A stretch of DNA of 41,078 nt from the NCBI GenBank assembly GCA_027451905.1, contig DAIDHV010000012.1, positions 1 through 41,078 on the forward strand. The letters are read 5' to 3'. The notes under the pieces are model-generated. The model did no database searches. It was given only the letters and a program-made list of their open reading frames with translations, and was not told where the DNA came from. Of the stretch, positions 1-41,078 are shown one piece after another. Each line of letters starts with the position of its first letter. Positions within the stretch are counted from its first letter, which is position 1. This DNA is from Armatimonadota bacterium. Its GTDB lineage: Bacteria; Armatimonadota; Fimbriimonadia; Fimbriimonadales; Fimbriimonadaceae. Made by a program: the position numbers and the translations under genes.

Positions 1-137
1 GTGACCAGGCAGGGCCTCTCTTTTCAATCCAAATGAAGGAAAATTTAGCGGGCGGGCGGAGGTGCTAACTGGTTTTTGGCAGATGCGGCCCCCCTCATTG
101 ACCTTCACTACGTTAATAGCTACTACCTACCATGAAA
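1..137 (+). repeat. Leader repeat, copy 1 (period 970 bp)
   Basis: This block recurs without any indel at 971-1107, shifted by exactly 970 bp. I count 7 mismatches in 137 positions, about 95% identity. It ends at the ATG of the first paralogous gene (132), and similarity stops abruptly just after the ATG. It contains TTAGC (45-49) and GCTAA (64-68) flanking a G-rich loop with four G runs, which could form a stem or a two-tier G-quadruplex. It probably holds promoter and leader functions, but I see no clear -35/-10 pair. The copy begins at the window edge, so it may extend further left. Confidence 0.85.
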
Positions 138-962
138 AAACGAAAGGAAAAGTACCCATTTGATTGGTTAAAAATTATCACCGCTGGGGTATTGGGCTGT
201 ACCATCATCGCCTCCTGCGGTCCGATTCGGCACTTAGCTGGACTTGAAGGGGGATGGTCATCACCGTGGAGAATCAGTGGAGAAACTATCAATCCACGAC
301 CCTATCCTGACTGTGAAATTGCCGGAACTTATTATAACTACGGCGAAAGACCAAATAAACTCTACAAGAAAGTCTATGGTCAATGCGGATATGTACAAGA
401 TTGTATCGTCAACCTTGGTAACCCAAACATTGCCGAGCTCTTGAATAATTGGGATGCAGAAACTGCCAACATACCCGCCGGATGGAAGACCCACAATGGG
501 CCAGGCGTCAGGCATAATTGGGTATCAAACCAGCTCCATGTAACCGGCTTTTGGCACGTTTGCTCAAGGCACTTCTACGAGCCGATTGTAGTCGCAGTTG
601 TACCGCCGGGAGAAAAAATTAGGGTCCCCGGTCCGCTACAAAGAGAATGCTTGGACCTTGATTTTATTTTCCAGGGCACGCAGCAAGAGGAAGATTGGCA
701 GCTTACCGGTGCACTCCCGCAAGCCCTGTATTTGCCCCTCAAGCATTTACTCTCAACCTGCGCTCTGCAATCGCCGATCCCCGGTCACCGGGAGCGACTA
801 GTAATTCCCGTTATCGTTGGCAAGGATGCTCAGGGCAAAGACATGATCGTTATGAAGCCGCTTATCACCAAGGTTATCAATGATGATGGGCAACGCGTTC
901 AGGCCTTTACTGGCAACAAAAAGGAAGATCAATACTTTGATAAAAAATTCAACTCACCGTGA
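132..962 (+). CDS. Tandem-paralogue putative lipoprotein, copy 1, unknown function
   Basis: I do not recognise this 276-residue protein. The N-terminus has a basic stretch (KKRKEK) followed by a hydrophobic helix ending at cysteines C23 and C29. IASC at C29 fits a lipobox, so export and lipid anchoring are likely. The rest is soluble, with scattered cysteines and a WHVC motif. The last 53 residues (from VIPVIVGKDA to FDKKFNSP) are nearly the same as in the gene that follows, and the middle is diverged with only short shared islands (a W-D-x-E-T motif, WHVC, the segment around PLKHLLSTCA). The ATG lies exactly at the end of the duplicated leader and has no evident Shine-Dalgarno site. The two genes clearly arose by tandem duplication. 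No function can be assigned. Confidence 0.8.
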   Translation: MKKRKEKYPFDWLKIITAGVLGCTIIASCGPIRHLAGLEGGWSSPWRISGETINPRPYPDCEIAGTYYNYGERPNKLYKKVYGQCGYVQDCIVNLGNPNIAELLNNWDAETANIPAGWKTHNGPGVRHNWVSNQLHVTGFWHVCSRHFYEPIVVAVVPPGEKIRVPGPLQRECLDLDFIFQGTQQEEDWQLTGALPQALYLPLKHLLSTCALQSPIPGHRERLVIPVIVGKDAQGKDMIVMKPLITKVINDDGQRVQAFTGNKKEDQYFDKKFNSP

Positions 963-970
963 TCAGCATT

Positions 971-1107
971 GTGACCAGGCAGGGCCTCTCTTTTCAGTCC
1001 AAATGAAGGAAAATTTAGCGGGCGGGCGGAGGTGCTAACTGGTTTTTAGCAGATGCGTCCCCCCTCATTGACCTTAACTACGTTAACAGCTACTACTTGC
1101 CATGAAA
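971..1107 (+). repeat. Leader repeat, copy 2
   Basis: This is the second copy of the leader at 1-137, in the same orientation, starting 8 bases after the stop codon of the first paralogue. The seven substitutions lie at copy-1 positions 27, 78, 88, 108, 117, 127 and 129. The ATG at 1102 is the positional equivalent of the copy-1 start at 132, but here it opens a different, short frame. Confidence 0.85.
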
Positions 1108-1233
1108 CCGACAGTATCAAGAAGATTACAGAAGATAATTACCACTAGGGTGAAGCCGCCTACCTGTCAAGTTTCTGGTATTTTTCTACGAAGAGGTGGT
1201 CGTTATCGGTGTTTCCTTCGAGTCCAAATGTAG
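1102..1233 (+). other. Short displaced frame at the conserved leader ATG
   Basis: The ATG equivalent to the first paralogue's start opens a 43-codon frame rich in Arg and Lys that stops at 1231-1233. It is out of frame with the downstream paralogue, whose frame begins at a GTG at 1209. It may be a frameshifted remnant of the original N-terminus or a short upstream peptide. The sequence alone cannot separate these. Confidence 0.3.
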
Positions 1234-2018
1234 CAATCAGTGTGGTCAGTTCAGTGAATAACAGAAATAGAATCTATTATGTTGGTCTAGGTGCCTTTAC
1301 GATTATTGTGTCAGTGGCTTGGTTAATACATGGTCGACCATCGCCATGGACATTCAACACGAGGACCAGTTCGGTAGGTGGGCGCATGGACGGCGGGGGC
1401 ATTTATGAATATATGAAGGGACCGAACGGTGCCTTAACTAGTCAGCGCTCAGTATATTTTGGGTTTGTGAACTTGTCACCTAGCACCATCGCTCAAAAGT
1501 TAAGGGAATGGGACGAAGAGACATCCTCGGTCCCGAGGGGGGCGGGTTGTCTATTGGATAAGCACGGTAATTCATTTTGGGAGTTTCATCCAGAACTTGC
1601 CCAAGGTTTATGGCACGTTTGCGCTACCCTAGAGGGTCAAGCACCGATTGCTCTGGCTTCGCAGTTGGGTCACCCGTCGCCTGACCGAACCTTGCCAGAA
1701 TACCTGGACTTTAGTATCCACTATCCCCATGAGGAAAAGGAAGTTTGGCAACTCAACGGTCCACTTCAAGGTGCCCTGTACATTCCACTAAAGCACTTTC
1801 TCTCAACCTGCGCTATTTACCCTAACCCGAACCATCCGGACATTCGGCCGCGGCTAGATATCCCCGTTATCGTTGGCAAGGATGCTGAAGGCAAAGATAT
1901 TATTGTCATGAAACCGTTGATAACCAAGGTTGTTAATGATGATGGTGACCCCGTTCAAGTCTCCACTGGCAACAAAAAGGAGGACCAATACTTTGATAAA
2001 AAGTTCAACTCGCCTTAA
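1209..2018 (+). CDS. Tandem-paralogue anchored protein, copy 2, unknown function
   Basis: This 269-residue paralogue of the preceding gene has no known family that I recognise. Its first in-frame start is the GTG at 1209, with a GAGG-type sequence about 12 nt upstream. A hydrophobic segment at about residues 23-40 replaces the lipobox of copy 1, so it is probably a signal anchor or uncleaved signal peptide rather than a lipoprotein. Shared features with copy 1 are a W-D-E-E-T motif, WHVC, the segment around YIPLKHFLSTCA, and the C-terminal 53 residues (GKDAEGKD to FDKKFNSP). The leader-associated ATG (1102) is out of frame, so the N-terminus seems to have been rebuilt or frameshifted since the duplication. 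Confidence 0.75.
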   Translation: MFPSSPNVAISVVSSVNNRNRIYYVGLGAFTIIVSVAWLIHGRPSPWTFNTRTSSVGGRMDGGGIYEYMKGPNGALTSQRSVYFGFVNLSPSTIAQKLREWDEETSSVPRGAGCLLDKHGNSFWEFHPELAQGLWHVCATLEGQAPIALASQLGHPSPDRTLPEYLDFSIHYPHEEKEVWQLNGPLQGALYIPLKHFLSTCAIYPNPNHPDIRPRLDIPVIVGKDAEGKDIIVMKPLITKVVNDDGDPVQVSTGNKKEDQYFDKKFNSP

Positions 2019-2106
2019 GGCAGTGTAGGATCTGCGGCTTCGGTCCTCTCATTGCAAAATCCCCCTTTCCTAAAATGCAGATTTGAGGTGACGGTAGCCC
2101 TTAGGC

Positions 2107-2160
2107 AGATTTTCCCCAGCCGATCCCGATAACTCGGGACCTCCTTCCCCAGCTGTCATG
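2107..2160 (+). repeat. Dispersed non-coding repeat A, copy 1
   Basis: The segment runs from GATTTTCCCC through an ACTCGGGACCTCCTTCCCC core. A diverged copy in the same orientation lies at 2562-2612 (GATTTCCCC, then AGTCGGGACCACCTTCCCC). Stops in all frames and C/G-rich palindromic character suggest a non-coding dispersed element, not a gene. Confidence 0.55.
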
Positions 2161-2238
2161 TATTGTCGCCAAACACTTTTTGGGGAGGTGCTAGGGGTGG
2201 GGAAAGCGAGCGCGAACCGCGTCGAATTTGCTACAGTA

Positions 2239-2286
2239 TCCACCACCCCGCCCTGCGGGCACCCCTCCGCAGGAGGGGAATTGTGG
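2239..2286 (-). repeat. Palindromic repeat B, inverted copy 1
   Basis: This contains CCACCCCGCCCTGCGGGC and CCCCTCCGCAGGAGGGG, two small hairpins in a row. Its reverse complement matches the element at 2471-2523 (AATTCCCCTCC, GGAGGGGTGG, CGGGGTGGT). The two copies face each other across about 185 bp. It resembles the REP-like palindromes found between genes in many bacteria; that comparison rests on general familiarity. Confidence 0.55.
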
Positions 2287-2352
2287 AAGATGCCATGAGC
2301 CATCAGATTAGAAATACATCAAAGTTGTCGAAGAAATCGATTGGGTCGATAA

Positions 2353-2427
2353 AGAATCCGTGCTTACGCGAGCCTAGCAAAGGAAAGACTCGGATACCTC
2401 AGCCCCGAAGAATTCGAGGCGAGGTAA
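2353..2427 (+). pseudogene. Remnant of an IS3-family transposase (OrfB C-terminus)
   Basis: A short open stretch ends in RLGYLSPEEFEAR followed by a stop codon. The pattern LGY-x-SP-x-EFE just before the stop is the hallmark of the C-terminus of IS3-family integrase-type transposases, where it follows an NRxRxHSAL segment. Here the upstream part of the integrase core is absent and the frame closes 12 codons before the motif. I see no terminal inverted repeats. It is surrounded by palindromic repeats, so this is most likely a decayed insertion. The match is short and could be chance. Confidence 0.45.
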
Positions 2428-2470
2428 TCCTCATGAAGGTGTACAGCAATTTTGCCGCAGTTCAAGTTCA

Positions 2471-2523
2471 CCAAAATTCCCCTCCCGTGGAGGGGTGGCG
2501 ACGAAGTCGACGGGGTGGTTTGT
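2471..2523 (+). repeat. Palindromic repeat B, copy 2
   Basis: This is the counterpart of 2239-2286 in opposite orientation, with a CCCCTCCCGTGGAGGGG hairpin followed by CGACGAAGTCG and CGGGGTGG. It lies about 45 bp after the transposase remnant. Confidence 0.55.
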
Positions 2524-2561
2524 TCCAGGGCAAAAAAGTGCATCGTCGGCAAACGCAATGA

Positions 2562-2625
2562 TGATTTCCCCATCCGGCACCGACAAGTCGGGACCACCTT
2601 CCCCAATTATCATTGGGGAAGGAAC
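2562..2625 (+). repeat. Dispersed non-coding repeat A, copy 2
   Basis: This is a direct, diverged copy of 2107-2160. It continues into a strong hairpin, CCTTCCCCAAT / ATTGGGGAAGG (2598-2622). No coding sequence is supported. Together with repeat B it makes 2019-2701 a repeat-only interval apart from the transposase remnant. Confidence 0.5.
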
Positions 2626-2701
2626 CGCGCATTTTTCCGATCCGAACCCGTTAATACAGCACCTCCTTACCCAACCGAGTTAGGGACGGAAGGCTTGAAG
2701 C

Positions 2702-2725
2702 TTTCCTATTAAGTAAGCTAGGAAA
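2702..2725 (+). promoter_or_regulatory. Hairpin covering the ribosome binding site of the DinB-like gene
   Basis: TTTCCTA (2702-2708) and TAGGAAA (2719-2725) form a perfect 7-bp stem with a 10-nt loop. The right arm contains the AGGA Shine-Dalgarno core (2720-2723), and the ATG follows at 2726. If it forms in the mRNA, it would hide the ribosome binding site. Confidence 0.4.
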
Positions 2726-3235
2726 ATGGCTACCCACCGAGCAATTGACGATCTCATTTCTGAAGCGGACAATCACTGCTCTCGTTTTGCAGATCAGCTG
2801 TTGCACACCTTTAGCTTTGTGCCGGATGAGAAGCTCCACTGGACTCCAAGCCCATCGGCAAGAAGCGCTCTGCATATTGTTGCCCATTGCGGAGTTGCCA
2901 ACACAATGATCTGCCGCAGATTGCGCAATCAGCCAGAAGAGGCAACAACTCGAGAAGAAATGATGGCAAAGGCAAAAAAGCGCATTGAGGCGATCAAAAC
3001 CCGACAGCAGGCGGTTGAATTATTGCAACAATCTGTTGAAGAAGTTAAGGAATCTTTGCGCACTTTAACCCAAGACTCACTCGATATCATTCCTCAAAAT
3101 CCGATTCGCCCCTTGCCGATGTTGTTCTGGATGTTTCAACCTGGCAACCACATGATGGGTCACGCCTACCAAATTGACTATCTAGAAACGATCTGGGGCG
3201 ATATGGAATTTAGGGTCGCCCCGCCAAAGTCCTAA
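2726..3235 (+). CDS. DinB-like metal-binding four-helix protein
   Basis: This 169-residue protein has the outline of the DinB/YfiT superfamily: four long helices and three metal-ligand histidines. Candidates are H50 or H54 in LHIVAHC and the pair in the C-terminal segment NHMMGHAYQIDYLETIWGD, which matches the family's H-x3-H-x-x-QI-x-YL pattern. Family members are thiol-dependent transferases or have unknown function, so no substrate is assigned. The ATG at 2726 has AGGA directly upstream. The gene stands alone between the repeat patch and the GH38 gene, 39 bp away. Confidence 0.8.
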   Translation: MATHRAIDDLISEADNHCSRFADQLLHTFSFVPDEKLHWTPSPSARSALHIVAHCGVANTMICRRLRNQPEEATTREEMMAKAKKRIEAIKTRQQAVELLQQSVEEVKESLRTLTQDSLDIIPQNPIRPLPMLFWMFQPGNHMMGHAYQIDYLETIWGDMEFRVAPPKS

Positions 3236-3247
3236 GGTAAGCCAATG

Positions 3248-3253
3248 TATAAT
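3248..3253 (+). promoter_or_regulatory. Candidate -10 box of the GH38 gene
   Basis: A perfect TATAAT lies 21-36 nt upstream of the possible starts of the GH38 gene. No good -35 hexamer is visible at 16-18 bp spacing, so this rests on the -10 alone. Confidence 0.4.
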
Positions 3254-3274
3254 AGGGCGGCAAATCCTTAGGAC

Positions 3275-6200
3275 GTGCAAGTTAGGCGTATGATATTAGC
3301 GGCACTTTTTTTATCACTCGGTACAAGGATGGTGCCAGCCCATTCCAATCAAAGTGTGCTTTGGAAAGTTGGGGGTAGCCGTCATCACCTGGGATTATCA
3401 CCCTCGGGCTACCTTCAATTTAAATCAGGAGGGTTTTATATGGATGGAATCAGTGATTCAACCTCGATCCCCTATGTATTGCCTGGCCCTGCCGACTCCT
3501 GGGCTGGATCAAAACCTCATACCGATCGGTTTGTGTTTGGGCTTGCTCACCCAAAAGATCAAGAAAATTACCTCTTAGATCTAAAGTTTAAAGACGGGCA
3601 AGATGCAATTCCACCGGTCATTGGGGTCTCTGTGAATGGAAAAAGGATCACCACCATCCAAATTCCTTCAGGAGGTGGAGACCAATCTTTGAACGGTGAC
3701 TTTAGCAAGGCTCACCCTTTTGAAAAACTTATTGGACTTCCAGGCTCTGTCTTTACCCCTGGAAACAACACTATTGAATTGAATTCGGTTTCTGGTAGCT
3801 GGGTCATTCTTAAGTCCATCACCTTTTGGGGCCCCTCAGACGAAAAAGCGAAACTGCTTCCAGGCATTGTTGTTGGCCCAGTGACTTCGCCCCAATATGT
3901 ATTCAACACGTCCCAGGGTCCAAGGCAGCCGCTTGAGGTTCAGTTCAAGAACATAGGACCCAGCCTAAACGCAACCTTAAACCTAGAAGTTGCAGGCCAA
4001 AAAATGGAGCCTCAAATGGCGGTTATCACCCCTGGAATATCTTCAGTGCAGTTGCTGATTCCTTGGCAGCACAAAAATTCCAACGCGGTTCTAAGGTGCC
4101 AAACGACTCACTCAGTTTTGGTGATGAATTTCCGTGTTCATAAAGTTGGTCGATGGACCATTGCCTTATTCCCCCATGCCCATCTTGATGTTGGCTATAC
4201 CAATACTCAGGCGCAAGTCAGCCAAATCCATCGCAGAAATCTTTTGCTGGCAATGAAACTGCGCAAGGAGTATCAAGATAATCCCACGGGGTCTCGATAC
4301 CACTACAATTTTGAAGGCACTTGGGTTTTGCAGCAGGCCCTCAGCTTAGATACTCCTGCCCAGATTGCAGAGATCAAGAAAGGCTTGCAATCTGGGATTT
4401 TGGAGTGCAGCGCGGCAGAGGCAAATGAACTTACTGGGTTGATGAATGACGAAGAAATGATGGCCAGTTATAGGCTTGGCATTTTGACCGGTCAGAATTT
4501 TGGAGTCCATTTTGGAGTTGCCACCCAAACCGACGTTCCAGGCGTCACTTGGGGAGATGTCACCGCGTTGCATGCGGCAGGGATCAAGGCGCTGATTTTG
4601 ATGCCAAACCCCTCCGATCGCCTTGGTGACGTCAACCGAGTGTGGAGAGACAAGCCCTTCTGGTGGCAATCGGAAGATGGCAAGGATAAAATCTTAGTTT
4701 GGCAGACCGTCACCTATGGAATGGCCCATGGAATACGGCCCTGGGATGGCGAGCGTGACCACATTTTTACAACAAAAACGCCGACCAAGCGGTTTATTGG
4801 CAGCTACATTTTGCCTCGCCTTCAGCAATTGGCAGCCCAAAACTACCCGTACCGGCTGATTGGCATCCCTTGGAGCGATACCGATAATTCCCCGGTTGAT
4901 GGAGACGTACCGATTGCGGCAGAAGCTTGGAACAAGAAGTACGCATCGCCAAAAGTAGAGGTGACAACCTGGCAACGAGCCGTCAAAAAGATGATTGCCG
5001 AATACGGGAAGAAGCTGCCGATTGTGCGGGGAGATTACACCCCCTATTGGGAAGACGGAGCTGGGTCCACCGCCAAGCAAACGGCTATGAATCGAGCCTC
5101 TGCCAACCGGCTCATGGAGGCAGAAGCCGTCTTCGCAATGAGGAAATCTCACCACTTTCCTGCCAATCATTTTATGCAAGCTTGGCAAAATATCGTACTT
5201 TTTTCTGAACACACATGGGGCGCCTATAACAGCATCTCAGACCCCAATAGCCCCTTTGTGAAGGAGCTGTGGCGGGTCAAAAAGCAGTTTGCGGTCCAGG
5301 GTTCACTACAATCCCAGAAGATGCTTGATTTGGCATTGCAGGGTTATACAGAGCAGGCAAGCCACTTGCACCAAGTTGTGATTTTGAATCCAACCGGATG
5401 GAAAAGGTCGGGAGTTGTCACCCTTCCTGCCTCTTTGAGTCGGGGTATGCGCTCTGCTAAATTATTAAATTCAAAGAAGCAGGTGCCTTCTGCTGTGACC
5501 GCAGATGACAGGTTACAGCTTGATGTTCACAATGTTCCTAGTTTTGGTGGAATCACAGTTGTGTTATCACCAACACCGGCACAGACCGGGCTTCGCTCTT
5601 CTTCGAGAGGTCAAAAAGGGGGATTGATTCTTGAAAACCACTGGATTCGTGTGCGTTTTAGCCATGTAACGGGGCAACTTGTATCCTTTTATGATAAGTC
5701 CCGCCACAAGGAGATGGCAAACCTTCATGGACCTCGAATTGGAGAAATGGTATATCAGCTTGGCAGTTCCATCATTCCGTTCCAAGCCAAGAGTTGGGCG
5801 CATACTACTCAGCGGCTGAACTTTGGCTTCCGCAAAGAAATTGTGTTTTCTGGGCAGGCGCCGGGCTGCAAACAGTTAAGGATTCTCTATAGTCTTGATA
5901 CAAACTCTCCCACCCTTCATGTGACATACCTCCTCAATAAAGAGGCTGTTTTGCAAAAGGAAGCTGTTCATATCGCTTTTCCGTTTTCGATACCAAACGG
6001 CAAGATGAGGGTGGATTTACCGTGGAGTGTGGTAACTCCAGAAGAGCAGCAAATTGCAGCCGCCAACCGCAATTGGATGACGACAAATCGTTTTGTTGAT
6101 ATTTCTAACCAAAAATATGGTGTTTGCGTAACAAGTTTAGATGCGCCTCTTATTGAAGTTGGAGGTATGACTGCCACAATGCTGGGGGGTGGATATCAGT

Positions 6201-6718
6201 CCAAGGATTGGATTCATCACCTAAAGCCCAGTCAAACCTTTTATAGCTGGGCTCTCAACAACATTTGGTACACCAACTATAAGGCGGAGCAATCTGGCTG
6301 GCTAAAGTTTCGCTATGACGTCACGGTGCATGGCCCCTATAACGGAGACCAAAGTTTTCGGGATGGGGTTGACCAATTTGAGCCTCTGGTCGTGATGCCG
6401 TTCACTCGAAATTGGACCCATTCCAAGTTGAATAGCCTCTTAAGGCTCCAAGCTCTGCAGAACGGCAAGCCGATTGCCAATCAAAACCGAGGAGCCGAGG
6501 TGGAATGCCTCAAGCCAGCCGATAGCGGTAAGGGATACATCGTGCGTCTTTGGGGTGCTTCCGGCAAAACAAGCGAAGTGAAGCTGATTTGGCGTAGTAA
6601 AGTTAAATTTTACCAATCAAACTTAACTGAATCGGCTGGTAAACCTTTCCCTCATGGCATTGTCAGGGTGCCAGGCTATGGCGAGGTAACGATTCTTGTT
6701 CTGCCCTCACAAAAGTAA
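3275..6718 (+). CDS. Secreted glycoside hydrolase family 38 (alpha-mannosidase-like) with N-terminal carbohydrate-binding-like domain
   Basis: This 1147-residue exported enzyme likely hydrolyses alpha-mannosidic linkages outside the cytoplasm. Numbering from the GTG at 3275, residues 6-23 form a signal peptide. About residues 30-190 resemble the C-terminal beta-sandwich of family 4 polysaccharide lyases (GNNTIELNS, GSWVILKSITFWGP). The catalytic domain begins at about 290. H301-A-H303-L-D305 fits the GH38 zinc-binding HxHxD motif, D420 in QTDVPG fits the catalytic nucleophile position, and H646 in EHTWGA is a probable further zinc ligand. The rest is the usual long beta-rich C-terminal region. 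The ATG at 3290 is an equally possible start and gives a cleaner signal peptide. The gene is monocistronic and ends facing the GH16 gene. Substrate specificity is uncertain, because this subfamily is far from characterised mannosidases. Confidence 0.8.
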   Translation: MQVRRMILAALFLSLGTRMVPAHSNQSVLWKVGGSRHHLGLSPSGYLQFKSGGFYMDGISDSTSIPYVLPGPADSWAGSKPHTDRFVFGLAHPKDQENYLLDLKFKDGQDAIPPVIGVSVNGKRITTIQIPSGGGDQSLNGDFSKAHPFEKLIGLPGSVFTPGNNTIELNSVSGSWVILKSITFWGPSDEKAKLLPGIVVGPVTSPQYVFNTSQGPRQPLEVQFKNIGPSLNATLNLEVAGQKMEPQMAVITPGISSVQLLIPWQHKNSNAVLRCQTTHSVLVMNFRVHKVGRWTIALFPHAHLDVGYTNTQAQVSQIHRRNLLLAMKLRKEYQDNPTGSRYHYNFEGTWVLQQALSLDTPAQIAEIKKGLQSGILECSAAEANELTGLMNDEEMMASYRLGILTGQNFGVHFGVATQTDVPGVTWGDVTALHAAGIKALILMPNPSDRLGDVNRVWRDKPFWWQSEDGKDKILVWQTVTYGMAHGIRPWDGERDHIFTTKTPTKRFIGSYILPRLQQLAAQNYPYRLIGIPWSDTDNSPVDGDVPIAAEAWNKKYASPKVEVTTWQRAVKKMIAEYGKKLPIVRGDYTPYWEDGAGSTAKQTAMNRASANRLMEAEAVFAMRKSHHFPANHFMQAWQNIVLFSEHTWGAYNSISDPNSPFVKELWRVKKQFAVQGSLQSQKMLDLALQGYTEQASHLHQVVILNPTGWKRSGVVTLPASLSRGMRSAKLLNSKKQVPSAVTADDRLQLDVHNVPSFGGITVVLSPTPAQTGLRSSSRGQKGGLILENHWIRVRFSHVTGQLVSFYDKSRHKEMANLHGPRIGEMVYQLGSSIIPFQAKSWAHTTQRLNFGFRKEIVFSGQAPGCKQLRILYSLDTNSPTLHVTYLLNKEAVLQKEAVHIAFPFSIPNGKMRVDLPWSVVTPEEQQIAAANRNWMTTNRFVDISNQKYGVCVTSLDAPLIEVGGMTATMLGGGYQSKDWIHHLKPSQTFYSWALNNIWYTNYKAEQSGWLKFRYDVTVHGPYNGDQSFRDGVDQFEPLVVMPFTRNWTHSKLNSLLRLQALQNGKPIANQNRGAEVECLKPADSGKGYIVRLWGASGKTSEVKLIWRSKVKFYQSNLTESAGKPFPHGIVRVPGYGEVTILVLPSQK

Positions 6719-6752
6719 GTAGTGATCAAGAATGGCACCTCCCTGTATTTAA

Positions 6753-6789
6753 GATTTCTTGCACTTTAGAGGCTAAAGTGCAAGAAATC
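6753..6789. terminator. Bidirectional terminator-like hairpin
   Basis: A perfect 16-bp stem (6753-6768 with 6774-6789) with a 5-nt loop lies between the convergent GH38 and GH16 genes. It has no long T tract on either side, but the stability and the position favour termination in both directions. Confidence 0.65.
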
Positions 6790-6795
6790 CAGAGA

Positions 6796-6826
6796 GCCGG
6801 GGCAAGGAAGACATTCCATGCCCGGC
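6796..6826 (-). terminator. Hairpin after the GH16 gene
   Basis: GCCGGGGCA (6796-6804) pairs with TGCCCGGC (6819-6826) with one bulged base, just 6 nt past the GH16 stop codon on the minus strand. A similar hairpin follows the upstream PEP-CTERM gene (7793-7822). Confidence 0.45.
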
Positions 6827-6831
6827 AACGG

Positions 6832-7764
6832 TCAAAATAACTTGCGTCGGCGTCCGGCTACCAGACCCACCAACCCTAAGCCCAAGGCTGCGATGGAAGC
6901 CGGCTCTGGAACCGATTGATAGGCTCTTACATAGTCCACTTGCATGGTATAGGTACCGTTGGCTAAGTTTGGAGTCCCTCCATAATTGCCACCAACCGCG
7001 AGGTTCATGACGACATAAAAGGGTTGATCAAATGGAGCGCTTTTATCACCTGGTGAAGCAGAATTAGGAATGACCCAGCCGCCTTGAACGGTCTCATAGT
7101 TGATGCCATCAACAAACCACTTGATTGTGGCAGGAGCCCCGTTTGCGCCTGGAATCCACTCGAGATCGTAGGTGTGCCAATCGGTTGTTGAGAAGCCTTG
7201 GGGTTCAAGCCCAGAGCCAAGGAGGGTTTGGGTCTGAACATATTGGGTTGCTGCAGAATTTCCTGAGTGCAATGATCCTTGGACTAGGCCAGTATCTTGC
7301 CCTTTGGATTCCATGACATCAATTTCTCCTGAACTGGGCCATCCGCCATAGGCATTGTTTTCTGGCATCATCCACAGGGCTGGCCAAAGACCTTGTCCAG
7401 ATGGCAGTTTGGCCCTAAACTCAAATAGCCCGTAGGCTTGGCTAAAAATGGCATTAGAGCGAATTCTTGCTGAAGTATAAGTTTGTGATCCAGGCTGACC
7501 GCTTGCAATGAGGTTGATGTTTAAATTTCCGCCAAAAACATTGGCATTTTGCAAAGAATTTGTATAGGTTTCTTGTTCGCCATTGCCCCATCCGCCTCCT
7601 CCAAGATCGTAGTTCCAGCCGTTGAGGTCTGAGTTGCCGTTATTGAACTCGTCGGCGTAGGTTTCCTTCCAGTTGCCAGGCACGGACTGGGCAAAAGATA
7701 GGGTTGGCAAAATGAAAGCGATGCTCATGCATGTCCATGCAAGAGGGTTACTGAATTTATTCAA
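6832..7764 (-). CDS. GH16 laminarinase-type endo-beta-glucanase with PEP-CTERM anchor
   Basis: This 310-residue secreted hydrolase should cleave beta-1,3 (or mixed 1,3/1,4) glucans. The signal peptide (about 1-25, ending SFAQ) is followed by one GH16 domain. The active-site strand GEIDVMES gives nucleophile E147, helper D149 and acid/base E152; the extra M151 is the beta-bulge form typical of laminarinases. The C-terminal 27 residues hold the PEP-CTERM signal: VPEPAS, a hydrophobic helix, then GRRRK. This signal should direct sorting to the cell surface by an exosortase encoded elsewhere. The start is a TTG at 7764; a downstream ATG (7728) would lose the basic N-terminus. It lies 69 bp after another PEP-CTERM gene on the same strand, with a hairpin between, so it may be partly a separate transcript. 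Confidence 0.88.
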   Translation of the reverse strand: MNKFSNPLAWTCMSIAFILPTLSFAQSVPGNWKETYADEFNNGNSDLNGWNYDLGGGGWGNGEQETYTNSLQNANVFGGNLNINLIASGQPGSQTYTSARIRSNAIFSQAYGLFEFRAKLPSGQGLWPALWMMPENNAYGGWPSSGEIDVMESKGQDTGLVQGSLHSGNSAATQYVQTQTLLGSGLEPQGFSTTDWHTYDLEWIPGANGAPATIKWFVDGINYETVQGGWVIPNSASPGDKSAPFDQPFYVVMNLAVGGNYGGTPNLANGTYTMQVDYVRAYQSVPEPASIAALGLGLVGLVAGRRRKLF

Positions 7765-7792
7765 AAGAAAGTGTCTCTATTTATTGAAAATT

Positions 7793-7822
7793 GCAGGGCA
7801 CAAAAAGGCTTTCATGCCCTGC
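7793..7822 (-). terminator. Intercistronic hairpin between the two PEP-CTERM genes
   Basis: GCAGGGCA (7793-7800) pairs perfectly with TGCCCTGC (7815-7822). On the minus strand it starts 11 nt after the stop codon of the 7834-8472 gene and is followed by AATTTT. It could terminate, or attenuate or stabilise, the message upstream of the GH16 gene. Confidence 0.5.
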
Positions 7823-7833
7823 TGTGGATTGAA

Positions 7834-8472
7834 CTACTTGCGTCGGCGACGGGCTACGAGACCAACCAATCCCAAGCCCAAAGTGGCGATGGACGCGGGC
7901 TCTGGAACAGACTGAGTGACAGACACACCATCAAACCACGAAGAACCACCGTTGGTACCTGGTTGAACAAATAGACAAAGGACCTGGGCGGTGACGGTTC
8001 CAGTGGGTGCTACGGCTGTTACCGATAAAGGAGTCCAGGTATTTTGGGTTGTGGAGTTTGTAATAGAGTTTGAATTTTGGCCAGCACCAGAGATTTCTTG
8101 CCCATTAGCGTTGAAAAACGTCAGACGGATAAATCCGGAGTTGTTGGCTTGCATCGCATCACCAGACCAGTTCAGACCATATCCGGTTGCCGTGTAAGAC
8201 TGGCCAACCGTAAAGTTGAAATCTTGGTAGATTCCAGATGTTCCCGGGAATGTCCCAAATTCCTTGATTTCTCCGACTCCATCGTAGGCGGCCGGTCCAT
8301 TAGTCCCATTGTAGAAAACCTGGTAGGCGTTTCCAAAAGAGTTCCAATTTCCAACTGGTCCTCCACCAATTGCGGATTCAAAACTTCCGTTTGAAATCAG
8401 ATTTTGTGCATTGGCCACGGGGGCAATTGCAACGACGGCGAGAATTGCGGCGAGTGAGTAAATTTTCATCAT
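7834..8472 (-). CDS. PEP-CTERM protein with carbohydrate-binding-like domain
   Basis: This 212-residue exported protein has a signal peptide (about 1-22, ending VANA), then NLISNGSFES, a start typical of galactose-binding-like CBM folds. About 150 residues of beta-sandwich type sequence follow (IYQDFNFTVGQSYTATGYG, SSWFDGVSVTQ). The C-terminus is a PEP-CTERM signal (VPEPAS, hydrophobic helix, ARRRRK), nearly the same as in the neighbouring GH16 enzyme. Probably it is a surface glycan-binding partner of that enzyme, but no ligand can be named. Two start ATGs lie in tandem (8472 and 8469). The gene is first in a minus-strand unit, behind a double LacI-type operator. Confidence 0.78.
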   Translation of the reverse strand: MMKIYSLAAILAVVAIAPVANAQNLISNGSFESAIGGGPVGNWNSFGNAYQVFYNGTNGPAAYDGVGEIKEFGTFPGTSGIYQDFNFTVGQSYTATGYGLNWSGDAMQANNSGFIRLTFFNANGQEISGAGQNSNSITNSTTQNTWTPLSVTAVAPTGTVTAQVLCLFVQPGTNGGSSWFDGVSVTQSVPEPASIATLGLGLVGLVARRRRK

Positions 8473-8486
8473 CGAACCCGTTTTGC

Positions 8487-8515
8487 GAAACGTTTCGCGA
8501 AACGTTTCTATGATA
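8487..8515 (-). promoter_or_regulatory. Double LacI-family-type operator and candidate -10
   Basis: The perfect palindrome GAAACGTTTC occurs twice, at 8487-8496 and 8499-8508, with centres 12 bp apart; both are flanked by GC. It resembles operators of LacI-family sugar regulators (CcpA-type core AAACGNTT). TATCAT on the minus strand (8515-8510) sits directly upstream and could be the -10, placing the transcription start inside the operator pair. The regulator itself is not encoded in this window. Confidence 0.6.
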
Positions 8516-8629
8516 CAACACTTTTTGAGATTTGAGACTAGTATTTATACTGGTTTTTGCACCCCGCTATACGGCTCTGTAATCCGTTCACAGCATCCCT
8601 TTACAAAATCTTGAGCCAAAAGCAACATT

Positions 8630-8662
8630 CATTTCGTGTTTTATCGAAATGTGTGTTACAAT
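8630..8662 (+). promoter_or_regulatory. Candidate ArsR operator and arsR promoter
   Basis: CATTTCG (8630-8636) and CGAAATG (8645-8651) form a perfect 7-bp inverted repeat with an 8-bp spacer. A -10-like TACAAT follows at 8657-8662. The operator therefore covers the -35/-10 spacer, a usual place for an autorepressor. Transcription would start at about 8669-8670, on the ATG of arsR. Confidence 0.55.
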
Positions 8663-8669
8663 GCTGGAT

Positions 8670-9104
8670 ATGGAAAACGAAAGATTTATCCGAATCTCGA
8701 AAGCCCTTGGCGATGACACAAGGCTCAGAATCGTCCAGTTTCTCTCTAACTGCTGCTGCGGGTGCGGGACCGGCGAAGACGAAAGCGAATTAAACGCGTG
8801 CCTTTGCGTCAGCGAAAGCCCTGTCCCTAGTACCGGTGCCAGTTCGAGGCTGTCCCATCCAACCGCAGGAGAAGTTTGCTGTCAGATCAATGGCAACCCT
8901 AAAATTAGCTCGACCGTTTCTCATCACCTCCATGAACTGGAAGGGGCTGAACTGATTACTTTGCAAAAGCAAGGAAAATCGGTTTGCTGTGCCTTGAATC
9001 GGGGAACGCTTCAAGACATGGCGTCTCAGCTCTTGCAGCTTGCAAATGAAGACCAATCCTCTTGCTGCCAATCAAGCAATCGGCAAAAGTCGGCTTGTTG
9101 TTGA
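8670..9104 (+). CDS. arsR: ArsR-family metalloregulator, cysteine-rich
   Basis: This winged-helix repressor probably controls the arsenic operon and releases DNA on binding arsenite. The N-terminal ISKALGDDTRLRIVQFLSN and the recognition region ISSTVSHHLHELEGAELI are classic ArsR. Between them is an insert of about 50 residues holding CCCGC, CLC and, after PTAGEV, a CC pair. More CC pairs follow in the wing (SVCC) and at the tail (SSCC, SACC), 14 cysteines in about 144 residues. An arrangement with PTAGEVCC before the recognition helix is known in some ArsR proteins. I chose the ATG at 8670 because the ATG at 8649 lies inside the operator and the predicted transcript begins at 8669-8670, making it leaderless. 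It is first of three co-directional genes. Confidence 0.88.
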   Translation: MENERFIRISKALGDDTRLRIVQFLSNCCCGCGTGEDESELNACLCVSESPVPSTGASSRLSHPTAGEVCCQINGNPKISSTVSHHLHELEGAELITLQKQGKSVCCALNRGTLQDMASQLLQLANEDQSSCCQSSNRQKSACC

Positions 9105-9136
9105 GCCCACAAATGAAGCAGGAAGTGACAGGAAAG

Positions 9137-9556
9137 ATGAAGCCGGTGCAAATTCTTTATGTCTGCGTGCACAACGCAGGAAGGTCCCAAATGGCAGAAG
9201 CCTTCACCAACTTTCATAGCAAAAGGCTGGGGCTGCCGGTCCTGGCCAGATCGGCAGGCACAATGGGAGGCAAGGAGATCAATCCGATGGCAACACAAGC
9301 CATGGAAGAGGCTGGGATACCTTTGGATGGGCATTCCCCAAAGATTTTGACAGCTGAGATGGCGGAATCGGCAGATTCCATCATCTCGATGGGGTGCGGG
9401 GTTGACGCCGAGAATTGCCCCGTGAAGTTCTTGATGACGGATGATTGGAATCTTTCCGACCCCGCTGGCAAATCCTTGCCAGAGGTGAGGGCGATTCGCG
9501 ATGAGATCGAGGTACGCGTTTTAGGGCTTCTTAGTAATCTGGGAAGCACGCTGTGA
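9137..9556 (+). CDS. arsC: Thioredoxin-type arsenate reductase
   Basis: This 139-residue enzyme reduces arsenate to arsenite using a low-molecular-weight phosphatase fold. The P-loop CVHNAGRS gives C10 and R16. The pair C87 and C94 in MGCGVDAENC has the 7-residue spacing of C82/C89 in thioredoxin-coupled ArsC, and the D in SDPAG is the general acid of the DP motif. All three redox cysteines are therefore present. I prefer the ATG at 9137 (AGGAA just upstream), while the ATG at 9113 is also possible. It lies 32 bp after arsR and overlaps the next gene by 4 bp (GTGA), so the three are cotranscribed and coupled. Confidence 0.9.
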   Translation: MKPVQILYVCVHNAGRSQMAEAFTNFHSKRLGLPVLARSAGTMGGKEINPMATQAMEEAGIPLDGHSPKILTAEMAESADSIISMGCGVDAENCPVKFLMTDDWNLSDPAGKSLPEVRAIRDEIEVRVLGLLSNLGSTL

Positions 9557-10269
9557 GGAAGCGCTACTTGGCAGAATTGGTTGGCACTTTTTTTGTGGTG
9601 TTTATTCCCGCTGCCCTTTCCGCAACCTCATCGCTTCCTGGTGGCGCAGCGGGGCTCTTTACGATTGCAGTTGCCTCTGGCATTGCCGTGCTTGCCATGG
9701 TTTATGCCTTTGGTCCGATCTCTGCCGCCCATTTCAACCCTGCCGTCACCCTTGGGTTTGCCTGCGCTAAAAGGTTCCCTTGGAAGTTTGTAGCCGCGTA
9801 CTGGGCATCTCAGCTAACCGGAAGCGTCCTTGCCGCTGCTGTGGCTTCCCTTCTCTTTGCCAAGGGGGCAGGGGCTCAATTTCCTCACCACCCGTTGGTC
9901 ATCCAAGATTTCGGTACGGAAACAGTGATCACCTTCTTGCTGATGCTGGTCATTATTGCGGTTGCAACTGACCGTCGGGTCAGCTCCACCACTCCTGCCA
10001 TTGCGATCGGCAGCACGGTTGTGGCAGGAGTCCTTATTGGTGGACCGGTTACTGGTGGATCTATGAACCCTGCCCGTGCGTTTGGCCCCAACATCCTCGC
10101 AGGAGGAGCTGGTTTGCAGTGGCTTTGGCTCTACTGGACGGCTCCCTTTGTGGGCGCGGTTTGCGCGGCTCTCTGCTTTGAGGCAATCCGTATCGAGCAC
10201 AAAGAAGCCAAAGGGGCCCCCAACGAACTGCTTTCGGCTTTATCCGATGTTCAAGACATTGCCGGGTGA
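9553..10269 (+). CDS. MIP-family aquaporin, probable arsenite efflux channel
   Basis: This 238-residue channel has six membrane segments and both NPA boxes, N62-P-A in HFNPAVTLGF and N172-P-A in GSMNPARAFGP, the latter followed by the selectivity-filter arginine R175. The start GTG overlaps the stop of arsC, so translation is coupled. In Sinorhizobium-like operons, an aquaporin (AqpS) replaces ArsB/Acr3 and lets arsenite formed by ArsC leave down its gradient. No ArsB, Acr3 or ArsA is present here, so the same role is inferred. Water or glycerol transport cannot be excluded from sequence alone. Confidence 0.88.
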   Translation: MRKRYLAELVGTFFVVFIPAALSATSSLPGGAAGLFTIAVASGIAVLAMVYAFGPISAAHFNPAVTLGFACAKRFPWKFVAAYWASQLTGSVLAAAVASLLFAKGAGAQFPHHPLVIQDFGTETVITFLLMLVIIAVATDRRVSSTTPAIAIGSTVVAGVLIGGPVTGGSMNPARAFGPNILAGGAGLQWLWLYWTAPFVGAVCAALCFEAIRIEHKEAKGAPNELLSALSDVQDIAG

Positions 10270-10384
10270 GTCACTCCCCAATATCCGCCCTTTAGCCCTA
10301 GCTCTTAGCGGACTTGGTGGCGGACGCCCTCTTAAAGGCGACCGATCCGATTTTAGGGATGATGAGGTCTGCAAGTCAAGCCTC

Positions 10385-10413
10385 TTACGACTTGTGAACC
10401 AGTGACGTAAAAT
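10385..10413 (+). promoter_or_regulatory. Candidate promoter of the SpoIIM-family gene
   Basis: TAAAAT (10408-10413) ends 6 nt before the ATG, so the transcript would start on or beside the start codon. A weak TTACGA (10385-10390) sits 17 bp upstream. AGGGG is adjacent to the ATG, too near to act as a normal ribosome binding site. Confidence 0.4.
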
Positions 10414-10419
10414 AGGGGC

Positions 10420-11412
10420 ATGAATGAAACCGATTTCATTCAGAAAGGAAGCGGCCGGTGGCTTCGACTGAGTGAGTTGACCTCGAAAGGAGTTACTAAG
10501 CACAGCCTGTCTGGCGCTGAATTGGATGAATTGCTGGTTTTGTACTTGCAGGTCTCCAAAGACCTTGCCCTTGCCCGCACTCAAGATGCCAACTATGCAA
10601 TTCAGTTAAGGCTCAATGACCTTGTTCTGCAAGCCTACGGGGTTTTGTATCGAAGACCCAAAAAATCGATTGTCTCGGTGGGGATGGATGCGCTAAAAGT
10701 TACGGCTCAGAGCGTTCGCAGAAGGGCAGTTTTTGTTTGGATCGCGGCATCCCTCTTTATCCTTTTTTCGATTCTTACCGCGGTTTTTTCGGCAAATAGC
10801 CACGCCGTTAAAGAGGTGCTTTTGCCGCCGGGCATGGCCCAAAATGCTCAAGCCTGGTTGAAAGGATTTCCCCCAAGATCCAGCGCAGAATCGGGCAGTG
10901 CTATGGGAATGTATGCCTCAAATAACCCGTTGGCTAGCCTTTTAGGGGCAGGATTGACGGCCGGCACCTTTGGGTTTGGCGCCCTTACCGTGCTTTTTGA
11001 AAACGGGGCCAATATGGGGGTTTTGGCAATGATGATGGCAAAGGCAGGAAAGTTGCCCTTTTTGCTTCTTTCTATATTCCCTCACGGTGTGCCCGAACTG
11101 AGCGGATTTATGATTTCGTGCGGGTCGGGAATGTCGGTAGGATGGGCACTCTTGTGCCCAGGAAACAAAACCCGAATTCAATCGGTGCTAGAAGCTGGAA
11201 AGGACGCGGTGCCGATGCTGGCCGCATCCGTGGTTTTGATGTGGATTGCGGCCCCGATCGAAGGCTGGTTTAGCTATGATCCACGCATTCCCCTTGTTGC
11301 AAAGGGGGTTTTTGGAGCCGTGGAAGTTGTGGCCTGGGGCCTATTTTGGACGTTCTGCGGCCGCGAGCGTCCTGCTACTGACGCCAAAACCGCTGTCAAC
11401 CCCCTAGGCTAG
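10420..11412 (+). CDS. SpoIIM-family (stage II sporulation protein M) membrane protein
   Basis: This 330-residue protein has a cytosolic N-terminal helical region of about 100 residues, then about six membrane segments. The motif LFPHGVPELSGFMISCGSG is the signature of the SpoIIM/DUF95 family. In spore formers, SpoIIM acts with SpoIID and SpoIIP in septal peptidoglycan removal, but the family is widespread in non-sporulating bacteria, where its role is unknown and it often neighbours RDD proteins or MoxR/vWA operons. Neither is visible here. It appears leaderless or nearly so. The gene ends 3' to 3' against minus-strand sequence at 11409-11519. Confidence 0.82.
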   Translation: MNETDFIQKGSGRWLRLSELTSKGVTKHSLSGAELDELLVLYLQVSKDLALARTQDANYAIQLRLNDLVLQAYGVLYRRPKKSIVSVGMDALKVTAQSVRRRAVFVWIAASLFILFSILTAVFSANSHAVKEVLLPPGMAQNAQAWLKGFPPRSSAESGSAMGMYASNNPLASLLGAGLTAGTFGFGALTVLFENGANMGVLAMMMAKAGKLPFLLLSIFPHGVPELSGFMISCGSGMSVGWALLCPGNKTRIQSVLEAGKDAVPMLAASVVLMWIAAPIEGWFSYDPRIPLVAKGVFGAVEVVAWGLFWTFCGRERPATDAKTAVNPLG

Positions 11413-11519
11413 GCGGCCAACAAATGTCTTATTAAGACTGCTTCTTCAGCGGGACCACTAATCTCCTCAGCCCACGTAATGACACCACGCCGAACTGCCT
11501 TGATTGCAACAAAATTGGG
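11409..11519 (-). pseudogene. Coding remnant (about 36 codons), unknown
   Basis: On the minus strand a frame without a start codon runs for 36 codons and ends at a TAG overlapping the SpoIIM-family stop. The text NFVAIKAVRRGVITWAEE continues to a tail ending LIRHLLAA and has the composition of a real protein C-terminus. A TAG lies immediately upstream in frame. It may be the tail of a gene whose body has been lost or shifted. It is short, so chance remains possible. Confidence 0.3.
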
Positions 11520-11541
11520 CTAGTCAAGAAAGAATGCGGCC

Positions 11542-12495
11542 CTATTGGTTAGGGCCAAGGTATTTACCAAGCTTTTTCGATGGGTGTTCTCCATTGTAAG
11601 TAATTGTTTGATACTCCCAATCGTTGCCCAAATTCGCTTTCACACTTGCCGGTTCACCATTAGGAAAGTGGCGACGTAAGGCAGCGAGGGCTGCAGGAGG
11701 GTTGGCGTCCCAAGTGAAGCTGAGCCAGGCGAAAAACCAGTCATCATTGCCAGGAAGCAAATGATTGTAGACGTAGCGAATACCCCACTTCTTTTCCATG
11801 TCAGATAATGTACTGTCACCTATTGATTCATTAAAACGGTACATGGCAAAAACCTCCACTCCCTTTGGACAATCTCCAAAATCAACGACTCTTTCTGATC
11901 TTAGCTCAGGTTTATGAATGTTAAGCTCCTTTCTTAGCAAGGCATATTCCCCCAGGTACGTGTGTCCCATGTACGCCGCCGATGCCATCTTCAGGTAGCT
12001 GAAACCCATTTGGGTCTTTGTCTTGGGGCTCCCTAAGGCCATCCAGATTGACTTCATATCATCTTGCTTCATAAGATTTTGCATAAGGGTTGTATCCATC
12101 CAATACCCGTACCTAGAGTAGGCATAGGGCATTGTGCCCAACTTGGCTAACGTAACCTTCATCAAAAAAGCATCCAATTCTTTGATTTTGCCCTCCCTTT
12201 GTAAATCCCTTGCCTTGAGATAATAGGGCAGGAGTTCATGGTCGATGGCGACTTCCCGTCTTCTTGCCCCCGCGTCCAATTGACGTAACATTTCCTTGAT
12301 GGTCTGAGCGTCCGGATGATAGGGTCCTGTGGCCCGAGGATCGTATGTTGGGCTCTTCTTTTGTTGCTGCTGCCCTCCACTTTCTTGCCCGGCAATTGCG
12401 AATGCCACCGAAATTGCGGCCATTACCGCGAAGACGGCACCACGCAGGTGGGGTTGGATTTGCATGAGAGATTGGATTTTACGGTTCGTTTTCAT
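11542..12495 (-). CDS. Secreted protein of unknown function
   Basis: I do not recognise this 317-residue protein. A hydrophobic segment at about residues 19-36 after a basic N-terminus indicates an exported or anchored protein; a Q-rich linker (GGQQQQKK) follows. The rest looks helical and soluble, perhaps repeat-like, with one conserved-looking cysteine in GDCPKGVEVF and many aromatic residues (YAYSRYGYWMD, NDDWFFAWLSFTWD). The ATG at 12495 lies only 4 bp after the end of a coding remnant on the same strand, so the gene may once have been the second of an operon. A second remnant lies just downstream. Confidence 0.6.
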   Translation of the reverse strand: MKTNRKIQSLMQIQPHLRGAVFAVMAAISVAFAIAGQESGGQQQQKKSPTYDPRATGPYHPDAQTIKEMLRQLDAGARRREVAIDHELLPYYLKARDLQREGKIKELDAFLMKVTLAKLGTMPYAYSRYGYWMDTTLMQNLMKQDDMKSIWMALGSPKTKTQMGFSYLKMASAAYMGHTYLGEYALLRKELNIHKPELRSERVVDFGDCPKGVEVFAMYRFNESIGDSTLSDMEKKWGIRYVYNHLLPGNDDWFFAWLSFTWDANPPAALAALRRHFPNGEPASVKANLGNDWEYQTITYNGEHPSKKLGKYLGPNQ

Positions 12496-12499
12496 TGCC

Positions 12500-12707
12500 T
12501 TACTGGTTTATATAAGTCCAAGAGGGGAGGTTTATGGGGATGATCGGGTTGGTATCCAGGGCAGAGCCGATGTCTACAGAGGCTCCGATCGGTATCCAAG
12601 CCCCGTTCACAAGTTCGGCACCGCCCTTGGCTGTCCACTCAATTTCGGCAATAGGGATCTGGAGTCACAAGGTCCCGCAATAAATTCTTGGATTCAAATC
12701 TCAGCAT
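12500..12707 (-). pseudogene. Frameshifted small gene or truncated remnant
   Basis: A 54-codon open stretch (12664 to 12500, minus strand) reads IPIAEIEWTAKGGAELV, then a segment with NGAWIPIGASVDIG, and ends at a TAA 4 bp before the next gene. It has no ATG; an in-frame GTG at 12610 would give a 36-residue peptide. In another frame, an ATG at 12707, directly preceded by GGAGGG, opens MLRFESKNLLRDLVTPD, running into the same region. A single frameshift near 12660 would join both into a protein of about 69 residues. The function is unknown. Confidence 0.35.
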
Positions 12708-12717
12708 CCCTCCGTTG

Positions 12718-12760
12718 CATACTGTATGTTACGTGTAAGGATGAATTTTGCTACGTAGCA
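12718..12760. promoter_or_regulatory. Two operator-like palindromes
   Basis: CATACTGTATG (12718-12728) and the perfect 12-bp TGCTACGTAGCA (12749-12760) lie just upstream of the frameshifted small gene on the minus strand and downstream of the CPBP gene. They may be repressor sites. No promoter hexamers are clear. Confidence 0.3.
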
Positions 12761-12786
12761 CTCACGGAGACTATGTTTCTTCAAAG

Positions 12787-14535
12787 CTAAGCCATGAAGC
12801 CGTGGCGAGCGCAGGCAATCACCAGCATCAACTGAAGGCCGTTGAACAGGCCGTGACAGATGATTGCCGGCCATAAAGAGCGCGTTTGATAGCACAAAAT
12901 ACAATTGACAACGCCAATCGAGCCAAGGGGAATCCATGAAGGCGGACCGGTCGGATGCCCGGCACCAAAGACAAAGGATGAGGCAAGGATTGCATAAAAC
13001 AAGGCATTGGGGCCGGAGCCAAACACCTTGCGAAGGGCAGGAGTTAAAGTGCCCCGGAACAGCATTTCTTCAAAGAAAGGAGCCCCTACCGACGCGGTCA
13101 AAAATGTGGCAATGATTGCTAGAGGATTACTCCCAACTTCTCCAAGATCCTTTGTGATGGGGTGGGCACTGCCTCCGCTATGAAAAAATGGCGCTAACAA
13201 GAAAGTGAGAGATATTTCTAAGGCCAAGGCAACACAAAATCCGCCCAAACCCCAAAAGAATGTCTCTTTGAACTTAGCCGAGGTCAGACCCATTTTAGCC
13301 AGAGACAATCTCCTGCCGTAAGGTTTCCAAAAAGTTAAGGCTATTGTGCCAACAAGAATCGCCATCTCAACTAGGCTAGTCAGCAGAAGCTGAGAAGAGG
13401 GCCCCTTGCCCACCGATTTTGAATTCATGTTGAGAGCAATTAAAAAACTGACCCCCATGTACATAGCGATCAGCCCGACTGACTGGAGGGCTAACCGATC
13501 ACCATCGGCTTGGGATGTGGCTTCGGCGGGGTGCTGAAAATTTGGCAGCGCGTCGTGCCCCCGCAAATAAATAAAGACCGGCAGGAGCACTAATCCGCAA
13601 AAGAAAACCACCGAATAGAGCCCGATGGGGAAGATTAATCCTGACCCTGATCGAGGTGGCCCCTCAAGGGTCTTTAGCGGCTGTGGTTGATTGAGAAGGA
13701 TAGACTGGGCCAAGGCTAACGCATACCTTTCGACGAAGTTGGTGGGATGAATTTGGCTAAGCTTTTCGCGCCATTCGGCAGTTGTTAAGCCAGAGCTTGC
13801 TACCTGGCTATGATCGGCTTGAAACTTCGACGCGGTGGTTGTCGATCCAGAAACGGCGGAAACAGAAGGATGGGTTTGATTCTTTGCCAGTTTTGGGTTT
13901 TGATTCTTTGCAGGTTTTGAGCCCGAGATGATTGGGGTCTTTTGCGCGCTTGAAGAACCTTTGGTTACACCGGTCACGCCTTCATGCCTGTTTTGAGTCC
14001 GTACTTCCTGGTTGCTGCCAGGTTTGGGATTGGAATTGGCCGCTTTGACGGCAACGGCTTTCAGACATTGCTGAAGGGCCATGGCAAGTTCGGCTTCGTT
14101 AGAGTTTCCTTTTGCCAAAATCTTAAAATCGCTGGCACTTTCATCAAGAGCTTCTTTCGATGGGAGTGAACTTGTATTGGCGAAGAATTCCAGCAAGGAC
14201 AGCGTGTGATGCGGCAGCGAGGGGTCGGATAAAGACAGTGCCGATCTCGTGACCACCCGTAAAAAAGCGACCTTGGCAGGATCGGCTTGATTCTCGAAAT
14301 CCACAAGCCCGCTAAGCAAGGGCTTCTCAAAGAAGGTAGGGGACTTGGTGATGATATCTTGAAATTGAACGGCTAAATCTTTAGTCTTTGGCTTGGCTTT
14401 GGCATCATGGTTGGATTCCGCAATTCCGTTCGCAACAAGCAAGAAAAGTAGACCGATAAGTGCCGCCCAAATCCAAATTCGGTAGGGGGTGAGGGATTCC
14501 GTCGAAGGTTCGCTTGGTAGGGGGCTAGGCTGCAC
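12787..14535 (-). CDS. CPBP-family intramembrane metalloprotease with long N-terminal region
   Basis: This 582-residue membrane protein carries the CPBP (CAAX protease/Abi) domain in its last about 200 residues: E489-E490-M-L-F-R494 (motif EExxxR), H527 in FVFGAGH, and H561-x3-N565 in HGLFN. These are the metal-binding and catalytic residues. The family includes Rce1-type proteases and bacteriocin-immunity proteins; the substrate here is unknown. The N-terminus has one membrane helix (19-36), then about 270 mostly soluble residues with a Lys/Asn/Gln-rich low-complexity stretch (about 200-235), before the remaining helices. The start is the GTG at 14535, which lies 5 nt from a good -10 and looks leaderless. 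Confidence 0.82.
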   Translation of the reverse strand: MQPSPLPSEPSTESLTPYRIWIWAALIGLLFLLVANGIAESNHDAKAKPKTKDLAVQFQDIITKSPTFFEKPLLSGLVDFENQADPAKVAFLRVVTRSALSLSDPSLPHHTLSLLEFFANTSSLPSKEALDESASDFKILAKGNSNEAELAMALQQCLKAVAVKAANSNPKPGSNQEVRTQNRHEGVTGVTKGSSSAQKTPIISGSKPAKNQNPKLAKNQTHPSVSAVSGSTTTASKFQADHSQVASSGLTTAEWREKLSQIHPTNFVERYALALAQSILLNQPQPLKTLEGPPRSGSGLIFPIGLYSVVFFCGLVLLPVFIYLRGHDALPNFQHPAEATSQADGDRLALQSVGLIAMYMGVSFLIALNMNSKSVGKGPSSQLLLTSLVEMAILVGTIALTFWKPYGRRLSLAKMGLTSAKFKETFFWGLGGFCVALALEISLTFLLAPFFHSGGSAHPITKDLGEVGSNPLAIIATFLTASVGAPFFEEMLFRGTLTPALRKVFGSGPNALFYAILASSFVFGAGHPTGPPSWIPLGSIGVVNCILCYQTRSLWPAIICHGLFNGLQLMLVIACARHGFMA

Positions 14536-14540
14536 AGGTT

Positions 14541-14569
14541 ATTTAAGATTGGGATTTGAATTTTTTCAA
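14541..14569 (-). promoter_or_regulatory. Promoter of the CPBP gene
   Basis: On the minus strand, TTGAAA (14569-14564) and TTAAAT (14546-14541) are separated by 17 bp. The -10 ends 5 nt before the GTG start, so the message is probably leaderless. Confidence 0.5.
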
Positions 14570-14762
14570 GAATCAATCCCTCAATAGAGTTTGACCGATT
14601 GTGAAAAGTTCTGGAGAGCCCAAGCCAAGCGGCTAGACTGAGTTTGGTTCCCGTCCTGATATGCGGGCTGGCTTGCGGGCTGATTTCCAGATTAATTCAG
14701 CGGTTCAGACTTGGCAAATCCACCCCAAAGTTGCTAGATTGATCCGAAATTAGGATTCTTGT

Positions 14763-15674
14763 TTACCAGCCGCGTCCTGCCATTTGCTGAGATTCAGGAA
14801 GGGTAGAGCAGTTGATGCCAACCATTGCTTCACCCAAATTCTTACTGATTTCAGCCAATTTCTTAGGCTCATCCTTAAACAGAACCGATTCCACAATCGC
14901 CTTGGCTCTTTTGGCAGGATCGCCAGACTTAAAGATTCCCGATCCCACAAAGACGGTTTCTGCACCAAGATGCATCATCATCGCCGCATCTGCAGGGGTG
15001 GCAATTCCACCGGCCGAAAAATTGGGCACTGGCAACTTTCCTTTCTGATGAACCTCTAAAAGCAATTCGTAGGGGGCTTGAAGCTCTTTTGCCATTGTGA
15101 AGAGTTCATCTTCTCTGGCACTCTGAGCACGCCGGATTTCTTTCATGATCGTTCTCATATGGCGGACAGCCTCAACTACGTCACCGGTTCCTGCTTCACC
15201 CTTGGTTCGAATCATGGCAGCACCTTCCGCACACCGCCTTAGGGCTTCTCCTAAATTTCGTGCCCCGCAAACAAATGGGACGGTAAATTGGTGCTTATCG
15301 ACGTGGTTTTCCTCGTCGGCAGGGGTCAAAACTTCGCTTTCATCAATAAAATCAACTTCCAAAGCTTCTAATATGCGGGCTTCTACAAAATGACCAATTC
15401 TGCACTTGGCCATGACGGGAATCGTCACTGCCTGCTGGATTTCTTGGATCATCGCCGGATCGCTCATCCTCGAGACCCCGCCGTCCCTGCGGATATCGGC
15501 AGGAACTCGCTCCAGCGCCATCACCGCAACTGCGCCCGCATCTTCTGCAATTTTGGCCTGCTCAACGTTGACAACGTCCATGATCACGCCGCCTTTCAGC
15601 ATTTCAGCAAGACCTACCTTTTCTCTCCAAGTATTAGGACCCGTCTTGGACTTTCCGTTTAAAACTGTAGCCAT
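14763..15674 (-). CDS. pdxS: Pyridoxal 5'-phosphate synthase, PdxS subunit
   Basis: This 303-residue enzyme makes PLP from ribose 5-phosphate, glyceraldehyde 3-phosphate and ammonia. Conserved segments are [28 protein letters not shown] (the lysine that binds ribose phosphate), [12 protein letters not shown] (second catalytic lysine) and the phosphate site [13 protein letters not shown]. Length and sequence are full and typical. The glutaminase partner PdxT is not adjacent and not in the window, so ammonia would come from a distant pdxT. A good promoter lies just upstream, giving a leader of only about 7 nt. Confidence 0.97.
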
Positions 15675-15687
15675 TTCTTACAACACT

Positions 15688-15717
15688 ATTCTACCGATTG
15701 AGCAATTCTAATCTCAA
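15688..15717 (-). promoter_or_regulatory. Promoter of pdxS
   Basis: On the minus strand, TTGAGA (15717-15712) and TAGAAT (15693-15688) have an 18-bp spacer. The predicted start at about 15681 leaves roughly 7 nt before the ATG. Confidence 0.5.
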
Positions 15718-15805
15718 CTGTTTTTTTAACCAACTCCACGACTGTATTCCGCCAGCATCATTCTATGCCACCAACCATTACGAATAATAATGATAAGAGA
15801 CGAAA

Positions 15806-18409
15806 TTGAAGCCTGCTAATCACACCCCGATGCTTCAGCAATATTTTGAGATGCGAGAACAGCATCCCGAAGCGCTTTTGGCGATGCGGGTGGGTGACTT
15901 TTACGAGTTTTATGGCACCGACGCCGAGACGGCAGCAGAAGCCTTAGACATCTCTTTGACCGGCAGAGAGGACGGCCCGAATGGGAGGGTTGCAATGGCA
16001 GGTGTGCCCTTTCATAGCGTTGAGAAGTACTTGGCAAAATTGCTTGCCAAGGGCATGAAGGTTGCCTTGTGCGATCAGCTAGAAGATCCGCGACTTGCCA
16101 AAAAACTTGTGAAGCGAGGGATCACAAGGGTGTTGACTCCTGGCACGCTGCTGGAAGACTCCATGCTTTCCGGAGCCCAAAACAACTATCTGTGCGCTTG
16201 CTCTGAAGTGAAAGACAAGATCGGAATTGCAACTTTAGATGCTGCTACCGGCGAATTCGCTTGCACGGAAATCCAAGGCATCCACCGAATCGAAGCCTTT
16301 TCCCAAGAACTTTCAAGGCTTAGGCCGAGCGAGTTGATTTTAGTAGGAGATTTTGATGCGGCGATCGAAGCAGCCCGGTCATTAAGAATTCCCACCACGA
16401 TGAGGGCCCCCATTCGAATCGAAGATTCAGAGGCAATCTTAAATAATCATTTTGGTAGCTTACATTTGGACGGTTTCGGAATCGCCGCCAAAAAGGCGGC
16501 CATTTCCGCAGCGGCTGCCATCTTCAACTACGCCAAACATGTTCAGTTAGAGCTTAAACACGTTCAGTCCATCCAAGTTTACGACCTCGACTCTTGTATG
16601 AAGATGGACGCCGCAACCAGAAGGGCTTTAGACCTCACGAAGACCTTTAGCGAGGGCGAAAGTGGAAATGATTTCACCTTGCTCAAGGTTCTAGATTCAA
16701 CCCTAACCGCGATGGGCAAAAGAACCCTCTCCAAATGGATCGAACAGCCACTTTTGGACCGGCAAAAAATCGAAGAGCGGCTGGACGCGGTGGAAAGGTT
16801 TCTAAAGCATCCTGCCGCCAGAGAAGGTTTGCGGTCCAAACTGAAGGGGCTAGGCGATCTTGAAAGACCGCTTTCCAGATGCTGCACCGGCTCGGCAAGT
16901 CCCCTTGATCTTGCCGCGATACGGCGAATCTTGCTGGCGATGCCAGGCATCGATGACGCCCTAAGACTGGTCAGCTTAGGCACCATTCAACAGCTGAGAG
17001 AAAGAATCGGAAACCATCGAGACCTTGCCCTCAAACTCAAAGCTGGGCTTGCCGAAAATCCAAGCGCTAACCTGAGAGAAGGAAATGTCATCCGCCCTGG
17101 GTTTGACGAAACCTTAGATCAAACAAGAAGAATTAGTTTAGATGCCAAAGAGTTTATGGCTGCTTTAGAGACAAAAGAGCGGGCCGAAACGGGAATCTCT
17201 AGCCTAAAAATAGGATTTAACAACGTCTTTGGCTATTACTTAGAAACGCCCAAACGGTTTGTTGACCAGGTTCCCAACCACTACGTGCGAAAGCAAACCA
17301 CCGCAACCAGCGAGCGGTACATCACTGCCGAACTCAAAGAGCAAGAGTCCATCGTCTTGAATGCGGCAGATCGGGCCCTTGCCATGGAAGTTGAGCTTTT
17401 TCAGGGATTGAGAGACGAAATTGCAAGCGAGGTTGCCGTGCTTCAGACAACCGCCCACGCCATCGGGGAACTTGATGTGTTGTGCAGTTTTGCAGAAACC
17501 GCCGTTCAGCGACTCTTTACCAAACCAGAGATTGTTGATGAGGATTGCCTAGAACTCGATCAGGCTAGGCATCCGGTTGTGGAGGCCGCGTCTCAATCCT
17601 TTATCCCCAATGACCTTTGTCTGGGTGCGATGAATCCAGAAGATGGAGAATCTGCGGCAAGGGCCATTGTTCTGACCGGCCCTAATATGGCGGGAAAATC
17701 GACATACTTACGGCAAGTTGCCTTATGTGTGATCATGGCTCAGATGGGCTCATTTGTACCTGCGAACCGGTGCAAATTGGGGCTCTGCGATCGGATTTTT
17801 GCCCGTATTGGTGCCCGTGATGAATTGGCAGCCGGGCAAAGCACCTTTATGGTCGAAATGCTAGAATCGGCCAATATCCTCAACAATGCCACCGATCGGT
17901 CCTTGGTCATTTTGGATGAGATTGGCAGAGGCACTGCTACATATGATGGGCTTGCGATTGCCTGGGCAATGATGGAGCAGCTTGTTGCAATTGGGTCCAA
18001 AACTCTGTTTGCAACCCACTATCACCAGCTAAACGAACTTGCCAAAAGCGCGGCAACCGTCCGAAATTTTCGAGTCTCGGTGGAAGAAGTTGGAGAAAAG
18101 GTGATATGGACTCACCAAGTTGTGCCTGGAGGGGCTGACCGCAGTTACGGCATTCAGGTGGCTCAAATGGCGGGAGTGCCTAAAGATGTTCTTGCCCGTG
18201 CCGGGGAAATTTTGACGAGCCTCGAAGGCTCGGAACCGTCAACCCCCACTGTGGTTCCTCAGCATAGAAAAATGCAGTACAGTTTGTTCGAAATGCAGCC
18301 CAGTGCAGTTGAAAAAGCGATTCAGGGCCTCGATATCAACCGTCTGTCTCCGATGGAGGCGTTGGAAATCCTAGACCGGCTTCAGCGCCAAATTCGCACA
18401 GAGGATTAA
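15806..18409 (+). CDS. mutS: DNA mismatch repair protein MutS
   Basis: This 867-residue protein is the mismatch-recognition ATPase. The N-terminal TPMLQQYFEMREQ and MRVGDFYEFYG (with the mismatch-wedging F32-x-E34) mark it as MutS1. The Walker A motif is G625-PNMAGKS632, and Walker B is VILDEIGRGT, followed by FATHYHQL. The ABC-type ATPase and a short C-terminal tail complete a usual-length protein. The start is the TTG at 15806, which keeps the conserved TPM; an ATG at 15830 would cut into it. Divergent from pdxS with 131 bp between. No mutL is adjacent. Confidence 0.97.
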   Translation: MKPANHTPMLQQYFEMREQHPEALLAMRVGDFYEFYGTDAETAAEALDISLTGREDGPNGRVAMAGVPFHSVEKYLAKLLAKGMKVALCDQLEDPRLAKKLVKRGITRVLTPGTLLEDSMLSGAQNNYLCACSEVKDKIGIATLDAATGEFACTEIQGIHRIEAFSQELSRLRPSELILVGDFDAAIEAARSLRIPTTMRAPIRIEDSEAILNNHFGSLHLDGFGIAAKKAAISAAAAIFNYAKHVQLELKHVQSIQVYDLDSCMKMDAATRRALDLTKTFSEGESGNDFTLLKVLDSTLTAMGKRTLSKWIEQPLLDRQKIEERLDAVERFLKHPAAREGLRSKLKGLGDLERPLSRCCTGSASPLDLAAIRRILLAMPGIDDALRLVSLGTIQQLRERIGNHRDLALKLKAGLAENPSANLREGNVIRPGFDETLDQTRRISLDAKEFMAALETKERAETGISSLKIGFNNVFGYYLETPKRFVDQVPNHYVRKQTTATSERYITAELKEQESIVLNAADRALAMEVELFQGLRDEIASEVAVLQTTAHAIGELDVLCSFAETAVQRLFTKPEIVDEDCLELDQARHPVVEAASQSFIPNDLCLGAMNPEDGESAARAIVLTGPNMAGKSTYLRQVALCVIMAQMGSFVPANRCKLGLCDRIFARIGARDELAAGQSTFMVEMLESANILNNATDRSLVILDEIGRGTATYDGLAIAWAMMEQLVAIGSKTLFATHYHQLNELAKSAATVRNFRVSVEEVGEKVIWTHQVVPGGADRSYGIQVAQMAGVPKDVLARAGEILTSLEGSEPSTPTVVPQHRKMQYSLFEMQPSAVEKAIQGLDINRLSPMEALEILDRLQRQIRTED

Positions 18410-18428
18410 AACGGGGTCCAGAAAATCA

Positions 18429-18462
18429 AGAATGGCACCAAGCCTAAACTTAGCGCCATTCT
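18429..18462. terminator. Terminator-like hairpin after mutS
   Basis: AGAATGGC (18429-18436) pairs with GCCATTCT (18455-18462) with an 18-nt loop, between the convergent mutS and beta-barrel genes. Confidence 0.5.
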
Positions 18463-18487
18463 ATCCTTTGGTATTTACCTGGGTGGA

Positions 18488-19018
18488 TTAAAACTTGTAG
18501 CCTAGGTAAATTCCAAGTGCGTTGGTGTGGTAGCTTTGGTCACCAGAACTTAGGTACAGAGTGGCCTCTGTAAAAATGTTGGGGCCAAGGGTCACGCCAA
18601 TTCCGCCTCTTAGACCAAGAACCGTCTTTGAGGTGTAAATGTTGTCAAAGAAGGCACCGGCGCCGATAAACCCGTAGGTTGAATAGCCCTGCACTCGGTT
18701 GGATAGCGGAAAGCGGAAGTCCAAGCAAACAGGGAACACGTTTCCGCCGCCTGTGTTTGTTGTGTGGGTCAACCAATCAAACGAAACGTAGGTTGTGATT
18801 CCGTTAAGGTATTGAGTTGGGAAGATGTAATCTGCCCCGAGTCCAAACCAGAAGTTTGAAATATTCCTCATGGTGGTGTCTAGTCCAAAGACTCCACCAG
18901 CTCTAAAGTCGAAATTGTTTGGGTACACCTTCCCCAAGCTATTTTGGTATTGGGCACTGGCAATTGCCGACATGCCAAAAGCCGCCGCGATGGCGGACGC
19001 AAAAAGAATTTTCTTCAT
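18488..19018 (-). CDS. Outer-membrane beta-barrel protein
   Basis: This 176-residue protein has a clean signal peptide (1-22, ending AIASA) followed by alternating hydrophobic and polar strands with Gly/aromatic turns (FWFGLGADYIFPTQY, YGFIGAGAFFDN). It ends in GIYLGYKF; the terminal F and alternating pattern fit the BAM recognition signal. It is likely a small eight-stranded barrel of unknown role. It indicates a diderm cell envelope. A TAAAAT box on the minus strand at 19076-19071 may be its -10, giving a leader of about 45 nt. Confidence 0.7.
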   Translation of the reverse strand: MKKILFASAIAAAFGMSAIASAQYQNSLGKVYPNNFDFRAGGVFGLDTTMRNISNFWFGLGADYIFPTQYLNGITTYVSFDWLTHTTNTGGGNVFPVCLDFRFPLSNRVQGYSTYGFIGAGAFFDNIYTSKTVLGLRGGIGVTLGPNIFTEATLYLSSGDQSYHTNALGIYLGYKF

Positions 19019-19118
19019 CCTTGTCTCTCTGTCTTCAGCCGGTTTGGTCTCCCTCCCCCAACCTTAGCCTATTTTAGCCGGAACTGCAAAAATTGTGTTG
19101 CCTTGCCTGCCTTTGAAG

Positions 19119-19139
19119 CTAAAATTTCCTTAATTTTAG
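19119..19139 (-). terminator. AT-rich hairpin at the end of the TPR gene
   Basis: CTAAAATT (19119-19126) pairs perfectly with AATTTTAG (19132-19139) around a 5-nt loop and overlaps the stop codon of the TPR gene. It is weak in energy and tentative as a terminator. Confidence 0.3.
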
Positions 19140-19900
19140 GGATGATTCGCCATCGAGATCGGTTTTCCGGCCTGAATGTCGGCAAGTTCTTCCTTGGCTT
19201 TTTTGGAATAGTCGGTCTTGGGATCAAGGAGAACTAGCTTCTCAAACGCGGCTTTGGCTTTTGGAATTTGGCCCAGCTTATAGTAAGCAACTCCAAGTTC
19301 TCCGTAGGTTTCACCGCGCACGTGTACGGAGAGTTTCATGATCTTTTTGGGCCCCATGGAGTGGATCAGTTTCAGGCAGTCAGCTTTGAGCTCTTCCCAA
19401 GCCGAGTTTGGCACAAGAATCGCGGGCAGATACTGACCCTGAATGTACAATGTTGCGGCTTGCATCATATAAATTTCGGGGTCATTGGGCTGAAGTCTTA
19501 CCGCTTTGTCCATCTGCTTTCGGCTCAAAATTGCCAACTTTTTAGCTTCTGGCATCTTGCCCTTTAACACATTCAGCTCGGCCTTGATTGTGTTTCCATT
19601 GCCAAGCCATACAAGGGCTCTTGCATCGTTTGGATTCTTCTTGACCATAGCCGAAAGCTGGTTATAAGCATGATTAAAGGTTTTGAAGTCTCCTTGAAAG
19701 ACGGCAAAAAACTCTTTTCGATATTTGGTGATGAAGGGATCTTCTTTATATACCGAAGGATCGGTGTTGTGATAACTTGCTTTTGGCCACACAAACTGAG
19801 CGTGGGCCTGATTGGCTAGTCCAACCCCGATCAGGCAACCCATCATCAACACTCCTAACTTGAAAAACCTTGGAAATACCCACTTTTGAACGCTTTTCAT
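19136..19900 (-). CDS. Exported tetratricopeptide-repeat protein
   Basis: This 254-residue protein has a signal peptide (about 1-34, ending QAHA) and TPR-like helical pairs: NPNDARALVWLGNG at about 85-98, a helix pair before LQPNDPEIYMMQAATLYIQG, and a C-terminal YGELGVAYYKLGQIPKAKAAFEKLVLLDP that fits TPR consensus. It is probably a periplasmic protein-interaction scaffold; the partner is unknown. A GTG directly precedes the ATG at 19900, and I prefer the ATG. The beta-barrel gene follows on the same strand after 117 bp, so the two may be functionally linked, though a hairpin lies between. Confidence 0.75.
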   Translation of the reverse strand: MKSVQKWVFPRFFKLGVLMMGCLIGVGLANQAHAQFVWPKASYHNTDPSVYKEDPFITKYRKEFFAVFQGDFKTFNHAYNQLSAMVKKNPNDARALVWLGNGNTIKAELNVLKGKMPEAKKLAILSRKQMDKAVRLQPNDPEIYMMQAATLYIQGQYLPAILVPNSAWEELKADCLKLIHSMGPKKIMKLSVHVRGETYGELGVAYYKLGQIPKAKAAFEKLVLLDPKTDYSKKAKEELADIQAGKPISMANHP

Positions 19901-20077
19901 CACTTCTCTAGCCGCCTACTCAATTTCATTCTACGAGAAAAATCAACTTGCTCCTTGCGAAGCGGCAAAGAAATTGAAAAGCCAAGGAAAGGCTAACTGC
20001 CCTAGGCATCAGTCATCAATCTGCCTAAAATCGCGTTGCAGGTGAGCTAGACCCGAACTGCATTTGCTTAAAGATGC

Positions 20078-20083
20078 TAAAAT
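20078..20083 (+). promoter_or_regulatory. Candidate -10 of efp
   Basis: TAAAAT lies 49 nt upstream of the efp ATG (20133). The -35 is not clear. A GGTGCC-type stem (GGCACC 20097-20102, GGTGCC 20108-20113) lies in the putative leader. Confidence 0.35.
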
Positions 20084-20132
20084 AGTTTTGTCTAAGGCAC
20101 CAAGACGGTGCCATGGCAAACAACTCAGATTT

Positions 20133-20699
20133 ATGGCAATTGATACCAGTGATTTCAAGAATGGAATGCACTTTTACATGGATGGAGACGTGTACACCAT
20201 CATTGAATTTCAGCATGTCAAGCCTGGAAAAGGCGGGGCATTTGTCCGAACACGTTTAAGAAAAATTAAGTCGGGCCAAACCCTCGAAAAAACTTTCCGA
20301 GCCGGAGAAAGAGTGGAACCGGCATTTGTGGAAAAGTTAAAGCTGCAGTTTTTGAATAAGCAGCGAAATGAAGCGATTTTGATGGACTTGGAAACCTACG
20401 AGCAAAATCCAGTCCCCATGGACATGCTGGGAGACCAAGCCAAGTACCTCAAAGAAGATTCTGAAGTCACCGCCCTTGTTGCAGATGGCGAAACCCTAGG
20501 TTACGAACTGCCTAATTTTGTTGAACTCGAAGTTATTGAAACGGACCCCGGATTCAAAGGCGATACGGTGAGTGGAAGCACAAAACCAGCCAAGTTGGAA
20601 ACCGGTGCCTCGGTTCAAGTGCCATTTCATATCGAAGTTGGCGATGTGGTGAAGGTGGATACCCGAACCGATTCGTACCTCGAACGCGTCAAAAAATAG
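20133..20699 (+). CDS. efp: Translation elongation factor P
   Basis: This 188-residue protein relieves ribosome stalling at polyproline stretches. All three beta-barrel domains are present. The N-terminal domain tip loop PGKGGAF carries a lysine (K33), so any activating modification would be of the lysine type (as with EpmA, or the Bacillus type), not arginine rhamnosylation. The C-terminal signature VQVPFHIEVGDVVKVDTRT is typical. The frame extends 23 codons upstream to a TTG, but the family starts at M(A)-x-DTSDFKNG, which fixes the ATG at 20133. No modification enzyme is in the window. Same strand as the next two genes. Confidence 0.97.
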   Translation: MAIDTSDFKNGMHFYMDGDVYTIIEFQHVKPGKGGAFVRTRLRKIKSGQTLEKTFRAGERVEPAFVEKLKLQFLNKQRNEAILMDLETYEQNPVPMDMLGDQAKYLKEDSEVTALVADGETLGYELPNFVELEVIETDPGFKGDTVSGSTKPAKLETGASVQVPFHIEVGDVVKVDTRTDSYLERVKK

Positions 20700-20748
20700 C
20701 CTAACAAGATGCAGAAACTCAACCGTTTGCTTCCCGAGGCATCACCTA

Positions 20749-21819
20749 ATGAGTTACGACAATAAGTCTGCATCAAATCGAGATCTCACCGATACCTTTT
20801 TCGACTTCCTAGCTTGGGTCGCAAGGGCTTTGGTCTGGCTAGGGCTAGGCGCCTTCCTGGTAGGGCTCGGGTTCATGATGTTCTACGTCTTTGGCCCTAA
20901 TTTAACCGATCCGGGAAAGATTCAGCAAGCCACCAACAATATCCTGATTCTAAGCAAAGTTCTGGATGCTGGCGTTCTTGGCCTCTCAGTCGGTCTTGGC
21001 TACCTTTACTTTGGTGAGGAAACCTTAGGCCCTCTGATCTTAGTGGGCAGCGCCGCTCTTTACTTTGCCCCACTTGCCTTGCCAAGCGTGGCTGGAACTC
21101 AGTCGTCTGCTGGCACTGCTGCATTGGGGGCAATCCAAAGCGCGGGAGTGCTGGGAGGAGTGGTTGGCATTATTATCGTCCTTCTCAGCGTTATCGTTGC
21201 GGTTCGAGAAAGGGCAACCCTTGGCGCAAAGAAAGACACTCTTAAGCTGGGCAAGGATGTCAAGGCCGAAAAAACCCAAAATGTGCTTCTTGGCAGCTGC
21301 TGGCAATTGCCATTTTGCAGAAAGTTTGTCCGCGATCGGTGCCCAATTTACCACTCAAAACGAACATGCTGGAGGGAGCTTGTTGGCTGCATGTGCGAAG
21401 AAGAAATCATCATGAATGCGATGCAGAACAAGCCAGTTGCCAAGAATGATCTTGTGGCTGCCTCGGCAATGATTCCCCGCAATCACAAGCTAACAGACGC
21501 CCAAAAGCGAACGCGATGCAAAAGCTGCGTCATCTACAATGAGCACTTGCGGCACAAGTACCGAGTCACGGTTCCAGCCATTATTGGAACGTACATCTTG
21601 CTGTATTTGCTTCTTAGAAGCCCACTATCCACCGAGTTCACGGGTTTGATCACTTCGACCGGCAGGCTGATTGGCAGCTTTACCATGACGGGGAGCGGCC
21701 ACAAGGTTGCGGCCCCACCGGTTTGGCTTCCTGAAATCCTAACCGCGGTGATCTTTGTTTTGGCTTTGAGCTACACGCTCAAGATTGTGGAATACCTGTA
21801 CTTCAACCTCAAGATTTAG
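20749..21819 (+). CDS. Membrane protein with an eight-cysteine cytosolic cluster, unknown
   Basis: I do not recognise this 356-residue protein. About four hydrophobic segments lie in the N-terminal half (roughly 22-48, 70-88, 93-112, 131-152). A soluble stretch (153-270) holds C184, C190, C198, C207, C214, C216, C257 and C260, and two further helices (about 273-290 and 325-345) end the protein. The cysteine pattern C-x5-C-x7-C-x8-C-x6-C-x-C plus a distant C-x2-C suggests two iron-sulfur clusters or two zinc sites. The motifs CPIYHSKRTCWRELVGC and RCKSCVIYNEH look conserved. It lies 49 bp after efp and 13 bp before rtcA, likely in one transcript. It could be a redox membrane protein or a zinc-stabilised scaffold; the function is unknown. 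Confidence 0.7.
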   Translation: MSYDNKSASNRDLTDTFFDFLAWVARALVWLGLGAFLVGLGFMMFYVFGPNLTDPGKIQQATNNILILSKVLDAGVLGLSVGLGYLYFGEETLGPLILVGSAALYFAPLALPSVAGTQSSAGTAALGAIQSAGVLGGVVGIIIVLLSVIVAVRERATLGAKKDTLKLGKDVKAEKTQNVLLGSCWQLPFCRKFVRDRCPIYHSKRTCWRELVGCMCEEEIIMNAMQNKPVAKNDLVAASAMIPRNHKLTDAQKRTRCKSCVIYNEHLRHKYRVTVPAIIGTYILLYLLLRSPLSTEFTGLITSTGRLIGSFTMTGSGHKVAAPPVWLPEILTAVIFVLALSYTLKIVEYLYFNLKI

Positions 21820-21832
21820 TTGATTGGTCTCA

Positions 21833-22900
21833 ATGGCATCTAGCTTGGTTCGAGAGGCAATGGTAGAACTTGATGGAGCCCACCTTGAAGGAGGAGGAGC
21901 GCTGATCAGAACCGCATTGCAGATGGCTGCCCTCACCCAGCTGCCGGTCCGCATCAGGCAAGTTCGAGGCGGCACAAACCATCCGGGACTAGATTTAGAA
22001 GATATTCAAATCGTCAAGCTTCTTGCCAAGTCTTGCCAAGCCGAACTTGAAGGGTCAGAAATCTCATCCCACGAGCTAACTTTTGTGCCAAAAAGGCGGT
22101 TGATGCCTCTAGCCGACGCACGAGAACCCTCCAAAAAAACATCAAGAGGGGCGAATGCGCTTATCGTTTTGGCGACAGTTCTACCCGTCCTAGCAAGGTC
22201 AGGGGGATTTTGTGAAGTTGAAACGGAGGGCGAAACGTTTGGGCCCAACACGCTTACCTTTGATTACCTCAATCAAGTTGGGTTGCCAGCCCTTAGAAAA
22301 ATGGGCATTTATTGTTGGCTCGATCAGCTGGTTGCGGGATTTGGCCGAGAAAACTACGGCAAGGTTTCGATGGAGGTCGAACCAAGCCAGATCGAAGGAA
22401 TCGAATGGTTGGATCGGGGCAGAATGGTTGGCTGCCATGCCATGATCACCACCAGCGAACTGCCGACTCATGTCTACGCCAGAGGCAAGCAGCATCTCGA
22501 AAATCTGTCTCACTATGCAGGAGTTCCAATTCGAATCAACCATGCCGAAGTCAAGGGGTCTTCCCCTGGTGCAGCAGTGACCTTATGGGCAGAATTTGAA
22601 AGAGGGATGGGCGGAGTTGTTCAGATGGGAAGCCGTGGCTTAAGAATCGAAACCGTAGCCCAGGCTGCCTTTGAGGGGATTTCTGAATTTTTGTCCTCTG
22701 ACGCAACCGTTGACAACCACCTGTGTGATCTCATCTTGGCTCCTGCCGTATTTGCCAATGGCCCGACCACATTTAAAGTCCACCGCCTGACCAAGCGTCT
22801 GCTCACTATTGTTTGGGTAGTTAAGCAGTTTTTACCGATTCACTTAACCGTGTTAGGTGAAGAAGGTCAACCGGGCACCATCAAAATTCGCCCTTCTTAG
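21833..22900 (+). CDS. rtcA: RNA 3'-terminal phosphate cyclase
   Basis: This 355-residue enzyme converts RNA 3'-phosphate ends to 2',3'-cyclic phosphates using ATP. The N-terminal ELDGAHLEGGGALIRTAL and VRGGTNHPGL match the family, as do the segments GGFCEVETEGETFGPN and SSPGAAVTLWAEFE. The histidine in KVHRLTKRLLT (H317) aligns with the nucleophile that becomes adenylated. A TTG at 21824, this ATG and an ATG at 21860 are all possible starts; homologues usually begin close to the ELDG motif. The ligase RtcB and the sigma-54 activator RtcR, partners in other bacteria, are not in the window, though rpoN itself lies 4 kb away. Confidence 0.92.
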   Translation: MASSLVREAMVELDGAHLEGGGALIRTALQMAALTQLPVRIRQVRGGTNHPGLDLEDIQIVKLLAKSCQAELEGSEISSHELTFVPKRRLMPLADAREPSKKTSRGANALIVLATVLPVLARSGGFCEVETEGETFGPNTLTFDYLNQVGLPALRKMGIYCWLDQLVAGFGRENYGKVSMEVEPSQIEGIEWLDRGRMVGCHAMITTSELPTHVYARGKQHLENLSHYAGVPIRINHAEVKGSSPGAAVTLWAEFERGMGGVVQMGSRGLRIETVAQAAFEGISEFLSSDATVDNHLCDLILAPAVFANGPTTFKVHRLTKRLLTIVWVVKQFLPIHLTVLGEEGQPGTIKIRPS

Positions 22901-23040
22901 AGCCTTTCCTTCTTTCGGATTTCACCCAAATTTAGGCTGAGAGTTCTGGACTAGCCCGCAATCTTGAGGTTCAAAAGCAAACAAAATTACCGTTGAATTG
23001 CGTCATTCTGTACACTGAAGGAGTTTCCCCCCAAACGCCA

Positions 23041-25848
23041 ATGAAGTATCGAACTTTTTTATTTGCCGCAATGCTAGGCATTGCGGCCGTCAGCCGCGCC
23101 ACAGTGCTGACCTTAAACACCGCACTTTTTAACAAGGGCCCCCTGACAAGGGCAGAAGTTGTCGCAGCCGCGGATGCTGAGGTCACTACATTTGAAAATA
23201 ATGCCTACAAACTCTCTCAAAATGCCATCGAGCTAAGGCAAAAGCTGGGTTTGTGGAAGAAAGGCATTCCGTTTTCGTTGCCAGTTGTGGTTCGGCTTTC
23301 TTCAAAAACTGGCGGAACGGGGGCTGGGTTTGGCACCGGGGGAGGGTTCAACCATTACTCAGCCGGACCAGGTGGTTTTGGCGGAGGGCCAGGCGGAGGG
23401 CCGAGGCAACTCACAAGCGGACCGCTCACTTTGCAATTTGATTCTTCGGGATCGGAGGCGTTCCCAGTTGCCTATCAGCAGCTTTTACAAAGCGTTTTTA
23501 ACCAAGCCGAACCGACACTCAACCTGCTTTTTGGAAACCCAGCGGTGGGAGGGGTTGTGCATGTTGCCAACTTTGACAGCACAATTGGAGACCGTCAGGC
23601 TGTAGCTGGCGGATACTATCTGCCCAATAACGGGGCAGGAATGCCGGAGATTCGATTTCCAGTTTACAACGCCAATGAAACGGCGGCCGTCAACTTTATC
23701 CATTGCCTGCTCCTTGCTTATTTGGGCCCCGATGGATACTCATCCGATTCTTTTGAAGAGGGGTTGGTTAGGGCGGTGACGATGAAAGTGGTGCGAACCG
23801 CAGGTGCCATGCCATCCAACCTCGATCCCACCGCAATGGAAAACGTTTTAGAGGCAGATTATGACGTGCTTGGATTTTATGATTGGGATAATCAAAGAGC
23901 CCTAAGCGCGGCTTCGTTTATTGCCCCCAACTTGATTTCTACCCCTTTGCCAGCAAGCGGAGGAACAGGGCTATTTTTGGATCGGTACATCATGGCCGGC
24001 TCGGCGTGGGCAAAAGTTCTTACCGAATACCCAACTTTTGCCGCCAACCTCAATCAACAAATCTATGCCAATCCATCGCTGGGCAGCAATATCCCCGGAC
24101 TTGTCAGTGCCGCTCAGACCATCTTAAACACCAGCCGCCCTTCTGCCCCAACCGTGGAGGGCTATCCATTTGTCAATTGGTACGATCGGCAATTTGTTTT
24201 ACAGCCGACTTCCGTTTTTGGGACAAGGCTATTTTCTCAGGTCTTGCCAATTAGCCCCACAACCGGAGACTTTGCGGTTTTTGACATCGCGGCAACCCTC
24301 TTCTCTACTGATTCAAGCGGCAACGAGAAGCTCCTGAGTTCCGTTACGGGATATCCGATATTTTGGGATGATCAGTACCAACGCTTTACAACCAGCGCCC
24401 AAGATGCCCAGATGGCATTTAACAACGGAGATGCCAACGTTGAACCGAATTTGCCCGATCTCTATGCTGGCCAAGAGTATCGTGCCACTCTGGACGTCCC
24501 CGTCCTTGATCAGGTGGCAAGGGTGATGGTGCCTGCCGATGGAGCTTATACATCATCTGGCACAGGCAATGACTTTTACGGGACAACCGCAGGAGTGACC
24601 CTCAACACCGGTGACACATTAAACGTGACGGTTTCGGTTGGTGGAACCCAAATTGCTTCCTTTCCGGTGGTCAACGATGCTTTTGGCGGCACGATTGGAT
24701 CGCTGAACGGTTACGACACGGGAGGACTGCAAATCACAGTTTCGTTGGTTCAACAGTCGGGAACCACAAATACCACGCTGTTGACAAGAACAATTGATAA
24801 ACCCGGACCTGGGGCGCTTGCCGTCAATATGTTTGTCAATTCAGAACAAACCTATTCCTACCCGAATGGACTTCCGGGTGGGATTTCCATGGTTGGGATT
24901 CCTGATGACCCTTACACCAGCGATGTAGCCGCCATTTTAGGAACGCCGGCCAATGACACGCTGGTTGCGCGGTATGATCCTTCCACCGTCAACTACGATT
25001 TCTACCCAGATGTGGAGCCTTTTGAAGCTGGTCACAGTTATTTTGTCAACCTAAACACGTCGATCCCTAACTTTGCCCTTTCCGGCAGAGAGCAAAGCGG
25101 CACCTCGCGCTGTGTTGCATTAAAACCGGGTTGGAATATGGTGAGCTTGCCTCTTCTGCAATCCCTGCAAACCACTAGCGTTCGCGTGGTCCATGCCACC
25201 GATTTTCCGGTTGACTTCGCAACCGCAGAAGGAACTTTGATTGGCAAGGATTTCTTCTTCTTTGCTCCTGGAGCCAACGACCCGATCGCGGGAACCCCAC
25301 AAGGCGGCACATTCAAACCTTCCACGACCTTTGACCCAGGAGTTGGATACTTTATAGAAGATCTTGCCCCAGAAGGGGTTACGTTGGTTTTTGATCCTGG
25401 CAACACCGCCAACATTGCTCATCCGCTGGCATCGCAACCCTCTGGCTGGGAAATGAAGGCGATTTTTACGACCGCCGACGGCCATTCCACAGAGGATATT
25501 TTGGGAGGGCTGATCGGAGCCACTGATGTTTACAACAGCAGCTTTGATACCCCGTTGCCACCCGTCCTGGGAGTTGGCTTGCAAGCCGCTTCGCTCAACG
25601 GACCTACTCGACTGTTTCGTGATGAAAGATCGTATGGCAAGTGGCAAAACTTCACCATTCAGGTGCAGGGACTTCCGGTTGGAAAACAGTTCACGCTTTC
25701 GTTTGCTAGAGATCAGGGCATCATTCGGTACTTTACGGTCACCAACAATCAAACTGGTCAGATTCAAACCTGCTTTATCAATTCTCAACTCACTTTTACG
25801 GCAACCGCCGCAACCGAGACATTTACCATAAGGGCGATAGGATTTTGA
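23041..25848 (+). CDS. Large secreted protein with degenerate peptidase-like N-terminal region
   Basis: This 935-residue exported protein has a signal peptide (MKYRTFLFAAMLGIAAVSRA) and no family I can name. A Gly-rich linker lies at about 95-125. The region from about 170 to 350 has the outline of a surface metallopeptidase (FIHCLLLAYLG, then SFEEGLVRAV), but the first motif lacks the HExxH glutamate and second histidine, so it is probably inactive. The rest is beta-rich, with paired modules containing GWNMVSLPL and an FDPGVGYFIE motif, a pattern common in secreted proteins of this kind. The frame extends 16 codons upstream to a TTG, but the ATG at 23041 starts the signal peptide. It overlaps the lipoprotein gene by 4 bp, so their translation is coupled. 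Confidence 0.7.
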   Translation: MKYRTFLFAAMLGIAAVSRATVLTLNTALFNKGPLTRAEVVAAADAEVTTFENNAYKLSQNAIELRQKLGLWKKGIPFSLPVVVRLSSKTGGTGAGFGTGGGFNHYSAGPGGFGGGPGGGPRQLTSGPLTLQFDSSGSEAFPVAYQQLLQSVFNQAEPTLNLLFGNPAVGGVVHVANFDSTIGDRQAVAGGYYLPNNGAGMPEIRFPVYNANETAAVNFIHCLLLAYLGPDGYSSDSFEEGLVRAVTMKVVRTAGAMPSNLDPTAMENVLEADYDVLGFYDWDNQRALSAASFIAPNLISTPLPASGGTGLFLDRYIMAGSAWAKVLTEYPTFAANLNQQIYANPSLGSNIPGLVSAAQTILNTSRPSAPTVEGYPFVNWYDRQFVLQPTSVFGTRLFSQVLPISPTTGDFAVFDIAATLFSTDSSGNEKLLSSVTGYPIFWDDQYQRFTTSAQDAQMAFNNGDANVEPNLPDLYAGQEYRATLDVPVLDQVARVMVPADGAYTSSGTGNDFYGTTAGVTLNTGDTLNVTVSVGGTQIASFPVVNDAFGGTIGSLNGYDTGGLQITVSLVQQSGTTNTTLLTRTIDKPGPGALAVNMFVNSEQTYSYPNGLPGGISMVGIPDDPYTSDVAAILGTPANDTLVARYDPSTVNYDFYPDVEPFEAGHSYFVNLNTSIPNFALSGREQSGTSRCVALKPGWNMVSLPLLQSLQTTSVRVVHATDFPVDFATAEGTLIGKDFFFFAPGANDPIAGTPQGGTFKPSTTFDPGVGYFIEDLAPEGVTLVFDPGNTANIAHPLASQPSGWEMKAIFTTADGHSTEDILGGLIGATDVYNSSFDTPLPPVLGVGLQAASLNGPTRLFRDERSYGKWQNFTIQVQGLPVGKQFTLSFARDQGIIRYFTVTNNQTGQIQTCFINSQLTFTATAATETFTIRAIGF

Positions 25849-26735
25849 AATACAAAACAATCTTAACTGTTTGCGGTCTGATCGCGGCCACAATTCTCCT
25901 GTCACTGGGATTGGTTGCCTGCGGGGGCGGAGGGTCTGGGTCTTCAGGCAGCATTACGGTTACTGGCATCGTCTTGGATGTGGAAACAGGCGCGCCAACG
26001 AATCCTCAAAGCAGCGTGCAGGCTGGCAGCCTCAGCACGCTAACCTCGGCGGTTGATGGATCGTTTAGCCTCAATGTGCCTTCCGGCACGTCGAGCTTAT
26101 CGGTGGATACAAATGGGCCAGACGGGGTCTTTACCTTTGCGATCCCCCCTGCCACCGCTACCGAAGACGTTGGCGATCTCTATGTGGGTCCCAATAAAGT
26201 CACCGTAACCGGCACCGTGGTTGATGCTTCCAATAACAATCCCGTTCAGGGAGCGACGATTGATTTTGCGGGAGTCCTTGGCACAACCAACGCAAGCGGA
26301 AATTTTTCTCTAGCCAATGTTGCCTATCCCAATTCGTCTTTTGCCGCTTTTCAGGGCATAGTTGGCTCGGTACGAGATCCCAACTATTTTGCGGGAACAT
26401 TTAACTTAAGCAATGCAACTTTGACGGGAGGATCCATTGATGCAGGAACCATTCTTTTAACGCCTTTGAGCAGCACCACGCCTCCGCCTCCCCCAGGTGA
26501 TCTTTATGGAACGGTGACTCCTGCCGCTTTAGGTGCCAATTCTACGGTCACGGTTTCTCAAAACGGAACTCCATTCCGGCAAACTGCGGCAGATAATACG
26601 GGATCGTACTCATTTTGGCTGCCACCAGGAACCTATTCCATTTCGGCGGTCAATGGAACTCACTCGTCTACTCCGGTAAACGTGACGATAGCCTCGACTA
26701 CCGATATTCATCAGCTAAACCTAACGATTAACTGA
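25845..26735 (+). CDS. Lipoprotein with carboxypeptidase-regulatory-like beta domains
   Basis: This 296-residue lipoprotein has a signal peptide ending in the lipobox LVAC at C26, followed by a Gly/Ser-rich linker. Three beta-sandwich modules of the carboxypeptidase-regulatory or Ig-like type follow: ITVTGIVLDVETGAP, VTVTGTVVDASNNNPVQGAT and, after a TTPPPPPGD linker, a shorter third one (YGTVTPAALG to TYSISAVNG). Its TTG start overlaps the stop of the upstream gene in TTGA, so it is translated with it, and the two products probably act together at the cell surface. The function is unknown. A hairpin follows at 26746-26777. Confidence 0.8.
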   Translation: MKYKTILTVCGLIAATILLSLGLVACGGGGSGSSGSITVTGIVLDVETGAPTNPQSSVQAGSLSTLTSAVDGSFSLNVPSGTSSLSVDTNGPDGVFTFAIPPATATEDVGDLYVGPNKVTVTGTVVDASNNNPVQGATIDFAGVLGTTNASGNFSLANVAYPNSSFAAFQGIVGSVRDPNYFAGTFNLSNATLTGGSIDAGTILLTPLSSTTPPPPPGDLYGTVTPAALGANSTVTVSQNGTPFRQTAADNTGSYSFWLPPGTYSISAVNGTHSSTPVNVTIASTTDIHQLNLTIN

Positions 26736-26745
26736 TCCAGACGGG

Positions 26746-26777
26746 GTTGCCTCCTGAACACCTCAGCCAGAGGCAGC
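26746..26777 (+). terminator. Hairpin after the lipoprotein gene
   Basis: GTTGCCTC (26746-26753) pairs with GAGGCAGC (26770-26777) in 7 of 8 positions plus one G-U pair. No T tract follows, so termination is tentative. Confidence 0.35.
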
Positions 26778-26926
26778 CCAAAAATCTTGACTTCCCTTTG
26801 AGCAAGCCGGACCCTGCCTTTCGGCTGGGCCAGCAAAAACCGAAACTAATACCAGCAAGGAAAGAACCCATTTCCTCCGAACTACATTAAGGGGATAGAA
26901 ATCTTATTGGGAATGATTCCCATCTG

Positions 26927-28366
26927 ATGGAGAGCCTCCAGCAAGGAAGCAGGGTATTGAGCAGCAACTACGGACAGGGTTCTAGAGTTTCATTAGGGTT
27001 CCGACAACAGCAAAAGCACCAGCTAAAGCAAAAACTAAGCATTGATCCTAGGGTGGTGATGCAAGGCAAACTTTTAGAGCTGAACCAAGCCGAGCTTGAC
27101 GCTGCAGTTGATGCAGAAATGTTGGAGAATCCAGCCCTGATCCGCCTTGACGATCCTGAGCCCATAACTCAAGAGGAAGTGCTTAAGAAAATTGCGCCTC
27201 AAGAGTTGGCGCCAAGTGGAGACTGGCACGAAGGCAAGCGTTCTTTGCCTTCCGACGATCCCACAAGCTGGGTTGAACTTGCTTCCAGCCAAACAACCCT
27301 TTGCGAGCATCTCATGGCTTCGCTGCTACCTCGGCTTCCAGAAGAACTGCGTCGAGCTGGCCAGTGGGCTATTCACTCTCTCGATGAACGAGGCTATCTT
27401 GACATCTCGGTAGAAGAGCTCGCTTATGAGTCCGGCTGCAGCCTCGAGGAGGCTGCAGCCGTGATTCTTGCTCTGCAAGAATGCGAGCCGCCTGGGATTG
27501 GAGCTTCGACCCTCCGTGAATGCCTGATGCTGCAGCTTAAAGGCAATGATTCGGTAACCCAGATGGCAAAGCAGATTTTAGAGGAAGGCTGGGAAGAATT
27601 CATTGCGGGAAGGCACCTGAAACTTTCTAGAAAATTCGGAGCCGTCTTGCCCCTCATCAAAAGGGCCTGTTCTCGTATCAAGAACCTGTCACCATTCCCC
27701 GCCGAAACCTTTAATTCTTGTTATAGCATCCAAGAATCCGCAGTTCCGGTTGCCGCCGATTTGCAGATTCAGCGCAGTGAAACCGGCTGGAAGATTACGG
27801 TACAAGGCGTTAGCGCCGATTCTCTTGGAATCGAACATTTTTACCGCAAGAAATCAAACGAAATCAAGGCTCGAAGCGAGCATTCTCGGTTCTATGAGTG
27901 CGCAGAATCCAAACACATCCTCATGTACGTGAAGCGAGCCAGCGAGTTTATCGAAGGGGTTCAGGTTCGCCATAAGACAATGCATCTTATCGGCGCATAT
28001 TTAGCGCAAGAGCAAACCGGCTTTTTAACAACCGGCTCTTACCGATTTTTGCGCAGCCTTACCCGTTCCAAAATGGCAAAAGATTTGGGCCTTCATGAGA
28101 GCACGGTTAGCCGCGCTACTGCTGGCAAACATATTCAGATGCCAAGCGGCGAAGTGGTCTCTTTCGAGGTCTTCTTCAAGCCAGCCTTGAAAGTTCAGAA
28201 GATGATCGAAGAAATCTTGGCGTCAGAAAACCCATCAAACCCCCTTTCTGATGAGGCGATTGCCCTGAAGCTGGCAGAATTAGACATCAAAGTGGCAAGA
28301 AGGACGGTACACAAGTACCGAGACCTTGCTCGCTTAAGCTCTTCAAGAAGACGCCGGGCTGCTTAA
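26927..28366 (+). CDS. rpoN: RNA polymerase sigma-54 factor
   Basis: This 479-residue protein directs polymerase to -24/-12 promoters and needs an AAA+ activator for open complex formation. Region I is Gln-rich (GFRQQQKHQLKQKLSIDP, then MLENPAL), the core-binding region follows, then the HTH with LGLHESTVSRATAGK and, near the C-terminus, the RpoN box ARRTVHKYRDLARL, where the usual ARRTVAKYRE has a His for Ala. The ATG at 26927 lies after a small palindrome (TGGGAA-TGA-TTCCCA, 26908-26922), with no clear Shine-Dalgarno site. No enhancer-binding activator is nearby. Confidence 0.95.
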   Translation: MESLQQGSRVLSSNYGQGSRVSLGFRQQQKHQLKQKLSIDPRVVMQGKLLELNQAELDAAVDAEMLENPALIRLDDPEPITQEEVLKKIAPQELAPSGDWHEGKRSLPSDDPTSWVELASSQTTLCEHLMASLLPRLPEELRRAGQWAIHSLDERGYLDISVEELAYESGCSLEEAAAVILALQECEPPGIGASTLRECLMLQLKGNDSVTQMAKQILEEGWEEFIAGRHLKLSRKFGAVLPLIKRACSRIKNLSPFPAETFNSCYSIQESAVPVAADLQIQRSETGWKITVQGVSADSLGIEHFYRKKSNEIKARSEHSRFYECAESKHILMYVKRASEFIEGVQVRHKTMHLIGAYLAQEQTGFLTTGSYRFLRSLTRSKMAKDLGLHESTVSRATAGKHIQMPSGEVVSFEVFFKPALKVQKMIEEILASENPSNPLSDEAIALKLAELDIKVARRTVHKYRDLARLSSSRRRRAA

Positions 28367-28410
28367 ACAGTTTCAAGAGGCGCGGAGCCACTTAACCAAG
28401 CCTGCCCCTC

Positions 28411-28424
28411 CCTAAGTTCTTAGG
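28411..28424. terminator. Small palindrome between rpoN and the prenyltransferase
   Basis: CCTAAG-TT-CTTAGG followed by TTT lies between two convergent genes. The 6-bp stem is small for a terminator, with a 2-nt loop. Confidence 0.3.
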
Positions 28425-28442
28425 TTTGACCACCGAAGCCTT

Positions 28443-29450
28443 TTAGGCTCGGCGGGCAAGAACATAGTCGGCAACTGCAACCAAGATGTCTTTATAGCTA
28501 GAAGAAGGCAAGGGCTCAAGTGCGCATTTTCCAAGTTCAACTTCTTTGATCGCAAATTCTTCGACCTCCGAAAAAGCGCCTCTCGTTTCCATCCAGCCAC
28601 AGATCATCCTCATCTCATCATCACTCACACCATTGCCAAATCGAGACCGAAGGACCCTTTCTTCTTCTTCCGAAAGGTGTTTCTTAAGCCTAATGAGGGG
28701 CAAAGTTGCCTGCCCATCCCGAAAGTCAATGGAACTGGTTTTGCCGGTTTCTGAACCCTTTCCTCGGTAATCCAAAATATCGTCTGCAATCTGAAAAGCA
28801 AGGCCAATGTGCTCGCCGTAGGCTCGCAGTGCGGACCGTATTTCAGGACTTGCGTCGGCAAGCTGCCCTCCTACTTCACAGCAGGCACGGATAAAGCTAG
28901 CGGTTTTGAGGTTTAGGATATCCAAGTGTTCAAGCTCGGTGAGATCAAAATTGCCACGAGCTTCTAGCTCTCTCACTTCGCCTTCCGCAACTTCCACCGC
29001 TGCCTCCGAGACGGTGCGAGTGACAGCAACATCACCATCTTGGGCCATGACCGCCATTGCTTTGGCAAGGAGAACATCACCGCTGAGAACGCTTTGGGTG
29101 ATGCCATAGACTTGATGAGCCGTAGGCTGGCCCCGCCTTGTCACCGATTCGTCAATCACATCGTCATGAATCAAAGTTGCCATGTGGATCATCTCCATCA
29201 CCGCTCCATAAAGATGAGTTCGTTTGATTTCCAAAGGATTTCCCACCGCATGGGCAGCCACAATGGTAAAGGCAGGCCGAAGCCTTTTTCCACCTGCACG
29301 CAGGGTGTGTCTTCCAACCCCTGCCACTAGCGAAACCGGCGAGGAAACCAACCCTGCCAGTTCCCGTTCTACGGCATCAATTTGGCTGTTCATCCAATCC
29401 AGCAGTTGTGGATCGATTTGGGCTAGTCCCAAGTTTTGTAAGCTTGTCAT
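28443..29450 (-). CDS. Long-chain polyprenyl diphosphate synthase (heptaprenyl/octaprenyl type)
   Basis: This 335-residue trans-prenyltransferase condenses isopentenyl diphosphate onto allylic diphosphates. Both aspartate-rich motifs are intact: D96-D-V-I-D100 (FARM) and D223-D-I-L-D227 (SARM), with GGKRLRP upstream. The residues before the first motif are not bulky, so a long product is expected. Its ATG overlaps the menG stop in ATGA, so the two are coupled. In Bacillus the order hepS-menG-hepT makes the menaquinone side chain and completes the quinone. Here hepS is absent, so the enzyme probably works alone. The open frame continues 73 codons upstream inside menG, but this extension is not real. 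Confidence 0.92.
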   Translation of the reverse strand: MTSLQNLGLAQIDPQLLDWMNSQIDAVERELAGLVSSPVSLVAGVGRHTLRAGGKRLRPAFTIVAAHAVGNPLEIKRTHLYGAVMEMIHMATLIHDDVIDESVTRRGQPTAHQVYGITQSVLSGDVLLAKAMAVMAQDGDVAVTRTVSEAAVEVAEGEVRELEARGNFDLTELEHLDILNLKTASFIRACCEVGGQLADASPEIRSALRAYGEHIGLAFQIADDILDYRGKGSETGKTSSIDFRDGQATLPLIRLKKHLSEEEERVLRSRFGNGVSDDEMRMICGWMETRGAFSEVEEFAIKEVELGKCALEPLPSSSYKDILVAVADYVLARRA

Positions 29451-30166
29451 GGCTTTTCTCCGGTATGGAGGCAAATGTTTCCCATCATAAAGTCTCTTGT
29501 TTGTATCTTGATAAATCCAGCGTCTTTCATGGACTGGCAGAGTTGATCGCGGCTCCAGAAAGCAGCTGCGCTTTGGGGCAGGTAGGTGTAGGCATGCTTG
29601 GCGCCAAATTTGCGCCCCAGCAAAGGAAGGAGATTCCCTAAAACAATTTGGCTTAGCTTTGCAAGCCATTTTTGTTTAGGGAGGGCCATGTCGAGAGAAG
29701 CAAATCTTCCCCCTGGCTTAAGAACTCTGAAAATCTCTTGGTGGGCTAGGTCGTAATCCGACAAGTTTCTAATCCCCCACCCCACCGAAACCGCATCCAC
29801 TGATTCACTTTTCAAAGGGATTTCAAGGGCGTCGGCAAGGGCAAACTGGGCCCCGGGCTGCTTGGCATGGGCTTTAGAGATCATTGGCTGGCAAAAATCG
29901 AACCCCACAACACTTCCGGTATCTCCGACCTTGGATTGCAGCAAGGAAAGAAATTCTCCGGTCCCGCAGCAAAGGTCAAGCGCCTTGTCACCCTCTTGAA
30001 GTTGCAGGGTATTCACCGCTATCTTTCGCCACCTTTTGTCTTGGTTCAGAGACATCAACTGGTTGAGCCTATCGTATTGGTCAGAGATGCCAGAGAACAT
30101 CTCTTGCACCAGCCGTCTCTTTTCTTTCCCTCGGTTAAAGAGGTCTTGATGGAGAGAATCTGGCAT
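29447..30166 (-). CDS. menG: Demethylmenaquinone methyltransferase (UbiE/MenG family)
   Basis: This 239-residue SAM-dependent methyltransferase carries out the last step of menaquinone synthesis. The SAM-binding motif I is ALDLCCGTGEF; the UbiE/COQ5 signatures are MFSGISDQYDRLNQLMSL and WGIRNLSDY, followed by LKPGGRFASLDM. I chose the ATG at 30166 because AAAGGAG lies 11 nt upstream; the frame also allows an ATG at 30187 and a TTG at 30205, which would place the start inside a perfect palindrome. It is the first gene of a two-gene unit with the prenyl diphosphate synthase. UbiE/MenG proteins may also act on ubiquinone precursors, but the partner enzyme and phylum favour menaquinone. Confidence 0.9.
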   Translation of the reverse strand: MPDSLHQDLFNRGKEKRRLVQEMFSGISDQYDRLNQLMSLNQDKRWRKIAVNTLQLQEGDKALDLCCGTGEFLSLLQSKVGDTGSVVGFDFCQPMISKAHAKQPGAQFALADALEIPLKSESVDAVSVGWGIRNLSDYDLAHQEIFRVLKPGGRFASLDMALPKQKWLAKLSQIVLGNLLPLLGRKFGAKHAYTYLPQSAAAFWSRDQLCQSMKDAGFIKIQTRDFMMGNICLHTGEKP

Positions 30167-30198
30167 GTCTACGGTGGCTCCTTTCATTAATGTCGTAA

Positions 30199-30218
30199 AT
30201 TTCAATAACTATTGAAAT
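30199..30218. promoter_or_regulatory. Perfect 9-2-9 palindrome upstream of menG
   Basis: ATTTCAATA and TATTGAAAT are exact inverted repeats with a 2-bp centre. The site lies 33 bp upstream of the menG ATG, in the divergent interval to argH. It looks like a repressor or activator site for a dimer; I cannot assign a family. The interval 30219-30419 holds no gene. Confidence 0.45.
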
Positions 30219-30405
30219 CTACTCTACCCGAATTGTAGTTGTTGCACAGAAAAGCAAACCTCTTCCACTTTTTAAGATGGAATTTTTTGTTTGCAGGCTC
30301 ATCGTTTGGTTCCTTTGGAGCCAACGTTTAGTAGAAAATTGGCAAAAAGAGAATTCCGAGATGCCCAATTTTGGGACAAAGATGGAAAATAGAGCCACTT
30401 CATTC

Positions 30406-30411
30406 CATAAT
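30406..30411 (+). promoter_or_regulatory. Candidate -10 of argH
   Basis: CATAAT ends 8 nt before the argH ATG, predicting a leader of 0-2 nt. No strong -35 is seen, and a small palindrome CCCAA-TT-TTGGG (30364-30375) lies upstream. Confidence 0.3.
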
Positions 30412-30419
30412 AAAGCGCT

Positions 30420-31808
30420 ATGCGCAAGCTTTGGGGAGGGGTTTTTCAATCGGGGACATCGAGTTTGGCGGACCGATTTGGCCAATCTATCGAGACCGAT
30501 TTGCAATTTTGGCAAGAAGATATTGCCGCTAGCGTAGCCCACGTTCACATGCTTGCCAAAACCGGCATTCTAACCGCCGGCGAAGCAAAAAAAATTGAAA
30601 AAGGGCTAGAGCAAATCCATGAAGAAGGGCCCGAAAAGCTCCCTCGAGACGTAGAAGACATCCACACTGCGGTGGAATCTAGGCTTGCGGAGCTCATTGG
30701 TGAAACTGCGTTAAAGCTGCACACGGGCAGAAGCCGGAACGATCAAGTTGCCACCGATGCGCGGCTCTATTTTCACAACAACCTGTTGCATGTCCTTGAT
30801 CGCATCAAGGCCCTCCAAGCCGAGATTGTCAGTCAGGCCGACCTGCATCTTGATGACTTAATGCCCGGATACACCCACGGTCAGCATGCTCAGCCGATCA
30901 CTCTGGGATATTGGATGCTGGCCCACTTTTGGCCCTTGCAGCGAAACGGCTGGAGATTGGAAAAGGCAGCCGCCCTATCCAACTACAGCCCCCTTGGTTC
31001 AGCGGCTTTAGCTGGGACCAGCTTGCCAATTGATCGGTTTCTAACCAGCCGAGAGCTGGGTTTCTCGGCTCCTATTCCAAGCGCGTTGGATGCCACCAGT
31101 GACCGAAGCTGGGTTCTGGATGGCCTCCATTGCCTTGCCCTTTGCATGATCGACCTCAGCCGGTTGTGCCAGGAGCTAGCCTTGTTTTCTGGTCATGAAT
31201 ATGGCTTTGTAAAACTCAGTGATGAAGTCACAACCGGAAGCAGCATCATGCCCCAGAAAAGAAATCCTGATTTTGCAGAGTTGATCCGGGGCCGGACTTC
31301 TCAAGCGATTTCCTACTGGGTTAACGTGGCTTCCATGATGAAAGGGCTACCGCTTGGCTACAATCGAGACACTCAGGACGATAAACCACCCCTATTTGCG
31401 AGTTTAGAGTTGGTTGAAGACTCTTTAAACCTTTGCACCCAGATGCTGGCAGGCTGTGACTGGCAAGCCGAAAAAATGAAAGCCGCAGTTCACGGAGATT
31501 TTTCTACGGCAACCGATTTAGCGGATGGAATGGCAATGGCAGGAATTCCGTTTAGAAAGGCCCACGAGCTCACCGGAAGAGTGGTGAAGGCACTCATCAA
31601 TGAAGGCAAAACTCTAGAGGATTTAGATTCAGAATCCTTGCAAAGACTGGTTCCAGAAGCGCCTGCGTCGGCCCTAAAAAACTTGCTCCCCGAAGATTCG
31701 GTTAAGGCAAGAGAGTCGTACGGTGGGCCTGGTCCAAAAGCGATCAAAGAGCAGCTGATTCATGCTCAGCAGCTGCTGAAAATGGCAGGGTTTGCCCAGG
31801 TTCTGTAG
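30420..31808 (+). CDS. argH: Argininosuccinate lyase
   Basis: This 462-residue enzyme splits argininosuccinate into arginine and fumarate, the last step of arginine synthesis. The N-terminal KLWGGVF, HTGRSRNDQVATD, the YTHGQHAQPITLG motif with the catalytic histidine region, and the superfamily signature GSSIMPQKRNPD are all intact. Length is normal. The ATG start is only 8 nt from a -10-like box, without a Shine-Dalgarno site. It is followed after 25 bp by alaS and is divergent from menG. No other arginine gene is present. Confidence 0.97.
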   Translation: MRKLWGGVFQSGTSSLADRFGQSIETDLQFWQEDIAASVAHVHMLAKTGILTAGEAKKIEKGLEQIHEEGPEKLPRDVEDIHTAVESRLAELIGETALKLHTGRSRNDQVATDARLYFHNNLLHVLDRIKALQAEIVSQADLHLDDLMPGYTHGQHAQPITLGYWMLAHFWPLQRNGWRLEKAAALSNYSPLGSAALAGTSLPIDRFLTSRELGFSAPIPSALDATSDRSWVLDGLHCLALCMIDLSRLCQELALFSGHEYGFVKLSDEVTTGSSIMPQKRNPDFAELIRGRTSQAISYWVNVASMMKGLPLGYNRDTQDDKPPLFASLELVEDSLNLCTQMLAGCDWQAEKMKAAVHGDFSTATDLADGMAMAGIPFRKAHELTGRVVKALINEGKTLEDLDSESLQRLVPEAPASALKNLLPEDSVKARESYGGPGPKAIKEQLIHAQQLLKMAGFAQVL

Positions 31809-31824
31809 AGGTCAAAAGGTAACC

Positions 31825-31830
31825 TAAAAT
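31825..31830 (+). promoter_or_regulatory. TAAAAT box before alaS
   Basis: TAAAAT lies 3 nt before the alaS GTG. If it is a -10, the start point would fall at or inside the first codons, so it may just be chance, with alaS read from the argH promoter. Confidence 0.25.
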
Positions 31831-31833
31831 ACA

Positions 31834-34620
31834 GTGGGAAGGGTCATTACCGTCGCTGAATTAAGAAAGCGATATGTTGAATTTTTTGAATCCAAGGGGC
31901 ATAAGCCGTTTGCATCTGGCTCCCTCATTCCCTACGATGTGACCGGCAAACTCGATGAATCTTTGCTGTTCAACGGGGCAGGAATGATCCAGTTCAAACC
32001 CTACTTTTTAGGCACCGCCCAGCCTGAACACAAAAGATTAGTGACGGTGCAAAAGTGCCTGCGCACAGGAGATATTGAAGAAGTTGGTGATGATTCTCAC
32101 CTGACCTTCTTTGAAATGCTGGGCAATTTTAGCTTTGGTGACTACTTTAAGCGCGAAGCCATTGACCTTTCTTGGGAGTTTCTCACCAGCGAATTGTGGC
32201 TGAACCTTGAGCCGCATCGGCTTGCCTTTACCGTGTTTCAAGAGGATTCCGAGGCAGAAACCCAGTGGCACCACCATTTAAATCAGCTTGGAATCAACGG
32301 GGTTGGACGGGTATTTAGGCTTGGAGAAGAAAGCAACTATTGGCCGGCTAACTCCTTCACTTTTGGCCCTCCCGGTCCGTGCGGGCCGAACAGTGAAATG
32401 TTTTATTGGGTCCCTCAGAATGAACCGGCGCCTGACCCTGCCACCTACCAAGTTCATAACTTCCTTGCCGATGAGAAAGCTGGCAAATGGTTGGAGATTT
32501 GGAACGACGTTTTTATCAGCTTTGATTGGAAGGGAAAGCTAAAGGACCCATCAAAGCCGGCTTTGGGATATCAAAAATCGGGGCTAGACAATCTGCCCTT
32601 TCCTTCAATTGATACAGGAATGGGTCTGGAAAGAACCGCAGCCGTGCTATCGGGCCTCAATTCCGTCTTCCAAACCGATGCCTTCGAGCAGATTCTTGCC
32701 GCAATCGAATTCCTGACTCCACAAGAAGTGGATTTTAGCCATGCCGATGCGATTCGCGCCAAACGGATCATTGCCGACCATGTTCGGGCAATGACAGTAG
32801 CGATTGCAGATGGCGTTTTGCCATCCAACACCGGTCGAGGATACGTCTTGCGGCGGCTGATCCGACGGGCAGTACTTCAAGGATTTAAGACCCTTAAAAT
32901 GAAGGAAGGATTTCTGCCCTTTCTTAGCGAAGCGGCGATGGGTGTGGCGCCGAAGCCTCACGGATCAAGTTCAGATTCGGCCCCCTATTGCTATCAAAAT
33001 GAATCAAAGCGGGTTGGGTTTACCCATCTCAGCAGCCTTGGCAACGCGTATGATGAGATCCTCGATTCTCAAGCCACCTTGCTTCAGGTTTTAAAGAATG
33101 AAGAGCATTTGTTCCGGCGCACCTTAGAGCATGGAATTACCAAGTTAGAAGGGCTGCTGGCTGGCCCTCCTAATACGCTGAGCGGCGAAGAGGCCTTTAA
33201 GTTGTATGACACGTTTGGGTTTCCCCTTGAAATCACCCTTGAAGTTGCCAGCGAAGCGGGATGGGGCGTGGATATAGACGGCTTTGAAGAGACAATGAAA
33301 AGGGCTCAGGAAAGGTCGCGTGCTGGCCAAGAGCGAGACACGGTCTACGGAAACGTGGGTGCTCAGTCTCGGCCTGCGACCGTGTTTGTTGGCTACCAAG
33401 AGAAGGAAGAAGACAGTCTTGTGGTGGATATTGAAACCACGGATGCGGGCAAGGCAATCCTGTTAGACAAAACTCCGTTTTATGCAGCTTCCGGCGGTCA
33501 AATTGGAGATAAAGGAACTTTGTCTAAAACAGCACCAGACGGCAAAACCCACGTGATTGATGTGCTGGATACCACCAAATCGGCAGGAACCTATTTTCAC
33601 CAAGTGGAAGCTGGAGCCGATCTTCAGGTCGGAGACCGAGTTGTTGCAAGGATTGATGAAAGATTGCGGGCAAAAATACAGCGTAACCACACTGCAACTC
33701 ACTTGCTGCATGCTGCACTCCACAAGGTTGTCGGACGTCATGCAACTCAGGCCGGAAGCTACGTTGGCCCCGATCGTTTAAGGTTCGATTTCACCCACAG
33801 CGCTCCTGTCGGCTCCGGAGAATTGAAGGAAATTGAAGCAATTGTCACCACAAAAATCTTGGAAAATCTAGACGTCATCACCTATGCCGATTTGCCGATT
33901 TCTGAGGCCAAAAAACGAGGGGCAATGGCGCTCTTTGGAGAGAAGTACGGGGACAAGGTTCGGATGGTTGAAATAGGAGAATTCAGCCGAGAACTTTGCG
34001 GAGGCACCCACGTGCGCTCAACCGGTGAAATAGGGCTATTTCATATTGTCAGCGAGGGAAGCGCAAGCAGCGGCATAAGACGAATCGAAGCGGTGACGGG
34101 AGAATCGGCACTGGAGTGGATTCACGAAACAGACTTGCGCCTAAGAAATGCCGCCGAACTCCTGCGTACCCAACCCAAGGACGTGGTGGCATCGATAGAG
34201 CGACTGCTTGCAGCCCAAAAGGAACTTAAAAAGCAAATTGAATCCCTGCGGCACACCTCCCCGAAATCGGCCACAAGTTTTGAAATCGGCAGCATCAAGG
34301 TTTTAGTAGATGAAGCCAATTACGAAAACGGAACTGATATAAAATCGGCAGTTGATGGCTTGGTTGATGGACAACCCATGGCAGTTGGAATTGCAACCGC
34401 AATCTCGGACGGCAAAATCCTTTTTGCGGTCAAAGTAGGGGCAGAAGCGATCAAGCTTGGGGTCTCAGCAGGATCAGTCGTCAAGGCAATGGCGCAGGCA
34501 ACTGGCGGAGGCGGAGGCGGTAATCCATCTTTTGCGACCGCGGGAGGGCGCGAACCTAATAACCGGCCTATCGCCATCGAAGCCGGGATCCAAGAGATTC
34601 AAAAATCAATCGGGGCTTAG
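31834..34620 (+). CDS. alaS: Alanine--tRNA ligase
   Basis: This 928-residue enzyme charges tRNA-Ala. The catalytic domain begins with VAELRKRYVEFFESKGH and contains FFEMLGNFSFGDYFK. The editing domain has zinc-ligand H619 and H623 in HTATHLLHAALH and C722 in CGGTH. The C-terminal region ends in a GGGGGGNPSFATAGG oligomerisation segment, so all domains are present. The only in-frame start after an upstream TAA is the GTG at 31834. The stretch at about 365-405 (GVAPKPHGSSSDSAPYCYQN) is loosely conserved and looks like an insert. Confidence 0.97.
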   Translation: MGRVITVAELRKRYVEFFESKGHKPFASGSLIPYDVTGKLDESLLFNGAGMIQFKPYFLGTAQPEHKRLVTVQKCLRTGDIEEVGDDSHLTFFEMLGNFSFGDYFKREAIDLSWEFLTSELWLNLEPHRLAFTVFQEDSEAETQWHHHLNQLGINGVGRVFRLGEESNYWPANSFTFGPPGPCGPNSEMFYWVPQNEPAPDPATYQVHNFLADEKAGKWLEIWNDVFISFDWKGKLKDPSKPALGYQKSGLDNLPFPSIDTGMGLERTAAVLSGLNSVFQTDAFEQILAAIEFLTPQEVDFSHADAIRAKRIIADHVRAMTVAIADGVLPSNTGRGYVLRRLIRRAVLQGFKTLKMKEGFLPFLSEAAMGVAPKPHGSSSDSAPYCYQNESKRVGFTHLSSLGNAYDEILDSQATLLQVLKNEEHLFRRTLEHGITKLEGLLAGPPNTLSGEEAFKLYDTFGFPLEITLEVASEAGWGVDIDGFEETMKRAQERSRAGQERDTVYGNVGAQSRPATVFVGYQEKEEDSLVVDIETTDAGKAILLDKTPFYAASGGQIGDKGTLSKTAPDGKTHVIDVLDTTKSAGTYFHQVEAGADLQVGDRVVARIDERLRAKIQRNHTATHLLHAALHKVVGRHATQAGSYVGPDRLRFDFTHSAPVGSGELKEIEAIVTTKILENLDVITYADLPISEAKKRGAMALFGEKYGDKVRMVEIGEFSRELCGGTHVRSTGEIGLFHIVSEGSASSGIRRIEAVTGESALEWIHETDLRLRNAAELLRTQPKDVVASIERLLAAQKELKKQIESLRHTSPKSATSFEIGSIKVLVDEANYENGTDIKSAVDGLVDGQPMAVGIATAISDGKILFAVKVGAEAIKLGVSAGSVVKAMAQATGGGGGGNPSFATAGGREPNNRPIAIEAGIQEIQKSIGA

Positions 34621-34778
34621 GCAAACCTAACCCTGGATTCTATGTCTGCTTAACGGCTAGGATTGCTCTAACAAACTTAAAGAAATGCTTAGCTTTTTAG
34701 TCAGAGCCACCCATTAAAGAATCTTAAGCAACTCAAAACGTCGAACTGCCGTAGCTGTGTAGTAATCAAAGGCTCGTG

Positions 34779-35807
34779 ATGCGCAAACTTTCTCTTTCGG
34801 CGGCTTGTTTAGTTTTGTTAAGTTCAGGTTTATCGGCTTATTCTCAACCAATTCACTTTCACCTCATTCGCACCTTGAAGCTGGGAGGAACCGGATTTTG
34901 GGATTACCTCTTTGATGATTCTGCCTCTCATCATCTCTTTATTTCCCACGGCACAAAAGTGATCGTGGTTGATACAAGAAAATGGAAGATTATTGGAGAC
35001 ATCGCGGATACTCCTGGTGTCCATGGCATTGCCATTTCAGAGAAGGATGGCCACGGGTTTACAAGCAATGGCCGCAACAGCACGGTGACAATGTTTGACC
35101 TAAAAACCCTGAAAACGATTTCCACGATTCAAGTGGACGCGGGGCCAGATGCCATTGTTTATGAACCGGTTACGGATCGGGTGTTCACATTTGATGGAGA
35201 ATCCCAAAAGGCCACCGCCATTGATGCTTCCAATGGCGCCGTGGTTGGCTCGATTGACCTGGGCGGCCGTCCAGAATTTGCTGCTGTTGACGGTCATGGC
35301 AGGCTTTTTAACAACATCGAAAGCACAAGCGAATTGGTTTCGATTGACCCCAAAACCCTAACGATCCTCAAACGGTGGTCTTTGTCTCCTGGAGACAGCC
35401 CAAGCGGATGTGCGGTTGATCCCTCTAATGATGATGTTTTTTCCACTTGCCACAATGGAATGATGGTGGTCTCAGATGGTAAAGGTGGCAAGGTCCTTGG
35501 AACTTGCCCCATTGACCAGGGGCCCGACGCGGCGGGATTCGATCCCACGCTTCATCTTGCTTTTAGCAGCAATGGCAGCGGTACCGTGACCGTCCTTGGA
35601 GCCGATCCCAATTCACAAAGCGGATTTAAGGTTGTCCAAACTATCAAAACCGTCAGGGGTGCCCGTACCATGGCCTATGACGCCAAATCTCACAAGCTTT
35701 ACGTGGTGACGGCTAAATTTGGCCCACCCAAACCGGGAGCCACTGGCTACGCAAGGCGCGGCACCATGATTCCAGGATCCTTTACCCTCTACGAATACTC
35801 TGATTAG
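34779..35807 (+). CDS. Secreted YncE-type beta-propeller protein
   Basis: This 342-residue protein has a signal peptide (about 1-23, ending SAYS) and repeats of about 40 residues, each of the type VTDRVFTFDGESQKATAIDA, followed by a Gly/Asp turn, as in YVTN/YncE seven-bladed beta-propellers. Blade-like motifs recur around GIAISEKDGHGFTSNG, AIVYEPVTDRVFTFDG, FAAVDGHGRLFNNIE and AAGFDPTLHLAFSSNG. Such proteins bind ligands or DNA or act as scaffolds; the function here is unknown. The ATG at 34779 directly follows a GTG (34776). 158 bp without a gene separate it from alaS. Confidence 0.82.
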   Translation: MRKLSLSAACLVLLSSGLSAYSQPIHFHLIRTLKLGGTGFWDYLFDDSASHHLFISHGTKVIVVDTRKWKIIGDIADTPGVHGIAISEKDGHGFTSNGRNSTVTMFDLKTLKTISTIQVDAGPDAIVYEPVTDRVFTFDGESQKATAIDASNGAVVGSIDLGGRPEFAAVDGHGRLFNNIESTSELVSIDPKTLTILKRWSLSPGDSPSGCAVDPSNDDVFSTCHNGMMVVSDGKGGKVLGTCPIDQGPDAAGFDPTLHLAFSSNGSGTVTVLGADPNSQSGFKVVQTIKTVRGARTMAYDAKSHKLYVVTAKFGPPKPGATGYARRGTMIPGSFTLYEYSD

Positions 35808-35936
35808 GTGTTTTGAGCCGGTTTGCGTGCCACCTTAGAGCAGAAATTTGGAATCTTTCTACCGATCACTGCATTTCTACTAAACAAGTTGCCCAAAGTT
35901 GGAGACTTGGCTCTTTGCACCTGCTCTATCCTTGAG

Positions 35937-35966
35937 TTGGCAAGAATTGAACAAAGTCGCTAAACT
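35937..35966 (+). promoter_or_regulatory. Promoter of the BT1/MFS transporter gene
   Basis: TTGGCA (35937-35942) and TAAACT (35961-35966) are 18 bp apart. The predicted start near 35973 gives a leader of about 17 nt before the ATG at 35990. Confidence 0.45.
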
Positions 35967-35989
35967 TACTCTCAGTCACCGCGCTCATC

Positions 35990-37375
35990 ATGGCCGCTCA
36001 GCAAAACTCTCAAACATCAGAAAAGCCAGCTCTTAGCCTCAATAAGGGAAACCTCATTATCATCATCATCGCCACGATGCTGCTGACAACTTTGCCTCAG
36101 CCCGCGGTTCTTGGAAAGCTTCCCATTCAGCATTTGTTGCTAAAAGGGCTCCATGTTGATAAAACCCAGATGGCAGGTTTCTGGTTCATCATTGGCCTTG
36201 CTTGGTACTTCAAGCCTTTTGCAGGAATTTTCACCGACGCATTCCCTCTGTTTGGCACAAGAAGACGCCACTATTTGCTGATCTCTTCTGCTCTTTGCGC
36301 TGCCAGCTGGATTGCCCTTGCCTTTGTTCCTAAAACCTACAGCGCGTTGCTTTGGACTTGCATGATCATCAATGCTTTTATGGTCATTGCCAGCACGGTT
36401 GGAGGTGCGATTTTGGTTGAAGCCGGTCAAGCCATGGGTTCAACCGGAAGGTTTACGGCTATTCGTGGCATCGTTATGTACAGTGCCAACATCATTACCG
36501 GCCCATTGGCTGGGTTCTTGGCTTCTGGCGCTTTTGCCCTTGCAACCGGCGTGAACGGACTTGCGATGTTTATGCTTGTTCCCCTCACGTTCTGGTTCAT
36601 GATTGAGCAGCCTAGAAGAGCCACCAATTACGAGATTCTTGAGAATAGCAAGGTTCAGCTTGGGAAAATAGGTAGATCTGGCGTTATGTGGGCCGCCATT
36701 GTCTTTTTAGGGCTTTACTATTTTGCGCCCGGATTTGCAACTCCTCTTTATTTCCGCCAAAACCATCAGCTGCACTTTAGCCAGCAAATGATTGGCAACA
36801 TTGGCATCTTTTCTGGAACGGCTCAGGTGCTGGGCGCGATTCTTTACGGAATTTTAATCAAGCGCTTCCAGATCAGAAACCTTATCCTTGTTACCGTCTT
36901 GCTATCTGCCATCTCCACGATGGCCTATCTGCTTTACAATCCAGGAGGCGATGCCTACCTTCGTGCCATTCTTATTGATTCTCAAGCCGGATTCTTTGGA
37001 GGGCTTTGCGAGATGGCGCTTCTTGATTTGGCGGCAAGAGCCACTCCCAGAGGATCGGAGGGTCTAGGCTATTCCTTGATGCTCTCTATAAGAAATGTGG
37101 CTTTGTTTGGTTCCGACGTTCTAGGCTCGCGCCTCGCCGATAACGGTTGGCATCTGCCGTTTGTTGGCGGGAATCTCCACGATTCAACTTTCCATTCCTT
37201 GGTGTACTTAAATGCAGGAACCACCTTTATCGTGTTCCTTTTGGTGCCATTACTGCCTGGCGTAATCATGAAGAGCAGGGACGACGACAAGGTGCTTCAG
37301 CAAGAGGTTATGGAGCAAGATTTGCTGGGCCAAGACCCTAGCCTCACATCGGAGTTTGAAGGCAGAGAGCTGTAG
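35990..37375 (+). CDS. MFS transporter of the BT1 (folate/biopterin transporter) group
   Basis: This 461-residue protein has about 12 membrane segments. The segment WYFKPFAGIFTDAFPLFGTRRRHYLL matches the BT1/FBT pattern (K-P at the end of helix 2, D-x-x-P-x-x-G-x-RRR in the first cytosolic loop), which differs from ordinary sugar MFS proteins. Eukaryotic and cyanobacterial members carry folates or pterins; bacterial members are little studied, so the substrate is open. The N-terminus is soluble and short. It ends 2 bp from the end of the converging ABC permease gene. Confidence 0.78.
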   Translation: MAAQQNSQTSEKPALSLNKGNLIIIIIATMLLTTLPQPAVLGKLPIQHLLLKGLHVDKTQMAGFWFIIGLAWYFKPFAGIFTDAFPLFGTRRRHYLLISSALCAASWIALAFVPKTYSALLWTCMIINAFMVIASTVGGAILVEAGQAMGSTGRFTAIRGIVMYSANIITGPLAGFLASGAFALATGVNGLAMFMLVPLTFWFMIEQPRRATNYEILENSKVQLGKIGRSGVMWAAIVFLGLYYFAPGFATPLYFRQNHQLHFSQQMIGNIGIFSGTAQVLGAILYGILIKRFQIRNLILVTVLLSAISTMAYLLYNPGGDAYLRAILIDSQAGFFGGLCEMALLDLAARATPRGSEGLGYSLMLSIRNVALFGSDVLGSRLADNGWHLPFVGGNLHDSTFHSLVYLNAGTTFIVFLLVPLLPGVIMKSRDDDKVLQQEVMEQDLLGQDPSLTSEFEGREL

Positions 37376-37377
37376 TC

Positions 37378-38289
37378 CTACTTGATTGCGCCTAAGCTGA
37401 TGCCCTTGGTAAAGAATTTTTGACCAAAGAGGAACACCAGCAAGAGGGGCATCATGACAATGACCGAGGCTGCCATTTCCAGCGGCCAGTTATTGCCTCC
37501 ATAGGCGCTGTGATAAATGGATAGGCCCACTTCTAGAGTCCGCATCCTCGTGGAATTGGTGTAAAGCAAAGGGCCGAAGAAATCGGTCCAAGATCCAATA
37601 AAGGTAAAAGTAGCGGCAGTGGCAAGCGCGGCTCTAGATAAGGGAATCACAACTTGCCAAAAGATCTTCATCTCGCCGGCTCCATCAAGTTTTGCGGCTT
37701 CGTCTAGTTCAAAAGGAATCGACAAAAACGCTTGTCGAAGCAAAAAGATTGTAAAAGCAGAGCTGAGGCCAGGCACGATGAGAGCAAAGTATGTATTGAG
37801 CCAATGAAGGTTTTGCAGCATCAAATAAACCGGAATTTGGGTTACTGTGCTACCAAACATCATGGTGACAATAAAAAGAAAGAAGACGGTGCTTCGTCCT
37901 TTGAATCGGTGCCGAGATAGGGCATAGGCGGCTAATGAACTCACAAAGAGCTGACCAAAAACCACGGCGGCGGAAACAAAGACGCTGTTGAAGAAGAATC
38001 TGGATACAGGCAGGTTGGGGTTCAACAATACCTTGGGATAGTTGCTAAGGTGAGGCCGTGGAGGCACCAAATGAGACAACGTTGGAATCGGTGATTGCGG
38101 TTTGTGTAGAGAAACCAAGACCATCCACACAAAGGGCGCCATCATAAATGCCGAAATCAGAAGGAGGGCGGCATAGGAGCAAACCTTTTTGAAGACTGCT
38201 TTCGGAACCATGCCCTTGGTTCCTAATGAGCTGCTTGGGTTTCGAGAGGTCTTCATCCCAGAAGAGGGTGCGTTCACGTTAGGCCCCAT
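37378..38289 (-). CDS. Sugar ABC transporter permease (MalG/UgpE type)
   Basis: This 303-residue inner-membrane permease has about six helices. The EAA loop DEAAKLDGAGEMKIFWQVVIPLS docks to the ATPase. Helix order, the length and a C-terminal FGQKFFTKGISLGAIK fit the CUT1 family second permease. About 30 polar residues precede the first helix. The ATG at 38289 overlaps the stop of the upstream permease by 11 bp. An internal ATG at 38256 could also serve as the start. It is last in the three-gene unit binding protein - permease - permease. Confidence 0.93.
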   Translation of the reverse strand: MGPNVNAPSSGMKTSRNPSSSLGTKGMVPKAVFKKVCSYAALLLISAFMMAPFVWMVLVSLHKPQSPIPTLSHLVPPRPHLSNYPKVLLNPNLPVSRFFFNSVFVSAAVVFGQLFVSSLAAYALSRHRFKGRSTVFFLFIVTMMFGSTVTQIPVYLMLQNLHWLNTYFALIVPGLSSAFTIFLLRQAFLSIPFELDEAAKLDGAGEMKIFWQVVIPLSRAALATAATFTFIGSWTDFFGPLLYTNSTRMRTLEVGLSIYHSAYGGNNWPLEMAASVIVMMPLLLVFLFGQKFFTKGISLGAIK

Positions 38290-39169
38290 ACCCCTCCAGG
38301 CCAGATTTGACCATCTTAAACTGAACCAAAGAGATCAGCAGGATCGCAGCAAGCAAAATAAATGATTTGGCAGAGGCAAGGCCAGTAGCGAAGTTTTGCC
38401 AAGCATCGGTGTAAATGTGATAGCCAATGACATCGGTTTTCCCTTCCGGACCACCCTGGGTCATCATATACACCGGGGTAAAGAGCTGCATGGCGCCTAT
38501 GGTGGAAGTGACCACCACAAAAAGAGTGGTCGGAGTCAGCATTGGCAAAGTAATTTTTTTGAACGAAGTCCAACCAGTTGCGCCGTCTATAGAGGCCGCT
38601 TCATACAAAGAAGGGGGAATCGCCATAATTCCACTTAGGTAAAGCACCATTCTTGGCCCAAGCCCGGTGACGATAGACATAAACACAAGGCTCAGCATAG
38701 CAAACCTTGCATCATGAAGGAAGTCGGTGGCGTTGTTAATATGGAGCCAGCCCAAAACCGTGTTGATGAGCCCGTTGGTTGGCAAGTAGATGTAAATCCA
38801 CATGATGGAAGTTGCAACTCCGCTACTTATGGCAGGGATATAAAAAATAGCCCGAAAAACAGTGATCCCTCTTAATGGCTGAGCAACAAGAATGGCGGCA
38901 AGCAACCCTGCGGCAAGGCCAAGGGGCACGCTGAGCGCCGTGAATAGGCAAGAGTTCCAAAGTGCATTGAGAAAAGTAGGCTCTTTAAGAGAAAAGAGAT
39001 AGTTTGCAAATCCCACAAACCTCCGGTGGTCATCAAGGATGTTCCAATGATAGAGGCTGATAAAAAAGGAAAAGAGGATGGGATAGATGGCAAAGGCGGC
39101 AAGATGAAGAAGGGATAAGCTTAAAAATCCCCATGCTGCTCTTGCTTGTTTGATTTGAGTTTGAGCCAT
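38279..39169 (-). CDS. Sugar ABC transporter permease (MalF/UgpA type)
   Basis: This 296-residue permease partners the downstream one. The EAA loop YEAASIDGATGWTSFKKITLPML is intact, with six helices. It begins only 9 bp after the stop of the binding-protein gene and overlaps the next permease by 11 bp, so all three are one operon. The substrate is probably an oligosaccharide of the CUT1 type. Confidence 0.93.
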   Translation of the reverse strand: MAQTQIKQARAAWGFLSLSLLHLAAFAIYPILFSFFISLYHWNILDDHRRFVGFANYLFSLKEPTFLNALWNSCLFTALSVPLGLAAGLLAAILVAQPLRGITVFRAIFYIPAISSGVATSIMWIYIYLPTNGLINTVLGWLHINNATDFLHDARFAMLSLVFMSIVTGLGPRMVLYLSGIMAIPPSLYEAASIDGATGWTSFKKITLPMLTPTTLFVVVTSTIGAMQLFTPVYMMTQGGPEGKTDVIGYHIYTDAWQNFATGLASAKSFILLAAILLISLVQFKMVKSGLEGYGA

Positions 39170-39178
39170 TAAAGCCTT

Positions 39179-40474
39179 CTAAGGGATATTGAGTTCATTA
39201 TCAATCTGCTTTGCCGCTTCGGTCAGCGCTTGCTTGGGCGGCACATGGTTGGTAAGAACGGCCTCGAGCGCACTTTGGCCGATAGGTTCAACCAATGTAT
39301 AGTTGTTGATCTTTGAGCCGTAAGGAGATCTTCCACCGGAAACCGTGGCTAGAAACTCTTTTTCTAGATTTGACGTTGCCCTTGCCTCGGCAACATCTTT
39401 CCTTGCATCAATGGCTATGCCGGACTGATTATAAACCATTTGAACTTTGTATGAGGTCATGTACTTTATGAATTCCCAAGCCAATTTTGGGTGGCGGCAT
39501 TGGCTGGATTCCGCATAACCTGATTCATAGATCACGGTTTGGGGAGTTGGGGTGTTATGAGGCATTGGTGCAACCCCCAAGTTTTTCCAATTTAGGCCTG
39601 GTTTGCCAGTCTTGGGATCAATTGGACTCTGTTTATATCCAACCAAGCTCCAATGGCCGCTCACCGTCATTGCCGCATCTCCATTGGCAAAAAGATCAAT
39701 CCCCAATGAGTTTTGAGCGGAAGGTGAAGGCGAAACTTTGTCTGTATTCACCAAATCATTCAAAAACTGAAAGGTTTGGCAATTTTGAGGGCTATTTAGG
39801 GTTCCTAAGCTGCGCTTTGTCGACAGATTGAGGACGTCACCACCGTTGTTCCAAAGCCACATCACCCAGCCTGGCATCCAATTTCCAAAAACAAATCCCC
39901 AGCAGTTGGGAGGATGATTTAACGCCTTGGCGGTTTTGAGGAAATCGGCAAAATCCCAATTATCCTTTGGAAAAGGCACATTGTATTTGATAAATTTGGA
40001 TTTATCATAGTAAATGACCATCGGCGTGAAATCCTGAGGGATCGCGTAGATCGCCTTGCCTCGATCGGCAATAGCAAGCGTGCTTGGGTAAAAATCCTGC
40101 AGATGAAAGTTTGGATCGGCTTGAACTTGCGGCTGGAGGTTTTTGACCAGGTGGTTGTTTATAAACAAGGCTGCCGACGCTGCATCTAAGATAAGAATGT
40201 CGGCTTGGGCGCCTGCATCGTGGTCTAAAACCATCTTGGAGACATACTGATCAGGCACAACTTCCCGCTTGATGACCACTCCGGGATGATCAAGTTCAAA
40301 GTTTTTGTAAAGCTGGTTCAGGCTTTTTGTGTAGGAATCTGTTGAGACGGGATCTCCCCAAGTGGCAATCGTCAGAACAATCTCATGATGAGGTGTAGCG
40401 CAACCGATTAGACAAAAACCTGCCATTGCCACGAGGCCTAGCCCGATCCATCGTGATTGCAACTTTGACCTCAC
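39179..40474 (-). CDS. Sugar ABC transporter substrate-binding lipoprotein (family 1)
   Basis: This 431-residue exported protein captures the sugar for the two permeases. The lipobox LIGC (C25) follows a basic N-terminus, then the family 1 pattern LTIATWGDPVSTDSY, an ADILILDAAS strand, and aromatic residues likely to stack on sugar (NCWGFVFGNWMPGWVMWLWNNGG). The start is a GTG at 40474, since the ATG at 40478 is out of frame; AAAGGT lies 12 nt upstream. No ATPase (MsmK/UgpC type) is in the operon, so a shared one is probably encoded elsewhere. Confidence 0.93.
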   Translation of the reverse strand: MRSKLQSRWIGLGLVAMAGFCLIGCATPHHEIVLTIATWGDPVSTDSYTKSLNQLYKNFELDHPGVVIKREVVPDQYVSKMVLDHDAGAQADILILDAASAALFINNHLVKNLQPQVQADPNFHLQDFYPSTLAIADRGKAIYAIPQDFTPMVIYYDKSKFIKYNVPFPKDNWDFADFLKTAKALNHPPNCWGFVFGNWMPGWVMWLWNNGGDVLNLSTKRSLGTLNSPQNCQTFQFLNDLVNTDKVSPSPSAQNSLGIDLFANGDAAMTVSGHWSLVGYKQSPIDPKTGKPGLNWKNLGVAPMPHNTPTPQTVIYESGYAESSQCRHPKLAWEFIKYMTSYKVQMVYNQSGIAIDARKDVAEARATSNLEKEFLATVSGGRSPYGSKINNYTLVEPIGQSALEAVLTNHVPPKQALTEAAKQIDNELNIP

Positions 40475-40493
40475 GCATTGGTTTTACCTTTTC

Positions 40494-40519
40494 ATGACTG
40501 AGTGAAAGTCATTATTTTA
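40494..40519 (-). promoter_or_regulatory. Candidate -10 and operator of the sugar ABC operon
   Basis: On the minus strand, TAAAAT (40519-40514) is followed by the inverted repeat ATGACT / AGTCAT (40512-40494, 7-bp spacer), placed just past the expected start point, about 20 bp upstream of the GTG. No LacI-type palindrome is found here, unlike 8487-8508. The -35 is unclear. Confidence 0.35.
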
Positions 40520-40615
40520 GAGGACATCGCTCCTTGCCATGAGGCTAGTTTGGGGTCTTTTTAGTTCAAAACTACTGAACACGAGGATGAAAGTTTCGTT
40601 TCAATCCAATAATCA

Positions 40616-40647
40616 CCTTGTGTTAACAAGGAATGTGTGGGTAATCT
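40616..40647 (+). promoter_or_regulatory. Candidate promoter of the FTR1-type gene
   Basis: TTGTGT (40618-40623) and TAATCT (40642-40647) are 18 bp apart. The -35 overlaps the palindrome CCTTGT-GTTA-ACAAGG (40616-40631), a possible regulator site. The 201 bp between the divergent genes hold no other gene. Confidence 0.35.
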
Positions 40648-40675
40648 TGACGAAAAAGTAAAGATTGATTTTCTC

Positions 40676-41078
40676 ATGGCAATGACAACAATCCCCGCCC
40701 AGAAGAACGTTCTTCCCGACAAGAAAAAATTGGGAGCCACGGCTAAACAATCTCTTTGGACAGCGGCGGGAATCGGAGGGGCTCTTCTTGTGATTGCCGC
40801 TCTCATTTGGCAAGCCCTCACTGCCAAGGGAAACCCAAATCCAACTGCCGAGAATCTAAGCCCTGCTGCCATGGTGCTTAGCAGCGGAATCCTTGTTTTC
40901 CGAGAGGGGCTTGAGGCCATTTTGGTTTTGGCAGCCGTCACGGCTGGGGTCGTTCGCAACAAATATGGCTTCTGGAGGTCGGTACTGGTTGGAGTTGCTG
41001 GCGCGATCTTGGCAACTGTTCTAACCTGGTTTATCGCAATCGCGGTTATTTCTTCGGTTAGTGCGCCGGAACTTGCCA
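40676..41078 (+). CDS. FTR1-type high-affinity iron permease, N-terminal part
   Basis: The frame is open to the window edge, so only 134 codons are seen. A basic N-terminus is followed by a hydrophobic helix (about 31-46), a short polar stretch (KGNPNPTAENLS) and a helix with FREGLEAILVLAAV. The REGLE motif in the first conserved helix is the iron-binding signature of the FTR1 family, and a further helix follows after VRNKYGFWRS. FTR1 proteins import iron with a ferroxidase or as part of EfeUOB; the partner genes would be to the right and are not visible. The start is the ATG at 40676 or the one at 40682. Confidence 0.8.
   Translation, partial: MAMTTIPAQKNVLPDKKKLGATAKQSLWTAAGIGGALLVIAALIWQALTAKGNPNPTAENLSPAAMVLSSGILVFREGLEAILVLAAVTAGVVRNKYGFWRSVLVGVAGAILATVLTWFIAIAVISSVSAPELA

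Follow-up and report, generated by a model that had tools for sequence, protein, structure and literature searches.

We describe a gene of Armatimonadota (here gene X), located in the 41,078-nucleotide stretch of DNA that was analysed (the window), which is unannotated, belongs to the core genes of its phylum and probably encodes a metal-binding protein of a two-CW-like kind that is anchored in the membrane and serves as a sensor or for docking. Relatives of gene X were detected in 270 of 291 Armatimonadota genomes and in 187 of the 194 near-complete ones (~96%), in most cases as a single copy, with two full-length copies in G191 and G192, which belong to one family. Of 22 apparent or partial misses re-examined with a profile, four yielded matches, variants that have lost the cysteine domain among them; in the remaining misses the gene is absent or lies within the unassembled part of the genome, and the clear absences include two small genomes (1.5 Mb) with 97% completeness. 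No relatives were returned when genome contigs were searched with the single protein sequence, and an alignment-based search of genome contigs returned 141. The best 80 of these 141 loci, which were examined, carry Armatimonadota names except for a few labelled ‘bacterium’ and one labelled archaeal, and the oddly labelled loci that were checked coincide with genomes of the Armatimonadota set. One such record (JADZEW010000030.1, L083), a metagenome-assembled genome labelled Methanoregulaceae archaeon, carries an Armatimonadota gene X locus, and its label looks wrong. A search of plasmid sequences gave no match, and our literature search on the two-CW domain, Armatimonadota core genes and gene X found nothing relevant; as far as that literature goes, the gene is unpublished.

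A sequence-only reading of the window had called the product an unrecognised membrane protein, and this description holds: the protein, which starts at an ATG codon, has no significant match to any characterised family in Pfam, NCBIfam or PDB sequences, and both AlphaFold2 and hydropathy averaged over the alignment give membrane helices, six in number (Table 1). In the AlphaFold2 model (mean pLDDT 80, with the membrane helices mostly >90) helices span residues 8-48, 55-86, 93-115 and 120-165 in the N-terminal part and residues 261-311 and 326-353 in the C-terminal part, where E348 and F352 are conserved close to the end. The cysteine-bearing loop lies between helix 4 and helix 5 and contains on average 25 K+R versus 12 D+E, whereas the loops on the opposite side contain 1-3 K+R. 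Since it is so strongly positive, the loop is predicted from the positive-inside rule to be cytosolic, as the earlier reading had proposed; thiols on the cytosolic side of the membrane stay reduced. AlphaFold2 modelled the cysteine domain alone with low confidence (mean pLDDT 65). Foldseek searches with the models of the whole protein and of the domain alone gave no match at E <1, the domain had no PDB match by sequence search or by Foldseek, and no recognisable output domain was found in the protein. Matches of the model obtained with VIA-align (Z up to 6.4) were rejected as generic helical bundles, and a weak match to bacteriorhodopsin (E 0.035) was rejected as one of hydrophobic composition.

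Table 1. Gene X, its parts and its immediate neighbours (positions in the window).
Feature	Position	Strand	Basis
Gene X, six-helix membrane protein with eight-cysteine, predicted cytosolic domain, 356 aa (356 codons)	20749..21819	+	ORF list, homologues, structure model
Gene X, N-terminal membrane part, ~four predicted membrane passes	20770..21243	+	AlphaFold2, alignment-averaged hydropathy
Gene X, eight-cysteine two-CW-like domain, C184 to C260	21298..21528	+	cysteine conservation, profile similarity
Gene X, C-terminal membrane part	21529..21816	+	conservation, hydropathy, AlphaFold2
efp, elongation factor P	20124..20699	+	Pfam EFP_N/EFP/Elong-fact-P_C
rtcA, RNA 3'-terminal phosphate cyclase	21833..22900	+	Pfam RTC

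The only cysteines of the protein are residues 184, 190, 198, 207, 214, 216, 257 and 260, with exactly the spacing given in the earlier reading (C-x5-C-x7-C-x8-C-x6-C-x-C plus C-x2-C), and the domain as a whole follows the pattern CW-x4-C-x7-CP-x7-CW-x5-C-x-C ... C-x2-C. By our own calculation, which assumes uniform placement, all eight cysteines of a 356-residue protein would fall within 77 residues by chance in ~1 of 7,000 cases, and any doubt over this clustering is removed by conservation across species: all eight aligned cysteines are kept in 166 of 169 distinct members, the most distant families included, and each single cysteine is present in 166-168 of the 169. W185, W208, G213, R195, P199, Y/F263 and K270 are likewise invariant or nearly so (among 117 members W208 is invariant and W185 nearly invariant), and H266, just behind the C-x2-C, is the sole nearly invariant histidine. 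In two lineages the domain was lost as a unit. In L178:1396-2358 (G107) the entire cysteine domain is swapped for a short linker, with both the helices of the membrane part and the efp-X-accB order kept, and in L181:1111-2151 (G155) five of the eight cysteines are lost and the gene still stands in the efp-accB operon; the membrane part can thus be retained when the cysteine domain is gone. Elsewhere, L222 (G145) has no C190 but has gained a cysteine three residues ahead of C198, and in L231, which the alignment still counts as complete, a one-residue deletion turns C-x-C into C-C. That the exceptions drop the domain wholly or mostly, or shift one cysteine, instead of losing single residues fits a shared metal site, and it is plausible that two metal ions or clusters are bound, each by four of the cysteines. 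Relatives that naturally lack the cysteines offer a direct way to test what the domain does. Kept in nearly all near-complete genomes, with eight near-invariant cysteines and no annotation, gene X probably matters a good deal to its hosts, most of which are uncultured.

The same reading knew of no family with this cysteine layout; this is not supported, since the layout overlaps with that of the two-CW domain (NCBIfam NF045718, curated cut-off 35 bits). The window's gene X protein gave no match at that cut-off, the best NF045718 score in its own genome (11.3 bits) lies at another place, and of 30 gene X relatives compared with the model two matched, with a best E of 0.65, which is not significant. 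To look for deeper similarity we compared gene X with genuine two-CW proteins of Armatimonadota, the shortest of which have domains that read CWE-x3-CPP-x2-R-x2-C-x-AY ... CW ... C ... C-x2-C-x-F. Gene X shares the two CW dipeptides and the C-x5-C-x7-C ... CW spacing found in L163-L171, and likewise ends in a C-x2-C with an aromatic residue behind it (C257, C260 and Y/F263); the G-T-x-C-x-G motif that stands behind the second CW of two-CW proteins is not found in gene X, which has G-C-x-C-[ED] instead. When broad alignments were compared by hhalign, gene X scored 33-37 against genuine two-CW domains (probability 82-92%), compared with a mean of ~11 (sd 2-3, maximum 19) for column-shuffled controls that included shuffles with the cysteine columns fixed. 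The aligned region is mainly the CW-C-C-CW part, with weak likeness elsewhere, and the probability falls to 27% with a shallower alignment of the gene X family and to 6% in a global-mode run made without a control. Because of these lower values and the missed NF045718 cut-off, we term the domain ‘two-CW-like’ and not a member of the family. In this phylum, two-CW domains occur stand-alone or fused to PAS repeats, GAF-histidine kinase modules or HTH_3 regulators, and these fusions tie the module to sensing and regulation. L163-L171 are Armatimonadota proteins of the XRE-type HTH class with a C-terminal two-CW domain (~150 aa), and are probable metal- or redox-responsive transcription regulators.

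In the window, gene X lies on the same strand as efp, 50 bases upstream, and rtcA, ~5 bases downstream; the close spacing and both identities noted in the earlier reading were confirmed, the latter by Pfam. As to the conservation of the efp neighbourhood, a check named in that reading, efp stands directly upstream on the same strand in 122 of the 163 members with enough upstream sequence, but large clades have gene X without efp. Downstream, rtcA follows directly in 58 of 159 testable members, all from the window's own family, and accB in 59 of the 159, from other families, where the common order is efp-X-accB-(pilin-like)-accC-nusB-folD, often followed by a polyprenyl synthase gene. In the window's own genome, contig C5 carries accB together with the pilin-like gene, accC, nusB and folD but has neither efp nor X, so the block is split in this family, with X apart and rtcA in the downstream slot. 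In another set of families gene X has no efp and stands directly behind tandem PilT-type genes (T2SSE domain); a pilT gene lies within 300 bases in 16 of 163 testable members, mostly <130 bases away, and in G288 the genes adjoining X score above the pilT-family cut-off. In other bacteria the genes efp-accB-accC-nusB-folD form a housekeeping block, so co-location of gene X with it mainly argues for growth-linked expression.

Three further observations concern other genes. The pilin-like gene between accB and accC, present in many Armatimonadota (for example L176:5139-5597 on contig C5 of the window's own genome, L053:6877-7257 and L032:7468-7827), encodes a small, unannotated one-helix protein with a weak N_methyl motif and a conserved C...CP-x-G...C-x-H-P-G-H pattern, and is unusual in that position. 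PilT-family ATPase genes number up to 10-12 per genome in G000 and its relatives, often two or three in tandem, whereas only two each are present in two reduced genomes that lack gene X. Behind rtcA, the window encodes a 951-aa protein (22993-25848) without a clear Pfam match; in L088 and L103 its relatives are encoded on the opposite strand, downstream of this locus.

Taking these results together, we tentatively favour, at somewhat below an even chance, the view that gene X encodes a conserved inner-membrane sensory or regulatory protein of Armatimonadota whose metal-binding, two-CW-like cytosolic domain tunes an adjacent envelope-linked process. In such a protein, the six helices would hold the domain on the cytosolic face, where the eight cysteines would bind metal in two Cys4 sites, as zinc or as iron-sulphur; a change in metal occupancy or redox state would then reshape the membrane part or affect how a cytosolic partner docks, and would thereby tune the process encoded alongside, which in most lineages may be the supply of membrane-lipid precursors (AccB/AccC) and in others the type IV pilus motors (PilT). 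Retention throughout the phylum, usually in single copy, the co-conserved cysteines, the predicted cytosolic side of the loop, the likeness to a module found in signalling proteins and the recurrent gene contexts speak for this view; the two lineages that manage without the cysteine domain (L178 and L181) speak against it, as do the missed NF045718 cut-off, the low-confidence model of the cysteine domain, the lack of a recognisable output domain and the two gene contexts, accB/accC and pilT, which point to different pathways. The bolder version, in which a two-CW-like metal or redox sensor within a six-helix protein controls, in nearly all Armatimonadota, either acetyl-CoA carboxylase, and with it the supply of membrane lipids, or the motors of type IV pili, is unlikely; if true, gene X would be a phylum-defining regulator and would represent a new class of single-protein membrane sensors that lack any known output domain.

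A rival reading does without sensing: the cysteine domain would be a fixed, zinc-bound structure that brings a cytosolic partner, AccB/AccC or ATPases of PilT type, to the membrane. The near-invariance of the cysteines, the adjacency to accB and pilT and the lack of an output domain all suit such structural docking, but the gene neighbourhood varies from clade to clade, the accBC cluster lies apart from gene X in the window's own genome and PilT is still present in genomes without gene X, and we judge this explanation rather doubtful. A role as an inner-membrane accessory protein of the type IV pilus, with the cysteine domain contacting PilT-family motors, draws on the large clade that has gene X directly behind tandem pilT-type genes, on the pilin-like small protein that the efp clade encodes two genes downstream of X and on the presence of platform-type proteins in all sampled genomes. 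We nevertheless regard it as improbable, as none of the pilT-family genes listed for the window's genome is on the contig of X, and genomes without gene X retain PilT and PilC, although this last pattern of presence and absence is uninformative, since hardly any of the sampled genomes lacks either protein. Still less probable is electron transfer, in which two [4Fe-4S] clusters would exchange electrons with the membrane part: eight cysteines on the predicted cytosolic side could hold two clusters, but their spacing differs from the ferredoxin motif CxxCxxCxxxCP, no ferredoxin-type match was found in NCBIfam, Pfam or PDB sequences, H266 is not placed deep in a helix as haem ligands are, and no redox-enzyme neighbours recur. 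Least probable is the proposal of the sequence-only reading that gene X is a sensor of redox state or stress with a specific link to translation or RNA repair. The neighbours efp upstream and rtcA downstream speak for it; against it, rtcA adjoins gene X only in the window's own family, elsewhere gene X is followed by accB/accC or stands behind pilT without efp, and efp adjacency within a housekeeping block is weak evidence.

The favoured reading of gene X as a membrane-anchored sensory or regulatory protein can be set against several known systems. The alphavirus nsP3 zinc-binding domain (nsP3_ZBD, PF20852) matches the cysteine region weakly in Pfam and PDB sequences (E 0.05-0.5), but with 13.7 of 27 bits it stays far below the gathering cut-off; this is most likely a chance cysteine match, and the Pfam hit (E 0.05) was rejected as one of cysteine composition. 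The AmaP membrane anchor (NF033218) reached 12.4 of 55 bits, below its cut-off, in a match that covers a single membrane helix. In Bacillus subtilis the slot between efp and accB, the same as that of gene X, is presumably filled by the SpoIIIA genes, several of which encode membrane proteins; unlike these, gene X bears a cysteine domain. A functional parallel is offered by yqhY, of the YqhY/Asp23 family, an uncharacterised gene in the B. subtilis accBC operon that was reported to act on acetyl-CoA carboxylase and proposed to be a regulator (PMC5437119). Both are genes of unknown biochemical function embedded with accB-accC, and by this analogy an effect of gene X on acetyl-CoA carboxylase is a reasonable idea, although the two proteins have no sequence match, gene X encodes a polytopic membrane protein and it precedes accBC, whereas yqhY comes after. 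The closest likeness is to the two-CW domain itself: the CW-x4-C-x7-C segment has identical spacing in the shortest two-CW members, and the second CW, the cysteine after it and the final C-x2-C with its aromatic residue are common to both. In contrast to two-CW domains, gene X has eight conserved cysteines and not seven (the extra one lying in G-C-x-C), a longer spacer before the C-x2-C (~40 residues in the window's protein) and a location between membrane helices. What is new in gene X is thus a variant of a known cysteine module within a new, membrane-protein architecture, which brings into the membrane a two-CW-like module that is without a solved structure and is familiar in this phylum from kinases and transcription regulators.
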